Below are positions 1 to 64,000 of a stretch of DNA of 64,000 nt, piece by piece. Origin of the DNA: Bacillota bacterium. Its GTDB lineage: Bacteria; Bacillota; Clostridia; Oscillospirales; Acutalibacteraceae. The notes beneath the pieces were generated by a model that saw only the letters and a program-made list of their open reading frames with translations, was not told the origin of the DNA and made no database searches. Made by a program: the position numbers and the translations under genes. Where the stretch lies: assembly GCA_022706685.1 (NCBI GenBank), contig JAKJCA010000005.1, forward strand, positions 1 to 64,000, in the 5' to 3' direction. Each line of letters opens with the position of its first letter. The stretch's first letter is position 1.

Positions 1-40
1 GGTTACTATATTCGAAATCTGTGAATGTTTGCTGATTCAT
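1..40 (-). CDS. IS5-family transposase, N-terminal 13 codons (partial)
   Basis: An ATG preceded by GGGGTG reads MNQQTFTDFEYSN before running off the left edge of the window. The pattern M-x-QTF-x-D-x-EY is the usual N-terminus of IS5-family DDE transposases, which cut and paste their own element. Support comes from the flank: an extended -10 box (TGG TATAAT) faces the gene, and a plausible terminal repeat followed by a YTAR target lies at 100-121. Only 13 residues are visible, so the family call rests on a short motif plus context, and whether the gene is intact cannot be seen. Confidence 0.6.
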   Translation of the reverse strand, partial: MNQQTFTDFEYSN

Positions 41-68
41 GTTTCACCCCGTCGATTTTGATGCCTTT

Positions 69-77
69 ATTATACCA
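69..77 (-). promoter_or_regulatory. Extended -10 promoter for the IS transposase
   Basis: On the minus strand TGG-TATAAT sits about 30 bases before the transposase ATG. No good -35 box is visible at the right distance. Confidence 0.4.
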
Positions 78-99
78 TTTTACCGGTCCTTGTGGGTTT

Positions 100-121
100 G
101 ATTAAATCAGCGGTTCCTTAG
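100..121. mobile_element. Probable end of an IS5-type element: terminal repeat and TTAG target
   Basis: Read toward the transposase, the sequence starts GGAACCGCTGATTTAATC (117 to 100). It is flanked outside by TTAG (118-121), which fits the YTAR target of the IS5 group. The partner repeat lies outside the window, so the end is inferred from position, target match and the transposase start next to it. Confidence 0.45.
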
Positions 122-146
122 TAAATCAATCTGTATTTATAGCATG

Positions 147-167
147 GAAACGTATTATAATCGTTTC
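147..167. promoter_or_regulatory. Inverted repeat GAAACG-N9-CGTTTC over a TATAAT box
   Basis: Two perfect 6-base half sites (147-152 and 162-167) flank a 9-base spacer containing most of the -10 box TATAAT (156-161). The placement, about 45 bases before the beta-mannosidase start, fits a repressor operator for that gene. GAAACG half sites recall LacI-type operators, though those are usually contiguous. No regulator gene is adjacent in the window. Confidence 0.4.
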
Positions 168-206
168 ATCAATCTTAAATAATGCAATGATCGGGATGAT
201 TGCCGG

Positions 207-2753
207 ATGATTGTCTCTCTTGATAAAGGCTGGGAACTCCGGGACGCGCCGCTGACATGGGGTGTTGGCGAAGCCGCGCAGATCCTCAGCCGGAAAAACT
301 GTATTCTTGAGACCGGCGGCGGCACCGGAACGGGCTGGATGAAAACAGACCTGCCGTGCGACGTGCATATGCCACTGATGGAAAATGGCATCATCAAAGA
401 CCCCGTCAAGGCAGATTACTGCTTTGAAAGCGAGTGGATCGAAAAACGCTCCTGGTGGTTTTTGCGGGAAATCGGCAGCGATGAAATCGACAGGGGCTGC
501 GATTTGGTTGAGCTTGAAATCGATTCCCTCGACGCGGAGGCGGACGTGTTTTTTAACGGCATTCACCTCGGCCGGCACCGCAGCGCGCATTACCCGTTTA
601 TTCATGATGTGAAGCCTTATGTAACAGACGGAAAAAACACCCTTTTGGTGCGCGTCACCAGCGGGTTGGAGCATGTGACAGAGGAGGATGTGGCACAGTT
701 GGGCTGGGCGGTTGCCTGCGAATCGGACGCCCACAAAGGCCTGCGCCGCGGGGACAAGCGCCGCTCGTTCGTCCGCAAGCCGCAGTATGTCTACGGGTGG
801 GACTGGAGCCCGCGCATCGCTACGGTCGGCATTATGAAAGGCGCCCGCATCAACTGTTGTAATCGCATCGAGGTGCGGGGCAGCAGCTTATCGGTTATCA
901 GTGTCGAACTACCTGCCAAAATCAAGGCGGTTGTTGAAGTGGAAAACTTGCGTTTTTTCGAGACCATCGACACCGGTGTGAAAGTGGAGATGTTTTTTGG
1001 CGGAGAGAGGTCAGCCGCCGCGGAGAAAAATGATATCCTGATGGTCTCCGGCATGAACTATGTCGAGTTGGAACTCGACGTGCCCGACGCCCGTCTGTGG
1101 TGGCCCAACGGTATGGGGGAGCAGCCGCTATATGATGTCAAAATCACCGCCGCGAGCGGCGGGTTTGAGTCAATCAGCGAATTGAAATTCGGTATCCGGA
1201 CCATAGAACCGGATACAAGCAGAATCGACGGTGAAAACCGCTGGTTCCGCTTTTTCGTCAACGGCAAACCGCTGATGTGCAAGGGCGGCGATTGGATATC
1301 CGCCGACGCCGTTTACGCCAGGGTGACCGATGAAAAATACGACAAGCTCATCCGCGAGGCAAAGGCCGCCCATTTCACCATGCTGCGGGTTTGGGGCGGC
1401 GGGATTTACGAGAGGGACGCTTTTTTTAAGGCCTGCGACCGGTACGGCATTTTGATTTGGCAAGACTTCATGTTCTCGTGCTCGATTTACCCGGACCATC
1501 TCGACTGGTTCCAACGGGAGGTTGAAAAAGAAATCGACTACCAGACCCGGCGGCTGCGCAACCACGCCTCCCTCGCGCTGTGGTGCGGGAACAACGAAAA
1601 CCAGTGGATATACAGGGACTTGTCGCGCTCAAAACTGGCGTACAGCCGCAATAAAAGTTACGGCTTGACCATCTATAACCAAATTGCCCCTGCCATTGTG
1701 CGCAAAAACTGCGCGCATATCCCCTATTGGAGTTCCTCGCCGTACGGCGGCAGCGAGCCCAACGCCAATGAAGTCGGCGACAGGCACCACTGGGGCGACT
1801 GCATGATGAACCGCGAAATGGAAAAGCGCGTCACGCCGGAGGAATACGATCAAATCACGGCGAAGTTTATCTCGGAATACGGCTACCCCGGCCCCTGCCC
1901 ATTGAAAAGCATCGAAGAATATTTCGACGGCAAGCCCGTCGACAGAGAGAGCGGCGTGTGGGAACTGCACAACAACACCTTTGAAAAGCACACGGTCAAG
2001 GCGGGCATTCAAAAGCATTACACGGAAAGATCACTCGATTTGCCCGAATATATCCTGTACGCATCCATGGTGCAGTCGCTGATGCTGAACTATTCACTGG
2101 AGGCCATCCGCAGCAAGCCGCAGTGCTCGGGCGCGCTGTTTTGGATGTATAACGACTGCTGGGGCGAAGTGGGCTGGACCATCATCGACTATTACCTGCG
2201 ACGCAAACCCTCGTTTTACGGCGTGAAGCGGGCATTTGAACCGGTGAAGCTGATATTGCGCAAAAACGGGGACCAAGCAGCGGTCACCGGCTGCAACGAT
2301 ACGGCGGAAGAAATCACCTTCCGCGCGCAGGCCGGCTGGTTTCCGCTGGACGGCTCGGCGCGCCGAACCGAAGAAGTCGCCATTGTCATACCCGCCTTTT
2401 TCCGCGGGGTTGTTTTGGAACTGCCCGTCGCCGAGGGTGATGCCCGCAAAGAGGTGTGGGCTCTCAAACCGGACGGCGAAACCGTGCGCCCGGCCGTCCT
2501 GCGGCAGAATTCGTTCAAAGGCCTCGACCTGCCGGAAAGCAAAATCAACGCGGAAATGGTCGGCGCGGATGCCGGCGGCGTATTGGTCCGCGTCAGCGCG
2601 GACAACTACTGCCACGGGGTGCATTTCGGCTTGGAAAACGCCGTTCCCGAGGACGAATATTTCGACCTGCTGCCCGGCGAAAGCAGAACCGTCAGAATAG
2701 AGGGTTTGGCGGCGGATGAATTCGAGGGAATGACCATCAAGACCGTCTTATAG
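207..2753 (+). CDS. GH2 beta-mannosidase
   Basis: An 848-residue enzyme predicted to release terminal beta-mannose from mannosides or mannan/N-glycan fragments. No signal peptide is seen, so it is probably cytoplasmic and acts on imported oligosaccharides. The N-terminal jelly roll (about 1-190) and immunoglobulin-like domain lead into a TIM barrel. The barrel carries the beta-mannosidase signature WCGNNEN, with Glu464 as likely acid/base, and SEYGYPG with Glu557 as likely nucleophile. WCGNNE separates this group from GH2 beta-galactosidases and glucuronidases. Length is typical. The ribosome site before ATG 207 is weak (GGGATG). The gene follows an IS end, and a GH-like gene starts 67 bases downstream, probably in the same transcript. 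Confidence 0.9.
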   Translation: MIVSLDKGWELRDAPLTWGVGEAAQILSRKNCILETGGGTGTGWMKTDLPCDVHMPLMENGIIKDPVKADYCFESEWIEKRSWWFLREIGSDEIDRGCDLVELEIDSLDAEADVFFNGIHLGRHRSAHYPFIHDVKPYVTDGKNTLLVRVTSGLEHVTEEDVAQLGWAVACESDAHKGLRRGDKRRSFVRKPQYVYGWDWSPRIATVGIMKGARINCCNRIEVRGSSLSVISVELPAKIKAVVEVENLRFFETIDTGVKVEMFFGGERSAAAEKNDILMVSGMNYVELELDVPDARLWWPNGMGEQPLYDVKITAASGGFESISELKFGIRTIEPDTSRIDGENRWFRFFVNGKPLMCKGGDWISADAVYARVTDEKYDKLIREAKAAHFTMLRVWGGGIYERDAFFKACDRYGILIWQDFMFSCSIYPDHLDWFQREVEKEIDYQTRRLRNHASLALWCGNNENQWIYRDLSRSKLAYSRNKSYGLTIYNQIAPAIVRKNCAHIPYWSSSPYGGSEPNANEVGDRHHWGDCMMNREMEKRVTPEEYDQITAKFISEYGYPGPCPLKSIEEYFDGKPVDRESGVWELHNNTFEKHTVKAGIQKHYTERSLDLPEYILYASMVQSLMLNYSLEAIRSKPQCSGALFWMYNDCWGEVGWTIIDYYLRRKPSFYGVKRAFEPVKLILRKNGDQAAVTGCNDTAEEITFRAQAGWFPLDGSARRTEEVAIVIPAFFRGVVLELPVAEGDARKEVWALKPDGETVRPAVLRQNSFKGLDLPESKINAEMVGADAGGVLVRVSADNYCHGVHFGLENAVPEDEYFDLLPGESRTVRIEGLAADEFEGMTIKTVL

Positions 2754-2820
2754 CATTCGTCAAACCCCGTTCCGGACACGCTTGGCACGTTTAATGCTTT
2801 TCTTGGAAAGGAAGTATTTT

Positions 2821-3942
2821 TTGAAGGAAATCGGCTTTTGGGATTATTCCTGCCCCCGGCACGGTTCGCTGGAACGGTATAACGAGAACGACTGGGATAT
2901 CCTGCTGGACGATATGGCGCAAGGCGGTTTCAATTCGCTTGTCCTGGGCGTCAAATGGCTGACTACCGGTTACCGTTCGCGCTTCCCCTGGCTTGACCGC
3001 GACCCTGCCTGCTCGGCTGTGAAAACAGACAACGGCATCCTGCATTACGCGCTCAACGCGGCACGCGCCAGACAAATCAAAACCAGGCTACTGATTGTCG
3101 AAAACCAGTTCCCCGTAAAAACCTTCGGCCTCGAGCCGGTCTGGGCGCCGGAAGGCACGAAGGAGGCCTTCGGCGAGTATTTCGGCTGTTATGACCTCGA
3201 CCATCCCGGGCTGCGCGAGCGGATGCTTGAGATGACCGATGAAATCGTACGGCTCTTCGGTGCCGAAACGGACGGCTTTGTGCTGGAACTGGAATTCGGC
3301 GACAGGGATGAGCCGCACCGCGTGGACATCTATAACCGGTGGGCACGAGAAAACGGGAGACCCGACTACCAAACCATCAAGAACATCGATTTGCAGCCGA
3401 GGAGTTTCCCTTTCACGCACTGGCGCGATTTTACGACCCAGCGGCGTATCGATATATTCAAGGAATTGGAAGCGGTTATACGGGCCGCGGGGTTCGCGGG
3501 CGAACTCTCCACAATCGCGGAACTTGAAAACAGCCCGATGGCGGTCATCGGCAACATGAATTTCGGCATGGTGCGCCAACAGACGCCGGCGTGTTCCCTC
3601 GTTACTTATGACAGTATTTACGACAGGAATCAAAACAGGCTCGCGACGATGGATTTTTGCGTCGTCCAGCCCAAAACATTCGGGTTTACCGTCTACTATC
3701 TTTCCCGCGGGGTGATGCCCTGGGCGAACGACCCGTCGGTCTTCGGCCCTCTGGAAGAGCAGTGGAAAATGACGCTGGAAGATGCGAAGAGGTTTAACCC
3801 CGACGGACTTTGGTTTATGGGCAGCGACTGCCGGATGGACGACGGCGTGGTGTGCGGCGTGCGGAACCTGGCCAAATTCGGCTTCACCAACGGTAGGGAG
3901 GCAAGGCTCAAACTGCTCAAAACAGCGGGGCAAACAACTTAA
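2821..3942 (+). CDS. Uncharacterised TIM-barrel-like protein, possible glycosidase
   Basis: I do not recognise the family. The start chosen is TTG 2821, because GGAAAGGAAG (2805-2814) lies 6 bases before it; an earlier in-frame TTG at 2782 has no ribosome site. The 373-residue protein has no signal peptide. Its first part (ILLDDMAQGGFNSLVLGVKW) reads like the first strands of glycoside hydrolase barrels that place substrate along a bench of aromatic residues. Candidate acidic residues sit in VLELEFGDRDE and TIAELEN, the second being a common place for a nucleophile. Position directly behind the beta-mannosidase suggests glycan breakdown. Glycosidase activity is inference; a sugar-binding or isomerase role is possible. 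Confidence 0.55.
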   Translation: MKEIGFWDYSCPRHGSLERYNENDWDILLDDMAQGGFNSLVLGVKWLTTGYRSRFPWLDRDPACSAVKTDNGILHYALNAARARQIKTRLLIVENQFPVKTFGLEPVWAPEGTKEAFGEYFGCYDLDHPGLRERMLEMTDEIVRLFGAETDGFVLELEFGDRDEPHRVDIYNRWARENGRPDYQTIKNIDLQPRSFPFTHWRDFTTQRRIDIFKELEAVIRAAGFAGELSTIAELENSPMAVIGNMNFGMVRQQTPACSLVTYDSIYDRNQNRLATMDFCVVQPKTFGFTVYYLSRGVMPWANDPSVFGPLEEQWKMTLEDAKRFNPDGLWFMGSDCRMDDGVVCGVRNLAKFGFTNGREARLKLLKTAGQTT

Positions 3943-3950
3943 CCCCGATG

Positions 3951-3994
3951 CCGGCAACCGCTCCGCTGCCTGTGAGCAGCGGGGCGGTTGCCGG
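3951..3994. terminator. Long hairpin between convergent genes
   Basis: CCGGCAACCGC (3951-3961) pairs with GCGGTTGCCGG (3984-3994), with an inner CCGCTGC/GCAGCGG stem. No clear T run follows on either strand. It lies between the convergent GH-like and transporter genes. Confidence 0.55.
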
Positions 3995-4060
3995 TTGAAA
4001 AACTGTATTGAGTTTTAAAAATGAATTGAAAATTTTTTCGACATATCGCGCCTTGCGCCG

Positions 4061-5365
4061 TTATATTGGTTCCTTGATTTCCTCATCATAGCCTTTGCAT
4101 TGCGTAGAAACCAGGTAAGCTCCTATCAGCAACAAAATGGGCACGGCGGAAATGAGAAGGCGGAAAGTCAAATCGGGGTACGGCCCGGGTTCATCGCCGC
4201 TTTTATACCCTGTCAGCAGGCCCATGGCCAGTACGATGACCGCCGAAACAATGGGGCTTACCTGCCGGATAAAGCTGGCGATGCTCGTGATGACGCCTTC
4301 GCGCCGCTCGCCGTACTTCCTGATATCCTCGTCGATGATTCTGCCGCGCATGACGCCGGGCGTAATCAGATAACCGGCCATGCCGAAACCGGCGCAGAAA
4401 GCGGCAAGGACGCCGGTTAAAAATGTCTTTGCGAAAAGCAGGGGTGTCAGGCAGCCGGCATAGACCAGAAAGGACAGTTTCCACGCTTTTTTCGCGCCGA
4501 GTTTATTGATGAGATAGCTCCAAAACGAAACCAGGAAAATCACGGGGGCGAAAGCCACGCCCATCATGACGGTGACCTGGTCCCCGTCGATTTTCAGGCA
4601 GTATTTGCCATAGAAAAGCAGGAGCCCCGCAAGCGTGGCGTTCACCGTTTGTGCCAACAGATTGGAAATATTGAATGCCCAAAAGGGCTTGTTGGATAGG
4701 GTCTCCTTAAAACTCTTGACAAACCGGATACGCGGCTGCTGCTGGTGGGCGGGGTTTTCGGACAGCGTCAGAATGCAAACCGTGATAAGCGCCGCATAGA
4801 CAAGGGCGATAATCAGCGACATGCCTGTCGCGCCCAAATTGTAATAAAGGCTGATGCCCGCGGTCGAGGAAATCAGCACGCCGGCAATTTCCCCCATGAC
4901 CTTGAACATCTCGCCCTTCGAGCGTTCCCGGTCCCCGGTGTAAACTTCGGGATAGACCGTTTCGTAGTTGACCCACTGCATCCCGGCGGCTGTTTCATAA
5001 ATCAGCAAGCCGAAAAACAGCCACCAGGCCAGGACGGTTTTGTTACCCGAGGCGATAAAGCCCGACGGCGGCGAAAAGATGAAGACGAAGCCAAAAATAA
5101 ACAGCGGGGCGGAAAGGAGCATCCAGAACTTCCGCCTGCCGATTCTGCTGCGCGTTCTGTCGGACAGGATACCGTATAACGGGTCGTTGAAGGCGTCCCA
5201 AATCATATAAACGGTTTTGGCAACCGTGAACATCAGCAGCGTGACGCCCAGTTTATCAACATAAAAGAAGGTGTAAACGCCGGAGAAGGTTTGGTTGGCG
5301 ATGGTGAGCCCGAGCATGCCGAAACCCATGAACCACGGAGCGTTTTTACGAAAAATTTTATTCAT
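4061..5365 (-). CDS. GPH-family (MelB-like) sugar:cation symporter
   Basis: A 434-residue membrane transporter of the glycoside-pentoside-hexuronide group of the major facilitator superfamily, expected to import a sugar or glycoside with a cation. About 12 hydrophobic segments are visible. The loop 2-3 signature WDAFNDPLYGILSDRTRSRIGRRKFW-type stretch, with a DP and basic RxGRR, is characteristic. ATG 5365 is used because GAGGTG lies 5 bases upstream; in-frame sequence further upstream is GC-rich arginine-laden noise. It converges on the beta-mannosidase genes and may import their substrate. The next gene upstream on the same strand is the glycerophosphodiesterase, 53 bases away. Confidence 0.88.
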   Translation of the reverse strand: MNKIFRKNAPWFMGFGMLGLTIANQTFSGVYTFFYVDKLGVTLLMFTVAKTVYMIWDAFNDPLYGILSDRTRSRIGRRKFWMLLSAPLFIFGFVFIFSPPSGFIASGNKTVLAWWLFFGLLIYETAAGMQWVNYETVYPEVYTGDRERSKGEMFKVMGEIAGVLISSTAGISLYYNLGATGMSLIIALVYAALITVCILTLSENPAHQQQPRIRFVKSFKETLSNKPFWAFNISNLLAQTVNATLAGLLLFYGKYCLKIDGDQVTVMMGVAFAPVIFLVSFWSYLINKLGAKKAWKLSFLVYAGCLTPLLFAKTFLTGVLAAFCAGFGMAGYLITPGVMRGRIIDEDIRKYGERREGVITSIASFIRQVSPIVSAVIVLAMGLLTGYKSGDEPGPYPDLTFRLLISAVPILLLIGAYLVSTQCKGYDEEIKEPI

Positions 5366-5418
5366 GCGCACACCTCTGTCCGGCACGTCAATCCTGTGCT
5401 CTTTGACCGTTTTCGGCG

Positions 5419-6423
5419 TCAGCCTGCGTGGATGATGTCGTAGACCTTCTCGGGATAGTCGGTCATCAGCACGTCGGCGCCGGCGGCGGCGAGCGCGCGG
5501 ACGTCGCCGTCGGTATTGACGGTCCAATAGCACATCGCCAGGCCGTAACGGTGGGCGTAGTCGATAAATGCAGCGTCGCCGCAATGGGCGATCATCATAC
5601 GGTTGTCGTCCTCGTAATACGGCAGCGAGAGCGCTATATAGGGCAGGTCGACGCCCGTCAGGTCCTCGCCGCAATAGTAGGCGCTGTAGAGCTGCAGGCA
5701 TTCGGCAATGCTGGCGAAACGTTGGAGCCGGCCGGAGTACGCGCGGTCGATATACGCTGTGATGTCAGCCCAGTAACTGCCGATGACCGCGTTGCCGGCC
5801 AGACCGCGTTGCTCAAGGATAACGGCGAGTTGATCGACCATCGAGGGACCCCAGGGGAACGGATACTTGACCTCGATAGAATAAAGATAACGCTGCGCGA
5901 GGCCCCTCGCGGCAAGCCAGTCGAAGAAATCCGCCAGTTTCAGAATACGCAGATTGTCGGGGATATCGGCGCCGCGCAGGCCGCGGTAAGGATACTTTCC
6001 GCCTCGGTTGAAGTTCTCGCCCATATTCAGGTTGCGCAGCTGCGCATAGGTTTTGGAAAAGACGGTGGTGTTCGCCCGCCCGAAATACTCGGCCGCGTCG
6101 CTGTTTTCGTCAAGATAAAGGCTGTGGTAAAGGACGAGTTCCCCGTCCGACGTGATTTGGATGTCGATTTCAAACATATCGACTTCGTCACCCGCAGCGA
6201 CGGCTGCCTCGAGGGCCATAAGGGTGTTCTCGGGCGCGTTGCCCTTGCCGGTACGGTGCGCGGCGACGAGCGGCATGCCTGCGCTGCGCGCCATGAAAGC
6301 GCTTTGCGGCTGCGGAAAATACGACGCGGTCCCGAGGTCCCCCCGTTGAAGCGACGTGATAAGCGCCAGCGACGATACGATCAGGCAGATAAACTTTTTC
6401 ACGGCGGTGAATACTGCTGTCAA
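5419..6423 (-). CDS. Secreted or membrane-anchored glycerophosphodiester phosphodiesterase
   Basis: A 334-residue GDPD-family protein that should hydrolyse glycerophosphodiesters to glycerol 3-phosphate and an alcohol. A signal or anchor helix (about residues 10-24, FICLIVSSLALI) places it outside the membrane. The catalytic opening AAHRTGKGNAPENT resembles HRGxxxxxPENT but has Thr after HR. Metal-binding EIDIQ and LYHS follow, and the barrel ends with MCYWTVNTDGD and DVLMTDYP, as in the family. TTG 6423 has AGGGGG 8 bases upstream; GTG 6402 is an alternative without a ribosome site. It is divergent from an LCAT-like hydrolase, suggesting linked phospholipid use. Confidence 0.88.
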   Translation of the reverse strand: MTAVFTAVKKFICLIVSSLALITSLQRGDLGTASYFPQPQSAFMARSAGMPLVAAHRTGKGNAPENTLMALEAAVAAGDEVDMFEIDIQITSDGELVLYHSLYLDENSDAAEYFGRANTTVFSKTYAQLRNLNMGENFNRGGKYPYRGLRGADIPDNLRILKLADFFDWLAARGLAQRYLYSIEVKYPFPWGPSMVDQLAVILEQRGLAGNAVIGSYWADITAYIDRAYSGRLQRFASIAECLQLYSAYYCGEDLTGVDLPYIALSLPYYEDDNRMMIAHCGDAAFIDYAHRYGLAMCYWTVNTDGDVRALAAAGADVLMTDYPEKVYDIIHAG

Positions 6424-6449
6424 AGAAAGCGCCCCCTTCGATATTCGCT

Positions 6450-6458
6450 ATTATATCA
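6450..6458 (-). promoter_or_regulatory. Extended -10 for the glycerophosphodiesterase gene
   Basis: TGA-TATAAT on the minus strand, 27 bases before the TTG start. No convincing -35 box. Confidence 0.45.
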
Positions 6459-6496
6459 TATCGTCCCCGGTATTTTTTCAATATTCGCGGGCAACA

Positions 6497-6525
6497 TTGT
6501 ATTGGCCGGCGATGGAAATTATAAT
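6497..6525 (+). promoter_or_regulatory. Sigma-A promoter for the LCAT-like gene
   Basis: TTGTAT (6497-6502), a 17-base spacer and a perfect TATAAT (6520-6525), 42 bases before the ATG. Confidence 0.6.
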
Positions 6526-6567
6526 GTTTTCTATGGATATAATCAGCCAAAAGGGAGTTCGCGCGAT

Positions 6568-8430
6568 ATGCTGAAAAAAACGTTGTGCACCGTTCTTTGC
6601 CTCGCGCTGACGGCAGGCCTTGCGGTCGGCGCCGCTTCCGCGCCGGTTGTGCCGGTGGTGCTGGTGGCCGGCTACAGTTCGACCAACCTGTTTCGAAACG
6701 CCGAAAGCGAAGACCGCGAACTGGTGTGGAAGCCGGAGGCCGAAACGCTCCTGCCGCGCCTGCTTGAGGAAAGCATCGGGCTCATCGCCGCCTCTGTCAG
6801 GGAGGGCCGAACCAGCCCCAACCTGCTGGCAACCGCCGCGGGACCGCTGGTGCGCGAGGTGTTCGAACCGCTGCGCGTCGACGAGCGGGGCGATTCGCCG
6901 TATCAAGTCGCGCCCTACCCGACCGGCGTTGCGCAGACGAGATACGACGTGCTTAAAAAGATGGGCGGCGAGTTCATCCCCGAATACCACTGCATGGAAG
7001 CAATCGCTGCCAGAGTCGGCGCGAACAACCTCTACCTTTGCACGCTCGACTGGCGCCGCGGGCAGGCCGACTGCGCCGCCGTGCTTGACGGTTATCTTGA
7101 CGCTGTCCGCAGCGTGACAGGCAGCCCGACGGTCAACCTGATCGGCATCAGTTTCGGCGGGCAGGTCATCGGCACTTACCTGACGCTGTATGAGGACGCG
7201 GACATCGGCAATGTCGTGCTCAACTGCCCCGCGCTCGACGGCACTTCCATCGCGGGGCAGCTGCTGGCAGGGGAGCCGCTCGATATCCAATACGGCGAAC
7301 TGCTCAATTTTTCCATGGAACTTGACCGCGACGAAAGCAAAAAGGACCTGCTGTTCCTGGCGGACACCGTCGGGCTGAGCGTGCTCGACGAAACGATCCG
7401 CGAAATCGTCCGGGTGTACCTTTTCGATATTTTCGTCAACTTCGGCAGTGTTTGGGATTTTGTCGGCGCGGACCAGTATGAGGCGTATAAAGCCCGCTTC
7501 CTGTCGGACGCGAAATACGGCCTTTTGAAAGCCAAAAGCGACGTTTACCACCATAGGGTCCAGGGGAAGTTCGGGGAGGTTTTCGCCGGCCTGGAAGAAA
7601 AAGGCGTCGATGTCTTTATCGTCGCGGGTTACAACAACGTTCTCTTAACGGGCGGCCCGGACTCCGACGGCGTCATCGACCTGCTTTGCGCCACCGGCGC
7701 GCGGGCTCCGGGTACCGCGCCGGCAGGGTGCGGGAACAAGAGCCATTACCATCTATCGCCGAACAGGGCCATCGACGCTTCCACCGGCTTCTTGCCGGAG
7801 CGCACCTGGTATGTCGACGGATTGATGCACGGCCAGAGTTACTGGGACGACACCTCGACGCGGCTGATGATGACGCTGCTGCTGACGGACGTTATCAAAG
7901 ACGTGCATACCGATGATAATTACCCGCAGTTTATGTTCGCAAGCAACCCCGGCAATATCGTTGCGGGCGCCTTCAACGCCTCAAAAAGCGGATACATCAC
8001 AAAACACGACACCGTATTCACCGTCACCAACCTTTCGCGCATCTACGATATCGCGGTGCAGGATATCCGCTGTGCCGGCGCGGACCTGCGCGTCGATGTC
8101 GACAATACGGTGCGCCTTGCGCCCGGCGCGAGCGTTGCTTTCGCCGTTCACGGCAGCGTTCCCCCCGGCAACGAAATATGCGCCGTAACCTTAGAATATC
8201 TGCGCTACGCAGAAAAGGCGGCTTTACTCGAAACCCGCACGCTGACGCACACCTTCGTCGGCGAGGAAGGCTTGGTGCCCGCAGTGACGAGAAGCAATGC
8301 CGATACCGGCGCGCTGATGGACAGCGGCGGAAGCCAAACGGTCAAAACGCTGACGCCCGAACTCCTGCTGGCCAAAATCATCGCGTGGCTGCAGCGTCTG
8401 CTCACGCTGCCGGCCAGACTGTTCGGATAA
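6568..8430 (+). CDS. Secreted alpha/beta hydrolase, LCAT-like lipase/acyltransferase
   Basis: A 620-residue exported protein with a classic signal peptide (KK, hydrophobic stretch, ASA near residues 22-25). After it comes VPVVLVAGYSS, the oxyanion-type opening of lecithin:cholesterol acyltransferase-like hydrolases. The nucleophile elbow GISFGGQ has Ser195. A conserved aspartate and His in GLMHGQSYWDD would complete the triad, though I cannot confirm the pairing. Residues about 440-590 look like an added beta-rich domain. An amphipathic C-terminus (LLLAKIIAWLQRLLTLPARLFG) may bind membrane. The frame is open 380 codons upstream, but that part is antisense to the glycerophosphodiesterase. AGGGAG precedes ATG 6568. 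Substrate unknown; lipid ester cleavage is most likely. Confidence 0.75.
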   Translation: MLKKTLCTVLCLALTAGLAVGAASAPVVPVVLVAGYSSTNLFRNAESEDRELVWKPEAETLLPRLLEESIGLIAASVREGRTSPNLLATAAGPLVREVFEPLRVDERGDSPYQVAPYPTGVAQTRYDVLKKMGGEFIPEYHCMEAIAARVGANNLYLCTLDWRRGQADCAAVLDGYLDAVRSVTGSPTVNLIGISFGGQVIGTYLTLYEDADIGNVVLNCPALDGTSIAGQLLAGEPLDIQYGELLNFSMELDRDESKKDLLFLADTVGLSVLDETIREIVRVYLFDIFVNFGSVWDFVGADQYEAYKARFLSDAKYGLLKAKSDVYHHRVQGKFGEVFAGLEEKGVDVFIVAGYNNVLLTGGPDSDGVIDLLCATGARAPGTAPAGCGNKSHYHLSPNRAIDASTGFLPERTWYVDGLMHGQSYWDDTSTRLMMTLLLTDVIKDVHTDDNYPQFMFASNPGNIVAGAFNASKSGYITKHDTVFTVTNLSRIYDIAVQDIRCAGADLRVDVDNTVRLAPGASVAFAVHGSVPPGNEICAVTLEYLRYAEKAALLETRTLTHTFVGEEGLVPAVTRSNADTGALMDSGGSQTVKTLTPELLLAKIIAWLQRLLTLPARLFG

Positions 8431-8444
8431 ACATTGCGCCAAAC

Positions 8445-8472
8445 ACAGCGGCATGCCGGGGCATGCCGCTGT
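8445..8472. terminator. 13-bp palindromic hairpin between convergent genes
   Basis: ACAGCGGCATGCC (8445-8457) and GGCATGCCGCTGT (8460-8472) pair perfectly around GG. A short TTTC follows on the plus strand and AAAC precedes, so it may act in both directions. Confidence 0.6.
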
Positions 8473-8509
8473 TTCGATGACTACGCCGTGAAGCGCGCCG
8501 GCGGTTGGT

Positions 8510-9154
8510 TCAGAACGTTTCTTCTGCGTCCGGAGCCGAACGCTGCGCGGTTTTTTTTATGCGGTAGAAGCCGGTAAAGTTGACCAGGAAGAGCGTTGCG
8601 CAAGCCAGCCACATCGGCAGCAGTTCGATGGCGCCGTTCTCGCCGAAAATGATTAAAAGCGTAATCATCAGCACCGGTACCGCGATGAAAACGCCGAGGG
8701 TACCCATGTATCTGCGGCTTTGTTTCGCCATTTTGAAAAGAAAAATGATGATTGCGCCCGCGCTGAGAAAGGCGAACAGCAGAGCCGATGCCCAGTGAAT
8801 GACTTTGCCCGGGCCGGCGTCGTAATGGGGAACGATGATGGTCATCACCAGAAAGAAAAAACTGACATACATCATGATTGCGCCCGCTTTGCTCTTGAAT
8901 TGGTGATGGCGGTACATATACCCGATGTTAAGGTAGACGGCGCCCATGGTCAGAATCACCCACAGATAATACAGGCGGGAATACGTGACGGCGATGACGC
9001 TCACCGTTTTTTCAAACGGCGCCGACAATCCGCCGGCAGTCTGCACCCTGCGCGAGCCGAACCAGGTGACGAACGCGGCGCAGGCAACCAGCCAGGCCAT
9101 GCAGAAGTACCGGTTGTCCGTCAGTTTCACCAAAGCGTGTTTGATTCTGCCCAT
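8510..9154 (-). CDS. Integral membrane protein, about six helices, unknown function
   Basis: A 214-residue protein with about six hydrophobic segments (roughly residues 15-35, 50-70, 88-108, 115-140, 150-170, 180-200). A charged HHQFKSK loop precedes the third helix, and PHYDAGPGKVIHW lies between helices three and four. That histidine/aspartate loop faintly recalls Frag1/DRAM or DUF998 membrane proteins, but I would not assign it. ATG 9154 is chosen because AGGAGG lies 10 bases before it; the longer open frame upstream is arginine/proline-rich noise. It is followed on the same strand, upstream, by a SanA-like gene 76 bases away, perhaps in one transcript. Confidence 0.7.
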   Translation of the reverse strand: MGRIKHALVKLTDNRYFCMAWLVACAAFVTWFGSRRVQTAGGLSAPFEKTVSVIAVTYSRLYYLWVILTMGAVYLNIGYMYRHHQFKSKAGAIMMYVSFFFLVMTIIVPHYDAGPGKVIHWASALLFAFLSAGAIIIFLFKMAKQSRRYMGTLGVFIAVPVLMITLLIIFGENGAIELLPMWLACATLFLVNFTGFYRIKKTAQRSAPDAEETF

Positions 9155-9230
9155 CTTGACGCGCCCTCCTTTTCTTTTCGCCCAAATTGCGCACAACGAT
9201 TTGTGCGGCCGCAGCAGCGCGCGGGGCGGG

Positions 9231-9929
9231 TCAATCTTTATCGTTGGTCCGGTCGCCGCTGCCGCCGATGGGGATCGTTTCGCCCAAATAGGTCGGCGAC
9301 GGCTTGAAGATGGTGTAGAAGAAGTCTTTGTCTCTTGCAAGCACTTCGCGCGCCGACCGGTACCCCTGGCCTGCGTACGACCTGGGGTCGGAAGCGACGC
9401 CACAGGCTTCGAGCCCGAGGCGCTCGGCGATATACAGCGCGCGGAACAGGTGGTATTTTTGCGTGACGATGACGACCTTTTTCACACCGAAAATCTCTTT
9501 GGCGCGGTAGAGGCTCTCATAGGTGGAGAACCCGGCATGGTCCATAAAGACATTCGCCGAGGGTATCCCCCGGCTGACGGCATAGGTTTTCATCGTGTTG
9601 ACCTCGTCGTAATCCTTACGGCCGTGGTCGCCGCTCATCAGCAACCTGTCGGAAGCGCCGAGAACGTAAAGCTCCACCCCCTGCGCCAGGCGGTCCGCCA
9701 GCATGGGGCTGGGTGCGTTGTCGGGGCCCAGAACGCCCGCGCCCAGGACGAGGATGCAGTCGGCGTCGAAGGCGGCCGCCTGCTGCGCGGTAACGATATG
9801 CCGACGGCCGGCCGCGATCACGAAAAAATTGATGCCCAGCGCCAGCAAAGCGCCGGCGAAACCGAGCAGCGCCAGATTCCTGATGAATTTTTTCAACCGT
9901 TTCGGTTTGGATGCGGCTTTTCTTTTCAC
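9231..9929 (-). CDS. SanA/YdcF-family DUF218 membrane protein
   Basis: A 232-residue protein with one N-terminal transmembrane helix (about 18-40) and a DUF218 domain outside or at the membrane. Family markers seen are CILVLGAGV near residue 60, DRLAQGVELY, LLMSGDHGRKDYDEV, a STYESLYRAKEIF segment, VVIVTQKYHLFRALYIAE and a C-terminal region as in SanA. SanA in enterobacteria is linked to vancomycin exclusion and envelope integrity; its chemistry is not settled. The start is GTG 9929. The membrane protein downstream may be co-transcribed. Confidence 0.82.
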   Translation of the reverse strand: MKRKAASKPKRLKKFIRNLALLGFAGALLALGINFFVIAAGRRHIVTAQQAAAFDADCILVLGAGVLGPDNAPSPMLADRLAQGVELYVLGASDRLLMSGDHGRKDYDEVNTMKTYAVSRGIPSANVFMDHAGFSTYESLYRAKEIFGVKKVVIVTQKYHLFRALYIAERLGLEACGVASDPRSYAGQGYRSAREVLARDKDFFYTIFKPSPTYLGETIPIGGSGDRTNDKD

Positions 9930-10025
9930 CCGTTTGTTCCCTGTCGTTTCCGCTGCGTTTCATCGATTATAACGCAGCCGGGCGTGATTGTCTAATTGAA
10001 TCCGCCGCAAGTTTGCCGCTTGTTC

Positions 10026-10054
10026 TTGAAATCATGCGGCCGCGCTGTTATAGT
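10026..10054 (+). promoter_or_regulatory. Sigma-A promoter for the isomerase/DUF6807 pair
   Basis: TTGAAA (10026-10031), 17 bases, TATAGT (10049-10054). The start codon lies 33 bases further on. Confidence 0.65.
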
Positions 10055-10087
10055 GTTACCCAGAAAACGGACAAGGAGAATACTGTT

Positions 10088-10927
10088 TTGAAGATTGGAT
10101 GCGCCCTCGCGGGCGGGAGTTTTATGCCGGAAGTCAAAGGCGGCGCGCCGGAACGCCAGACTGCGTTCGAGCGGCTTACCCTCGGATACAACCAGGCCCT
10201 CGCGATGGGTTTCGACTATATCGAGGCCTCGGCCGGCGAAATCCTGGCGCTGAGCGCCGGAGAACTCGACGCGCTGATTGAACTGCGCCTCGACGGGGAA
10301 TTCGCCGTGCGCTATGTCAACAGTTTTGTCCGTGCGGACCTGAAAATCTGCACGGCGGACAAGACGCTTCTCGAGCAGTATGTGTACAACGCCGTCGGCC
10401 GCATCGCCGCGCTGGGAGCCGGCGTGATCATTTTCGGCAGCGGAAAAGCGCGGGAATACCCCGCGTCGATGACGCACGCGGAAGGGATGGAGAAGTTCCT
10501 CGACTTCACAAAACTATGCGCGCGCGCGGCGGGCGAATACGGCATAAAAATCGCGCTCGAGCCGCTCAACCGCGGCGAAACGAATATTCTCAATTCCGTG
10601 GCGGAAGGCGTGCGCACGGCGCGGGAACTGAACCTGCCCGAAGTCGTTGTGCTGGCGGACGCTTTTCACATGGCTCTCGAAGGAGAAACAGCTGAGGTCG
10701 TCGTCCGCAACGCGGACTTGATTTCGCACCTGCATATATCCGAGGCGCCCGGCAGGTACTATCCGGGCAAAAACGGCGGGGAATATTTAATCAGATTTGC
10801 CAGGGAACTGAAAAAAGCCGGTTTCGCGAAAGATGCGACGGTGGAGTGCTGTTTCGACGATTTTACGGCCGAAGGGCCGAAAGCCCTGCGGTTCATCAAG
10901 GAGGAAATGTTATGGGGTTCGAACTGA
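10088..10927 (+). CDS. Sugar phosphate isomerase/epimerase (xylose isomerase-like TIM barrel)
   Basis: A 279-residue AP-endonuclease-2/xylose-isomerase-like barrel. These proteins usually isomerise or epimerise sugars or keto-acids with a divalent metal. Visible metal-site elements are ALEPLNR (Glu), VLADAFHM (Asp and His), HLHISE (His) and the late VECCFD (Glu), as in the family. Start TTG 10088 follows AAGGAGA by 9 bases; the open frame extends 59 codons upstream without a ribosome site. The next gene overlaps it by 16 bases, so the two are translationally coupled. Substrate unknown; pairing with DUF6807 suggests catabolism of an unusual sugar or cyclitol. Confidence 0.82.
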   Translation: MKIGCALAGGSFMPEVKGGAPERQTAFERLTLGYNQALAMGFDYIEASAGEILALSAGELDALIELRLDGEFAVRYVNSFVRADLKICTADKTLLEQYVYNAVGRIAALGAGVIIFGSGKAREYPASMTHAEGMEKFLDFTKLCARAAGEYGIKIALEPLNRGETNILNSVAEGVRTARELNLPEVVVLADAFHMALEGETAEVVVRNADLISHLHISEAPGRYYPGKNGGEYLIRFARELKKAGFAKDATVECCFDDFTAEGPKALRFIKEEMLWGSN

Positions 10928-11721
10928 AGAAAAAAGGCAATGACGTCAGCGTGTTTCTTGACGGGCGGCTTTTCACCGTGTGCGTCAACGATGCCTCTTT
11001 CAAGGCGCCGTTTATGGGGCCGGTGCTGGCTTCGGACGGCACGGACTTTACCCGGCCTGACCTTCACAATAAAGAGCATCCGCATCAGCGCTCCGTTTTT
11101 ATCGGCATTGGCGACGTCAACGGCTGCGACTTCTGGAACGAGCACGGAAAGCCCCTCGGGCTTATCCGCGCGGGCAAGGTTGAGGCGGCCGGCGGCGGGG
11201 AACGGGCGACGGTGCGGGTTTCTTCCGTCTGGCAGGGGCGCAGGGGCAAACCTTACCTCGACGAACAGCGCGTTTACGAGTTTTCCAAAGCGTCGGAAAC
11301 CTGCGTGCGGGTCGATCTCGCCCTGACGCTGACGGCCAACTACGGCAACATCAAATTCGGCAAAACCAAAGAGGCCGGCCCCCTGGGCGTGCGGGTCGCC
11401 GACGCGCTGCGCGCAGACCGCGGGGGCGGTTTCGTCAACTCCGAAGGCGGCGTCAACGAGGAGGGCTGCTGGGGCAAAACGGCGCGCTGGTGCAACTACA
11501 GCGGTACGGTAAACGGTAAAACGCTCGGCATCGCCGCATTCGACCATCCCGGCAACGAGCGTTATCCTACCGCCTGGCACATCCGCAATTACGGCCTCAT
11601 GGCGGCCAACAACCTCTTCTTCAAAGGCGGCTACCGGCTGAAAAAAGGCGAGAACGCCGTCTACCGCTATGCGCTTTGTTTTTGGGAAGACAGCTTCGAC
11701 CCCTCCGCTTTTCAGCTCTGA
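10912..11721 (+). CDS. DUF6807 (PmoA-like) family protein
   Basis: A 269-residue protein of the DUF6807 family, often labelled methane oxygenase PmoA, a misleading name since it is unrelated to methane monooxygenase. Family features are the HNKEHPHQRSVFIG segment, the FWNEHGKP segment, and the C-terminal region FDHPGNERYPTAWHIRNYGL followed by FFKGGYRLKKGE. Members usually sit in carbohydrate catabolic clusters and have a galactose mutarotase-like beta sandwich. ATG 10912 follows AAGGAGGAAATGTT, inside the end of the isomerase gene. The role is unknown; the histidines in HNKEHPHQ are candidate active-site residues. Confidence 0.8.
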   Translation: MGFELKKKGNDVSVFLDGRLFTVCVNDASFKAPFMGPVLASDGTDFTRPDLHNKEHPHQRSVFIGIGDVNGCDFWNEHGKPLGLIRAGKVEAAGGGERATVRVSSVWQGRRGKPYLDEQRVYEFSKASETCVRVDLALTLTANYGNIKFGKTKEAGPLGVRVADALRADRGGGFVNSEGGVNEEGCWGKTARWCNYSGTVNGKTLGIAAFDHPGNERYPTAWHIRNYGLMAANNLFFKGGYRLKKGENAVYRYALCFWEDSFDPSAFQL

Positions 11722-11736
11722 CATTACCGGAAAAGT

Positions 11737-11786
11737 AAAGGACGGATTCCGAAAGCGCGCAAGCGCGGGGAACCCGTCCTTTTTTA
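11737..11786. terminator. Bidirectional intrinsic terminator
   Basis: AAGGACGGATTCC pairs, with one mismatch, with GGAACCCGTCCTT and is followed by a T-rich run (11781-11785). An inner GCGC/GCGC pairing shortens the loop. It separates the DUF6807 gene from argF, which converges on it. Confidence 0.8.
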
Positions 11787-11801
11787 TTTATTTTCGGGCG
11801 C

Positions 11802-12707
11802 TTATTCCATCAGCATGACCATCACGGCCTTTTGCGCGTGGAGGCGGTTCTCCGCCTCGTCGAAGATTTCGGCGGAATGTTTTTCAAAGACCTCGGCGGT
11901 GATTTCTTCGCCTTTGTGGGCCGGCAGGCAGTGCTGCACCATACACCCCGGCGCGGCCGCTTCAAGGAGCTTTTCGCTGACCTGGTATTTGCCGCCGAAT
12001 ACCGCCTTGCGCTTTTCCTTTTCGTCCTCCTGCCCCATGGAGGCCCAGACGTCGGTAAAGATGACGTCGGCGCCTTTCGCCGCTTCGGCAGGTTCCCGCT
12101 CGAGAGAAAAGTTTTCATAACCCGCGGCAAATTCGAGGACGGCAGGGTGGGGATCATACCCTTCGGGGCAGGCGACCGATACGCTCATGCCCGTTTTCAG
12201 CCCGCCGACAATCAGCGAGTTGGCCATGTTGTTGCCGTCGCCGACATAACACATTTTCATCCCCTCGAGCGAGCCCTTGTATTCCCTGACAGTCATCAGG
12301 TCGGCCAGGACCTGGCAGGGGTGGGCAAAATCGGTCAAACCGTTGATGACCGGGATGTTGCCGTGCTCGGCGAGGTCCTCGACGTCCTTTTGGTCGAAGG
12401 TCCTGATCATGATGCCGTCAATGTAACGCGACAAAACGCGCGCCGTATCCTCGACGGGTTCGCCGCGGCGGATCTGAATATCTGCCACATTGAGGAAAAT
12501 GGCCTGCCCGCCGAGCTGGAACATACCTGTTTCAAAGGAAACCCTTGTGCGCGTCGATGCCTTTTGGAAAATCATGCCGAGCGTCTTGCCCTCGAGGCGG
12601 CGGTGCGGGATGCCGTGGATTTTTTCGTATTTCAGCTGGTCGGCGAGGTTGAGGACCTCCATGATTTCGTCGCCGGTCAGGTCCAGCAGTTTCAGCAGAT
12701 GTTTCAT
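11802..12707 (-). CDS. argF: Ornithine carbamoyltransferase
   Basis: A 301-residue enzyme that joins carbamoyl phosphate and ornithine to give citrulline. The carbamoyl phosphate site STRTRVSFETG is near residue 45, HPCQVLADL near 130, and the ornithine loop MVQHCLPAHKGEEI near 260 is intact, which distinguishes it from aspartate carbamoyltransferase. ATG 12707 overlaps the argD stop by 4 bases (ATGA), so it is coupled to argD and is the last gene of the arg cluster. AAGGAGG precedes it. Carbamoyl phosphate would come from CarAB encoded at 45.8-50.1 kb. Confidence 0.96.
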   Translation of the reverse strand: MKHLLKLLDLTGDEIMEVLNLADQLKYEKIHGIPHRRLEGKTLGMIFQKASTRTRVSFETGMFQLGGQAIFLNVADIQIRRGEPVEDTARVLSRYIDGIMIRTFDQKDVEDLAEHGNIPVINGLTDFAHPCQVLADLMTVREYKGSLEGMKMCYVGDGNNMANSLIVGGLKTGMSVSVACPEGYDPHPAVLEFAAGYENFSLEREPAEAAKGADVIFTDVWASMGQEDEKEKRKAVFGGKYQVSEKLLEAAAPGCMVQHCLPAHKGEEITAEVFEKHSAEIFDEAENRLHAQKAVMVMLME

Positions 12708-13882
12708 AAGCCCTCCTTGTTTTCGAGCGCCTGCGCGAGGATGCACAGGCCTTTGTCTATTTCCTCATCGCTGATGGTCAACGGCGGCAACAGACGAAGG
12801 TTCTTTTTGGCGGTCAGCAGCAGCAGGCCGTTTCGCGCGCATTCCGCCAGCACATCCGCGGCCCGCAGCGTTTTCAGCTGCGCGCCGATCATCAGGCCCC
12901 GGCCTCTGACTTGCGCGATTTCGGGGTTCGAGCGCAGCCGGGACGCGATATAATCGCCCTTGGCTTCAATAGAAGCGAGCATCGCATCGTCGAGAGCCTC
13001 GAGCACCACGCGGGCGCCCGCGCATACGACGGGGTTGCCGCCGAAGGTCGACGCATGCGTACCCGGCGTCAGAACGTCCGAAAACGGTTCAGCCGCCAGA
13101 CAGGCGCCGACGGGGAGGCCGTTGCCGAGCCCCTTGGCCGCCGTGGCGACATCCGGCATCAGGCCGTAGTGTTCGTAAGCGAACAGTTTGCCGGTACGCC
13201 CGATACCCGACTGGACCTCGTCGCAGATGAAGACGATATCTTTTTGCGTGCACAATTCCCGCGCGGCTTTGACAAAAGCCCCGTCAAGCGGCATAACGCC
13301 TCCCTCGCCCTGGATGACCTCGATGAGCAGGGCGCAAACGCCGGGTTCGCCCAGCGTCCTTTCCAGCGCTTCGATGTCGTTGGGCGGCGTATAGCGGTAC
13401 CCCTGCGGGAACGGGTGAAAGAAGCGATGGTATTCCTCCTGACCGGTGGCGGTGAGGGTCGCCATGGTCCTGCCGTGAAACGAGTTTTCCAGCGTGACGA
13501 CCGTCCCCCTGTTTTCGCCGTAAGCGTCGAAGCTGTACTTCCTGGCGATTTTCATCGCGCATTCGTTGGCTTCCGCGCCGGAGTTGCAGAAAAACGCCTT
13601 TTTGAAACCGGTTCGTTCGCAAAGGTCGCGCGCAAGCAGCGCGCAGGGTTCGGTGTAGTAAAGGTTGGAGGCGTGCTGCAGCCGCGCGGCCTGGGCGGCA
13701 AGCGCCGCAACCCACTTTTCGCAGCCGTAACCGAGCGAATTGACGCCGATTCCGCTGGCAAAATCAATATATTCCCTGCCGTCGGCGCCGGTCAGCGTCG
13801 CGCCGCTGCCGCCGGTGAGGCAGATGTCCTGGCGCCGGTATGTCGGCATCAAATACTCTTGCGCGGTTTTGAAAATATCCAT
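12704..13882 (-). CDS. argD: Acetylornithine aminotransferase
   Basis: A PLP-dependent class III aminotransferase (392 residues) converting N-acetylglutamate semialdehyde to N-acetylornithine. Seen are the NSGAEANECAMK segment binding the cofactor phosphate, ICDEVQSGIGRTG with the PLP aspartate, and TAAKGLGNGLPVGA with the PLP lysine. GGGAG lies 7 bases before ATG 13882. An alternative ATG at 13904 overlaps the argB stop (TGATG) and would add seven residues. The 4-base overlap with argF at the other end shows tight operon packing. Confidence 0.95.
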   Translation of the reverse strand: MDIFKTAQEYLMPTYRRQDICLTGGSGATLTGADGREYIDFASGIGVNSLGYGCEKWVAALAAQAARLQHASNLYYTEPCALLARDLCERTGFKKAFFCNSGAEANECAMKIARKYSFDAYGENRGTVVTLENSFHGRTMATLTATGQEEYHRFFHPFPQGYRYTPPNDIEALERTLGEPGVCALLIEVIQGEGGVMPLDGAFVKAARELCTQKDIVFICDEVQSGIGRTGKLFAYEHYGLMPDVATAAKGLGNGLPVGACLAAEPFSDVLTPGTHASTFGGNPVVCAGARVVLEALDDAMLASIEAKGDYIASRLRSNPEIAQVRGRGLMIGAQLKTLRAADVLAECARNGLLLLTAKKNLRLLPPLTISDEEIDKGLCILAQALENKEGL

Positions 13883-13902
13883 ATCCCCACTCCCGGCTTC
13901 CA

Positions 13903-14757
13903 TCAATAGAACATTGTGCCGATGCCTTCGTCGGAAAGCATCTCCATAAGGATAGCGTGCGGTATTCTGCCGTCGATGATATGCGTCCTTTTGACGCCCC
14001 TGCGGACCGCCTCGACGCAGCAGTCGATTTTCGGTATCATTCCGCCGGCAATAATGCCCTTGTTTTTCAGCGCGGGGACGTCGCTGACGCGCACGACCGT
14101 GATCAGCGAGTTTTCATCGTCCTTATCCTGCAAAAGGCCGCGCACGTCGGTCATCAGAACCAGTTTGTGCGCGTGCAGCTCCGACGAAAGGCGGGCGGCC
14201 GCGGCGTCCGCGTTGATGTTGTAAACGCCGTCCTCGCCGGCGCCGACGGTCGAGATGACGGGGATATAGCCCTTGTCGAGCACGTCGGTGATGACCTTGA
14301 CATCGACGCTTTCAATGTCGCCGACAAAGCCGAGGTCCCCTGCGTCCGTTTTTTTCGACACTTTAATCATGCCGGCGTCGAGTCCGCACAGGCCGACGGC
14401 GCTGCCGCCGCTGGCACAGATGAGGCGGACGAGGTCCTTGTTGATTTTGCCGGCAAGTACCATCTGGACCACTTCCGCGGTCTCCCGGTCGGTGACGCGC
14501 AGGCCGTTGGCAAACCGGCTTTTTTTGCCCATTTTTTCAAGTACCGCGGTAATTTCGGGGCCGCCGCCGTGCACGAGCACCACTTTGATGCCGATGAGCG
14601 AAAGCATCACGATGTCGCTCATCATCGTTTCTTTCATCTGCTCGGAGATCATGGCGCTGCCGCCGTACTTAATGACGACGATTTTGTTGTTATACTCCCG
14701 GATATAAGGCAAAGCGCGGGCGAGTATCTCCGCTTTTTCGAGGTTGGTGAACTCCAT
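13903..14757 (-). CDS. argB: Acetylglutamate kinase
   Basis: A 284-residue amino-acid kinase that phosphorylates N-acetylglutamate, the committed and often arginine-inhibited step. Motifs are VVIKYGGSAM (phosphate-binding Lys and Gly), VLVHGGGPEI, and ININADAAAARLS in the nucleotide domain. The C-terminal RRGVKRTHIIDGRIPHAIL stretch matches the family. An N-terminal helix before KYGGSAM (residues 1-25) is of the type found in hexameric, arginine-sensitive kinases, so feedback control is plausible. GGGAGGGAA precedes the ATG. It sits between argJ (41 bases upstream) and argD. Confidence 0.96.
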   Translation of the reverse strand: MEFTNLEKAEILARALPYIREYNNKIVVIKYGGSAMISEQMKETMMSDIVMLSLIGIKVVLVHGGGPEITAVLEKMGKKSRFANGLRVTDRETAEVVQMVLAGKINKDLVRLICASGGSAVGLCGLDAGMIKVSKKTDAGDLGFVGDIESVDVKVITDVLDKGYIPVISTVGAGEDGVYNINADAAAARLSSELHAHKLVLMTDVRGLLQDKDDENSLITVVRVSDVPALKNKGIIAGGMIPKIDCCVEAVRRGVKRTHIIDGRIPHAILMEMLSDEGIGTMFY

Positions 14758-14798
14758 TTCTTTCCCTCCCGTGTATTGTCCGTTGGTTGATCGTTTGT

Positions 14799-16037
14799 TC
14801 AGGTTCTGTAATCGCCGTTGATTTTGACATAGTCGTAACTGAAATCGCAGCCGAAGGCCGAAGCCGAGGCGCTGCCTTCGCGCAAATTGACCTCGATGAC
14901 GACCTCCTCGGCCGACAGGACCTTTTTGGCCTTCTTCTCCGAAAATTCGAGCCCGGCGGAGTCTTTGCAGACATCCACGCGGCCCGCGGCGGAAATAAAC
15001 GCGATGTCAACGGCTTCGGTGTTGAAATGCGCGCCGGAATAGCCCATCGCGCAGATAACGCGGCCCCAGTTGGCGTCCGCGCCGAACATTGCGGTTTTGA
15101 CCAGCGCGGAGTTGATGACGCTTTTGGCGAGTTTTTTGGCCTGCGCCTGAGCGGCGGCGCCTTTCACCCGGCAAACGACGAGTTTGGTCGCGCCTTCGCC
15201 GTCCCTCGCCATAGCGGACGCCGTTTTAACGCACAATTGTGTCAGCGCGTCGCGGAAGTCGCGAAACGCCGCGTTTTCGGCGGTGATTTTCGCGTTGCCC
15301 GCAAGGCCGTTGGCCATGATGCTGAGCATGTCGTTGGTCGAGGTGTCGCCGTCGATGCTGAGCATATTGAAACTTTTAACGGTGGCATAACGCAGCGCTT
15401 TTTGCAGCATCGGTGCGCTGACGGCGGCGTCGGTGGTCACGAAACAAAGCATCGTCGCCATGTTGGGGCAGATCATGCCGGAGCCTTTGGCGATGGCGCC
15501 GATTCTGACGGTTTTGCCGCCCGAGGAATATTCGACGGCGTACTCCTTTTTCCTGGTGTCGGTGGTCATAATGGCATGCGCCGCCGCGTCGGAACCGTCC
15601 CTGCTCAGGGAAGCCGCGAGCGCGCCGATGGAGTCCGCCACCGGCCGTGTGTCGAGCGGCATGCCGATGACGCCGGTCGAGGCGACGATGACCTCGCCTT
15701 CTTCGATTCCGAGCGCTTTGGCGGCAAGGGCGCGCATTTCGAGCGCTTTTTCGACGCCGCCGGCGCTGCAGGTGTTGGCGATGCCGCTGTTGCATAGAAC
15801 CGCCCTCGCCTCGCCGTCGGCAAGGCTTTGCCTGGTGACGGTAATCGGCGCGCCGAACACTTTGTTCTTGGTGTAAATCGCAGCCGCGTCGCAGCGCGCC
15901 GGCGAATAAATCAGGCAGAGGTCCCGTTTTGATTTGTTCCTGCGGATGCCGCAGTGAACGCCTCCGGCCGTAAATCCTGCCGGCGCGCAGACGCCTCCTT
16001 CGACGAAGGATACGGCGGTTTCGGTTGTCTTTTTCAT
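14799..16037 (-). CDS. argJ: Bifunctional ornithine acetyltransferase / N-acetylglutamate synthase
   Basis: A 412-residue enzyme that moves the acetyl group from N-acetylornithine to glutamate, making the acetyl cycle self-sustaining. The self-cleavage site is seen in KGSGMICPNMATML, with the cut expected between Ala194 and Thr195; Thr195 becomes the nucleophile of the beta chain. The C-terminus ends CDFSYDYVKINGDYRT as usual. ATG 16037 has AGGGAG 7 bases upstream; an in-frame TTG directly before it is not needed. No argA or argE is in the cluster, which agrees with ArgJ recycling. Whether it also uses acetyl-CoA cannot be read from sequence. Confidence 0.96.
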   Translation of the reverse strand: MKKTTETAVSFVEGGVCAPAGFTAGGVHCGIRRNKSKRDLCLIYSPARCDAAAIYTKNKVFGAPITVTRQSLADGEARAVLCNSGIANTCSAGGVEKALEMRALAAKALGIEEGEVIVASTGVIGMPLDTRPVADSIGALAASLSRDGSDAAAHAIMTTDTRKKEYAVEYSSGGKTVRIGAIAKGSGMICPNMATMLCFVTTDAAVSAPMLQKALRYATVKSFNMLSIDGDTSTNDMLSIMANGLAGNAKITAENAAFRDFRDALTQLCVKTASAMARDGEGATKLVVCRVKGAAAQAQAKKLAKSVINSALVKTAMFGADANWGRVICAMGYSGAHFNTEAVDIAFISAAGRVDVCKDSAGLEFSEKKAKKVLSAEEVVIEVNLREGSASASAFGCDFSYDYVKINGDYRT

Positions 16038-16049
16038 CAAAGCACTCCC

Positions 16050-17096
16050 TTAAAAAGCCGGCGGTATCATGCCGAGCCCTGCGTCCTCGGGCAGGCCGAA
16101 AACGATGTTCATATTCTGGACGGCCTGGCCGGCGGCGCCTTTGACCATATTGTCGATGGCGGAAACGATAATCAGCGTATCGGTGCGCTCGTCGAAATGC
16201 AGGGAAATGTCGCAGAAATTGCTTTCCCTGACGTCTTTCAGCGACGCTGCCTCCCCCCGCGGTTTGACGCGGACAAAGGGTTCGTCCCGGTAGAAATCCT
16301 CATAGGCCGCCCTGCACGCTTCTTCGTCAGCGCCGGGCAGCGTTTTGGAGTACGCTGTGGTGAGGATGCCCCTGTTGAGCGGCAGCAGGTGCGGCACGAA
16401 AACGATTTTGACGCGCTGCCCCGCGGCGTCCGAAAGCGTCTGCTCGATTTCCGGCGTATGGCGGTGGACGGCGATTTTGTAAGGCGAGAACGACTCGTTG
16501 CACGCGGGGAAATGCGTCGTATCGCTTAAGGCCTTGCCCGCACCGGTAACGCCGGATTTGGCGTCGATGACAATGCCCTGCGGCGAAACAAGGCCGGCTT
16601 TAAGCGCCGGCGCCAGCGCGAGCGCCGCAGAGGTCGGGTAACAGCCGGGATTGGCCAGCAGGCGGGACTGTTTGACGGCCTCGCGGTTGATTTCCGGCAA
16701 AGCGTAAACCGCCTGTTCGTGCAGGTCCTTATATTGATACGTTCCACCGTACCAAAAGGTGTAATCCTCTTCCTCCCGAAGGCGGAAGTCCGCCCCGAGG
16801 TCGATGAATACCCTGCCGGCATCCATGCATTGGCGCGCGAAGTCCTCGGACATGCCGTGCGCGACGCAGGCGAAAACAACGTCGCTTAGGCGGATGACTT
16901 CTTGCGTCGAAACGCATGTCATTTCGCAGATGCCGTAAAGCGAAGGGTACACGTCGCCGAGTGTTTTGCCCTCGAAACTGACTGAGCCCACAGCCGCGAG
17001 TTCCGCGTGCGGATGCCTCAGCAGCAGCCGCACCAGTTCGATACCCGCGTAGCCGGTCGCGCCGATCACGCCTGCTTTGACTTTTTTATCCTGCAT
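16050..17096 (-). CDS. argC: N-acetyl-gamma-glutamyl-phosphate reductase
   Basis: A 348-residue NADPH-dependent reductase forming N-acetylglutamate semialdehyde. The Rossmann start AGVIGATGYAGIELVRLL, the catalytic cysteine in LLANPGCYPTSA, and HRHTPEIEQ all match type 1 ArgC. AGGAG lies 8 bases before ATG 17096. Only 12 bases separate its stop from argJ, and 24 bases separate it from argH, so it lies in the same transcript. Confidence 0.96.
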   Translation of the reverse strand: MQDKKVKAGVIGATGYAGIELVRLLLRHPHAELAAVGSVSFEGKTLGDVYPSLYGICEMTCVSTQEVIRLSDVVFACVAHGMSEDFARQCMDAGRVFIDLGADFRLREEEDYTFWYGGTYQYKDLHEQAVYALPEINREAVKQSRLLANPGCYPTSAALALAPALKAGLVSPQGIVIDAKSGVTGAGKALSDTTHFPACNESFSPYKIAVHRHTPEIEQTLSDAAGQRVKIVFVPHLLPLNRGILTTAYSKTLPGADEEACRAAYEDFYRDEPFVRVKPRGEAASLKDVRESNFCDISLHFDERTDTLIIVSAIDNMVKGAAGQAVQNMNIVFGLPEDAGLGMIPPAF

Positions 17097-17120
17097 GGGC
17101 TTCTCCTTTCAGGCGGGCGT

Positions 17121-18449
17121 TTACGGCTTTGACCGCGGCGGGATGAGGCCGCGTTTTTTCAGGCAGTTTTCGAGTTTGACCGCTTCATAGACGCCCTCGT
17201 CGAAAAGCGGGCAGGCTTTTTTGTATTCCTCGAGCGGCAGCGTTTCGAGGGTGAGGCCGAGCCCGATACAGACGGCGACAAGTTCGCCCGTCGCCTTATA
17301 AGCATCGCGGAACGGCAGGCCTTTCGAGACAAGGTAATCGGCGCAGTCGGTCGCGTTGATAAAGCCGCCGGAGGCCGCCGCGAGCATATTCTTCTCCCTG
17401 GCTTTCATGGTGGCGAGCATCGGGGTAAAGGCGTCCAGACACATCTTCACGGTGTCGAACGCGTCGAAAATCGCGTCCTTATCCTCCTGCATATCCTTGT
17501 TGTAGGCCAGAGGGAGGCCCTTCATCACCGTCAGCAGCGCCGTCAGGTCGCCGAACACGCGGCCGGTTTTGCCGCGCACCAGTTCGGCGATGTCGGGGTT
17601 CTTTTTCTGCGGCATGATGCTGGAGCCGGTGGCGAAGGCGTCGTCGAGTTCGATAAAGCCGAACTCCCAGGAACACCAAAGCACGATTTCCTCGCAGAAA
17701 CGGGAGAGGTGCACCATGATAATCGAGAGGACGGCGGCAAGTTCCATGCAGAAATCGCGGTCCGAAACGGCGTCAAGCGTGTTGGAAACCACGCCCGAAA
17801 AGCCGAGGTATGCCGCGGTCATTTCCCGGTCGACGGGATACGTCGTGCCCGCGAGGGCTCCGCTGCCGAGGGGGCAGAAATCCATGCGTTTGACAGCGTC
17901 CGCCAGGCGGCCGCTGTCACGGCGGAACATCTGCGAATACGCCGACAGATGTGCGCCGAAGGTGACCGGCTGGGCGCGCTGGAGGTGGGTATAGCCGGGC
18001 ATAACCGTTCCGGCGTACTGCGCTGCGCGGCTGTCGACGACGCCGATGAGCGCATTGAGTTTTTCGGACACGGCGGCGCTTTCTTTTTTCAGATACAGGC
18101 GGATGTCGGCCGCGACCTGGTCGTTGCGGCTCCTGGCGGTATGCACGCGTTTGCCCGCGTCGCCCAGGCGCTCGGTCAACTGCGCCTCGATGAAGGTATG
18201 GATATCCTCACAGTCCGGGTCAACGGCCAGTTCCCCGCTCTCAAACTGTGCTTTAAGCGTTTTGAGTTCGCGTGTGATGGCTTCGCCGTCTTCCTTGGTG
18301 ATAATGCCGCAGGCGGCGAGCATGGAGGCGTGCGCAACGCTCGCGTCGATATCCTCACGGAACATGCGGCTGTCCGTCGCGATAGACGAGTTGAAATCGC
18401 CCGCTGTTTTGTCCGTCTCCCTGGAGAAACGGCCGGTCCAGAGTTTCAT
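17121..18449 (-). CDS. argH: Argininosuccinate lyase
   Basis: A 442-residue lyase of the fumarase/aspartase superfamily, splitting argininosuccinate into arginine and fumarate. Signatures seen are HTARSRNDQVAAD, GYTHLQRAQPVTFGAH with the catalytic His, and the mobile loop GSSIMPQKKNPDIAELVRGK carrying the catalytic Ser. AGGAGG precedes the ATG. The C-terminus (LKKRGLIPPRSKP) is slightly shorter than in many homologs. It follows argG after a 102-base gap that contains a terminator-like hairpin. Confidence 0.96.
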   Translation of the reverse strand: MKLWTGRFSRETDKTAGDFNSSIATDSRMFREDIDASVAHASMLAACGIITKEDGEAITRELKTLKAQFESGELAVDPDCEDIHTFIEAQLTERLGDAGKRVHTARSRNDQVAADIRLYLKKESAAVSEKLNALIGVVDSRAAQYAGTVMPGYTHLQRAQPVTFGAHLSAYSQMFRRDSGRLADAVKRMDFCPLGSGALAGTTYPVDREMTAAYLGFSGVVSNTLDAVSDRDFCMELAAVLSIIMVHLSRFCEEIVLWCSWEFGFIELDDAFATGSSIMPQKKNPDIAELVRGKTGRVFGDLTALLTVMKGLPLAYNKDMQEDKDAIFDAFDTVKMCLDAFTPMLATMKAREKNMLAAASGGFINATDCADYLVSKGLPFRDAYKATGELVAVCIGLGLTLETLPLEEYKKACPLFDEGVYEAVKLENCLKKRGLIPPRSKP

Positions 18450-18484
18450 CTTCTTCGCCTCCTGCTGTAAAACATCTTTGATAG

Positions 18485-18510
18485 AAAACAGGCGGGAAAT
18501 CCTCCCGCCT
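18485..18510 (-). terminator. Terminator-like hairpin between argG and argH
   Basis: On the minus strand GGCGGGA and TCCCGCC pair around GGATT, followed by TGTTTTCT. It sits inside the arg cluster, so it would reduce, attenuate or process transcript beyond argG rather than end the operon. Confidence 0.55.
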
Positions 18511-18551
18511 TTGCGTGTTGTCGGTTCAGCCCTCCAGGGCCGCGGCGGCGA

Positions 18552-19784
<1,233 letters not shown>

Positions 19785-19818
19785 AAACAAACCTCCGCGA
19801 AAACGGTTATTATACGGT

Positions 19819-19846
19819 ATTATACACGTTTCATTCTAAATATCAA
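19819..19846 (-). promoter_or_regulatory. Promoter of the arginine cluster
   Basis: TTGATA (19846-19841), 16-base spacer, TATAAT (19824-19819), 35 bases before the argG GTG. A second GTATAAT lies just downstream and could give an alternative start point. Confidence 0.65.
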
Positions 19847-19854
19847 GGGTATTT

Positions 19855-19868
19855 TGAATATTTATTCA
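19855..19868. promoter_or_regulatory. ARG box (ArgR operator)
   Basis: TGAATATTTATTCA on the plus strand, TGAATAAATATTCA on the minus strand, matches the consensus TGAAT-N4-ATTCA exactly. It lies 8 bases upstream of the argG -35 box and 2 bases after the trpS stop. ArgR with bound arginine would be expected to repress from here. No argR gene is in the window. Confidence 0.8.
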
Positions 19869-19870
19869 TT

Positions 19871-20884
19871 TTAAACGAGCAAGCCTACTTTTTTGCTCAC
19901 TTTGGCGAGCGTCTTCGCCGCGATGGCGCGCGCCTTGCCGCAGCCGGCGTCGATACAGGCAGCGAGGTAGCCGCTGTCTTTCATCAGGCTCAGATAACTC
20001 TCCCGCACGGGCCGCAGTTCTTCAATGACCGCCTCGGCGACGGCCGTCTTGAAATCGCCGTATCCCCTGCCTTCGAACTCCTTTTCAATCGCCGGAAAGT
20101 CCCTGCCCGTACAGCAGGAGTAAATCGCCATGAGGTTGTTGATGCCGTCCTTGCCTTCCGCATAGCGGACACAGGCCTCGGAATCGGTCACGGCGCTCTT
20201 GAATTTTTTCAGGATGACTTCCGGTTCGTCAAGAACGGAAACCGATGCTTTGGGGTTGAGGTCGGATTTCGACATTTTTTTAGCCGGATCCTGCAGCGAC
20301 ATGATTCTGGCGCCGACCTTGCCGATATAGGCCTCCGGCACGGTGAACGTCCTGCCGTAAAGCTGGTTGAACCGCTCGGCGATATCCCGAGTAATCTCCA
20401 GATGCTGCCGCTGGTCCTCGCCGACGGGGACAAAATCGCTGTTGTAAAGCAAAATATCGGCCGCCATGAGCACGGGATATGCGAACAGGCCGACGTTGAC
20501 GTTCTCCTCATGGGCGGCGGCTTTCTCCTTGAACTGCGTCATGCGCGAGGCTTCGCCGAACTGCGTGTAGCAGTTGAGTATCCATGCCAGCTGCGCGTGC
20601 TGTTCAACGCGGCTCTGGACAAAAACGATGTTTTTCTCCGGATCAAGGCCGATGCTCAGCAGCATGGCGAATATCTCCAGCGACTGGCGGCGGAAAACCG
20701 CGGGCTCGGGGCGAACCGTCAGCGCGTGTAGGTCCGCGACGCCGAAAATGCAGTCGTTGAGTTCGGACATCTCTTTCCAGTTTTTCAGCGCGCCAAGGTA
20801 GTTGCCCAGCGTCGGCATCGCGGTCGGCTGGATAAGGCTGAAAACCCTCTTCTTTTTTTCGGGCGGGGACAGGTGGCTCTCCAT
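19871..20884 (-). CDS. trpS: Tryptophanyl-tRNA synthetase
   Basis: A 337-residue class I synthetase charging tRNA-Trp. The HIGH-equivalent appears as TAMPTLGNYLGAL and the KMSKS loop as KKMSKSDLN. FVPVGEDQRQHLE and NCYTQFGEASRMTQFK are family segments. ATG 20884 follows GGAGGAA by 6 bases; the longer frame upstream lacks a ribosome site. An aminotransferase gene ends 29 bases upstream, so the two are probably co-transcribed. No T-box leader is visible. Confidence 0.95.
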   Translation of the reverse strand: MESHLSPPEKKKRVFSLIQPTAMPTLGNYLGALKNWKEMSELNDCIFGVADLHALTVRPEPAVFRRQSLEIFAMLLSIGLDPEKNIVFVQSRVEQHAQLAWILNCYTQFGEASRMTQFKEKAAAHEENVNVGLFAYPVLMAADILLYNSDFVPVGEDQRQHLEITRDIAERFNQLYGRTFTVPEAYIGKVGARIMSLQDPAKKMSKSDLNPKASVSVLDEPEVILKKFKSAVTDSEACVRYAEGKDGINNLMAIYSCCTGRDFPAIEKEFEGRGYGDFKTAVAEAVIEELRPVRESYLSLMKDSGYLAACIDAGCGKARAIAAKTLAKVSKKVGLLV

Positions 20885-20913
20885 GAATATTTCCTCCGGT
20901 TTGTTTTGTCGTT

Positions 20914-22110
20914 TCAAAGGGCCGCGCGCGTTTCGGCCGCGGCTTCGGCGAGCAGCGACACGCCTTTGACGATGTTTTCGTCGCTCGGCGTCGAGAAGTT
21001 CAGCCGTACCGCCTGCGTGCGTTCGTTTTCATCGACCATAAAGGCGGAACCCGGGACGATGGCGACCTTTTTCTGCACCGCGAGCCGGCAGAAGCCGGGC
21101 ATGTCGACGCCTTCGGGGAGCAGGCCCCAGACGAACAGGCCCCCTTGCGGGCGGTGGAAGGAGAAGAACCCGCCCAGCCGGCTTTCGAGCTGGTCGCACA
21201 TCAGGGTCAGTTTGCGCGCGTAGATGGCCTGGATTTTTTTGATATGGCCCTCAAAATCCGTGGTTTCCATCCATTGGTCGACAAGCATCTGGTTGAGCAT
21301 CGGCGTGTGCACGTCGCTGGTCTGTTTGCCGACCGTCATTTTCGAGATAACCGAACTTTCGGCGCAGGCGAATCCGACGCGCAGGCCGGGCGACAGAATT
21401 TTCGAGAAAGACCCGGCGTAGATGACGATGCCCTCGGTGTCCATACTCTTGATGGAAGGGAGGTGTTCGCCCATGACGCGCAGGTCCCCGTACGGGTTGT
21501 CCTCCAAAATCATGACGCCGCGCGCTTTTGCGAGTTCATACAGGCGCTTCCTTTTGGGCAGAGACATCGTCGCGCCCGACGGATTCTGGAAGTTCGGGAT
21601 GGTATAAATCAGTTTAGCCCGCTTTTCACGCGCAAGCACCGCTTCGAGGCCGTCGATATCCATGCCGTCCGCCTCGACCGGAACGCCGGCCAGTTTCACG
21701 CTGTAGGAGCGGAAACAATTCAGCGAGCCGATAAAGGACGGCGCCTCGCACACGACGGTGTCGCCCTCGTTGCAGAATACTTTGCACGCGAGGTCGACGA
21801 CCTGCTGCGCGCCGCTGGTGACCATGACGGAATCGAAATCCCGCCCGATGGCATGCCTGCTTTTGATATACTCCGCGATGCGCCGGCGCAGGGGGTCGTA
21901 ACCCTCGGTGACGCCGTACTGCAGCGCCTCGACGGGACGCTCGCGCAAAATGCGCGCGGTAATCTCACGGATATCGTCCACCGGGAAGGCCTCCGGTGCC
22001 GGATTGCCGGCGGAAAAGGCGATGACTTCCGGATCGGAAGTCGCCTTGAGGATTTCACGGATGGCGGACGGTTTCAAGGATGAAATCCGGTCCGAAAAAA
22101 TATACTCCAC
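20914..22110 (-). CDS. PLP-dependent aminotransferase, LysN/2-aminoadipate type
   Basis: A fold-type I aminotransferase of about 398 residues, of the group that includes 2-aminoadipate and aromatic aminotransferases and the catalytic domain of MocR regulators. There is no GntR DNA-binding domain here. Seen are FSAGNPAPEAFP, QYGVTEGYDPLR, VTSGAQQVVDL, IPNFQNPSG, EDNPYGDLR and SFSKILSPGLRVGF with the PLP lysine. Start is unclear: GTG 22110 has GGCGG 8 bases before it, while GTG 22119 and TTG 22116 lack useful spacing. Exact substrate unknown. Confidence 0.85.
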   Translation of the reverse strand: MEYIFSDRISSLKPSAIREILKATSDPEVIAFSAGNPAPEAFPVDDIREITARILRERPVEALQYGVTEGYDPLRRRIAEYIKSRHAIGRDFDSVMVTSGAQQVVDLACKVFCNEGDTVVCEAPSFIGSLNCFRSYSVKLAGVPVEADGMDIDGLEAVLAREKRAKLIYTIPNFQNPSGATMSLPKRKRLYELAKARGVMILEDNPYGDLRVMGEHLPSIKSMDTEGIVIYAGSFSKILSPGLRVGFACAESSVISKMTVGKQTSDVHTPMLNQMLVDQWMETTDFEGHIKKIQAIYARKLTLMCDQLESRLGGFFSFHRPQGGLFVWGLLPEGVDMPGFCRLAVQKKVAIVPGSAFMVDENERTQAVRLNFSTPSDENIVKGVSLLAEAAAETRAAL

Positions 22111-22164
22111 GCACAACACCGCCGTTCAAAAGGTTAAATCAGATTTTAGCATACGCCCCCGCAA

Positions 22165-22193
22165 TTGTAAAATACGGGCGCCTGTGTTACCAT
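22165..22193 (+). promoter_or_regulatory. Possible promoter for the HAD phosphatase gene
   Basis: TTGTAA (22165-22170), 17 bases, TACCAT (22188-22193), 20 bases before the GTG start. Confidence 0.35.
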
Positions 22194-22213
22194 AACTGAC
22201 CGGAGGAATGATC

Positions 22214-22873
22214 GTGGATAAAAAATTCGACGCGGCGCTCTTTGATTTTGACGGTACCATCGCAGATACGGGCAGGGGTATTTTCAACGGCGTTTATAAA
22301 GTGATCGAGACCATGGGCATTGACCCGCCGCCGCAGGAAAAACTGAGATATTTTATCGGGCCGCCGCTGCACGACAGCTTCCGTACCGCCTTCGGTTTGG
22401 ATGAAGAACAGTGTCTGGCCGCCGTGGCCATTTACCGGGAATACTACTCCGCCCGGGGCATTTTTGAACTGACGATATACGACGGCATGGAAGAACTGTT
22501 GAGAAAACTGAAAGCACGGGGCGTCAAACTCGGAATATCCAGTTCCAAGCCCGAGGTCTTTTTGAAAAGAATCGTCGAGCATTTCGGCTTGACGGAACTT
22601 TTCGATGTGGTCGCAGGATCCGATATCAACTACATCCATTCGGATAAATCGCTCATTATCCGCCGCGCGACGGAAACGATGCGTCTGCCGGAGGACGCGA
22701 GGGTGCTGATGGTCGGCGACCGCTGCTTCGACATCAACGGCGCAAAAAAAGCCGGCGTGTACAGCGCCGGGGTGCTGTTCGGTTACGGCAGCCGGGAAGA
22801 GTTCGAGGAAGCCGGCGCGGACTATATCGTAGCAAGCCCGGATGAATTATTTGAGATCGTCACCGGCGAATAG
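22214..22873 (+). CDS. HAD-superfamily phosphatase, phosphoglycolate phosphatase-like
   Basis: A 219-residue hydrolase with HAD motifs FDFDGTIADT (nucleophile Asp), GISSSKPEVF (motif II Ser and the following Lys region) and MVGDRCFDINGAKKAG (motif IV acids). The alpha-helical cap between motifs I and II resembles the Gph/PpaX group. GTG 22214 is preferred because GGAGG (22202-22206) is 7 bases before it, while ATG 22208 touches the ribosome site. It stands alone, divergent from the aminotransferase and closed by a terminator. Candidate substrates are phosphoglycolate, pyrophosphate or a nucleotide. Confidence 0.88.
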   Translation: MDKKFDAALFDFDGTIADTGRGIFNGVYKVIETMGIDPPPQEKLRYFIGPPLHDSFRTAFGLDEEQCLAAVAIYREYYSARGIFELTIYDGMEELLRKLKARGVKLGISSSKPEVFLKRIVEHFGLTELFDVVAGSDINYIHSDKSLIIRRATETMRLPEDARVLMVGDRCFDINGAKKAGVYSAGVLFGYGSREEFEEAGADYIVASPDELFEIVTGE

Positions 22874-22888
22874 GCATAACAACGCGGT

Positions 22889-22920
22889 AAAAGCGCTCCG
22901 AGGAAAACCGGAGCGCTTTT
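22889..22920. terminator. Intrinsic terminator
   Basis: AAAAGCGCTCCG (22889-22900) and CGGAGCGCTTTT (22909-22920) form a 12-bp stem, followed by more Ts. A strong terminator for the phosphatase gene, and usable in reverse by the convergent EEP gene. Confidence 0.88.
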
Positions 22921-22947
22921 TTTAGGTTGCGGGGGGCACATTCCCGG

Positions 22948-23718
22948 TTAATCAATTTCCACATCCGCGTAAACCGGAAAATGGTCCGACACAAACCTGC
23001 CGTCGACCCCTTCGGTCACCACGCGGTAAACGAGGGGTTTCACGCGGCCGCTAACCAGCACATAGTCGATGACACCGACGCTGCCCGACGGCACCCGGAA
23101 ATGATGGAAGGTGTCGCTGTGCATCGTGTCGGGGGCAAGGAACTTGGCGTCGCGCAGCACGCCGCCCGTCAGTTTTTCGTAAAGGGGGCTGCCTTCGAAA
23201 AGGTTGAAGTCGCCTGTGCAGACAACGGGCATATCGAATTCGGCCGCTTTTTTTAAAACCAAATCGAGGCCCTTTTCCCTCGCCGTGTCTCCCCTGTGGT
23301 CGAGGTGCGTGTTGATATGGGCGTAACGTTGGCCGCTTTGCTTATTTTCAAGCACCGCCCAGGTACAGATGCGTATGCAGGCCGCGTCCCAGCCCATCGA
23401 GGGCTTTTCCGGCGTGGCGGACAGCCAGAAGGTGCCCGAATCGGCGGTCCGGTACTTGTCTTTGAGATAAAATACGGCGGCATACTCCCCCCGTTTTTTG
23501 CCGTTGTCGCGGCCGACGCCTATAAAATCATAGGACGGGAGATTTTTCACCAGCCATTTCATCCATTCGGGCGTGGCTTCCTGTACGCCCAGAGAATCCG
23601 GCATCAGGGATAGGATGCTTCGGACGGCGATATCGCGCCGTTTCTCCATACGGTGCTCTCCATGCCCGCCGCACAGCAGGTTGAAACTCATGATCCGGAC
23701 ACTGTTTTTCCCGTTCAA
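22948..23718 (-). CDS. Endonuclease/exonuclease/phosphatase (EEP) family hydrolase
   Basis: A 256-residue metal-dependent hydrolase without signal peptide. Family landmarks are IMSFNLLCGG (Asn), LGVQEAT (Glu), INTHLDHRGDTAR (His), VVCTGDFNLFEGSPLY (Asp, Asn), VIDYVLVSG and the terminal FVSDHFPVYADVE (Asp-His). These are the standard EEP catalytic residues. Relatives cut DNA, sphingomyelin or phosphoinositides, and the sequence does not decide. Start: GGAGG directly abuts ATG 23724, whereas TTG 23718 sits at the usual 7-base spacing, so TTG is preferred. It is a single-gene unit. Confidence 0.85.
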   Translation of the reverse strand: MNGKNSVRIMSFNLLCGGHGEHRMEKRRDIAVRSILSLMPDSLGVQEATPEWMKWLVKNLPSYDFIGVGRDNGKKRGEYAAVFYLKDKYRTADSGTFWLSATPEKPSMGWDAACIRICTWAVLENKQSGQRYAHINTHLDHRGDTAREKGLDLVLKKAAEFDMPVVCTGDFNLFEGSPLYEKLTGGVLRDAKFLAPDTMHSDTFHHFRVPSGSVGVIDYVLVSGRVKPLVYRVVTEGVDGRFVSDHFPVYADVEID

Positions 23719-23828
23719 GGCCATTCCTCCCGTGAAAACCGGGCATTCGCCCGGCTGCTGACTGTTATTGTATGGCCGGCAGGCCGCCGTGTCAACGCGG
23801 CCGCCGAAAAAGCGGCATGGAACGGGAA

Positions 23829-23855
23829 AAGCGCCCCGGATTGCTCCGGGGCGCC
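23829..23855 (-). terminator. Intrinsic terminator after the zinc-ribbon gene
   Basis: On the minus strand GCGCCCCGG, loop AGCAAT, CCGGGGCGC, then TTTTCCC. Confidence 0.8.
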
Positions 23856-23876
23856 CGTTCGCATACTCTGTAAGAG

Positions 23877-24155
23877 TTATGCCTGGTCCCTCATCTCAGC
23901 GAAACAAGCGCTGCAGTAGACGGGGCGGTCTTCGCGGGGTTTGAACGGAACCTTCGCGGCCGCTCCGCATTTGGCGCAGACGGCGTCGAACTGCTCGCGT
24001 TCACCGCGGCTGGCGTTCTTCCTGTTGTCGCGGCAAGCTTTGCAGCGCTGGGGTTCGTTGGTGAAACCCTTCTCGGCATAAAACTCTTGCTCGCCCGCTG
24101 TGAAAGTGAATTCGCTGTTGCAGTCCTTGCAGATGAGTGTCTTGTCTTCGAACAT
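23877..24155 (-). CDS. Double zinc-ribbon protein
   Basis: A 92-residue soluble protein with four CxxC knuckles at Cys9/12, 38/41, 60/63 and 81/84. These make two zinc ribbons: an N-terminal one of the small probable zinc-binding family (CKDCNSEFTFTAGEQEFY, then GFTNEPQRCKAC) and a shorter second one. The first half is widespread as a stand-alone protein in Firmicutes. Function is unknown; nucleic acid or protein binding is likely. GAGGT precedes the ATG. It is the last gene of a unit beginning with a SigH-like sigma factor, with a tRNA-like RNA in the 95-base gap between them. Confidence 0.85.
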   Translation of the reverse strand: MFEDKTLICKDCNSEFTFTAGEQEFYAEKGFTNEPQRCKACRDNRKNASRGEREQFDAVCAKCGAAAKVPFKPREDRPVYCSACFAEMRDQA

Positions 24156-24181
24156 TTTTTTGACCTCGCTTGAATAATATT

Positions 24182-24246
24182 TGCCCTTGGCCGGAATCGC
24201 ACCGGCACCTTTGGATGAACAACGCTCTACTTTAAGCTACGCGGGC
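24182..24246 (-). ncRNA. tRNA-like RNA with truncated anticodon arm
   Basis: Read on the minus strand the 65 bases divide as acceptor GCCCGCG, TA, D arm GCTT-AAAGTA-GAGC, G, a 12-base mini-arm with a 3-bp TTG/CAA stem, AGGT, T arm GCCGG-TGCGATT-CCGGC, acceptor CAAGGGC and discriminator A. D and T arms match tRNA patterns closely, in the right order and spacing. Against a working tRNA: the anticodon arm is 5 bases short, position 55 is G instead of U, the D loop lacks GG, two acceptor pairs mismatch, and no CCA is encoded. It starts 5 bases after the sigma factor stop codon. It may be a pseudo-tRNA, a processed regulatory RNA or a processing signal. Confidence 0.55.
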
Positions 24247-24250
24247 ATAT

Positions 24251-24802
24251 TCAACTGTTTTTGAGTTTTCGCCTGGCTCTTTGGATGGCGTTCGCCGCGG
24301 CTTTCACACCCGAACCGAGGTGCGCGGCGGTTTGTGCGGCGGTCATACCCGAGAAAGAACAGCGGAATGCTTCTCGCTCGAAATCGGTCAGCCCAGTGTA
24401 ATATACTTCAATGAGCTTTTCCGCGATTTCGTCCGCTTCGGCAACACGCTCCGGATCAGATTCGCCGGGAACGGATGTGTTTTCGTCGAGCGGGCAGGTA
24501 TCGTTGAGAACACTGTGTTTTTTTGCCAGCTGGGTTCTCAGGCAGGAGGCAAGGCGGTTATTGATACAGGCGTAGGCGTAGGTCCTTAGGGATGCGCCGC
24601 AATCCGGCCTGAAAGAGCAAACCGCCGACAGGAACGCGATGAGCCCCTCCTGGACAAGGTCGTCGGTTTCGAGCCCGGGGACTCTCATCGACTTCGCTCT
24701 GGCTTTGACGAAAGGAACCACCTGTTTGACCAGGGCCGTCATTGCCGCGCTGTCACCGCGCTGCGCGAGTTCAACAAGGAGGGGATCGAAGCTTTCGCTC
24801 AT
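24251..24802 (-). CDS. Sigma-70 family sigma factor, SigH-like
   Basis: A 183-residue sigma factor with regions 2 and 4. Region 2 shows ETDDLVQEGLIAFLSAVCSF, the core-binding helix, then SLRTYAYACINNRLAS. This resembles SigH (Spo0H) more than ECF factors because of the FRPDCGASLRTYAYACI pattern. Region 4 (about 130-183) ends in a helix-turn-helix, MTAAQTAAHLGSGVKAAANAIQRARRKLK. GAGGTG precedes ATG 24802. It has a strong sigma-A promoter upstream and heads the operon with the tRNA-like RNA and the zinc-ribbon gene. Whether it is the sporulation SigH or a paralog is uncertain, since true SigH normally sits near the secE/nusG region. Confidence 0.82.
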   Translation of the reverse strand: MSESFDPLLVELAQRGDSAAMTALVKQVVPFVKARAKSMRVPGLETDDLVQEGLIAFLSAVCSFRPDCGASLRTYAYACINNRLASCLRTQLAKKHSVLNDTCPLDENTSVPGESDPERVAEADEIAEKLIEVYYTGLTDFEREAFRCSFSGMTAAQTAAHLGSGVKAAANAIQRARRKLKNS

Positions 24803-24839
24803 GGGTGCACCTCAGCCGAGAACGCATTCGCGCTTTATG

Positions 24840-24868
24840 ATAATAGCGCGGAAAAATCCTTTTGTCAA
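24840..24868 (-). promoter_or_regulatory. Strong sigma-A promoter for the sigma factor gene
   Basis: Perfect TTGACA (24868-24863), 17 bases, TATTAT (24845-24840), 38 bases before the ATG. Confidence 0.8.
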
Positions 24869-25072
24869 CTGTTTTTTTAGTTTTTTTGAATAATGTTGAA
24901 ACGGAAAGCCTTGATAAATAAAGAAACACATAGATATTGAGGCGAACGGCCGCAACCGGCGGAAGGCGACGCAAGATATAGCGCTGGATTTTTTCGGCCG
25001 ACATCACGCTTTTAAGCGGAAAAGCGGAAAGGCCGCGGGAAAAACCGGCATCTCAACGCCGGCTGCCTGTCA
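24869..25072. other. Intergenic stretch between divergent promoters
   Basis: The gene-free region 24803-25140 holds the two divergent promoters listed. Between them is AT-rich sequence with T runs, and a small CCGGC/GCCGG hairpin near 25046-25063. No conserved RNA or open frame with a ribosome site was recognised. Confidence 0.5.
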
Positions 25073-25101
25073 TTGACACGCGCGCCGAAGGGTGGTATCG
25101 T
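25073..25101 (+). promoter_or_regulatory. Sigma-A promoter for the URO-D-like gene
   Basis: TTGACA (25073-25078), 17 bases, TATCGT (25096-25101), 39 bases before the ATG. Confidence 0.65.
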
Positions 25102-25140
25102 TCGATTTGACGGGACAGAAAGACGAAAGGAAGCTTAGCG

Positions 25141-26382
25141 ATGGACTTTTCGGCAAAAGACAGGGATATCATCAGACGCCTTGCCTCCCGCTATATGGAA
25201 TACGCTTGCCTGAGCGTTCAACGGGAAAAAATGGAATGGTGGAAAGCGCTCAACCGCGGCAAACCCGTGCGGCCGATGATTGCCATCGACCAGCTGCCCC
25301 TGAACGAACTCAACGCGCAGGGCGAGCTCGACTGCCTTTGCGAAGACGGGTTTTGCCGTATGCTCGAAGCCCCGCTGCGGCTGGCGGTTTACAAATGGGA
25401 ACACTTCCCCGCGGATATGGTGCTCGAGCCCTTTATTACCGTGCCGAAAAACATCCGTTGCTCCGGCTACTCCATAGGGGCCGATGAAACGACGCTCGCC
25501 ACCGACGAAGCGAACGGCGTGGTTTCGCACAAGTATAAAAACCTGATCAAGACGTTCGACGATATCTCGAAAATCAAAGATGTCCATTACGAGCACGACG
25601 AAGAAACCAGCCGCCTCTGGCTTGACGGCGCCGCGGCGCTTCTGGACGGGATCGCCCCGGTACGGCAGAGCGGCGGAGTGCAGTTCCACCTCGGCGTGTG
25701 GGACACGCTGTCGACCCTGATGGGGGTTGACCAAATCTATTACGACATCCTCGACCGCCCGGATTTTATCCACGCGGTCATGGAAAGAATAACAAGCGCC
25801 CTGCTCAACGGCATTGAGGAAGCCGACCGGCTCGGCCTTTGCGACGACACGGCCAACACCTGCCACTGTTCTTACTGCTATACCGACGAACTGCTGCCCG
25901 ATTTCGGAGCGGGAAAGGGTCCGCGCGCGCAAAACGCGTGGGCGTTCGGCATGGCGCAGCTGTTCACCTCCGTTTCGCCCGCGGTGACGGCGGAGTTTGA
26001 AATCCCGTATATCTCCCGCATGGCCGAGCGGTTCGGCATGCTCTACTACGGCTGCTGCGACCGGCTGGACGACCGCCTGGACTTGGTTAAGCAAATCCCG
26101 CATCTCAAAAAGGTGTCCTGCAGCCCGTGGAGCGACCGCGAGAAGTTCGCTGAGGCCATCGGACCCGGTCTGGTGATGTCGGTCAAACCAAACCCGGCGC
26201 TGCTGGCGATGGATACTTTTGATCCCGTCGCTGTCAAAAAGGATTTGGATGCGGCGCTCGACGCCGCGAAGCGCAACAATGTTTGCATCGAGTTCATCCT
26301 CAAAGACATTTCCACCGTTCGTTACGAGCCGCAACGGCTGACGCGGTGGGCCGAAATCGCCCTGAGGGCGGCGGAATCATAA
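25141..26382 (+). CDS. Uroporphyrinogen decarboxylase-like protein
   Basis: A 413-residue protein of the URO-D superfamily, which also holds corrinoid-dependent methyltransferases. The C-terminal barrel pattern is visible: MLYYGCCDRLDDRLDLVKQIPHLKKVSCSPWSDR, then GLVMSVKPNPALLA and CVEFILKDIS. Cys- and His-containing CHCSYCYTDE (about 240) might bind a metal. Haem genes are absent nearby, so a real uroporphyrinogen decarboxylase is unlikely. In Clostridia such proteins are common paralogs acting in methyl transfer or in unknown ways. GAAAGGAAG precedes the ATG. It appears to be monocistronic. Confidence 0.78.
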   Translation: MDFSAKDRDIIRRLASRYMEYACLSVQREKMEWWKALNRGKPVRPMIAIDQLPLNELNAQGELDCLCEDGFCRMLEAPLRLAVYKWEHFPADMVLEPFITVPKNIRCSGYSIGADETTLATDEANGVVSHKYKNLIKTFDDISKIKDVHYEHDEETSRLWLDGAAALLDGIAPVRQSGGVQFHLGVWDTLSTLMGVDQIYYDILDRPDFIHAVMERITSALLNGIEEADRLGLCDDTANTCHCSYCYTDELLPDFGAGKGPRAQNAWAFGMAQLFTSVSPAVTAEFEIPYISRMAERFGMLYYGCCDRLDDRLDLVKQIPHLKKVSCSPWSDREKFAEAIGPGLVMSVKPNPALLAMDTFDPVAVKKDLDAALDAAKRNNVCIEFILKDISTVRYEPQRLTRWAEIALRAAES

Positions 26383-26414
26383 CGCCGGATATCCGAAATG
26401 CATGGCAAAAATAT

Positions 26415-26450
26415 GGGAGGCGGAGCAAGTTTGCGCCGTCTCCCCTTGTT
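26415..26450. terminator. Hairpin between convergent genes
   Basis: GGGAGGCGGAGC (26415-26426) pairs imperfectly with GCGCCGTCTCCC (26433-26444), followed by CTTGTTT. Confidence 0.6.
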
Positions 26451-26467
26451 TCGGAGCAGCGGAAAGT

Positions 26468-28867
26468 TTAATTGAGCTCGATCGAGAAAAGCATCGGCTC
26501 GTAGGGTTCCAGCGTAAAGGGGCCCGCGAGGGTCTTTTGAGTAATGAGTTCTTCCAGCCGCGTCAGTCTTTTCCCCTGATAAACCAGCGAGACTCCGCCG
26601 ATGGGAACGCTGCTGTAATTGCAGACATTGACCAGCAGCCGGCCGTTATATTCGGCGGTGCGCCACTCCGTGTTCAAGACCGTCCCGGAAAGCGGGTTGA
26701 CGAACAATACGTCATTGGGGCTCATTTCGAGCATTTTATCCCGCAGCGAAGCGACGGTCATGGGAATGAGCGGAGGAACGAACAGCAAGCCGGAAACATT
26801 GCGGCTGAGCGTCAGCAGGGTATATAGGCCGCCGAACTTGCCGGAATCGGCTTTGGTTAAAAACGAGAAGACGGGTTTCAGCGCCGCAGCGAGCGCGCCG
26901 ATGATATTGCCGACGGGGTTGAAGCCGAAAACCGTGCAGTTGCGGTACACCGATTTCAGCAGCGCGGCGTCCTGCGGCCTGCCCGTCTCGTCGAGGTCCA
27001 TGCACCGGTTCATCAGCAGCACCTCGTTGCCGGCCAGCGCGTAACGGTTGACCGCCTCGAGCGTCGCTCTTTTGACGCTCATCGCGTTGGGAACCACCAG
27101 CAGCATGCCGTCTTCAAGGCCGGGGATAGTGTCCTCGGTCACATAACGGACGCTTTTCCCCGCGCACGCGGCGGCCTGGACCGCAAGCAGGATAAAATTG
27201 GGCGACATCATATCAAGCGTTCGGGCGTTGTCGGAGAACAGGATGGCGACCTCTTCTTTTGTGTTGTCGAAAGCGTTGACTTCGAGCGCGAGGCGGTTGA
27301 GGTCGAGAGCGGTCCTGCCGACCGACGCGATGCATTCGGGGCGGTGCAGGATGCTGCCGTTGAAGTCGCTCGCGTCGTCGAAAGAGCGTTCCCACACCCA
27401 GATGGTGCTCGCGTCCCTGCCGTGGATGGCGCCCTGCCACATGTCCGCGCCGACAAATGAGGTCAACAGTTCGTTCTCCCGTTCGCCGTAGAGGGCCGAG
27501 CGGTCGCCGATAATATGGTCTTCGGAATTGAACGTGGGGACATCGTGCATATCGCCGATATAGTCGTACCAGCCGTTTTTAAAATACAAATTGGAGTGCG
27601 TGTTGTTGAGGTTTGCCCAGGAATCATTGCCGTTGAAATCGCAGAATTCGGCAAATTCGCTGTATTGGGTGCCGCGCCAGGATGAAGTTTCCGCATAGGA
27701 GAGATAACTCATCACCTTGGAATCCACCGGGACGCAAGTGTATTCCTTGATGATGCCGGCCATCCAGGCATGCCAGCCCGACAGCAGGGCGTTGTTGAAA
27801 TCGGTCCATACGACGGCAAGCGCGTTTCTTTCGCCCTCCGCGGGCATTTTCGCGTCCGAAAACGACCGGTAAGAAGTGCCGATTTCCGCGTTGAGGTTCT
27901 CGACAATGCCGAATCTCCCGGCGAGGTATTCCTGCCAGGCGGGGAAATCGTAAGCGGATTTCGAGCTGGTGTAGACCGGTTCGTTGCTCAGGCAGATGTC
28001 GAAAAGCGCCTCACAGTCCTTGATCATGGGAATGAGGGTGCGCAGATAAGCCTCGATGACCCTGCGCGCGACGGGATGGTTGATATGGTACTGCAAAAAA
28101 GAGCCGCTTTCGGGGAATGCGAGGTCCGGATAGTACGCATAAAGGAAGGCCGGGAAATAATGGGGGGATATCAGCAAACTGACGCAGACATTGTTCGCGG
28201 CAGCGCGCCGGAGCATCGGGATAATCCGGTTGGCGATCGCAGAGGTGTCGATATCGAACAGGTCCCCTTCGTTGAGCCCGTTATGGCTCCCCTGCCCCAG
28301 GGGCACGATGATGGAGTTGGGGCCGATTTCATTCTGAATAATGTTGGCCCCCAGCGAATTAAGAATGGGAATATCGGCCGCAGCCTGGCCGAAATGGCCG
28401 TAGCCGACAAAATAGCAGGGCCTTTCGCCCCAAGTGGTCTGCGCGAAAATGGCAGGCCCCCGGGCGGTGCGCGCCCCGTTGAGGTAACGCGGCGCCTGCT
28501 GCGGCTGCGCTTCGCCTGCCAGAAAAGACTCGAGGCTGCCTTTCGCCGAGAAATACAGGCGGTTGAGCGAGTTGACGGTAAACTCAAGCTGTTCGGCGTA
28601 ACCGGCCGCTTTGTCCTGCTCGAGGAGGACGGCGTATTTTTTCAGCACCGCGATGTTAACCGATTCGTACGGGCAGTTCATCCCTTTTTCGCCGCAAAGC
28701 GCCACCAGGCCTTCGAGTTCGGCAATCATCCTGCCGAGTTTTTCCGTATCCAGCCGGGAGATGTCGGGCGGAACGCTCAGGCCGGGCGGCTCGGGGGATA
28801 CCGCCGCAGCGGGAAAACAAAGCGCCAGCACCAGCAGCACGGCGAGCGCGGTTTTGAGTTTTTTCAT
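26468..28867 (-). CDS. Secreted clan GH-A glycosidase, GH42-like
   Basis: A 799-residue exported protein with a clear signal peptide (KKLKTALAVLLVLALCFPAAA). An alpha-helical N-terminal region (about 35-130) precedes a TIM barrel. CLSNEPVYTS carries the likely acid/base Glu296 (Asn-Glu pair of clan GH-A), and TFNSEDHII carries a likely nucleophile Glu449. The next domain (about 515-610, ILLAVQAAACAG...LVVPNAMSV) looks like the GH42 trimerisation domain fold, followed by a beta-rich tail. Substrate unknown; beta-galactosides are possible, other beta-glycosides equally so. It is the last gene of the leftward PI-PLC operon, starting 3 bases after the PHP gene. Confidence 0.75.
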   Translation of the reverse strand: MKKLKTALAVLLVLALCFPAAAVSPEPPGLSVPPDISRLDTEKLGRMIAELEGLVALCGEKGMNCPYESVNIAVLKKYAVLLEQDKAAGYAEQLEFTVNSLNRLYFSAKGSLESFLAGEAQPQQAPRYLNGARTARGPAIFAQTTWGERPCYFVGYGHFGQAAADIPILNSLGANIIQNEIGPNSIIVPLGQGSHNGLNEGDLFDIDTSAIANRIIPMLRRAAANNVCVSLLISPHYFPAFLYAYYPDLAFPESGSFLQYHINHPVARRVIEAYLRTLIPMIKDCEALFDICLSNEPVYTSSKSAYDFPAWQEYLAGRFGIVENLNAEIGTSYRSFSDAKMPAEGERNALAVVWTDFNNALLSGWHAWMAGIIKEYTCVPVDSKVMSYLSYAETSSWRGTQYSEFAEFCDFNGNDSWANLNNTHSNLYFKNGWYDYIGDMHDVPTFNSEDHIIGDRSALYGERENELLTSFVGADMWQGAIHGRDASTIWVWERSFDDASDFNGSILHRPECIASVGRTALDLNRLALEVNAFDNTKEEVAILFSDNARTLDMMSPNFILLAVQAAACAGKSVRYVTEDTIPGLEDGMLLVVPNAMSVKRATLEAVNRYALAGNEVLLMNRCMDLDETGRPQDAALLKSVYRNCTVFGFNPVGNIIGALAAALKPVFSFLTKADSGKFGGLYTLLTLSRNVSGLLFVPPLIPMTVASLRDKMLEMSPNDVLFVNPLSGTVLNTEWRTAEYNGRLLVNVCNYSSVPIGGVSLVYQGKRLTRLEELITQKTLAGPFTLEPYEPMLFSIELN

Positions 28868-28870
28868 TTT

Positions 28871-29857
28871 TCACACCTCTTTCCAATCGTTGTCAACGGC
28901 ATATAGCGGGCTTGTAAATGCAAGCAGGCATGTTTCGTTCCCGAGCGTGCCCCACAGTTCGCCCCGGTACCAGCCGGGCGCGGCTTCGATGCGGATGCGC
29001 GCGGGAAGGGCGGAAAACGGCGCTTCCGATACGGTTCGTCCGCCGGTACCGACCAGGCGGAACGTTTCCGGCCGCAAATCCCGCGGATGCAAAAGCTCTT
29101 TTCTGCGGTCCGGATCTGCGGCAAAGAAAAAATCCGCCTCGCCCGCCGGAATAACGTCTCCCGGCCAGGCGTCTCCTTCGCGCGAAACAGCCCGCACCGT
29201 CAGCAGCGGGCCCGCGCTGACGCAGACACGGCCGTTTTTCAGCGCCCCGGCCATGCCGTCCCCCGTCAGAAAGGCTCTTTCGCTGCCAAGCCATGTGCAG
29301 GCGAACGCCTCGCCCGCGGCCGGGTCCGAATGCCAGTCCCTGCCGAAGGTACCCGCGATATGGCAACCCCTGTCGAGCAGGTCGTTCCACAGGGCGAACG
29401 TCCTCCCGCGCGAGGGTTGGGACCATGGGGAGGGTCCCGACCAAACCTCCATAAAGGAGATGTCGTCCCAGCGGCGGACATTAAAGTCCCAATAACAGCC
29501 GGTACACATCGGGCTGCCGAGGGCGAAGGGATGCGCGGCGCCCGCGACGCCGCCTTTCGACGTGATTTCGCGCGTTTTTTCGTCGATATTGTCCGGCCGC
29601 ACTTCGCGCCAGTCAACGAACTCCCCGCAGTCCATGACGAGCATATGGCCGTAAAAGGTCGTCCATTCGATACCGCGGAGCACGCAGGGGGATTGCCCGT
29701 CTTTTGCAATCGTGTCGAAGCCCGACAGGGTGTTGTGGTCGGTCAGCGCAATGCCGTCGAGCGAGAGTTCCCGCGCTTTTTCCCGCAGCAGAGCCGGCGT
29801 AAACTGCCCGTCGCTGTGGACAGTATGGCAATGCAGTTCGCAGGCGAACCAGTTCAT
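28871..29857 (-). CDS. CehA/McbA-type PHP-domain metallohydrolase
   Basis: A 328-residue PHP-fold hydrolase. The first metal motif ELHCHTVHSDGQ (HxH then D), the second GIALTDHNTLSG (DHN), Glu in RGIEWTT, AHPFAL and the late GRDWHSD together supply the usual trinuclear metal ligands. CehA/McbA proteins are phosphoesterase-like enzymes, named after carbaryl hydrolysis, but their native substrates are mostly unknown. No signal peptide is seen. GGAGGG lies 6 bases before ATG 29857, which overlaps the stop of the small upstream gene by 4 bases. Confidence 0.85.
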   Translation of the reverse strand: MNWFACELHCHTVHSDGQFTPALLREKARELSLDGIALTDHNTLSGFDTIAKDGQSPCVLRGIEWTTFYGHMLVMDCGEFVDWREVRPDNIDEKTREITSKGGVAGAAHPFALGSPMCTGCYWDFNVRRWDDISFMEVWSGPSPWSQPSRGRTFALWNDLLDRGCHIAGTFGRDWHSDPAAGEAFACTWLGSERAFLTGDGMAGALKNGRVCVSAGPLLTVRAVSREGDAWPGDVIPAGEADFFFAADPDRRKELLHPRDLRPETFRLVGTGGRTVSEAPFSALPARIRIEAAPGWYRGELWGTLGNETCLLAFTSPLYAVDNDWKEV

Positions 29858-30321
29858 GTTTCGCCCTCCGTAGCACCGTAGGCCTCGAGGACAAAAACGC
29901 ATTGAGGCGTCGCGACGCAGTGGGCGCTGACGACAGCGTGCCAGAGGCCGGGTTTGAGGCTTGTGACAGCGAAACCGGGCGAACATTTCCCCGGCGCGAC
30001 GGTATGGCGCTGGACCGGATTGTGCCGGTGCGCGCAGCCCGCATAGCCAGAGGGCGTGTCGAGCGAGAGTGTTAAAAGATTCTGCACGGGCAGATAATCC
30101 TGCCACCGGAGAGTCTGCCCCGACGCTGCCGCGGGCGCGTATCTCTTAAGGCCGTCGAGGATCAGGCGGCGTGAAAGGCCCCGATCTTCGCAGCGTTTCG
30201 GGGCGTAGGAAAAACGCAGTTCCACAGCCGCGAGATTGGCCGTTACTTCAAACGCGAAAGCCATGTGCGTTTTTGAGTCGGCGGGGGTGAGAATTTTCTC
30301 CGCCGTAAAAAGAAGTTTCAT
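29854..30321 (-). CDS. Small conserved-looking protein preceding the PHP hydrolase
   Basis: A 155-residue protein of unknown family, without signal peptide. It reads like a beta-sandwich: FAFEVTANLAAVELRFSYAP, then NLLTLSLDTPSGYAG and GLWHAVVSAHCV. It overlaps the PI-PLC gene by 4 bases upstream and the PHP gene by 4 bases downstream, so all three are translationally coupled. The YAGCAHRHNPVQRHTVAP segment is histidine-rich and might bind metal. In some CehA-type proteins a beta-sandwich domain is fused to the PHP domain; this gene could be that domain encoded separately. Confidence 0.65.
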   Translation of the reverse strand: MKLLFTAEKILTPADSKTHMAFAFEVTANLAAVELRFSYAPKRCEDRGLSRRLILDGLKRYAPAAASGQTLRWQDYLPVQNLLTLSLDTPSGYAGCAHRHNPVQRHTVAPGKCSPGFAVTSLKPGLWHAVVSAHCVATPQCVFVLEAYGATEGET

Positions 30322-31223
30322 AAAACGTCCTGAAAATTGCTCGCGATAATCTTTTCACACAGCGACTTTGTCGGGAAGTCGAGGATGATCCAGCCGACAT
30401 TCCTGCCCGGCTCGAGCGGATAGGACGCAAACGCGCGGTTGACCGCCTTGGCGTTGATTTTGGGCCCGGCAATCCTGCCGAAAGTGCTTAGAAAATGCAG
30501 GCAGAGCGTCGCTGCGCCCGGCCGCGCCGCGTCGAGCGCGGGTTTTGCCGCGCGCTCCCATTTCACTTTGCCCGGGAAACGGAAACGGTCCTGAATCACG
30601 GCTTCGAGCCCGGAAGGCGTTCCGTCGAGCCGCTCGATGTCACAGCGCAGCGGTTCGGCGCTTTCCGTCGACCCCTGTTCGGGCCAGTTGGACAGGTTGA
30701 TGCCGGTGTTGAGGTCCGTGCAGCCTTTTGCCGAACCGGTGCCGCAGCGGCGCACAAGGACGATTTTACCCCGGCATTCGCCGAGAGCCGGATAACGGTT
30801 TTCCAGAAACCAGAGGTCCTGCCCGGCGATATGCTGCCGGAAAAATTCGGCAAAAAAGATGTCGGCGTTGTCGCCGGCGTCCATTTTGACGCTCATGAAA
30901 ACCGTTTCGCCCGGGTTTGCAGCAAGGAAGGCGGAGCACATGGCCCAAATATCCTCAAAATAGAGCGGCGGCGCGCCCGGGCCCCGGCGCGCCCTGCAGC
31001 TGCCGATACCGTGCACCGCGCGGAAACGGCCGTCCCTGAGTTCAAGCCGGATATCGAGGAAACGCACGCCGGTTTCGAGCTGGGCGGCAATGCTCATATC
31101 CTGGCAGCTGAACAGAACAGGCAGCACGATAAACTGCGTCGAGCTGTCGTGCGTACCGGGCAGATTGACCAGGCACGAGGGTGTTTCGCCGGGAAGCAGT
31201 GACATCCATTTCGCGGTTTCCAT
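30318..31223 (-). CDS. Phosphatidylinositol-specific phospholipase C-like protein
   Basis: A 301-residue X-domain phospholipase C. The catalytic set is recognisable: His25-Asp26 in PGTHDSST, Arg59 in FLDIRL and His71 in AVHGIG, as in bacterial PI-PLC, which cleaves phosphatidylinositol to cyclic inositol phosphate and diacylglycerol. The C-terminal part (LDFPTKSLCEKII) also fits. No signal peptide is seen, unlike the secreted toxins, so it may act inside the cell or leave by another route. GGAGG lies 6 bases before ATG 31223. It is the first gene of the PI-PLC / small protein / PHP / glycosidase operon. Confidence 0.85.
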   Translation of the reverse strand: METAKWMSLLPGETPSCLVNLPGTHDSSTQFIVLPVLFSCQDMSIAAQLETGVRFLDIRLELRDGRFRAVHGIGSCRARRGPGAPPLYFEDIWAMCSAFLAANPGETVFMSVKMDAGDNADIFFAEFFRQHIAGQDLWFLENRYPALGECRGKIVLVRRCGTGSAKGCTDLNTGINLSNWPEQGSTESAEPLRCDIERLDGTPSGLEAVIQDRFRFPGKVKWERAAKPALDAARPGAATLCLHFLSTFGRIAGPKINAKAVNRAFASYPLEPGRNVGWIILDFPTKSLCEKIIASNFQDVL

Positions 31224-31276
31224 GCCGTACCTCCGCCGGTCCGCCGGCCGTATATTTCCGGATACTTTTCGCGCTG

Positions 31277-31305
31277 ATTATAACGCGGGACCCTTTCAAA
31301 TTCAA
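31277..31305 (-). promoter_or_regulatory. Sigma-A promoter of the PI-PLC operon
   Basis: TTGAAT (31305-31300), 17 bases, perfect TATAAT (31282-31277), 53 bases before the ATG. Confidence 0.7.
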
Positions 31306-31349
31306 GAGCGACGCCGCCGCGCGGCAAGGCCGGCCGTGTTGACGGCGGC

Positions 31350-31378
31350 TTGTAAAAAACAGCTGGTGCGTGTAAAAT
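31350..31378 (+). promoter_or_regulatory. Promoter of the F420-ligase-like operon
   Basis: TTGTAA (31350-31355), 17 bases, TAAAAT (31373-31378), 56 bases before the ATG. Confidence 0.5.
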
Positions 31379-31434
31379 GAACGGCAATGAGGGGGCTTCG
31401 GAACAACGGCCCCGACGGGAAGGAAGCAGGCTTT

Positions 31435-32172
31435 ATGGATATCGCAGCGCTCGTGCCGAACAGCGGAAAAAAACTGGAAATCGAAACCGCTTACGGCACT
31501 TTTTGCAGATACCCGGTCAAAACGCACGTCGTAATGAAAGGCGACAGTCTGGAAAAAATCATGGACGATTACGTCCGCCCCTATGCGAAAGAGGGGGATA
31601 TGATTTTTATCAGTGAAAAAATCGTCGCCATCAGTCAGGGGCGCGCCTTTAAAATCGAGGATATCCACCCGACCAAACTCGCCATTTTTCTCAGCCGTTT
31701 TGTTTACAAAACGCCCTACGGCATCGGTCTGGGCATCCCGAGCACCATGCAGCTGGCCATCGACGATATCGGCAAGCCGAAAATCCTTTTTGCGGCGTTT
31801 TGCTCCGCGGTGACCAAACCGTTCGGTGTGCGCGGGGTCTTTTATAAAATCGTCGGCGACAAGGGCAGGGCCATCGACGGCCCGTGCGACTACACGCTGC
31901 CGCCCTACAACCATTATGCGAAACTGGCGCCGAAGGACCCCGATCAGGTCGCCGACACGCTGGAGAAGCACACCGGGCTGCCGGTCGTCATCATCGACAG
32001 CAACGACCTCGGCCGCGAAGTGCTGGGCAAATCGCGCAGCGCGCCCGCTGTCGAGGTCTGCAAAGCCGTCTTCGCGGACAATCCGCTCGGCCAGGCAGCG
32101 CAGCAGACGCCGGTCGCCATCGTGCGCAGGGCCGAAACAATGGCGTCAGCCGATACGGCAGGAGGAAACTGA
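31435..32172 (+). CDS. Coenzyme F420-0:L-glutamate ligase (CofE)-like protein
   Basis: A 245-residue protein of the F420 gamma-glutamyl ligase family. Characteristic stretches are GDMIFISEKIVAISQGR, the GIGLGIPSTMQLAIDDIG stretch, FGVRGVFYKIVG and VVIIDSNDLGREVLGKS. In methanogens and actinobacteria CofE adds glutamates to F420, but no other F420 biosynthesis gene is in the window. Here it is followed, with a 1-base overlap, by an XRE-cupin regulator and an acyl-CoA synthetase-like gene, so it may ligate a different acid or amine. AAGGAAG precedes ATG 31435; the open frame extends 16 codons upstream without a better start. Confidence 0.8.
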   Translation: MDIAALVPNSGKKLEIETAYGTFCRYPVKTHVVMKGDSLEKIMDDYVRPYAKEGDMIFISEKIVAISQGRAFKIEDIHPTKLAIFLSRFVYKTPYGIGLGIPSTMQLAIDDIGKPKILFAAFCSAVTKPFGVRGVFYKIVGDKGRAIDGPCDYTLPPYNHYAKLAPKDPDQVADTLEKHTGLPVVIIDSNDLGREVLGKSRSAPAVEVCKAVFADNPLGQAAQQTPVAIVRRAETMASADTAGGN

Positions 32173-32720
32173 TGGAAAGCGAACTGAAACAAATCCCCAA
32201 AAGAATCAAGGAACTCCGCGAAATCCTTGAAATTTCCGCCATGGATATGGCTGGCAAACTCGGCATCAGCCTGGAGGATTACCTGCTCTACGAAACCGGC
32301 GGCAGCGATATTCCCATCAGCGCGCTGTATAAGATTGCCGCGGCGCTGGGCACCGATTTCACGGTGCTGATTACCGGCGATTCGCCGAGAATGAACACCT
32401 ACACGGTCGTGCGCAGCGGCGAAGGCGTTGCCGTGGAACGTTACCCCGGTTATCATTTCGAAAGCCTCGCGTTCAATTTCAAAAACCGGAGCATGGAACC
32501 GATGCTGGTGGAAATCAGCCGGCAGGACACCGAGCCCGCGCTCGTCATGCACAGCGGCCAGGAGTTCAACTACGTCCTTGAAGGCAGCGTGAAAATCACG
32601 GTCGGCAAGAACGTTTTTATCCTTAATCCGGGCGACAGTATCTACTTTAACCCCGCGCTGCCGCACAGGCAGGCGGCGGTCGGGGAAACGACAAAATTCC
32701 TGACGGTCATCATGGAATAA
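32172..32720 (+). CDS. XRE-family regulator with C-terminal cupin
   Basis: A 182-residue regulator with an N-terminal helix-turn-helix (about 8-65: RIKELREILEISAMDMAGKLGIS, then YETGGSDIPISALYKIAAALG) and a cupin sensor domain (about 105-180: MHSGQEFNYVLEGSVKITVG, then LNPGDSIYFNPALPHRQ). The cupin would bind a small ligand or metal and tune DNA binding. Its ATG shares one base with the stop of the CofE-like gene, and the acyl-CoA synthetase starts 11 bases later, so it probably regulates its own operon. AGGAGGA precedes the start. Confidence 0.9.
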   Translation: MESELKQIPKRIKELREILEISAMDMAGKLGISLEDYLLYETGGSDIPISALYKIAAALGTDFTVLITGDSPRMNTYTVVRSGEGVAVERYPGYHFESLAFNFKNRSMEPMLVEISRQDTEPALVMHSGQEFNYVLEGSVKITVGKNVFILNPGDSIYFNPALPHRQAAVGETTKFLTVIME

Positions 32721-32731
32721 GGAGGAACAGC

Positions 32732-34411
32732 GTGGATAGAATCATCAGCCGTTACTGCCCCCGCGTCGATTTTTCCTCCTACGAGGACATGAAGGCCAAC
32801 TTCACCATCGAAGTGCCGGAGGATTTTAACTTCGGCTACGACGTGGTCGACGTTTGGGCGGACGAGGAGCCCGGCAAGCTCGCCCTGGTAAGGACGGACG
32901 ACGCCGGCAACATGGAATCGTACACCTTCGACGACGTCAAACGCGAAAGCAACCGCGCGGCCAACTTTTTCAAAGCGCACGGCATCGGTAAGGGCGACCG
33001 GGTGCTGATGATCCTTAAGCAGCGTCCCGAAATCTGGTTCTGCCTGGTCGGTTTGTGCAAACTCGGCGCCGTCGCCATCCCCGGCTCTTTCCAGCTGACG
33101 GAGAAAGATTTGGTGTACCGGCTGGGCATTTCGGGAGCGAAAATGCTTGTGTGCGTCGACGATGAGGACATCGTCGCCCACGCCAAGAGCGCCCTGCCCA
33201 AGTGCCCCGAAACAAAGACGCTCGTTACCGTCGGGGAACGCAGCGTCGAGGGGGCTGTCCCTTACCGGGCGGTCATCGGCGGTTACTCCGCCGTTTTCCC
33301 CCGGCCGGAAGGCGACGCGGCGACGACTGCGACGGACCCGATGCTGATTTACTTTTCATCCGGAACGACCGGTATGCCCAAAATGGTTAAGCATGCCTTC
33401 TCCTCCCCGCTGGGGCAGATTACCACCGCCCGTTACTGGCAGTGCGTGCGGGAAAATAAGGTGCATCTGACCCAGACCGACTCCGGCTGGGCGAAATTCG
33501 CCTGGGGTAAAATCTACGGCCAGTGGATCTGCGGCGCCGCCGTCGGCGCTTACGATACCGAAAAATTCGTGCCCAAAGGGATGCTCGACGCGATCATGCG
33601 CCTGAAGCCGGCCACTCTGTGCTGCCCGGCCACCATCTTCCGCATCCTGATCAAAGAGGACCTTTCGGGGTATGATTTCAGTTTCATCGAGCACGCGAGC
33701 CTGGCAGGAGAGCCGCTCAACCCGGAGGTGTTCAAACAACTCGAGAAACTGACTGGCATGCGAGTCTACGAGGGTTTCGGGCAGACAGAATCCTCCGTGC
33801 TGCTGGCGAATTTCCCCTGGATGGAAATCAGGCCCGGTTCCATGGGCAAGCCCGCACCGATTTACGATATCGTGCTCCTCGACGAGGATTACAATCCCTG
33901 CGAGGACGGCATCGTCGGCTCGATCTGTATCGCCAATGTGACGCGGAAACACGTGATCGGCCTTTTCGACGAGTACTGGCTCGACGACGAAACGACGCAG
34001 AAGAGTTTTGCCCACGGCGTTTACAACACCGGCGACACCGCCTGGCGCGACGCGGACGGTTACTACTGGTTCGTGGGCCGCAACGACGACATCATCAAAT
34101 GCTCCGGCTACCGCATCGGACCCTTCGAGGTCGAGAGCGCGCTGATGGAGCACCCCGCCGTGCTGGAGTGCGCGGTGACAGCCCTGCCCGACCCGGACAG
34201 GGGGCAGATCGTCAAGGCAACCGTGGTGCTGGCGAAAAACTTCGAAGCCGGCGAAACGCTGATCAGGGAACTGCAGAACCATGTCAAAAGCGTCACCGCG
34301 CCTTATAAATACCCGCGGGTCATCGAGTTTGTCAGCGAACTGCCCAAAACGAGCAGCGGCAAAATCAAGCGCACGGACATCCGCGCGCAGGATATGAAAA
34401 GCCGCACCTGA
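32732..34411 (+). CDS. AMP-dependent acyl-CoA synthetase/ligase
   Basis: A 559-residue adenylate-forming enzyme that activates a carboxylic acid with ATP and passes it to CoA. Motifs are YFSSGTTGMPKMVKH (P-loop-like A3), YEGFGQTESSV (A5), YNTGDTAWRDADGYYWFVGRNDDIIKCSGYRIGPFEVE (A7-A8) and the final catalytic lysine in KTSSGKIKRTDIR. Overall it resembles medium-chain acyl-CoA synthetases (ACSM type) by length and sequence. GTG 32732 follows AGGAGGA. It completes the operon with the CofE-like protein and the cupin regulator. The acid substrate is unknown. Confidence 0.9.
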   Translation: MDRIISRYCPRVDFSSYEDMKANFTIEVPEDFNFGYDVVDVWADEEPGKLALVRTDDAGNMESYTFDDVKRESNRAANFFKAHGIGKGDRVLMILKQRPEIWFCLVGLCKLGAVAIPGSFQLTEKDLVYRLGISGAKMLVCVDDEDIVAHAKSALPKCPETKTLVTVGERSVEGAVPYRAVIGGYSAVFPRPEGDAATTATDPMLIYFSSGTTGMPKMVKHAFSSPLGQITTARYWQCVRENKVHLTQTDSGWAKFAWGKIYGQWICGAAVGAYDTEKFVPKGMLDAIMRLKPATLCCPATIFRILIKEDLSGYDFSFIEHASLAGEPLNPEVFKQLEKLTGMRVYEGFGQTESSVLLANFPWMEIRPGSMGKPAPIYDIVLLDEDYNPCEDGIVGSICIANVTRKHVIGLFDEYWLDDETTQKSFAHGVYNTGDTAWRDADGYYWFVGRNDDIIKCSGYRIGPFEVESALMEHPAVLECAVTALPDPDRGQIVKATVVLAKNFEAGETLIRELQNHVKSVTAPYKYPRVIEFVSELPKTSSGKIKRTDIRAQDMKSRT

Positions 34412-34429
34412 AAACACGCCGGTATCAAA

Positions 34430-34467
34430 CAGCGGTTCCCCCGGCTCATGGGCCGGGGGAACCGCTG
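34430..34467. terminator. 16-bp hairpin between convergent genes
   Basis: CAGCGGTTCCCCCGGC (34430-34445) pairs perfectly with GCCGGGGGAACCGCTG (34452-34467). No T run follows on either strand. Confidence 0.6.
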
Positions 34468-34486
34468 TGCCGGTCCGCCGCTCGTA

Positions 34487-35308
34487 TCAGCCGGTGGGAA
34501 CGCCGGCTTTTCTGCAGTTGGCGAGATGCTCGGAATACGTGGACGCGTAGTAGTAGTTCATATTTTTATCGGTGACGAAATAATAATAGCCGGTGTCAGC
34601 GGGATACAGTGCGGCGTTGATGGCACTCATGCCGGGGTTGGAGATGGGTCCGGCCGGCAGGCCTTTGCGCCGGTAGGTGTTGTAGAGGCCGCGGTACTTT
34701 TCGGAGCCGCCGTCCACGTAAGGGGCGACATATTTGTCGATATACTCGAAGGTGACGTTGAATTGCAGCATCGGAAAGGACTTGCTGTTGAGACGGTTGT
34801 GAAGCACCGAGGAGACCAGCGGGTCCTGTTCTGGAAAACCGGACTCTTCCTGAATGATGGATGCGATGATGAGTATTTCGTCCACGCTGTAGCCGAGTTC
34901 GCCAGCCCGCGACGCCACGGCCGCGGTCAGCTTGCGTTTGGTGTTTGCCAGGAAGCGGCTCAACGCAGAGGCGGCCGATTCGCCGACATAGAAATCATAG
35001 GTATCGGGGAAAATATACCCTTCCAGCAGAAAGGGCCTTTCGGCCGCGTTTGCAATCTGCGCCGCGAGGGGGAAATCGGCCGGCACGGTATTGGCGGCGG
35101 CCAGGAAATCTTTTGCGGAACAAACGCCGTTTTGTTCAAGCAGACGGGCGATCTGCACGGCCGTTGAGCCCTCGGGGAAAGTAACCCTGACCGTGGGAAC
35201 CGACGTGGAAGCCGGGGCAGCCGTCGTCTCTTCCCTCGCAAAGGAGCAGGATGCCGTCAGGACGGCGAGCAGTACCGTCAGGAACACGGCGGTCAATCGC
35301 AGCCTCAT
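34487..35308 (-). CDS. mltG: Endolytic murein transglycosylase MltG-like lipoprotein
   Basis: A 273-residue YceG/MltG-family protein that cuts nascent peptidoglycan strands. A signal peptide ends in a lipobox-like LTASC, suggesting lipid anchoring, followed by a Thr/Ser/Ala linker. The LysM-like part FPEGSTAVQIARLLEQNGVC leads to LLEGYIFPDTYDFYVG, IIASIIQEESGFPEQDP (catalytic Glu) and YNTYRRKGLPAGPISNPG, all typical. It is shorter than E. coli MltG (about 340) and carries an anchor of a different type. AGGGAG lies before the ATG. Confidence 0.9.
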   Translation of the reverse strand: MRLRLTAVFLTVLLAVLTASCSFAREETTAAPASTSVPTVRVTFPEGSTAVQIARLLEQNGVCSAKDFLAAANTVPADFPLAAQIANAAERPFLLEGYIFPDTYDFYVGESAASALSRFLANTKRKLTAAVASRAGELGYSVDEILIIASIIQEESGFPEQDPLVSSVLHNRLNSKSFPMLQFNVTFEYIDKYVAPYVDGGSEKYRGLYNTYRRKGLPAGPISNPGMSAINAALYPADTGYYYFVTDKNMNYYYASTYSEHLANCRKAGVPTG

Positions 35309-35438
35309 ATTTCTCTCCCTGTTTTTGCTGTTGAGCCGTTTGCCGAGCCGTTCAAAACACAGCCGATATGCGGTCCGGCGGACCTTATTATACCGCAGCG
35401 CCGCCCGAAAGGGAAGAAACGCCGCGGCAAATCCGTTG

Positions 35439-35467
35439 TTGACTATTCAGGCCCTTGGCCGTAAACT
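35439..35467 (+). promoter_or_regulatory. Promoter for the epimerase/GPH transporter operon
   Basis: TTGACT (35439-35444), 17 bases, TAAACT (35462-35467), 44 bases before the start. Confidence 0.5.
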
Positions 35468-35511
35468 GTTAAATTGTATATCTATGATTATGTCAAACAG
35501 GGGTGTGCGTT

Positions 35512-36522
35512 TTGAAAGTATTCATGATAGGCGGTACCGGACTTCTCGGCTGCGCGGCCGCCGCGCTTTTTATCGAGAGAGGGCATTCGGTCAAGTCCGT
35601 CGCCCTCCCCCCTCTGCCGGAAGGCGCCCCGATTCCCCCGGAGATGGAACTGATATGGGGCAATTATCTTGAAATGAGCGACGGCGAGATCAAAGCGATG
35701 ATGGCAGGGTGCGATTGTCTTGTGTTCGCCGCGGGCATTGACGAGCGCGTCGAGTTCCCGGCGCCCGTTTACTCGTATTATGAAAAATACAATATCAACC
35801 CCGTCAAACGCCTCATCGGTCTGGCGAAGGAATGCGGCCTGAGCAGTTCGGTGGTGCTCGGGTCTTACTTCGCTTATTTCGCGAAAGAAAAGCCAGAAAT
35901 GGAACTGACAAAGAAACATCCCTATATCCGCAGCCGCATCGCGCAGGAAGAAGCGGCGCTCGCGCTTGCGGACGGCACCATGGCCGTCGCGGTGCTGGAA
36001 CTGCCTTATATCTTCGGTACGCAGCCGGGCAGGAAACCGGTTTGGGTCATCCTCATCGAGCAGTTGAGCAAGATGCCGCTGGTAACGATGTATCCCAAGG
36101 GCGGCACGGCGATGCTGACCGTACGCCAGGTGGCCGAAACCATTGTAGGCGTGGCGGAAAAGAACAAAGGCGGCAACGCCTACCCGATCAGCTATTACAA
36201 CCTTACCTGGGACGAATTCCTGAAAATCGTCCACGCCGCGATGGGCAAACCGGACCGTAAAATTATCCATATCGCAAAATGGATGTTCAAGTTGTTCGGC
36301 AAGACGATGATCAAACAGTACGCAAAAAAAGGCATCGACCCCGGCCTGAATCCGGTGGATTTGGCGGAAATCATGTGCATGAATACGTTTATTGACAAAA
36401 AGTGGAGCGTTGCGCTCGGCGCCACAGACGACGACATCAACGCCGCCATCTTCGACTCGGTCAAGCTCTCCGTCGAAGCGTTCGAAGGGAAGAAAGCATT
36501 GGTGGAAATGAAGAGCGAGTAA
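35512..36522 (+). CDS. NAD(P)-dependent epimerase/dehydratase (extended SDR-like)
   Basis: A 336-residue Rossmann protein opening KVFMIGGTGLLGCAAAALF, with nucleotide-binding GGTGLLG. VFAAGIDERV and the SYFAYF region follow, but the usual YxxxK catalytic pair is not obvious, so it may be an atypical SDR. Start TTG 35512 has AGGGG 8 bases upstream; GTG 35503 is an alternative. The gene ends 11 bases before a GPH transporter, implying that a sugar or related compound is imported and then modified. Substrate unknown. Confidence 0.78.
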   Translation: MKVFMIGGTGLLGCAAAALFIERGHSVKSVALPPLPEGAPIPPEMELIWGNYLEMSDGEIKAMMAGCDCLVFAAGIDERVEFPAPVYSYYEKYNINPVKRLIGLAKECGLSSSVVLGSYFAYFAKEKPEMELTKKHPYIRSRIAQEEAALALADGTMAVAVLELPYIFGTQPGRKPVWVILIEQLSKMPLVTMYPKGGTAMLTVRQVAETIVGVAEKNKGGNAYPISYYNLTWDEFLKIVHAAMGKPDRKIIHIAKWMFKLFGKTMIKQYAKKGIDPGLNPVDLAEIMCMNTFIDKKWSVALGATDDDINAAIFDSVKLSVEAFEGKKALVEMKSE

Positions 36523-36533
36523 GGGGTAAACGC

Positions 36534-38009
36534 ATGGAAAAGCTGAAAACCTTTGTCGGTAAAAAAGAACTGCGCATGCTGGAAATCGGCGCCCTCGGCC
36601 AGGGGATGATTTACGCCATCATGTCTTCCTACATCTCGGATTTTTATCTCAACGTCCTCGGCGTCTCGGCGGTATTCGTCTTGCTGCTGATGCTCCTGGC
36701 CAGAATCTGGGATGCGGTCAACGACCCGCTGATGGGCATGATAGCGGACCGCCTGAACCCCAAGCACGGGAAAATGAAAACCTATCTGCTGATTACACCG
36801 ATACCGATTGCCATATTAACCTTCCTCTTGTTTTACGCGCCGGATATTCCCCCGGCTTCAAAAATGGCGTACGCGGCGGTCACCTACGTACTATGGGGCA
36901 TGACCTACACGATGTCCGACGTGCCGTTTTGGAGTATGCCCATCCTCATGACGGCCAACCCCGCCGAACGCGGAAGAATCTTTACGCTAGCCAGAACCAC
37001 AAACGGGATCGGTTCCGCGCTGCCGATCGTTATTTTTATGGCATTGGGTTTTATACTGCCGAAAACCGGGCTCAGCGGGCTGGAACTTGAAAAAGCCAGG
37101 TACACCGTCATCGCCCTGTTCGCGGCCATCATCGGCAACCTCCTTTTTGCAAACACCTATTTCCATGTCAAAGAACGCGTCAATGTGCCGCGCAAAAAAC
37201 CTGAAAAGGGCGAAGCCGGCTCCTTGAAACTGCTGTTTTCCAACAAGCCGCTGATGCTGGTGCTGCTTATGGGCGTGCTTTCCTGCGGCAGGTACATGTA
37301 TCAGGTCGGCGCCATCCATGTCGCCAGGTACTCGTTCTATATCGGCCCCTCGCTTGCCGGCCTGACCGACGCCCAAAAAGAGCCGATTATCCAGTCCAGC
37401 ATATCCAAAGTCAACCTTATTTTCGCAGTGGCGACGGCGGTCGGCATGTTCGGCACCATGCTGCTGCTGCCCAAACTGATTAAAAAGTTCAACTACAAGC
37501 AGCTTATCGTCGTTTCCTGCGTGATCGGTTTCGCTGCAAGTATGGCGATTTATTTTTTGGGCTACAATCGTTTCTGGGCATGCGTCCCCTTCCTTGTGCT
37601 GGCCTGCGTGCCCGCCGGGACCATCAACGTGCTGTCCTCGGCGATGATCGGCGATTCGCTGGATTATATGGAGTGGAAAACCGGCAGGCGCGAAAACGGG
37701 CTCGGTTCCGCCTGCCAGTCTTTCGTCAACAAACTCGGCAACGCTTTCGCGACCTCTTTTATCGTGCTGATGTATAAAATCGTCGATTTGAATATCGCAA
37801 CCATAGGAACCGCATTCACCCCGGACCCGACGGCGCTGTCGGCAGCCCAGCGGGGCGGCATGTTCACCCTCGTGTCCGTTATTCCCGGGGTTCTGCTGCT
37901 GCTTTGCAGCATACCGCTGCTCTTTTATGACCTCGTGGGCAAAAAACGGCAGGTGATTACCGAGGAACTTCGTCAGCAAAGGGCGGCAAAAGGGATTTCG
38001 GTCGAATAA
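36534..38009 (+). CDS. GPH-family sugar:cation symporter, second copy
   Basis: A 491-residue transporter with about 12 transmembrane segments. The GPH loop signature appears in ARIWDAVNDPLMGMIADRLNPKHGKMKTYLL, and the mid-protein GDSLDYMEWKTGRRENGL stretch matches the family. It differs clearly from the transporter at 4.1-5.4 kb, so it is not a recent duplicate. ATG 36534 follows AAGGGG. It is in one unit with the epimerase upstream, and typA starts 28 bases downstream. Confidence 0.88.
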   Translation: MEKLKTFVGKKELRMLEIGALGQGMIYAIMSSYISDFYLNVLGVSAVFVLLLMLLARIWDAVNDPLMGMIADRLNPKHGKMKTYLLITPIPIAILTFLLFYAPDIPPASKMAYAAVTYVLWGMTYTMSDVPFWSMPILMTANPAERGRIFTLARTTNGIGSALPIVIFMALGFILPKTGLSGLELEKARYTVIALFAAIIGNLLFANTYFHVKERVNVPRKKPEKGEAGSLKLLFSNKPLMLVLLMGVLSCGRYMYQVGAIHVARYSFYIGPSLAGLTDAQKEPIIQSSISKVNLIFAVATAVGMFGTMLLLPKLIKKFNYKQLIVVSCVIGFAASMAIYFLGYNRFWACVPFLVLACVPAGTINVLSSAMIGDSLDYMEWKTGRRENGLGSACQSFVNKLGNAFATSFIVLMYKIVDLNIATIGTAFTPDPTALSAAQRGGMFTLVSVIPGVLLLLCSIPLLFYDLVGKKRQVITEELRQQRAAKGISVE

Positions 38010-38037
38010 AGCACAATTTTATATTCAGGTGAAAGTT

Positions 38038-39858
38038 TTGGCATTGAGAACAGATATCAGGAATATCGCGATTATCGCGCATGTCGACCACGGTAAGACG
38101 ACTCTCGTCGACGAAATGCTCAAACAAAGCGGCATTTTCAGGGAAAACGAACAGGTTCGCGAACGGGTCATGGACTCCAACGACCTCGAGCGCGAGAGGG
38201 GCATCACCATCCTCGCCAAAAATACGGCTATTCATTACCGCGGGACGAAGATCAACATCGTCGACACCCCCGGTCATGCCGACTTCGGCGGCGAAGTCGA
38301 GCGCATCCTGATGATGGTCGACGGCGTACTGCTGCTGGTGGACGCCTTCGAAGGCTGTATGCCGCAGACGCGCTTTGTCCTCAAAAAGGCGCTGGATCTG
38401 CAAAAAAAAGCGATTGTGGTCATCAACAAAATCGACCGGCCGGGCGCGAGGCCGGACGAGGTGGTCGACGGGGTTCTTGATTTGTTTATCGAACTGGGCG
38501 CCGATGAAAGCCAGCTGGACTTCCCCGTCGTGTACGCCAGCGCCAGAGACGGTTTCGCCTCGCTCGACAGCAACGCGGAAAACGGCGACATGCGGCCGCT
38601 GCTTGATTCGATCCTCGAAAACATCGACGCGCCCGGCGGCGACCCCGAAGGCCCTTTGCAGCTTCGTTTTTCAAGTTTGGAGTACGACGAATACGTCGGC
38701 CGGCTCGGTATCGGGCGCATCGAACGCGGCGTCGCGCGCAAGGGCGCTCCGGCGGTTTTATGCAAAAGGGACGGCGATTTTGAAAACGTCAGGATATCCC
38801 GGCTTTATCTTTTCGACGGGCTCAAGCGCGTCGAGGCGGATGAAGCGGCAGCAGGGGACATCGTGTGCGTTTCGGGCATCGAGGACCTGAATATCGGCGA
38901 GACGCTCTGCGACCCGGCCAGGATCGAGCCCCTCGATTTTGTCAAAATCGACGAGCCCACGATCGCGATGAATTTCATCGTCAACGACAGCCCTTTCGCG
39001 GGGCGCGAGGGCAGGTTCGTCACCTCCCGCAACCTGCGCGACCGCCTGTTCAAAGAGGTGCAAACCAACGTCAGTATGCGCGTCGAACTCACCGGCACGA
39101 CCGATACCTTCAAAGTTTCCGGACGGGGCGAACTGCACTTGTCGATTCTGATTGAGACGATGCGGCGCCAGGGGTACGAGTTCCAGGTATCGCGGCCGAA
39201 AGTCATCTTCAAAGAGCGCGACGGCCATATTCTCGAACCGATGGAACTGCTGATCGTCGAGGTGCCCGAGCAGTATGTCGGCGCGGTCATTCAAAAGCTG
39301 GGGCCGCGCAAAGGTGAACTCGAAAACATGGGTTCAAGAGAAGCGGGCTCCACGCATCTCGAATTCAGGATTCCGTCCAGAGGGCTGATCGGCTACCGTT
39401 CGGAGTTCTTGACCGACACCAACGGCAACGGCATCATGAACCAGCTCTTCCTCGGCTATGAGACCTACAAAGGCGATATCCAGACGCGCGAACGCGGTTC
39501 GATTGTCGTGCACGAGGGCGGCCTGTCCACCGCCTACGGGCTGTTCAGCGCCCAGCAGAGAGGACGGCTTTTCATCGGCCCCGGTGTCGAGGTGTACGAG
39601 GGCATGATTGTCGGCGAAAGCGCCAAGAACGAGGATGTCGTATGCAATATCTGCAAGCAGAAACATCTGACCAACACCAGGGCGGCCGGCAGCGATGACG
39701 CGCTGCGGCTGACGCCGCCGAGCGAATTGAGCCTTGAGCAGTCGATGGAGTTTATCAAAGACGACGAGCTGCTCGAAGTAACGCCCAAAAGCCTGCGGCT
39801 TCGCAAAACCGTGCTTTCAAAAGAGGCGCGCATGAAACAGCAGCATAAAAAAGGCTGA
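38038..39858 (+). CDS. typA: Translational GTPase TypA/BipA
   Basis: A 606-residue ribosome-binding GTPase, related to EF-G, that helps ribosome assembly and stress adaptation. G1 HVDHGKTTL, G2 region ERERGITILAKN, G3 VDTPGHADFGGEVER and G4 VINKIDRPGA are intact. The C-terminal domains (GRGELHLSILIETMRRQGYEF, GSIVVHEGGLSTAYGLF) are diagnostic for TypA. TTG 38038 has AGGTGA 6 bases before it; GTG 38029 overlaps that ribosome site. Length is normal. Confidence 0.95.
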   Translation: MALRTDIRNIAIIAHVDHGKTTLVDEMLKQSGIFRENEQVRERVMDSNDLERERGITILAKNTAIHYRGTKINIVDTPGHADFGGEVERILMMVDGVLLLVDAFEGCMPQTRFVLKKALDLQKKAIVVINKIDRPGARPDEVVDGVLDLFIELGADESQLDFPVVYASARDGFASLDSNAENGDMRPLLDSILENIDAPGGDPEGPLQLRFSSLEYDEYVGRLGIGRIERGVARKGAPAVLCKRDGDFENVRISRLYLFDGLKRVEADEAAAGDIVCVSGIEDLNIGETLCDPARIEPLDFVKIDEPTIAMNFIVNDSPFAGREGRFVTSRNLRDRLFKEVQTNVSMRVELTGTTDTFKVSGRGELHLSILIETMRRQGYEFQVSRPKVIFKERDGHILEPMELLIVEVPEQYVGAVIQKLGPRKGELENMGSREAGSTHLEFRIPSRGLIGYRSEFLTDTNGNGIMNQLFLGYETYKGDIQTRERGSIVVHEGGLSTAYGLFSAQQRGRLFIGPGVEVYEGMIVGESAKNEDVVCNICKQKHLTNTRAAGSDDALRLTPPSELSLEQSMEFIKDDELLEVTPKSLRLRKTVLSKEARMKQQHKKG

Positions 39859-39881
39859 ATGCAGCCGGGAACTTTCCCCTC

Positions 39882-39904
39882 TATGCGCAAAGCATATTTT
39901 TTTG
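39882..39904 (+). terminator. Short hairpin with T run after typA
   Basis: TATGC-GCAAA-GCATA followed by seven Ts. The stem is only 5 bp, so termination may be partial. Confidence 0.45.
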
Positions 39905-40037
39905 ATATATTGTTCATGGATATCATTAACGGCCATATTCACGCTGAGGAAAACGGTTTGCGGATATCGTTGTTTGATGAACGCGCCGTATGAATACAGC
40001 CCCCTTATTGTCACCGGATTGCCGCGAGGGTTGCTCA

Positions 40038-41063
40038 ATGAATCCAAAGGTCAGCATCATCATCCCTTTTTACAACGCAATGAGCTATCTGGAGGAATGC
40101 GTCCGTTCGGTCGCAGCCCAGACGCTTTCCGATATCGAGATTATTTTAGTTGACGACGGTTCCAACGATTCGAGCGCAAAAATCGCGGACGATTTCGCGC
40201 GGGCGGACAACAGAATCAAGGTTATCCATCAAAGCAACCGCGGCGTCAGCGCCGCCCGGAACGCGGGGCTCGACGCCGCGAAAGGCGACTATATCGGTTT
40301 TGTCGATGCCGACGATCTCGTTGCTGTGACGATGTACGAGGCGCTTTATCGAACCGCCGCCGAACACAAGGTGGATATCGTCGGCTCTGGTTTCGTTAAG
40401 TTCGGTGAATTGATGGAGAAGGAAAAAACGATCGCCTCCCATTTTGAGGAAGAAAAAATATTGCTGAAACAGGACATCATCGACAGCGCCGTGCAAATGC
40501 ATTCCTCGGGATGTTTCGGTTTCATCTGGAGGTTTCTTTATTCGGCGGCGCTCGTAAAAGGCAACCATATACGGTTTGACGACAGGATAACGATCGGAGA
40601 AGACACGCTGTTTTGCATGGAATGCTTCTTAAACGCGGAAACGGTTTATATCCTTTCTGACGCCTTTTACAGATACAGGATTCATCAGGACAGCGTAATG
40701 AGACGCAAATACAAACCCGCGCTGGCCCGTTCTTTAGCCATACAATATGAAAAAAAATTGAGCCTTTGCGAGGCCTTTTTAGCCGACAGGAAAGACGAAT
40801 ATCTCTATGATTTAGCTAAATACAATATTACCGTTCTTTTTTATCAGCTGCTCGAAAATTTATACAACGGCGGTCACCCTAAGCCGAGGAAAGCGATTAA
40901 GGAACTCGCGGAATCCGAAATGATCGCGCGTTCTTTCCGGGTTTTCGACATTGATTCCATCCGTTCGAAGTCGATCGACTGGCTGGTGTACTGGCTTGTC
41001 CGGCACAAAATATACGCCCCCGCCCATATCTTATGCCGCCGGTATCTTTTCAAGGTCAAATGA
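40038..41063 (+). CDS. Family 2 glycosyltransferase
   Basis: A 341-residue inverting GT-A enzyme for surface polysaccharide synthesis. Visible motifs: SIIIPFYNAMSYLEECVRSV, EIILVDDGSNDSS, GVSAARNAGLDAAKGDYIGFVDADDLV (DxD equivalent) and GEDTLFCMECF. ATG 40038 follows GCGAGGG by 7 bases; the open frame begins earlier at 39990 without a ribosome site. It opens a four-gene cluster that is visibly richer in A+T than both flanks. Donor and acceptor sugars cannot be read from sequence. Confidence 0.92.
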   Translation: MNPKVSIIIPFYNAMSYLEECVRSVAAQTLSDIEIILVDDGSNDSSAKIADDFARADNRIKVIHQSNRGVSAARNAGLDAAKGDYIGFVDADDLVAVTMYEALYRTAAEHKVDIVGSGFVKFGELMEKEKTIASHFEEEKILLKQDIIDSAVQMHSSGCFGFIWRFLYSAALVKGNHIRFDDRITIGEDTLFCMECFLNAETVYILSDAFYRYRIHQDSVMRRKYKPALARSLAIQYEKKLSLCEAFLADRKDEYLYDLAKYNITVLFYQLLENLYNGGHPKPRKAIKELAESEMIARSFRVFDIDSIRSKSIDWLVYWLVRHKIYAPAHILCRRYLFKVK

Positions 41064-41088
41064 AGCATTCCGGATTGGGGACACGCTT

Positions 41089-42207
41089 ATGAAAAAAGTC
41101 GGAATCATCACGTTTCATGCGGCGCACAATTTCGGCTCTTCCCTTCAAGTCTACGCGCTGCAAAATGTTATTGAGCAACTTGGTTTTGATTGCCGGGTGA
41201 TTGATTTCCGCAAACCGGAACAAAGTCGCCACTACGCGCCATTGACCGGCAAGAAGTTGCTTTACGCGCTCAGATTTGACCGGAAATACTTGTACAATCT
41301 CCCCGCAAGGATGCGGGCGTATGCCAAATACCAATCATTCATAGAAAAGCAGCTTCATCTGACAAAAAGGACCTATTCCGATCTGAAAGAATTGTATGAT
41401 GCGGATTTTGATTTTGACTTTTATATCAGCGGCAGCGACCAAATTTGGAACTTCAAACCCTGTGATGCGGATAACGCTTATTTTCTGCCTTTTGTAAAAA
41501 GCGGCAAAAAAATCGCTTATGCGCCGTCCTTCGGTTCAAGATATATCTCCGTCGACAGTCACTCCGAAATAGCGGAGTTCATCAAACAATATGACAGCGT
41601 CTGCGTCCGGGACGATAACAGCGCGACTATTGTCCGTGAATTGACCGGGCTGGATGTCCCGGTACTGCCGGATCCTTCGCTGTTGCTGAAACCCGAGGAA
41701 TGGGATCGTATTCTGCCGCCTTTTCAGCCTGGGGATAACTATATTTTTTATTATTCCCTCGCCGAAAGAACCCGCAATCAGGAGATGGTAGCGATTGCCA
41801 ATAAGGTCGCCGAAAAGACGGGGCTGAAAATCGTGCTGGCGGTATGCGCCTATGGCGACAAAGAAGTGTTCAGCGACCACGACGGTCATATTTTTAAACT
41901 TGACAGCGGACCGCAAGATTTCGTCAATCTGATCAAAAACGCCCGCTTCGTCATCACCAGTTCATTTCACGGGCTTCTGTTCTCGGTCATGTTCAACAAA
42001 CCTTTTTTGGCTTTCAACGGAATGCTTGACGAGCGCTTAAAATCCTTTTTGTCCCAGACAGGCCTGCTTGACCGTGCCGTATCGAAAAGCAATGCCGACG
42101 AAATACTCGACAAGCTTTTCGATATGGATTTCGTCCCCGCGCAAAAGATTATTGCCGAAAAACGCGCGCAAGCCATTCGATTTTTGGAACGGTCGTTAGG
42201 CGTATAA
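41089..42207 (+). CDS. Polysaccharide pyruvyltransferase family protein
   Basis: A 372-residue member of the CsaB/WcaK-type family, which usually adds ketal pyruvate to sugars from phosphoenolpyruvate. Seen are GIITFHAAHNFGSSLQVYALQ, DFYISGSDQIWNFK, CVRDDNSATIVREL, and the ITSSFHGLLFSVMFNKPFLAF motif with its conserved His. Pyruvyl groups add negative charge and can anchor surface-layer proteins in Gram-positives. The gene lies 25 bases after the GT2 gene and 14 bases before an iron-sulfur FrhB-like gene, a common trio in exopolysaccharide loci. Confidence 0.88.
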   Translation: MKKVGIITFHAAHNFGSSLQVYALQNVIEQLGFDCRVIDFRKPEQSRHYAPLTGKKLLYALRFDRKYLYNLPARMRAYAKYQSFIEKQLHLTKRTYSDLKELYDADFDFDFYISGSDQIWNFKPCDADNAYFLPFVKSGKKIAYAPSFGSRYISVDSHSEIAEFIKQYDSVCVRDDNSATIVRELTGLDVPVLPDPSLLLKPEEWDRILPPFQPGDNYIFYYSLAERTRNQEMVAIANKVAEKTGLKIVLAVCAYGDKEVFSDHDGHIFKLDSGPQDFVNLIKNARFVITSSFHGLLFSVMFNKPFLAFNGMLDERLKSFLSQTGLLDRAVSKSNADEILDKLFDMDFVPAQKIIAEKRAQAIRFLERSLGV

Positions 42208-42221
42208 CGGGAGCTGTCAGT

Positions 42222-43391
42222 ATGATCATTTGCGAAGCGGAAAAGTGCAGCGGTTGTTCCCTTTGCTATAATGTCTGCCCGACCCGATGCATCGAGATGA
42301 AGTATGACGTTAACGGAGCGCTTTCTCCTGTTGTCGACGAGTCGGTGTGTATCCGATGCATGGTTTGCCGGGATTCTTGCATCGCAAACAACAAGATTTC
42401 TTTTTCGCCCCCGATCAAATTATTTGCGGGCTGGTCTTTAATCAAAGACGACAGAAAAAGCAGTTCCTCCGGCGGCGCCGCATCGGTCTTCAGTTCAAAG
42501 ATGATCGAAAAAGGCGGATACGTGTTCGGCGCCGGATTTTCGGATCATCTTCAGTTGAAACATTACTGCGCCGGTACGCCCGAGCAGTTGAAAGGCTTTA
42601 AAGGTTCAAAGTATTTCCAAAGTTATATCGGGGACGCTTACACCTTGGCGGCAAAACATTTGCATGACGGCAAGCCTGTTCTTTTTGTCGGGAGCCCTTG
42701 CCAGGTATGGGCTTTGCGCCGTTTTGTGGGTTCCGAGGACGAGAACCTCGTTGCGGTCGATTTTGTTTGCCACGGTGTTCCGTCCCAAAAATATATCGAC
42801 GAGTATATCGAATATCTGACGCCTTCGCTCCCTTCGCCGCCGGACAGTATTTCTTTTCGGGTATCCCAGCATTATATTTTTCAATTGTTTAAAGAAGGGA
42901 AAACCGTATTTTCCAACTCATACGAAGACGATATATTCCTGAACGGTTTTTTCTGCGGCGTTTATCACAGAGACAGTTGTTACCGGTGCCCGTTCGCGCA
43001 AAAGAACAGGGCGTCCGATATCACAATCGGCGATTTCTGGGGACTCGGAAAAAACGTCGCCTTTCAGCATGACCAAGCCGACGGCGTATCTTTAATTATG
43101 GCGAATACGACGAAAGGGCTGTCGTATATTGAAAGCTGCGCAGACCGTTTGTTTTTAGAGCAGAGAAGCGTTGAAGAAGCCGTGCAGGGCAATTCTCAGC
43201 TTTCCGGGCCGGTACCGGTCAGCAAAGCCCGGATCGCTTTCAAAAATAATTACAAAAAAAAAGGGTTCGTCCGTTCCGCTCAATGTTATCTGAACCGGAA
43301 AAAACGCGCAAATGCGAGGTCGGATCGGATTTCCGCCGTCAAACGCTTCATCAAGCATTGCCTGTCCATAGGCGAAAAAACCTTTTTATAA
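42222..43391 (+). CDS. FrhB-like iron-sulfur protein (F420 hydrogenase beta subunit family)
   Basis: A 389-residue protein. Two [4Fe-4S] clusters are expected from CSGCSLCYNVCPTRC and CIRCMVCRDSCIANN. The rest belongs to the coenzyme F420 hydrogenase/dehydrogenase beta family: SSSGGAASVFSSKMIEKGGYVFGAGF, FVGSPCQVWALRRF, VDFVCHGVPS and DITIGDFWGLGKN. In non-methanogens such proteins are often next to polysaccharide pyruvyltransferases and glycosyltransferases. Their reaction there is unproven; they may reduce an oxidised sugar intermediate. F420 itself is not required by this context. Confidence 0.85.
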   Translation: MIICEAEKCSGCSLCYNVCPTRCIEMKYDVNGALSPVVDESVCIRCMVCRDSCIANNKISFSPPIKLFAGWSLIKDDRKSSSSGGAASVFSSKMIEKGGYVFGAGFSDHLQLKHYCAGTPEQLKGFKGSKYFQSYIGDAYTLAAKHLHDGKPVLFVGSPCQVWALRRFVGSEDENLVAVDFVCHGVPSQKYIDEYIEYLTPSLPSPPDSISFRVSQHYIFQLFKEGKTVFSNSYEDDIFLNGFFCGVYHRDSCYRCPFAQKNRASDITIGDFWGLGKNVAFQHDQADGVSLIMANTTKGLSYIESCADRLFLEQRSVEEAVQGNSQLSGPVPVSKARIAFKNNYKKKGFVRSAQCYLNRKKRANARSDRISAVKRFIKHCLSIGEKTFL

Positions 43392-43445
43392 CAACAATCG
43401 TAATCTTTTTGCCCGGCAAAGCAAACTTTTTGAAGAAGAAGTGAA

Positions 43446-44639
43446 TTGATTTTGAAATTGGGGATTGCCGCTCCATACGATGTGAGAAATCCGCGCTCTT
43501 GGTCCGGGACGCCTTTCAGTCTCTGGTCCGCGTTAAAGCGCTTCGATGATGCCGAAATCGACTGTATCAATCTGTCGGATTATTACACATTTTTTAACCA
43601 AAGACTCCATTATATTCAATCGACCGATTGGAAAGCCTCTTTCAAAAAGAAAGCCAGAGTGTCAAAATACGGCGTTTCGGAATTAAATCCGCTTCATTCC
43701 CGCCTGCTTGAAAAACATTGCGCGCATCATCAATATGACGCGGTACTGGAAATGGGCGGCTACCGCACCGGAAAACTTATGCCTGCCCGTTATATTTACA
43801 GCGACTCCACCCATGATATGGCCCTCGATTTTTACGAAAAATCCGGAGAACTTCCCTATCCATACAAAGCGGAGGATTTGGACGTCGTAAAAAGGGCGGC
43901 TGAATACTGCCGGGATATGTATCTGCAATCAGACGGCATCTTCTGCATGAGCCGCTGGATGCGGGAGAACCTGATCCGCGCGACAGGCGTCGATGCCGAT
44001 AAGACCCATACGGTTTATGCCGCGGCCAACTGGCACGGCATCGATATCAAGGATCTATTTCATCCGAAAAGTATTCATGGAAAAAAAAGGTTTAATATCG
44101 TTGTGGTGGGCGTGACGTTTCGCGGCAAAGGGGTCGATATTATAATTCGGGCGCTGAAGGTTCTGAACAACGAATCTTCTACCGAATATTTTCTGCACGT
44201 CGCAGGGCTCAACGATGACAAAGAACTGTCCGGAAATTCCCACGTCATCAATCACGGTTTTTTGGATAAGGCTCGGCTGGTCGCTTTGTTGAATGAATGC
44301 GACATTTTTGTTTTGCCCTCACGGTTTGATTATTTCGGAATAGCGTTTATTGAGGCGATGAGCTGCGGCCTGCCTTGCATTGGCAGAAACATTTGCGCTA
44401 TGCCGGAAATTATCGACGCAGGCATCAACGGCGAATTGGTCGACGGCGACGATGAAACGAAACTGGCCGCGTTAATCGACAAAATTTGTTCCAATGAAGA
44501 GCAATACTTGCGTTTTTCGAAAAACGCAATCATAAAGGCGAAAACCTATAGTTGGGAACGTATTGCGGAACAAATGCTGGCCACTATGAAGGAACGGGCA
44601 ATTTATCCGTCTAGAGTAAGCCTAGACAAGCCGGAATAG
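43446..44639 (+). CDS. Family 4 glycosyltransferase
   Basis: A retaining GT-B enzyme of about 397 residues. The C-terminal half carries the donor-site pattern: NIVVVGVTFRGKGVDIIIRALKVL, NECDIFVLPSRFDYFGIAFIEAMSCGLPCIG (EX7E-type) and AMPEIIDAGINGELVDGDD. The N-terminal half has EMGGYR and FCMSRWMRENLI. TTG 43446 or TTG 43452 are the candidate starts, both with poor ribosome sites. The last gene of the AT-rich polysaccharide cluster. Confidence 0.88.
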   Translation: MILKLGIAAPYDVRNPRSWSGTPFSLWSALKRFDDAEIDCINLSDYYTFFNQRLHYIQSTDWKASFKKKARVSKYGVSELNPLHSRLLEKHCAHHQYDAVLEMGGYRTGKLMPARYIYSDSTHDMALDFYEKSGELPYPYKAEDLDVVKRAAEYCRDMYLQSDGIFCMSRWMRENLIRATGVDADKTHTVYAAANWHGIDIKDLFHPKSIHGKKRFNIVVVGVTFRGKGVDIIIRALKVLNNESSTEYFLHVAGLNDDKELSGNSHVINHGFLDKARLVALLNECDIFVLPSRFDYFGIAFIEAMSCGLPCIGRNICAMPEIIDAGINGELVDGDDETKLAALIDKICSNEEQYLRFSKNAIIKAKTYSWERIAEQMLATMKERAIYPSRVSLDKPE

Positions 44640-44728
44640 AATATGCAAAATCAGACAAAACCAAAATTAAAGCCGATCCCGCTGTTATATGAAACAACGA
44701 GGCAGCCGCAAGTTGGCTTTTTACTGTT

Positions 44729-44762
44729 AACCGGTCTTTTTATATCATGATAAAACCGGTTC
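44729..44762. terminator. Imperfect palindrome, possible terminator
   Basis: AACCGG ... CCGGTT (44729 to 44761) enclose TTTTAT/ATAAAA and a TATCATGATA core. It lies 90 bases after the GT4 gene and before ribF. It could instead be a regulatory site for ribF. Confidence 0.4.
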
Positions 44763-44796
44763 GTTGAAGACAGACTCCAATTGTATGGGTGAGCGC

Positions 44797-45711
44797 ATGA
44801 CAAAGCAGACAAAAACGGCAATAGCCCTCGGCACGTTCGACGGGCTTCACAAAGGGCACCGGGCGGTCATCGCCGCCGCCCTGGCTTTCCGCAGCCGCGG
44901 CCTTGAGGCGCGCATATTGCTTTTTGACACCCATCCGCAGAAGGTTTTGACAGGGGTTTCGCCCGGCGAACTGATGACGCCGACGCTTCGGGAGCGCGAA
45001 CTGGCCAGTCTCGGCATCAAGGCGGAAACGGTCGCTTTTGATGAAATCAAGGACTGGGAACCCGAGCGGTTTTTCCGGGAAATCCTGCTCAAGCGCCTGC
45101 GGTGCGCGGCGGTTGCCTGCGGAGAAGGCTATCGTTTCGGCCGCGCGGCCGCCGGAGACGCCGCGTTAATGGAAACATTTTGCCGCGAAAGCGGCCTGGA
45201 TTTCACGTTGGCGGAAACCGTGATGGACGCCGGTGAACCGGTGAGTTCCACCCGTATCAGAAAAGCGCTGGAGAACGGCGAGCCCGAGCTTGCCGCGCGG
45301 ATGCTCGGGAGGCCCTTCTCCTATGATTTCGAGGTCGTCTACGGCAGGCGGCTGGCGAGGTATATGGGTACTCCGACGATGAACCAGCTTTTCGACGAGG
45401 GTTTCTGCATCCCGAAACACGGGGTCTACCTTTCCCGCGTAACCGTCGAGGGGAAACAGCTTGCTGCCGTAACCAATATCGGCGTCCAGCCCACCTTCGG
45501 CGGCAAACAGCTGCGCAGCGAAACGAACATCCTCGATTTCAGCGGCGAACTTTACGGCCGGCGTATCGAGGTCGCGCTGCTTCGTTATCTGCGCGCCGAG
45601 ATGAAGTTCCGCTCCCTGGGAGCGCTCAGGGAACAGATCGGTTCCGACAGCGCGAAAGCGCGCGAATTCTTCCCGCTGTACGGGCCGGACGGTCTTCAAT
45701 TAAATGAATAA
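44797..45711 (+). CDS. ribF: Bifunctional riboflavin kinase/FAD synthetase
   Basis: A 304-residue enzyme making FMN and FAD from riboflavin. The N-terminal adenylyltransferase shows ALGTFDGLHKGHRAV (HxGH-type site) and EPVSSTRIRKALENG. The C-terminal riboflavin kinase region has VYGRRLARYMGTPTMNQL, ITNIGVQPTFGG-type and ETNILDFSGELYGR. The kinase part reads RYMGTPTMNQ where GxPTAN is usual, a mild deviation. ATG 44797 is followed by the family N-terminus; an earlier ATG at 44764 lacks a ribosome site. Commonly next to truB/rbfA, but not here. Confidence 0.92.
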   Translation: MTKQTKTAIALGTFDGLHKGHRAVIAAALAFRSRGLEARILLFDTHPQKVLTGVSPGELMTPTLRERELASLGIKAETVAFDEIKDWEPERFFREILLKRLRCAAVACGEGYRFGRAAAGDAALMETFCRESGLDFTLAETVMDAGEPVSSTRIRKALENGEPELAARMLGRPFSYDFEVVYGRRLARYMGTPTMNQLFDEGFCIPKHGVYLSRVTVEGKQLAAVTNIGVQPTFGGKQLRSETNILDFSGELYGRRIEVALLRYLRAEMKFRSLGALREQIGSDSAKAREFFPLYGPDGLQLNE

Positions 45712-45744
45712 TAATACATTTCGGAATTATAAAATGCCCGCTTA

Positions 45745-45753
45745 TGCTATAAT
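45745..45753 (+). promoter_or_regulatory. Extended -10 promoter for carAB
   Basis: TGC-TATAAT, 40 bases before carA ATG. The -35 region is weak. The leader is too short for a PyrR attenuator, and no ARG box was found. Confidence 0.6.
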
Positions 45754-45793
45754 GTTAGGTTAGAAAGCCTCGTGGGGAAAGGCAAGGTGTTGG

Positions 45794-46873
45794 ATGCGGG
45801 CATATCTCGTTCTTGAAGACGGTTCGGTTTATGAAGGCACCGCCTGCGGCGCGTTTCGCGAGGTTGCCTGCGAAGTTGTTTTTAATACCTCCATGACGGG
45901 TTACCTGGAAGTGCTGACCGACCCCTCCTACGCCGGTCAGGGCATCGTCATGACCTACCCGATGATCGGCAACTACGGCGTCAGCATGGAAGACTGCGAA
46001 TCCGCAAGGCTCCAGCCCGTGGCTTTTATCGTCCACGAACTTTGTCAGGCGCCTTCGAACTTCAGGAACGAAAAGCCGCTCGAAGAAGTACTCGAGGCGT
46101 TCGGCATCCCCTGCATCAGCGGGATCGACACACGCTCGGTGGTCAAACGCCTGCGTGAAAGCGGTACGATGCGCGGCCTGATTACCGACGACTGCTCGGA
46201 TCCGGCGCGCTGCGCCGGGCTTATCGCCGCATTTACGCAAGCCGGGCTGGTGGAGTCCGTCAGCACAAAACATCCTATCTTCTACGGGTCGGACAATTCC
46301 GGCCCGAGCGTCGCTTTGCTCGACTGCGGAACAAAATACAATATCGCGAAATCGCTTGAGCGCAGAGGCTGCAGGGTCACGGTTTACCCTTGCGGCACTT
46401 CGGCACAGGATATCCTCGCGGGCGGCCACGACGGGTTGATGCTCAGCAACGGTCCCGGCGACCCGGCCGACTGCAAGGATATCATCCGGGAGGTCCGCAA
46501 ACTGTACGACGCCGGCATCCCGACTTTCGCCATCTGCCTAGGCCATCAGCTGATGGCTCTCGCGACGGGCGGAAAAACGGTGAAAATGAAATACGGGCAC
46601 CGCGGCGCGAACCATCCCGTCAAATTTACCGCTGACGACACCTCGTTCATCACCTCGCAGAACCACGGCTATATGGTGTGCGCCGAAGGCTTGCCGAAAA
46701 ACGCCGAAATCAGCTGCGTCAACGTCAACGACAAAACCGTGGAGGGCGTCGTTTATCACGGCAAGCCGCTGTTCACGGTGCAGTTCCATCCCGAGGCCTC
46801 TCCGGGGCCCCGCGATACAGCCTTTCTGTTTGACCGCTTCATCGACCTGATGGGGAAGGGGGGCTGCCTGTGA
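45794..46873 (+). CDS. carA: Carbamoyl-phosphate synthase, glutaminase subunit
   Basis: A 359-residue small subunit releasing ammonia from glutamine for CarB. FNTSMTGYLEVLTDPSYAGQ and GNYGV mark the N-terminal domain. The class I amidotransferase domain has the nucleophile Cys248 in FAICLGHQLMALATGG, SNGPGDP before it, and the His-Glu pair in FHPEASPGP. AAGGTG precedes ATG 45794. It overlaps carB by 4 bases. It supplies both arginine and pyrimidine pathways unless a second copy exists elsewhere. Confidence 0.96.
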   Translation: MRAYLVLEDGSVYEGTACGAFREVACEVVFNTSMTGYLEVLTDPSYAGQGIVMTYPMIGNYGVSMEDCESARLQPVAFIVHELCQAPSNFRNEKPLEEVLEAFGIPCISGIDTRSVVKRLRESGTMRGLITDDCSDPARCAGLIAAFTQAGLVESVSTKHPIFYGSDNSGPSVALLDCGTKYNIAKSLERRGCRVTVYPCGTSAQDILAGGHDGLMLSNGPGDPADCKDIIREVRKLYDAGIPTFAICLGHQLMALATGGKTVKMKYGHRGANHPVKFTADDTSFITSQNHGYMVCAEGLPKNAEISCVNVNDKTVEGVVYHGKPLFTVQFHPEASPGPRDTAFLFDRFIDLMGKGGCL

Positions 46874-49800
46874 TCGATAAAAGCATTAAAAAAGTCATGG
46901 TCATCGGCTCCGGACCCATCATCATCGGCCAGGCCGCCGAGTTCGACTACGCCGGTACCCAGGCCTGCCGCTCGCTGCGCGAAGAAGGCGTCGAGGTGGT
47001 CCTGGTCAATTCCAACCCCGCGACCATCATGACCGACGGCGAAATGGCCGACAAAGTATATATCGAACCGCTCACGGTCAGAACCGTGTCAAAAATCATC
47101 GAAATCGAACGCCCCGACTCCCTGCTGCCGACGCTCGGCGGCCAGACAGGGCTGAACCTGGCGATGGAACTCGAGGAAAAAGGTATTCTGGCGCAGTTGG
47201 GCGTCCGTCTCATCGGTATTTCCGCCAAAGCGATTAAAATGGCGGAGGACCGCCAGGAATTCAAGGATACCATGCTGCGCATCGGCGAACCCTGCATCGA
47301 GTCCAAAGTGGTGGAAACCGTCGCGGATGCGCTCGCGTTTTCGGAGCAGATCGGTTATCCGGTCATTGTCAGGCCGGCTTACACGCTCGGCGGTACGGGC
47401 GGCGGCATCGCCGATTCGCCGGAGCAGCTGCATGAAATCGCGGCCAACGGCATCCGGCTCTCCCGCGTCGGGCAGGTGCTGATCGAAAAATGCATCTCCG
47501 GCTGGAAAGAGATCGAGTATGAGGTGATGCGCGACGGCAAAGGCAACTGCATCACCGTCTGCAATATGGAAAACCTCGACCCCGTCGGCGTGCATACGGG
47601 CGACTCCATCGTCGTCGCGCCGTCCCAGTCGCTGTCGGATAAAGATTATCAAATGCTGCGCTCCTCGGCGCTGAACATCATCTCGGCGCTGGGCATACAG
47701 GGCGGCTGCAACGTGCAGTTCGCGCTGCATCCCGATTCGTTCGAGTACGCGGTCATCGAGGTCAACCCGCGCGTGTCCCGTTCGTCCGCCCTCGCCTCGA
47801 AAGCGACGGGTTACCCCATCGCGCGCGTCGCGGCGAAAATCGCGCTCGGTCTCGGCCTTGACGAAATCCCCAACGCCGTTACTGGAAAAACCTTCGCCTG
47901 TTTTGAGCCGGCTCTCGACTATTGCGTCGTAAAATTCCCCAAATGGCCCTTTGACAAATTCGTAACCGCCAAACGCACGCTGGGCACCCAAATGAAGGCG
48001 ACCGGAGAAGTGATGGCGATTTCCCGCTCCTTCGAGGCGGCGCTGCACAAGGCGGTCAACTCGCTCGAGGAGAACAGGGAAAGCCTTTTGGTACCTGCGC
48101 TGACCGAAAAAACGCCGGACGAACTCAGGGTACTGCTGAAAAACATTGACAACGAACGCCTCTATACCGTCGCGGCTGCGATCTATAAAGAAATCCCCCT
48201 GGAAGAGATTAACAGCATCACAAAAATAGACCTGTGGTTCCTCAACCGCATCGACAACATCGTTCGGATGGAAAAGCTGCTGCGTTCCGGCCTGTTCGAC
48301 CGTGAAACCGTCGCGCGGGCCAAGCAGATGGGTTTCACCGATTCGATGATCGCCAAAGACCTGGGCATCACCGCGTCGGCTGTCACCAATATGCGCCGGC
48401 GCTGGGGCATCACGCCCGCTTTCTCGATTGTCGACACCTGCGCGGCGGAGTTTGCGGCCGCGACGCCCTATTACTATTCCGATTACGGCGTGGAAAACGA
48501 GGTCAGTCCAAGCTCGGACAGAAAAAAAGTGCTGGTGCTCGGTTCGGGACCCATCCGTATCGGCCAGGGAATTGAATTCGACTACTGCTCGGTGCACAGC
48601 ATCTGGGCGCTGAGAAAAGCCGGCTGTGAAACCATTATTATCAACAACAACCCCGAGACCGTCTCGACCGATTTCGATATCGCCGACAAACTTTATTTCG
48701 AACCCCTGACGCCGGAATACGTCACCAACATCGTCGAACTCGAAAAGCCCGACGGGGCGGTGGTCCAGTTCGGCGGGCAGACCGCCATCAAGCTGACCAA
48801 AACGCTTCACGACCTGGGCGTGCCTATTTACGGCACCGACGCCGACCATGTCGACGCCGCCGAAGACCGCGAACGTTTTGACGAGGTGCTCGAACTCTGC
48901 GGCATCACCAGACCGAGGGGGCAGACGGTCTTCACCGAGGAAGAGGCTATCCTCGCGGCGCATTCGCTCGGCTACCCGGTTCTCGTCAGGCCGAGTTACG
49001 TGCTCGGGGGACAGGGCATGCAAATCGCGGTGTCCGACAGCGACATCCGCGAGTTTATGGGCATCATCACGCGCACCGTTCAGGAACATCCCGTGCTGGT
49101 GGACAAATACGTCATGGGCACCGAGGTCGAGGTCGACGTCATCTGCGACGGCACCGACATCCTGATACCCGGTATCATGGAACACATTGACCGCGCGGGC
49201 ATCCATTCGGGCGACTCTATATCGGTCTATCCCGCGGTGACGCTGTCACCGCAGATTCAGCGCACCATCGTCGACTATTCGCGCAGGCTCGCCTACGCTT
49301 TGCAGGTGGTCGGGATGATGAACATCCAGTTCATCGTTTCGAGAGGAACGGTCTATATCATCGAAGTCAATCCGCGCTCGTCGAGAACGGTGCCCTATAT
49401 CAGCAAAGTCACGGGCATCCCCGCCATCGATCTCGCCACCAGGGCGGTGCTGGGGGAAAAGATACGGGACATGGGCTACGGCACGGGCCTCCGCCCCGAC
49501 AGCGGATATTACGCCATTAAGCTACCGGTGTTTTCGTTTGAAAAGATTACGGGGGCGGACACCTCGCTCGGGCCGGAGATGAAGTCGACCGGGGAAGTGC
49601 TCGGCATCGCACGGGATTACAACGAAGCGCTGCTGAAGGCCTTTGAGGGCGGAGGGGTTTCCCTGCCGGCGAACGGAAAAATCATTGTCACCGTCTGCGA
49701 CAAAGACAAAGCGGAGGTCTGCTCGATTCTCAAAGGCATGGAGGGTTCGGCTTTTGAGTATTACGCCACGCCGGGTACGCTCGACGCGCTGACACAGGCG

Positions 49801-50076
49801 GGAATCCCGGCCAAGCCGGTCAATAAAATCACTGGCGAAAGCCCCAACATCCTCGACCTGCTCTCGGCGGGCGGGATTTCTCTGATTATCAACACACCGA
49901 CGCACGGCAGACTGCAGACCAGAGACGGCTTTAAACTCCGCCGCCTGGCCGCCGAAGCGGGCACAGCCTGCCTGACTTCTCTCGACGCGGCAAAGGTGCT
50001 GCTGGAAAGCACGCTGATTATCGGAAAAGAAGACATTCACGTGACGGACATCGCTCACCTTTTCGACAAGAGGTAG
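46870..50076 (+). CDS. carB: Carbamoyl-phosphate synthase, large subunit
   Basis: A 1068-residue synthase using bicarbonate, ammonia and two ATP. Two homologous ATP-grasp halves are seen: IGSGPIIIGQAAEFDYAGTQA at the start and LGSGPIRIGQGIEFDYCSVHS near residue 558, with PAYTLGGTGGG and PSYVLGGQGM as matching loops. EVNPRVSRSSALASKATGYPIA and EVNPRSSRTVPYISKVTGIPAIDLA are the metal-site motifs. The C-terminal MGS-like domain (from about 930) is the usual allosteric region. GTG 46870 overlaps the carA stop. Length matches the family. Confidence 0.97.
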   Translation: MIDKSIKKVMVIGSGPIIIGQAAEFDYAGTQACRSLREEGVEVVLVNSNPATIMTDGEMADKVYIEPLTVRTVSKIIEIERPDSLLPTLGGQTGLNLAMELEEKGILAQLGVRLIGISAKAIKMAEDRQEFKDTMLRIGEPCIESKVVETVADALAFSEQIGYPVIVRPAYTLGGTGGGIADSPEQLHEIAANGIRLSRVGQVLIEKCISGWKEIEYEVMRDGKGNCITVCNMENLDPVGVHTGDSIVVAPSQSLSDKDYQMLRSSALNIISALGIQGGCNVQFALHPDSFEYAVIEVNPRVSRSSALASKATGYPIARVAAKIALGLGLDEIPNAVTGKTFACFEPALDYCVVKFPKWPFDKFVTAKRTLGTQMKATGEVMAISRSFEAALHKAVNSLEENRESLLVPALTEKTPDELRVLLKNIDNERLYTVAAAIYKEIPLEEINSITKIDLWFLNRIDNIVRMEKLLRSGLFDRETVARAKQMGFTDSMIAKDLGITASAVTNMRRRWGITPAFSIVDTCAAEFAAATPYYYSDYGVENEVSPSSDRKKVLVLGSGPIRIGQGIEFDYCSVHSIWALRKAGCETIIINNNPETVSTDFDIADKLYFEPLTPEYVTNIVELEKPDGAVVQFGGQTAIKLTKTLHDLGVPIYGTDADHVDAAEDRERFDEVLELCGITRPRGQTVFTEEEAILAAHSLGYPVLVRPSYVLGGQGMQIAVSDSDIREFMGIITRTVQEHPVLVDKYVMGTEVEVDVICDGTDILIPGIMEHIDRAGIHSGDSISVYPAVTLSPQIQRTIVDYSRRLAYALQVVGMMNIQFIVSRGTVYIIEVNPRSSRTVPYISKVTGIPAIDLATRAVLGEKIRDMGYGTGLRPDSGYYAIKLPVFSFEKITGADTSLGPEMKSTGEVLGIARDYNEALLKAFEGGGVSLPANGKIIVTVCDKDKAEVCSILKGMEGSAFEYYATPGTLDALTQAGIPAKPVNKITGESPNILDLLSAGGISLIINTPTHGRLQTRDGFKLRRLAAEAGTACLTSLDAAKVLLESTLIIGKEDIHVTDIAHLFDKR

Positions 50077-50082
50077 CGGCGG

Positions 50083-51498
50083 ATGCTTTTTTCGAGTTCC
50101 ATCTTCTTGTTCGTTTTTCTGCCGCTGGTCATCTTCGGCTACTACGTGCTGTTTAGAAAAAGCCGTCTGCTGCAGAATATGTTTCTGCTGGCCGCCTCGC
50201 TGTTTTTCTATGCCTGGGGCGAACCGAAGTTTGTACTGGTCATGATGCTCTCGATTGCCGCCAACTGGGCTTTCGGGCTGCTGGTCCATCGCTATAAAGG
50301 CCGGAAAATCAAAATCCGTTCGATCCTTGCCGCGGCGACGGTGTTTAACCTGGGCATCATGTTCGTCTTCAAATACCTGATGTTCACGCTCAACAATATC
50401 AACCATGTCTTCGGGCTCGGCATCAAGGTTCCGTATATCGCGCTGCCCATCGGCATCTCGTTCTTCACCTTTCAGGCCTTCTCTTATGTGCTTGACATCA
50501 ACCGAGGCGTCGGCGAGCTGCAGAAAAACCCTTTGTATACGGGCTTGTACATTTCCTTTTTCCCGCAGCTGATTGCCGGACCGATTGTGCGTTACGAGAC
50601 CATCGCCGCGGAAATTAAAAACCGCAAAGAAACGCTCGACGATTTTACGTCGGGCGTGACGAGATTCATCATCGGCTTTGTCAAAAAAATACTGCTGGCC
50701 AACACCATGGCGGTTGTGGCCGACAGCGCGTTCGACAGCGAAACGCCGGTTTCGGTCGCCCTCTCCTGGCTCGGGCTGTTCGCCTACGCGTTTCAGATTT
50801 ATTTTGACTTTTCCGGCTACTCCGACATGGCCATCGGTATGGGAAAAATGTTCGGGTTCCACTTTCTGGAAAACTTCGATTATCCCTACTCTTCGAAATC
50901 GGTCACCGAGTTTTGGCGCAGATGGCATATTTCGCTGGGCACGTGGTTCCGCGATTATGTCTATTTCCCGCTTGGGGGCAGCCGCGTCAACTCGAAAATG
51001 CGGCTGGTGTTCAATTTATTCGTCGTCTGGTTTTTAACCGGCGTATGGCACGGCGCCAACTGGACGTTTATCCTGTGGGGGCTGATGTATTTCCTGCTTA
51101 TTACGGCGGAAAAGCTGACCGGTTTCGAAAAGAAAACACGCAGGCTCGGCGTGCTGCGGAATATCTATCTGCTGTTTTGTGTCCTGATGGGCTGGGTACT
51201 CTTCCGCAGCGCGGATCTGCCTTACGCTCTGGGCTATTACCGGCAGCTTTTCGGGGCGGCCGGCAACGCGCTGACCGACGGACCGTTTTTCGCCCTGCTG
51301 TCGCAGTATTGGGTTTTCCTGGCGTGCGCCGCGCTGTTCTCTTTCCCCGTGGCAAAGGCGCTCGGCAAAAAGGTCGACACCAAAACCAAAAAACTCCCCG
51401 CGGCCGTTTACGCCGTCTGCCTGCTTGCGCTGATGCTCATCGCGGTGTCGTATGTGGTTAAGGGTTCCTACAACCCCTTTATCTATTTTAACTTCTGA
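50083..51498 (+). CDS. MBOAT-family O-acyltransferase (AlgI/DltB-like)
   Basis: A 471-residue polytopic membrane acyltransferase, about 10-12 helices. [11 protein letters not shown] near the N-terminus, [69 protein letters not shown] and [17 protein letters not shown], with the conserved catalytic His in the last, match AlgI-type enzymes. These transfer acetyl groups to exported polysaccharides. The usual partner, an AlgJ/DHHW-type lipase-fold protein, is not encoded next door; a uracil-DNA glycosylase follows 9 bases later. It starts 6 bases after carB, so it is probably co-transcribed with carAB, an unusual pairing. Confidence 0.9.
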
Positions 51499-51507
51499 GG
51501 TGCGGCC

Positions 51508-52083
51508 ATGAACCCCGGAATGGAAAACCTGAAAAAAGAATGCCTCCTGTGCCGGCGCTGCGCTTTGGGCGGCACGCGTACAAACGTCGTGTTCGGCGTC
51601 GGCAAAGAGGACGCCGAAGTGATGTTCGTCGGGGAGGGGCCCGGGGAGCAGGAAGACCTCCGGGGAGAGCCCTTTGTCGGCAGGGCGGGGCAGCTGCTTG
51701 ACAAGTTACTCGCCTGCGTGGACCTTGAGCGGAACACCAATATTTACATCGCCAACATCGTCAAATGCCGCCCACCGCAGAACAGGGACCCGCTGCCGGC
51801 GGAGCAGGAGACCTGCATCGCGTGGCTGATGGAGCAGATCCGGCTCATCGACCCGAAAATCATCGTCTGCCTCGGCAGGATCGCCGCCCAGCGTTTCATC
51901 GGCGCCGATTATAAAATCAGCGCGCGGCACGGCGAGTTTATCGAAACGGACGGCAGAATCGTCACGGCCACGTTCCATCCCGCCGCCGTGCTGAGAAATC
52001 CGCTGATCAAGCCCGATACCTTTGAGGATTTCATCGCCCTGCGCGAAAAAATACGGCAGGTCTGTACGCGGACTTATCCGTAA
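51508..52083 (+). CDS. Family 4 uracil-DNA glycosylase
   Basis: A 191-residue iron-sulfur uracil-DNA glycosylase that removes uracil from DNA. The cluster ligands are expected at Cys12 and Cys15 plus two later cysteines (in [12 protein letters not shown] and EQETCIAW). The glycosylase motif [20 protein letters not shown] and the late [11 protein letters not shown] are diagnostic of family 4. ATG 51508 follows GAGGTG. It is the last gene of the carAB transcript and is followed by a hairpin. Confidence 0.93.
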
Positions 52084-52096
52084 ACAGGCCGATGCA

Positions 52097-52128
52097 AACA
52101 TCCCGCGCCGGCTGCGGCGCGGGATGTT
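52097..52128. terminator. Perfect 14-bp hairpin between convergent genes
   Basis: AACATCCCGCGCCG (52097-52110) and CGGCGCGGGATGTT (52115-52128) around GCTG. No T tract follows on either strand. Confidence 0.6.
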
Positions 52129-52141
52129 ATATGTTCTGCTT

Positions 52142-55417
<3,276 letters not shown>

Positions 55418-55825
55418 TCAGGTTTGAGGCGAGCGGGTAAAAATCAGCAATTCGTTGCCGTTGGCATCCAGCAGCGTGAGCGTATCCTCCGCAAGCGAAT
55501 AGCGTTTCACACCGCGCAGCAGTTCAAAATACACCGTTTCCGCAGCCATCGCCTCCGGCGGGCCCGCCATTTCGGTGGAATAAACCGAATCGACGAGCAT
55601 GCGCCCGCCCGGCAGCGCGGCGTAGCGGCCGCCGTAGATGTTGACGGCGGACTGCCCGGAAAAAGTATCCCGCTCAAAGCGCAGGGTAAACGTGTAATCC
55701 TGAGGATTGTGCGCGCTGACCGACCATGCGGCCAGCTCCCACGAGGTCCCCGCGACGCTGCGGGAAGTTAAAAAGCCCGAAAAAAACGTCAGCAGGGAAA
55801 TCAGCATAGCAATTATTCTTTTCAT
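55418..55825 (-). CDS. Exported META-domain (HslJ-like) protein
   Basis: A 135-residue protein with a signal peptide (KRIIAMLISLLTFFSGFL) and a META/HslJ-type domain: GTSWELAAW, FSGQSAVNIYGGRY, STEMAGPPEAM and the ending SLAEDTLTLLDANGNELLIFTR. In E. coli HslJ is linked to novobiocin resistance and heat response; the biochemical role is unknown. ATG 55825 or GTG 55828 may start translation, after AAGGGG. It lies 72 bases downstream of the beta-propeller gene on the same strand and may share the ECF sigma operon. Confidence 0.75.
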   Translation of the reverse strand: MKRIIAMLISLLTFFSGFLTSRSVAGTSWELAAWSVSAHNPQDYTFTLRFERDTFSGQSAVNIYGGRYAALPGGRMLVDSVYSTEMAGPPEAMAAETVYFELLRGVKRYSLAEDTLTLLDANGNELLIFTRSPQT

Positions 55826-55897
55826 CACGCAAATCCCCTTTTTCTCTCTGCCCGCCGGTTGCGGCGCAGCGGAATTACCGTATCATCCGTTTCGTAT

Positions 55898-58114
55898 TCA
55901 GTCTGCCGGCATCACTTCGGGGGCGGTGACCGGCTCGGACCGGCCGCTGCTGTCCACGGTTACGCTTTCCTCTCCGCTTGTGCCGGAACCTTCTTCCGGG
56001 GCAACGCCGGGTTCGGTGGAACCGTCCACCGGCTCGACGGGTTTGGTATAGACATCCATATCCGCGAGCTTGAGTGTACCCAAAAGTTTCCCGTCGGTCA
56101 TAGAGAAAGCGTTGAGTTCAAACGGGGACATGGTATACACCGTATCGTCGATATAGGTGCCGCGCACGATGGAGGCGCCGTAATAAACATCGGCATTGTC
56201 TTTGTACTGTTTGGAATATATCCTCTCGGGAACGATTTTTCCGCCCTCGATACGGATGGTCAGGAAGGAGGATTCGGCTCCATAATAATTCTGGCCGGTG
56301 ATGTAACGCATCACGGGCAGGCCGATCAGGCCCTTCTCGGGATAGAGCATAACGGCTTTATGGTCGTTCGACGCCTCGGAATAGCACTCGCCCTGGATGA
56401 TGTAGGTGTCCGCTTCCTTCGGATTTTCGGGGTCGCTGACGTCGAACAGGGAGAGTTTGACGCCGGGAAGGATCCCGTCTTCATTGCCGTTTTGCCCGAT
56501 GCCCAGCAGGAGGGTGTCGCTGACGGGATGCAGGTAATTCGAAAAACCGGGTATCTTGAGCTCGCCGGCAATAAACGGCTTCTTCGGGTTGTCGAGGTTG
56601 ACGACAAAAAGAGGATCGGTTTGTTCAAAGGTAACCAGATAAGCGGTTTTGCCGATAAAACGGGCGGCAAAAATCCTTTCGCCCTTGGCGATATTCTGCA
56701 CTTTGCCGACGATATTGAGGTCTTTATCAAGAACGAAGACATTGCTGCTCGTGCTTGAACCCCAGCTGCCGTTGGTCGTCGCGATGCGGAAATAGCCGTC
56801 GTATTCGTCCATGGAGAACTGGTTGAGCACCTGGCCGCTGATTTCGCCTTTGCGGATAAACTCGACTTTGCCGCCGCCGATGCTGAATTTATAGATGACG
56901 GTTTTGCCGGCTTGCGCATCCACAGAGGCCACGGTGTCTCCCGCGCCTTCGGCATCCGTTTTCACGGCGGTGTCATAGACGAGGGTTGCGTCCCAAACGC
57001 TTCTGGATACAAAGAGGTTTTCGGCGTTGCAGTAGGCGCTGCCGCCGCCGCCGAGCACCGCCTTTTTGCTGACGTCCGCTTTGAGGTCGTCGAGATTGAG
57101 GCCGGAGACGATGAGGTAGTTGGGTTCCGTTTCGGAGACGACGCTGATGTCCCGGTAATCGATGCTCTCGGTTTTGCCGTCGACCGACACTTCGGGAATG
57201 CAGGCCTCTTCCACCTTGACGCCGCCGTAGACGTAAACGTAATAACTGCTCAGGACATACAATTCGCCGTCAATCAGGCGGGCGGACATAAAATCCCCGT
57301 CCTGTTTGAGTTCCTTGACGAGTTTGGGGTCGGTACGGTCGCCGACGTCGTAGACGGCTGTGCGGCAGGTCGATGAATTGTATACGTCATAATACATGCC
57401 TTCCTCGCCGCTGCGGCTGTAATTGTAGGAAGTGCTGAAGACGACGAGTCTGTCGCCCCGGACGAAAAGCGCCTGCATGGATTCGTTCTCGGACGCTTTG
57501 ATGACCGCGGCTTTTTCGACCGAGCCGCCGGGGCCGGCTTTCGCGATGACCACGCTGTTGCCCGCGAGGGTGTAAAGGTAACTGCCGTCGTTCTTGATGA
57601 TGTCGGGCTCGTCGACGCCTTTGACCTGGACGTTGGTCTCGCCGTACCTGGTATCGCCTCCGCCGCCGGTGGGCGCTCCGTTTTGGCTGGAACCTTCGAG
57701 GGCGTTATCCTGCATCGCCAACTCTTTCCGGCCGTAGCTGAAGTCGAAATAGCCTCTGCCGTTATTCTTCTCGATTTGCTTGAATATGGCAACCAGCTCG
57801 CTGTTGCTGGAGGGGGTATAGGCGTCAAAGTTGTCCGAAACGGTATTTTTGCCGCGGTTGAGCAGCCCCCAGTCCGCGCCGGGCACACCCAGAAACGAAA
57901 CGCTGCCCGCGAGGATTACGAGGGCGGCCGCCGCGAACGCGATACGGCGGACGAGCGGTACCACGATCCTTTTGGCCGGGATAATGTTCCTTTCACGGAT
58001 AGCCCGCACGACATCCGCCGCCGTCGGGGCGCCTGCGGCCGGAGGGGCGGTTTCGTTCGCCGAAAGCCGCCGTTTCAATTCTTCGATTGTTTTTTTATCG
58101 GACTTTTTCATCAT
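55898..58114 (-). CDS. Membrane-anchored beta-propeller protein next to an ECF sigma factor
   Basis: A 738-residue protein with a cytoplasmic N-terminal tail (about 1-60, basic/acidic helix KKTIEELKRRLSA), one transmembrane helix (about 60-80, IAFAAAALVILAGSVSFLG) and a large extracellular beta-propeller domain (family with YGETNVQVKGVDEPDIIKNDGSYLY). The acidic, Ser/Pro-rich C-terminus (after about 690) is disordered. Start ATG 58114 has AGAGG 5 bases upstream; the sigma factor gene ends 12 bases earlier. The layout, sigma factor followed by a single-pass protein with a cytoplasmic tail, is that of an anti-sigma factor, but no zinc-binding HxxxCxxC motif is seen in the tail. Confidence 0.8.
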   Translation of the reverse strand: MMKKSDKKTIEELKRRLSANETAPPAAGAPTAADVVRAIRERNIIPAKRIVVPLVRRIAFAAAALVILAGSVSFLGVPGADWGLLNRGKNTVSDNFDAYTPSSNSELVAIFKQIEKNNGRGYFDFSYGRKELAMQDNALEGSSQNGAPTGGGGDTRYGETNVQVKGVDEPDIIKNDGSYLYTLAGNSVVIAKAGPGGSVEKAAVIKASENESMQALFVRGDRLVVFSTSYNYSRSGEEGMYYDVYNSSTCRTAVYDVGDRTDPKLVKELKQDGDFMSARLIDGELYVLSSYYVYVYGGVKVEEACIPEVSVDGKTESIDYRDISVVSETEPNYLIVSGLNLDDLKADVSKKAVLGGGGSAYCNAENLFVSRSVWDATLVYDTAVKTDAEGAGDTVASVDAQAGKTVIYKFSIGGGKVEFIRKGEISGQVLNQFSMDEYDGYFRIATTNGSWGSSTSSNVFVLDKDLNIVGKVQNIAKGERIFAARFIGKTAYLVTFEQTDPLFVVNLDNPKKPFIAGELKIPGFSNYLHPVSDTLLLGIGQNGNEDGILPGVKLSLFDVSDPENPKEADTYIIQGECYSEASNDHKAVMLYPEKGLIGLPVMRYITGQNYYGAESSFLTIRIEGGKIVPERIYSKQYKDNADVYYGASIVRGTYIDDTVYTMSPFELNAFSMTDGKLLGTLKLADMDVYTKPVEPVDGSTEPGVAPEEGSGTSGEESVTVDSSGRSEPVTAPEVMPAD

Positions 58115-58126
58115 AAGCACCTCTTG

Positions 58127-58651
58127 TCACGGTTCAAGTTCTGCGCGCATTTTTTTCAGCGCTCTGGATAGTTTCGAGCGGACGGTCGCGGAGGGAAGGT
58201 CAAGGACCCCTGCAATCTCCCGGCTGTTGTAGCCGGCAATGACACACAAAAAGACGATTTGCCGCTCTTGTTCGCCGAGTTTCGCAAGCGCGCAGGAGAG
58301 TTCCTGGGACAGCACGGGGTCGGAGGGGGCAGGTTCGAGGGATTCTTCGGCTGTCTCCTGCAGTTCTTCGGTCAGCCTTTCGCGTTTGAGGTCGGAAAAA
58401 TACTTTTTACAGCAGTTGGACAGGATTTTGAAAAACCAGATTTTGAAGGCCTTTTCATCGCGCAGATTGCGAATCTGAGAGAATGCCGAGCAAGCGGCGT
58501 CCTGAACGGCGTCCGAAGCGTAGGATGCGCTGCCAAGCACGCAGCAGGCGTAACGGTACAATTCCCCGGCGTACATTTCGTAGAGTTTGCCGAATGCCTC
58601 GACATCGCCCGCTTTGGCAAGAACCGCGAGGCCCGTCATCGCGTTTTCCAT
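58127..58651 (-). CDS. ECF-subfamily RNA polymerase sigma factor
   Basis: A 174-residue sigma factor with region 2 (about 10-80: VEAFGKLYEMYAGELYRYACCVLG, then DAVQDAACSAFSQI) and region 4 (about 120-172: LGEQERQIVFLCVIAGYNSREIAGVLDLPSATVRSKLSRALKKM). The linker of about 40 residues is as in ECF factors. It would direct transcription of envelope-response genes. ATG 58651 follows AGGGG by 7 bases; the longer upstream frame lacks a ribosome site. It is the first gene of the operon with the beta-propeller protein. Confidence 0.92.
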   Translation of the reverse strand: MENAMTGLAVLAKAGDVEAFGKLYEMYAGELYRYACCVLGSASYASDAVQDAACSAFSQIRNLRDEKAFKIWFFKILSNCCKKYFSDLKRERLTEELQETAEESLEPAPSDPVLSQELSCALAKLGEQERQIVFLCVIAGYNSREIAGVLDLPSATVRSKLSRALKKMRAELEP

Positions 58652-58825
58652 GATACTGCCCCTTTTTCTTCCCTCATTGATTAAGTGTCGAAAAACCGCC
58701 CCGGTGTTGCGTCCGGCGAACCGATATTTTTGAACCGGTGACTTATGGTTATTATAATACGATTCCGCGTAAAAAATACAGGACTGTTTAACCGGCAGGG
58801 TTTTCTCGCCGCCGCGGCCTTTCGC

Positions 58826-58854
58826 TTGTGCGGGCAAAGGCCCCGCTGTATAAT
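58826..58854 (+). promoter_or_regulatory. Promoter for the PdaA-like gene
   Basis: TTGTGC (58826-58831), 17 bases, perfect TATAAT (58849-58854), 19 bases before the GTG start. Confidence 0.65.
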
Positions 58855-58873
58855 ATTTCCGGGGGTGAATCCC

Positions 58874-59920
58874 GTGAAAAAAAGCCTATGCGCCCTGCTG
58901 GTAATGCTGGTTGTATTCGCCTGCTGCTCCTGCTCGCTTTTGGACGGCGGCGAAACGACTGGGACGGAAACCGGAACAAGCCCTTCCGCAACAAACACCG
59001 TCCCCGCGACGACGGCTCCCGCGCAGACCGAAACGACAACAGCCGCAAGCACCGCACCGCCGGTAACAACGACAAAGGCGGCGACAACGCAGCCGACGAC
59101 GACAACAACAACTGCCGCGACGCAACCGGCGTCAACGACAAGCGCCAACTATTCCACCTACACGGGATACGCGCCCTTGCCGGAACGTACGCTCAAGGTG
59201 ACGGACCCGGACAATACTCGCGGCCTGTCCGTAAACAAAAACGGCTATGATTTCGGACTGGCGCCAAACGCGCAGCGGCCTCAGGTGTCTGTCAACCACC
59301 AGAAATATTTCGATTCGAAAGGGTTCAACGCCCTCTCGATTGATATCAAGCACAACGGCAAAATCCTTTACCTGACTTTTGACTGCGGCTATGAAAACGG
59401 CTATACGGAAAAAATACTCGATACACTTAAGGCCAAGAAGGTGCCCTCGGCGTTTTTCTGCACGCTGAGTTTCATCAAAGACCAGCCCGCCATCGCCGCC
59501 AGAATGATCAAAGAAGGCCACATCCTCGGCAACCACTCGGCGACGCACGGCTCTTTCCCCGATATGAGCCGGACGGAAATGGCCCTTGAAATCCAGCAGT
59601 GCGACAATTACCTACGCCGGTATTTCGGCTACAGCGAACCGTATTTCCGCTTCCCCGCCGGAGAATACTCCGACTGCGCGCTCGACCTGGTCAGCGGTAT
59701 CGGGTATCAGTCGGTGTTCTGGTCGGTCGCTTATGCGGACTGGGACCCCGCCAACCAGAAAGGCCGGCAGTTCGCCTTTGATACGGTCACCTCGCGCCTT
59801 CATCCAGGCGCGGTCATTTTGCTGCACGCCGTCTCCAAAGACAACGCCGCGGCGCTCGGCGACATCATCGACTGGGCGCGCCAAGAAGGATACGAATTCC
59901 GATCGTTAAGGTCGTATTAA
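58874..59920 (+). CDS. PdaA-like polysaccharide deacetylase lipoprotein
   Basis: A 348-residue NodB-fold deacetylase anchored by a lipobox (VFACCSCS) after a short signal. Residues about 30-90 form a Thr-rich linker (TTT and TTKAATTQ runs) that probably spans the wall. The catalytic domain has YLTFDCGYENGYTEKILDTL, HILGNHSATHGSF (metal His pair), FRFPAGEYS and VILLHAVSKDN. This matches PdaA-type enzymes acting on muramic acid in Bacillus spore cortex, where TFDnGYENGYT is conserved. A de-N-acetylase acting on peptidoglycan is therefore likely; a spore cortex role is inference. GGGGGTGA precedes GTG 58874. Confidence 0.88.
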   Translation: MKKSLCALLVMLVVFACCSCSLLDGGETTGTETGTSPSATNTVPATTAPAQTETTTAASTAPPVTTTKAATTQPTTTTTTAATQPASTTSANYSTYTGYAPLPERTLKVTDPDNTRGLSVNKNGYDFGLAPNAQRPQVSVNHQKYFDSKGFNALSIDIKHNGKILYLTFDCGYENGYTEKILDTLKAKKVPSAFFCTLSFIKDQPAIAARMIKEGHILGNHSATHGSFPDMSRTEMALEIQQCDNYLRRYFGYSEPYFRFPAGEYSDCALDLVSGIGYQSVFWSVAYADWDPANQKGRQFAFDTVTSRLHPGAVILLHAVSKDNAAALGDIIDWARQEGYEFRSLRSY

Positions 59921-59967
59921 AAAGGGGGAACCGAAACCTTCGCCGGCCGTTTGGTTTTCACGCAGAA

Positions 59968-59999
59968 AACCGCCCGTCTCCCGGGGGAGGCGGGCGGTT
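59968..59999. terminator. Bidirectional hairpin terminator
   Basis: AACCGCCCG (59968-59976) and CGGGCGGTT (59991-59999), with an inner CTCC/GGAG pairing around CGGG. TTGTTTG follows on the plus strand and TTTTCTG on the minus strand. Confidence 0.7.
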
Positions 60000-60017
60000 G
60001 TTTGACAATGCTGCGAA

Positions 60018-61163
60018 TCAGCCGAGGGCTCTGACTTTTGCCACGCCCTCGATGGCTTCTAGGTCGGCGAGGCAGATGTCGCCGTCGGCGTCAACGACGG
60101 TGTAAGCCCAGCCTTTTTTGGCTCCGGTCACCATCGAGGTGACCAGCAGGCAGGTGAAAAACGAGGCGACGGACTCCTGAACGGCTTTGTCGTCGGCATG
60201 AATAATGCAGAATCTTTTTTTGAAAGTGTCGGGCAGTTTGGTATCGGGCAGGTTGACAGAGTTTTTAATTTCGCCTCTTTCGAGATAGGCGATCAGCTCG
60301 TCGGCCGCCATCACCGCACAGTTGTCCTCGCTTTCGGGGGTCGATGCGCCGAGATGCGGAATCGCGACGACACCCTTGACGCCGATCTGCTCGTCGGTGG
60401 GGAAGTCGGTCACGTAGGCCGAGGCCTTGCCGTTTTCGAGAGCCGCAACCATATCCGCTGAGGCAACCAGCTCGCCACGGGCAAAGTTGAGGATACGCAC
60501 GCCGTCTTTCATCTTGGTGAACGTTTCGGCGTTAATCATACCTCTGGTTTTATCATTGAGCGGCGCGTGCAGGGAGATATAGTCCGCCTGCGCGTAAAGT
60601 TCGTCGAGGCCGGCCATCGTGACGGGAACTTTAAGATTCGCCGCGGCGGTTTCGCTGAGATAGGGATCGAAGGCGATGATTTTCATCCCCAGCGCAAAGG
60701 CGGCTTCCGCCACCAGGACGCCGATGGCGCCCAGGCCGATGATGCCGAGGGTTTTACCCGCAATCTCCGGCCCCTCGAAGGACGACTTGCCTTTTTCGAC
60801 CAGTTTGCCGACTTCGTCGCCCTTGCCCTTGAGGGTTTTGCACCAGTCGAGCGAATCCGCGATTTTGCGCGAGGCCAGCAGCAGCGAGCAGATGACCAGT
60901 TCCTTGACGGCGTTGGCATTGGCGCCCGGGGTGTTGAAAACGGCGATGCCTTTTTGGCTGCACAATTCGACGGGGATGTTGTTGACGCCTGCGCCGGCCC
61001 GCGCGATGGCGGCAAGGCTTGCGGGAAGTTCCATCTCGTGCATGGAGGCCGAGCGGACCATCACGGCGTCGGGGTCGGCAATATCTTCGCCGACGGTGTA
61101 CTTCTCATCGAACCTGGCGATGCCGAATTTGGATATCTTGTTGAGCGTCAGTATTTTATACAT
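60018..61163 (-). CDS. serA: D-3-phosphoglycerate dehydrogenase
   Basis: A 381-residue dehydrogenase for the first step of serine synthesis. The NAD-binding domain shows LGIIGLGAIGVLVAEAAFALGMKIIAFDPYL, catalytic Arg in NFARGELVASADM, and His in VAIPHLGASTPESEDNC. The C-terminus (about 310-381) is a short regulatory ACT-like part (FCIIHADDKAVQESVASF). The usual second regulatory domain of long PHGDH is absent, as in the clostridial short form. It lies 25 bases after serC in one transcript. Confidence 0.94.
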   Translation of the reverse strand: MYKILTLNKISKFGIARFDEKYTVGEDIADPDAVMVRSASMHEMELPASLAAIARAGAGVNNIPVELCSQKGIAVFNTPGANANAVKELVICSLLLASRKIADSLDWCKTLKGKGDEVGKLVEKGKSSFEGPEIAGKTLGIIGLGAIGVLVAEAAFALGMKIIAFDPYLSETAAANLKVPVTMAGLDELYAQADYISLHAPLNDKTRGMINAETFTKMKDGVRILNFARGELVASADMVAALENGKASAYVTDFPTDEQIGVKGVVAIPHLGASTPESEDNCAVMAADELIAYLERGEIKNSVNLPDTKLPDTFKKRFCIIHADDKAVQESVASFFTCLLVTSMVTGAKKGWAYTVVDADGDICLADLEAIEGVAKVRALG

Positions 61164-61188
61164 GGCTTTTCCTTTCCTTCGAATACGG

Positions 61189-62274
61189 TCATGCGTTGTT
61201 TTTCTCGAAATCTTTCATGAACTCGACGAGCTTCTCGACGCCTTCGATCGGCATCGCGTTGTAAATGGAAGCCCTCATGCCGCCGACTGAACGGTGGCCT
61301 TTGAGGTTGACAAAACCGGCCGCAGAGGCGGCTTTGACGAACTTGTCGTTGAGTTCCTCGCTGGGAGCGACAAACGTAACGTTCATCATCGAGCGGTCTT
61401 CGGGGACGACGGGATTGGTGAACATCGCGCTGGAATCGAGGAAATCGTAAAGGATTTTCGCTTTCTTCTGGTTGTGGGCTTTCATCGCCTCAAGGCCGCC
61501 GACGTCGTTTTTGATCCATTCGAGCATGAGTTTGCAGATGTAGATGGACCAGCAGGGCGGCGTGTTGTACATCGAGTCGTTGTCGGCCATAATCTTCAGG
61601 TCGAGCATGGTGGGCGTCTCCGGCCGGGCGTTGCCCAGCAGGTCTTCGCGCACAATGACGACGGTCAGGCCGGCGGGGGCGACGTTCTTCTGCGCGCCGC
61701 CGAAAATCAGGCCGAATTTGGAAACATCCATCGGTTCGGACAGGAAGCATGAGGAAACATCGGCTACCAGCGGAACGGAGCCCGTGTCGGGCAGCGTTTT
61801 GTAGCAGGTGCCGAAAATGGTGTTGTTCATGCAGATGTAGACATAGTCCGCGTCGGGCCTGAAATCGTCTTTGCCGAGTTTGGGGATGTAGGAAAAGGTT
61901 TTGTCCTTTGATGAAGCCGCCACACGGATATCGCCGTACTTTTTGGCTTCTTCATACGCTTTGGTGGCGAACTGGCCGGTCACGACATAATCCGCTTTGC
62001 CGGAACCGTTGAGCAGGTTCATCGGAATGGCCGCGAACTGCGTCGAGGCGCCGCCTTGCAGAAAGAGGATTTTGTAGTTGTCGGGCACCGAGAGGATCTC
62101 GCGGAACAGCGAGTTGGCGCCGAAAATGATTTCTTCGTAGACTTTTGATCGGTGAGACATCTCCATGACCGACTGGCCGCTGCCCTTGTAATCGAGCATC
62201 TCGGCGGCCGCCCTGTTGAGCACGCTTTCGGGCAGCATGGATGGACCGGCTGAAAAATTGTACACTCTGGCCAT
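61189..62274 (-). CDS. serC: Phosphoserine aminotransferase
   Basis: A 361-residue PLP enzyme making phosphoserine. It opens RVYNFSAGPSMLPESVLNRA, as SerC does. The PLP lysine lies in LIFGGAQKNVAPAGLTVVIVRED, and HRSVGGMRASIYNAMPIEGVE ends the family pattern. AGGAGGTAACAAA precedes ATG 62274. SerB is not in the window. It is first in the operon with serA and has its own promoter. Confidence 0.95.
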   Translation of the reverse strand: MARVYNFSAGPSMLPESVLNRAAAEMLDYKGSGQSVMEMSHRSKVYEEIIFGANSLFREILSVPDNYKILFLQGGASTQFAAIPMNLLNGSGKADYVVTGQFATKAYEEAKKYGDIRVAASSKDKTFSYIPKLGKDDFRPDADYVYICMNNTIFGTCYKTLPDTGSVPLVADVSSCFLSEPMDVSKFGLIFGGAQKNVAPAGLTVVIVREDLLGNARPETPTMLDLKIMADNDSMYNTPPCWSIYICKLMLEWIKNDVGGLEAMKAHNQKKAKILYDFLDSSAMFTNPVVPEDRSMMNVTFVAPSEELNDKFVKAASAAGFVNLKGHRSVGGMRASIYNAMPIEGVEKLVEFMKDFEKNNA

Positions 62275-62311
62275 TTTGTTACCTCCTGTTTTTTCATAAC
62301 ATCCGCGCTTT

Positions 62312-62342
62312 TGCCGGTGCCTGGCCTGCGCCGGCAAAACGA
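62312..62342 (-). promoter_or_regulatory. Hairpin in the serC leader
   Basis: TTTTGCCGG and CCGGCAAAA form a 9-bp inverted repeat around a 13-base loop, in the leader between the serC promoter and ribosome site. It is too short to name as a riboswitch. Confidence 0.4.
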
Positions 62343-62354
62343 TAAATTGCTATC

Positions 62355-62384
62355 ATTATAAAGCCGCGAAAGCAAACGCGTCAA
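62355..62384 (-). promoter_or_regulatory. Sigma-A promoter of serC-serA
   Basis: TTGACG (62384-62379), 18 bases, perfect TATAAT (62360-62355), about 80 bases before the ATG. Confidence 0.65.
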
Positions 62385-62463
62385 TAGGAAAAACAGATAA
62401 TCCGGCCGGCGCGCGGACCCGGCCCGCGCAGGCAAAAAAGCATCAAAACGCAGCCCCGCGCAC

Positions 62464-62493
62464 TTGTGCGGCGGCGGCGCGCGGGTATATAAT
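62464..62493 (+). promoter_or_regulatory. Promoter for the DUF3048 lipoprotein
   Basis: TTGTGC (62464-62469), 18 bases, TATAAT (62488-62493), 38 bases before the ATG. The same -35 hexamer occurs before the PdaA-like gene. Confidence 0.55.
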
Positions 62494-62531
62494 TGACAAC
62501 AACACAATAAACGCAACGAGAGGTAGCAGCG

Positions 62532-63638
62532 ATGAATTCCAAACCCCTTTTCTCCCGCTTCCTGCGCCGCGGCGCGGCCTTGCTCCTGGCGTCGGTCATC
62601 GCGGCAGGCGGCCTGTCCGCAGCCGGCTGCGGCAAAGAAAACGGCGAAACCACCGGTTCAACGGCCGGTCAAACGACCGTCGAAGAAACCACGGCGCCTC
62701 CCCGCGGATACATGAACCCGCTGACCGGCTTTTACGGGATGAACGAAGCGGCTGTGGGTAAAAGGCCCGTCGCGGTGGTCATCAACAACGCTCCGCCCGC
62801 CCGGCCGCAGTGGGGTTTGTGTTCGCCGGACATCGTTGTCGAGGGCATGGTGGAAGGCGGTATTACGCGCATGCTCTGGCTTTATGCCGACTGGGCCCAA
62901 ATCCCGAAAGTCGGCTCGATGCGCAGCGCCAGGCATGATTTTGTGGAGATTGCCGAGGGGCTTGACGCGATTTTCTTCCATTGGGGCGGCAGTATCTACG
63001 CTTATGACGCGATGAAAAAGAGAAACGTCGACCACGTCGACGGCACGGCGGATGCCGGCCGCTACTTCTTCCGCGACAGGTCGCGCGGCGTCGCCATAGA
63101 GCATACGGGTTATACGACCGGCGAAAGCATCGTCGACGCGATCGAAGCAAAAAAATTCAGGACCCGGATGAACCCCGGCTACGAAAGCCCCTTCCTCTTC
63201 GCCGAGGAAGAAGCACCGCTCTCTTTTACGCTCGGCTGCGAAAGCGCCTCGTTTGTTTTTTCAGATTCTTACCGCCATGAGTTCCGTTATGACGGCGAAA
63301 CGCAGACCTATTTCAACTATCTCAACAAAAAACCGATGGCCCAGGACGGCGGCAAGCAGATGGAAGTGAAAAATGTCATCGTGCTGTATTGCCCCGTCAA
63401 GCCGATGGGCGACAGGGCCGGCTGCATCGATATGAATCTGACGGGCGGGACGGGTTTTTACGCCGTTAACGGAACCTATGAGCCGCTTACCTGGAAAAAA
63501 GGCGGTCCCGGCGATATGCTGAAAATGTTCGACCCGGCCGGGAAACCTCTGACGCTCAACCCCGGCAAGTCCTATATCGGTTTTGTGCCGAAAAGCAACG
63601 AGGCAAAAACCGTGATAACGCCCGCGGCGCAGCCGTAA
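62532..63638 (+). CDS. DUF3048 (YerB-like) lipoprotein
   Basis: A 368-residue exported lipoprotein: the signal peptide ends LSAAGC and is followed by a Thr-rich linker. DUF3048 landmarks are MNPLTGF, KRPVAVVINNAPPARPQWGL, DIVVEGMVEGGITRMLWLY, KVGSMRSARHDFVEIAEGLDAIFFHWGGS and the C-terminal VIVLYCPV plus GGTGFYAVNGTYEPLTWKKG. YerB of Bacillus has no settled function; the fold suggests cell wall binding. Only one upstream start fits, ATG 62532, after GAGAGG. It is bounded by a strong terminator. Confidence 0.9.
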   Translation: MNSKPLFSRFLRRGAALLLASVIAAGGLSAAGCGKENGETTGSTAGQTTVEETTAPPRGYMNPLTGFYGMNEAAVGKRPVAVVINNAPPARPQWGLCSPDIVVEGMVEGGITRMLWLYADWAQIPKVGSMRSARHDFVEIAEGLDAIFFHWGGSIYAYDAMKKRNVDHVDGTADAGRYFFRDRSRGVAIEHTGYTTGESIVDAIEAKKFRTRMNPGYESPFLFAEEEAPLSFTLGCESASFVFSDSYRHEFRYDGETQTYFNYLNKKPMAQDGGKQMEVKNVIVLYCPVKPMGDRAGCIDMNLTGGTGFYAVNGTYEPLTWKKGGPGDMLKMFDPAGKPLTLNPGKSYIGFVPKSNEAKTVITPAAQP

Positions 63639-63654
63639 ACCGCCTAATCAACCG

Positions 63655-63691
63655 AAAAAAACGCGTACAGAAAGCTCCTGTACGCGTTTTT
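63655..63691. terminator. Bidirectional intrinsic terminator
   Basis: AAAAACGCGTACAG (63657-63670) and CTGTACGCGTTTTT (63678-63691) form a 14-bp stem with a 7-base loop, serving the DUF3048 gene and aspS. Confidence 0.85.
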
Positions 63692-63740
63692 CATCGTGGA
63701 AAGTCTCCGGCGCGGCCGCTCGGAACAGCCCGGTTGCGTT

Positions 63741-64000
63741 TTACTGCGGCTCTTCTTCCTGCGCGGCGGGCAGGAGTGCCAGCCCGAGTTCTTCAAGCTG
63801 TTTGCCGTCGACGCGGGCGGGACACTTGGTCATCGGTTCCGAGGCGTTCTGCACCTTCGGGAACGCGACGACGTCGCGCAGACTTTCGCAGCCGAGCATC
63901 TGCATCACGAGGCGGTCGAGGCCGAGTGCCATGCCGCCGTGGGGCGGCGGACCGTATTTGAACGCTTCGAGAAGATAGCCGAATTTCGCCGTCGCCTTTT
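63741..64000 (-). CDS. aspS: Aspartyl-tRNA synthetase, C-terminal part (partial)
   Basis: The last 86 residues of AspRS; the rest lies beyond the right edge. [43 protein letters not shown] is class II motif 3 with its catalytic Arg and the conserved FPK-x-Q region. The tail [19 protein letters not shown] is normal for the bacterial type. Whether this is the discriminating or non-discriminating form cannot be told from this end. Confidence 0.93.

Follow-up and report, generated by a model that had tools for sequence, protein, structure and literature searches.

A 65-nt RNA element, with a SigH-like sigma factor gene on its 5' side and the gene of a zf_Tbcl double zinc-finger protein on its 3' side in a 64-kb window (the whole 64,000-nt stretch of clostridial DNA analysed here), is very likely an exapted tRNA-Thr(GGU) gene that once stood behind sigH. 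Our main reading, to which we give a probability of about one half, is that the former tRNA-Thr has been kept as a folded element of the sigH/zf_Tbcl interval that marks the intergenic RNA for cleavage. No description of such an element was found in the open-licence content of PubMed Central, and its origin from tRNA-Thr, as shown by sequence comparison, appears to be new.

The element and its locus

On the minus strand of the window the sigma gene is followed by an AUAU box, the 65-nt element, 26 nt containing the ribosome-binding region and the zf_Tbcl gene (Table 1). The sequence-only reading had placed the element at positions 24182-24246, starting 5 bases behind the sigma stop codon and with its last base 26 nt from the zinc-finger ATG; all of this is correct, the first base being fifth after the stop codon, behind a 4-nt AUAU spacer, and the strand, which it left unstated, is the minus. 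Profile searches likewise bear out the two neighbours it named: the sigma protein matches TIGR02937 (79.5 bits) and SigH models at 64-76 bits, under their cut-offs, being the top SigH-model match of its genome and still under the SigH cut-off, and the zinc-finger protein is a zf_Tbcl/zf_Tbcl_2 protein. The two genes are probably read as one transcript, since one promoter-like site precedes the sigma gene and a consensus scan of the window detected nothing resembling a second promoter or a terminator in the interval that separates them. The AUAU box was also considered as a promoter and was ruled out, as the same scan found no promoter-like site there.

Table 1. Features of the sigH/zf_Tbcl locus in the window, and raiA RNAs at other zf_Tbcl loci
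Feature	Position	Strand	Basis
Promoter-like site TTGACA-17 nt-TATTAT, 5' of sigma gene (candidate only)	24840..24868	-	Consensus scan, 11/12 matches
SigH-like sigma-70 factor, 183 aa	24251..24802	-	Profile matches
AUAU box, abutting the element's 5' end	24247..24250	-	Exact in 48/68 distinct elements
Whole RNA element, very likely tRNA-Thr-derived	24182..24246	-	RF00005 40.2 bits; R1 85.2 bits (R1 seed includes the window's own element); tRNA-Thr(GGU) homology
Acceptor 5' strand GCCC, partner 24183-24186	24243..24246	-	RF00005 alignment; covariation
D arm: 4 bp, 6-nt loop without GG	24224..24237	-	RF00005 alignment; loop survey of 68 elements
Shortened anticodon arm UUG-UUCAUC-CAA	24211..24222	-	RF00005 alignment; covariation
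T arm GCCGG-UGCGAUU-CCGGC	24190..24206	-	RF00005 alignment; covariation
Acceptor 3' strand GGGC; 24182 is a discriminator-like A; no CCA	24183..24186	-	Sequence
zf_Tbcl ribosome-binding region AAGCGAGG	24164..24171	-	Upstream listing of zf_Tbcl loci
zf_Tbcl double zinc-finger protein, 92 aa	23877..24155	-	PF13451 87.1 bits, PF23477 66.9 bits; TIGR04272
raiA RNA (RF03072) directly 5' of zf_Tbcl	L107:1260-1467; L114:1079-1284		
raiA RNA directly 5' of zf_Tbcl (here as in L107 and L114, families with zf_Tbcl not behind sigH)	L176, L182, L193, L194, L197, L204, L207, L213, L216, L228, L230		

The tRNA-like layout proposed earlier is recovered by cmscan, in which RF00005 aligns over its full model (1-71) at 24246-24182 at 40.2 bits against a gathering value of 29 (E 5e-05 for the 64-kb window). 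Inspection of the sequence also agrees with the earlier description of its departures from a working tRNA: the anticodon arm is truncated to a 3-bp stem (UUG/CAA) with a 6-nt loop in place of a 5-bp stem and 7-nt loop, position 55 of the T loop is G, T-loop UUC is absent, the D loop lacks GG, and CCA is not encoded. The element is the lowest-scoring of the 39 RF00005 matches in its genome, ARAGORN predicts no tRNA gene anywhere in the window, and positions 24100-24320 gave only RF00005 matches up to E 1, with no T-box or other Rfam leader. Intact tRNA-Thr(GGU) and tRNA-Gly(CCC) genes are present elsewhere in the genome, and the element is therefore not needed for decoding. The lone 65-nt sequence folds no better than its shuffles (minimum free energy z -0.63); because single-sequence folding is thus unremarkable, the case for a folded element is built on the covariance model and the comparison of relatives.

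Conservation and covariation

A search of 60 relatives detected a homologue of the zinc-finger gene in 53, and among the 80 zinc-finger loci retained from genome contigs the upstream listing shows the element again and again. Sixty-one elements were extracted, of which 24, picked for standard 3' length, make up the alignment A2 and the covariance model R1, and 44 make up A1, a structure-blind MAFFT alignment. At 44 bits or more R1 has 35 matches in the 60 relatives, every one of them 26-97 nt 5' of zf_Tbcl and on its strand, and the matches remote from zf_Tbcl, ordinary tRNAs included, reach at most 40.7 bits among the matches listed. At E 0.01, R1 matched 67 of 98 zinc-finger loci, a set drawn from 110 (L031-L140) by omitting seven duplicates and five loci that have no element in the upstream listing (L125, L126, L130, L135 and L139); the search additionally took in L145 and L146. 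Among the carriers is the cultured Ruminococcus bicirculans 80/3 (L132), whose element occupies 1411-1474 of NZ_HF545616.1:346484-349759. Across the order, a search at E 1e-8 under strict filters gave matches in 92 of the 295 genomes and in 58 of the 149 genera sampled, counts that were taken irrespective of genomic context and in which some of the 72-74-nt matches may represent real tRNAs. The 24 seed sequences share 28 invariant columns, and the sigma proteins of element-type loci are only about 30% like that of the window. On this comparative footing, the element is no local accident.

The sequence-only reading had looked to relatives with the sigma/zinc-ribbon pair for support, and in most of these the arms persist, compensatory changes occur and the short anticodon arm is conserved. 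In A1, 95.1% of cells pair and 20 cells carry two-sided changes, the shuffles giving 4.1, with none of 500 shuffles reaching the observed covariation. In A3, comprising 68 distinct elements, 93.9% of cells pair and 10 of the 17 pairs show changes on both sides, including all three pairs of the short anticodon stem, with the qualification that A3 was fitted to the model and is hence biased towards it. In both alignments the cells count sequences rather than independent events, and relatedness inflates the figures. Individual substitutions include G-C to A-U at pair 7-66 (four sequences), a two-sided change of the second acceptor pair (seven sequences in A3), UUG/CAA to AUG/CAU in the anticodon stem of L076, and acceptor strands compensated as UCUC/GAGA in L208 and GUCC/GGAC in L188.

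The loops follow a different pattern across the 68 elements. The T loop is 7 nt long in 67, the D loop ranges over 3-13 nt and the loop of the anticodon arm over 2-52 nt, an anticodon arm of 17 nt being retained just once. D-loop GG occurs in nine and T-loop UUC in two, the contacts between the D and T loops look lost, and in 23 the T stem is joined to the 3' side of the acceptor by 1-5 nt instead of the canonical three. Overall, the arms are retained and the decoding end is not.

AUAU stands exactly and directly 5' of 48 of the 68 elements, whereas only two of the 14 real tRNA-Thr genes at sigH-type loci have it; A-rich sequence follows 3', and CCA at or just past the element's end occurs in six. 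The spacer 5' of AUAU folds better on average than its mononucleotide shuffles (mean z -1.40, n=68), with z below -2 in 20 of the 68, and often forms a hairpin. Pairing between the AU-rich flanks, seen in the fold of the window, was ruled out, as the flanks of one element pair no better with each other than with flanks swapped between species.

Descent from a threonine tRNA gene

In other Clostridia, the same place behind sigH is occupied by tRNA-Gly(CCC) and tRNA-Thr(GGU). The 30 loci giving the best R1 matches beyond the order divide into 14 with an element next to zf_Tbcl and 16 with an ordinary tRNA; tRNA-Thr(GGU) accounts for 14 of the latter, accompanied by a sigma gene in 13 loci and by an adjoining tRNA-Gly(CCC) in 11. 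The sequence of the sigH-locus tRNA-Thr, GCCCATGTAGCTCAG...AGAGCG...GGTTCAAATCCG...GGGCTCCA, is a close match to the element. Position and the acceptor, D-arm and T-arm sequences are thus held in common, whereas the element lacks the anticodon arm and CCA, and usually D-loop GG and U55, and is followed by zf_Tbcl where tuf follows the tRNA-Thr in L149 and L150, the two loci read gene by gene. Further, intermediates survive in which sigH is followed by a real tRNA-Gly(CCC), a half-degenerate tRNA-Thr and zf_Tbcl (L153, L160, L168, L218 and others); the elements of these four loci have T-loop UUC and D-loop GG, and ARAGORN reads that of L160 as a tRNA of unknown kind.

A first isoacceptor comparison, which used Thr genes picked by R1, was redone with the tRNAs of one closed genome (G100; 34 isoacceptors, anticodon arms removed). 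Thr(GGU) was best for 36 of the 68 elements and within the top three for 62, and some Thr isoacceptor was best for 45. When 11 elements, nearly all from beyond the order, were compared whole, Thr(GGU) ranked first for six, second for two and sixth for three. When 69 elements were compared solely with the tRNAs of their own genomes, Thr(GGU) was in no case the nearest, and Ala-CGC came first for 23, Phe for 19 and Thr-UGU for 10; the own-genome Thr(GGU) is a diverged copy. On descent from tRNA-Thr(GGU), the anticodon arm shrank to a stem of 3 bp, CCA disappeared, as did D-loop GG and U55 in most cases, and the AUAU box was gained on the 5' side.

The element has also decayed in places. In a class sample of 60 zinc-finger loci, chosen for family spread among the matches listed, a sigma gene lies just upstream in 37, of which 12 have an R1 match (E 0.1) other than tRNA-Gly and nine have tRNA-Gly. 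Only the acceptor and T arm remain in L189, and in L211, L215, L227 and L231 the gap between sigH and the zinc-finger gene is short and has no element. L198, L199 and L200 carry an intact tRNA-Gly(CCC) together with a bare short hairpin that has an acceptor-like stem and AU-rich flanks and seems to be a shrunken relic of tRNA-Thr. Given such loci with no element or with a hairpin only, the element is long-lived but not indispensable, and is dispensable in the lineages that lack it. No claim is based on pattern matching for the order of arm loss, since its patterns pick up tRNA-Gly too and overlook diverged arms, and in some loci it misplaced the stop codon of the sigma gene (negative spacers).

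These loci outline a path of descent, with living intermediates, from a working tRNA gene to a non-decoding bacterial RNA element, and reveal which parts of a tRNA persist once translation no longer selects them. They also offer a possible explanation for weak tRNA calls at the sigH/zf_Tbcl place in Clostridia.

Proposed function and comparison with known RNAs

Under the main reading, sigH and zf_Tbcl would be co-transcribed from a promoter 5' of sigH, the element would fold within the intergenic RNA and flag it for an endonuclease, and cleavage would give the two messages separate ends and lifetimes. RNase P would cut at AUAU/GCCC and RNase Z past the discriminator base; alternatively, another endonuclease could cut at the AU-rich flanks. 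As far as the sequences suggest, splitting of the transcript by recruited RNase P or Z is the most plausible of the proposals in the sequence-only reading, and it gains weight from the element's origin in a real tRNA-Thr gene that occupied this place. The parent tRNA must have been excised from such a transcript; on the simplest account, this service outlived decoding in the element. We infer that the element probably functions as a processing signal, and a foldable 5' spacer would suit a protected sigH 3' end. Against efficient cleavage by RNase P counts the lack of a 3' RCCA, and the looser acceptor geometry and apparently lost D/T contacts may weaken that cleavage. The AUAU box exceeds what RNase P is known to need, which also counts against the processing model, as do the lineages that lack the element and the unremarkable single-sequence fold.

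The closest parallel lies in the t-elements of plant mitochondria, which the available text of PMC11658184 describes as descendants of tRNA genes and as substrates of RNase P and RNase Z, and with which the element shares homology to a tRNA gene, a tRNA-like fold, a position at an mRNA end and a non-decoding nature. Two features of t-elements can be recognized here, namely descent from a tRNA gene and location at the end of a protein-coding message, the latter through the sigH/zf_Tbcl interval with co-transcription as inferred above. In contrast to t-elements, the element belongs to a bacterial chromosome, is found at one fixed locus conserved over many families, and has a cleavage that is a proposal. 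A serious, if tentative, possibility is that the tRNA-Thr of the sigH locus has been kept purely for its processing signals, as a bacterial t-element running through many families of Clostridia.

A different and rather unlikely role is that of a leader regulator, in which the tRNA shape would bind a protein or ligand, possibly zf_Tbcl itself or a tRNA-binding protein, and control translation or decay of the zf_Tbcl message. The tight coupling to zf_Tbcl and the short distance to its start would suit such a role, as would the raiA RNA that holds the same place before other zf_Tbcl genes. However, the window leader, the only one folded whole, showed no alternative fold hiding the ribosome-binding site, AAGCGAGG is conserved even where the element is missing, the flanks pair no better than flanks taken from mismatched species, and no terminator-like site was seen between the two genes of the window. 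Less probable still is a functionless, decaying tRNA-Thr pseudogene whose decay was slowed merely by chance and shared ancestry. The clear decay series, down to a hairpin or nothing, and the unremarkable single-sequence folding fit this, but covariation in the arms, the 28 invariant seed columns set against such dissimilar sigma proteins, the gained AUAU box and the spread of matches over 58 of the 149 sampled genera all speak against it. A small RNA of 60-75 nt that is released to act in trans as a decoy or stress RNA, for which the sequence analysis found no supporting evidence, is quite improbable, for even if a tRNA shape could be excised and stable and the tRNA-Other of B. cereus acts outside translation (available text of PMC3399842), the loop sequences are variable, the loop of the anticodon arm measures 2-52 nt, no promoter of its own is seen in the window and strong matches always lie beside zf_Tbcl.

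That B. cereus pseudo-tRNA, described in the available text of PMC3399842 as having a Trp anticodon and lying beside a genomic island, is likewise tRNA-derived; the element is set apart from it, as there described, by the lack of a 7-nt anticodon loop and by its fixed sigH/zf_Tbcl place.

The raiA (ModT) RNA, RF03072, resembles the element in being a structured RNA directly 5' of zf_Tbcl, in other families, and differs from it in its approximately 209 positions and its fold; the element fails RF03072. A search with this model gave no match in the window or the 60 relatives and 56 among 291 class genomes, at least 19 of which, by comparison of coordinates, lie directly 5' of zf_Tbcl. In the class sample, raiA RNA precedes zf_Tbcl in 11 of the 23 loci without a sigma gene and in none of the 37 with one, and it is absent from all 15 genomes of the 30-locus set that have both the element and zf_Tbcl. 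This mutual absence may be explained by descent, since the carriers belong to other families. According to the available text of PMC11706538, C. difficile that has lost raiA RNA shows lower expression of part of the SigH regulon and higher tRNA levels; comFC and raiA are named there as neighbours of the RNA, and the word "zinc" is absent. The little-known zf_Tbcl protein is tied to sigH and to raiA RNA, each of which has a link to the exit from growth, and our guess is that the element and raiA RNA have a common role in leaving growth.

Some minor observations concern the zf_Tbcl leaders. The 8 nt of the ribosome-binding region are conserved in most of the zf_Tbcl loci listed. L185, L190 and L220 have an apparently conserved leader approximately 150 nt 5' of zf_Tbcl, with no Rfam match at gathering score, which is possibly a third RNA preceding this gene. 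Finally, the zf_Tbcl locus L046 contains a Gut-1 RNA (RF01706) at 1039-1120, scoring 50.5 bits against a gathering value of 50.
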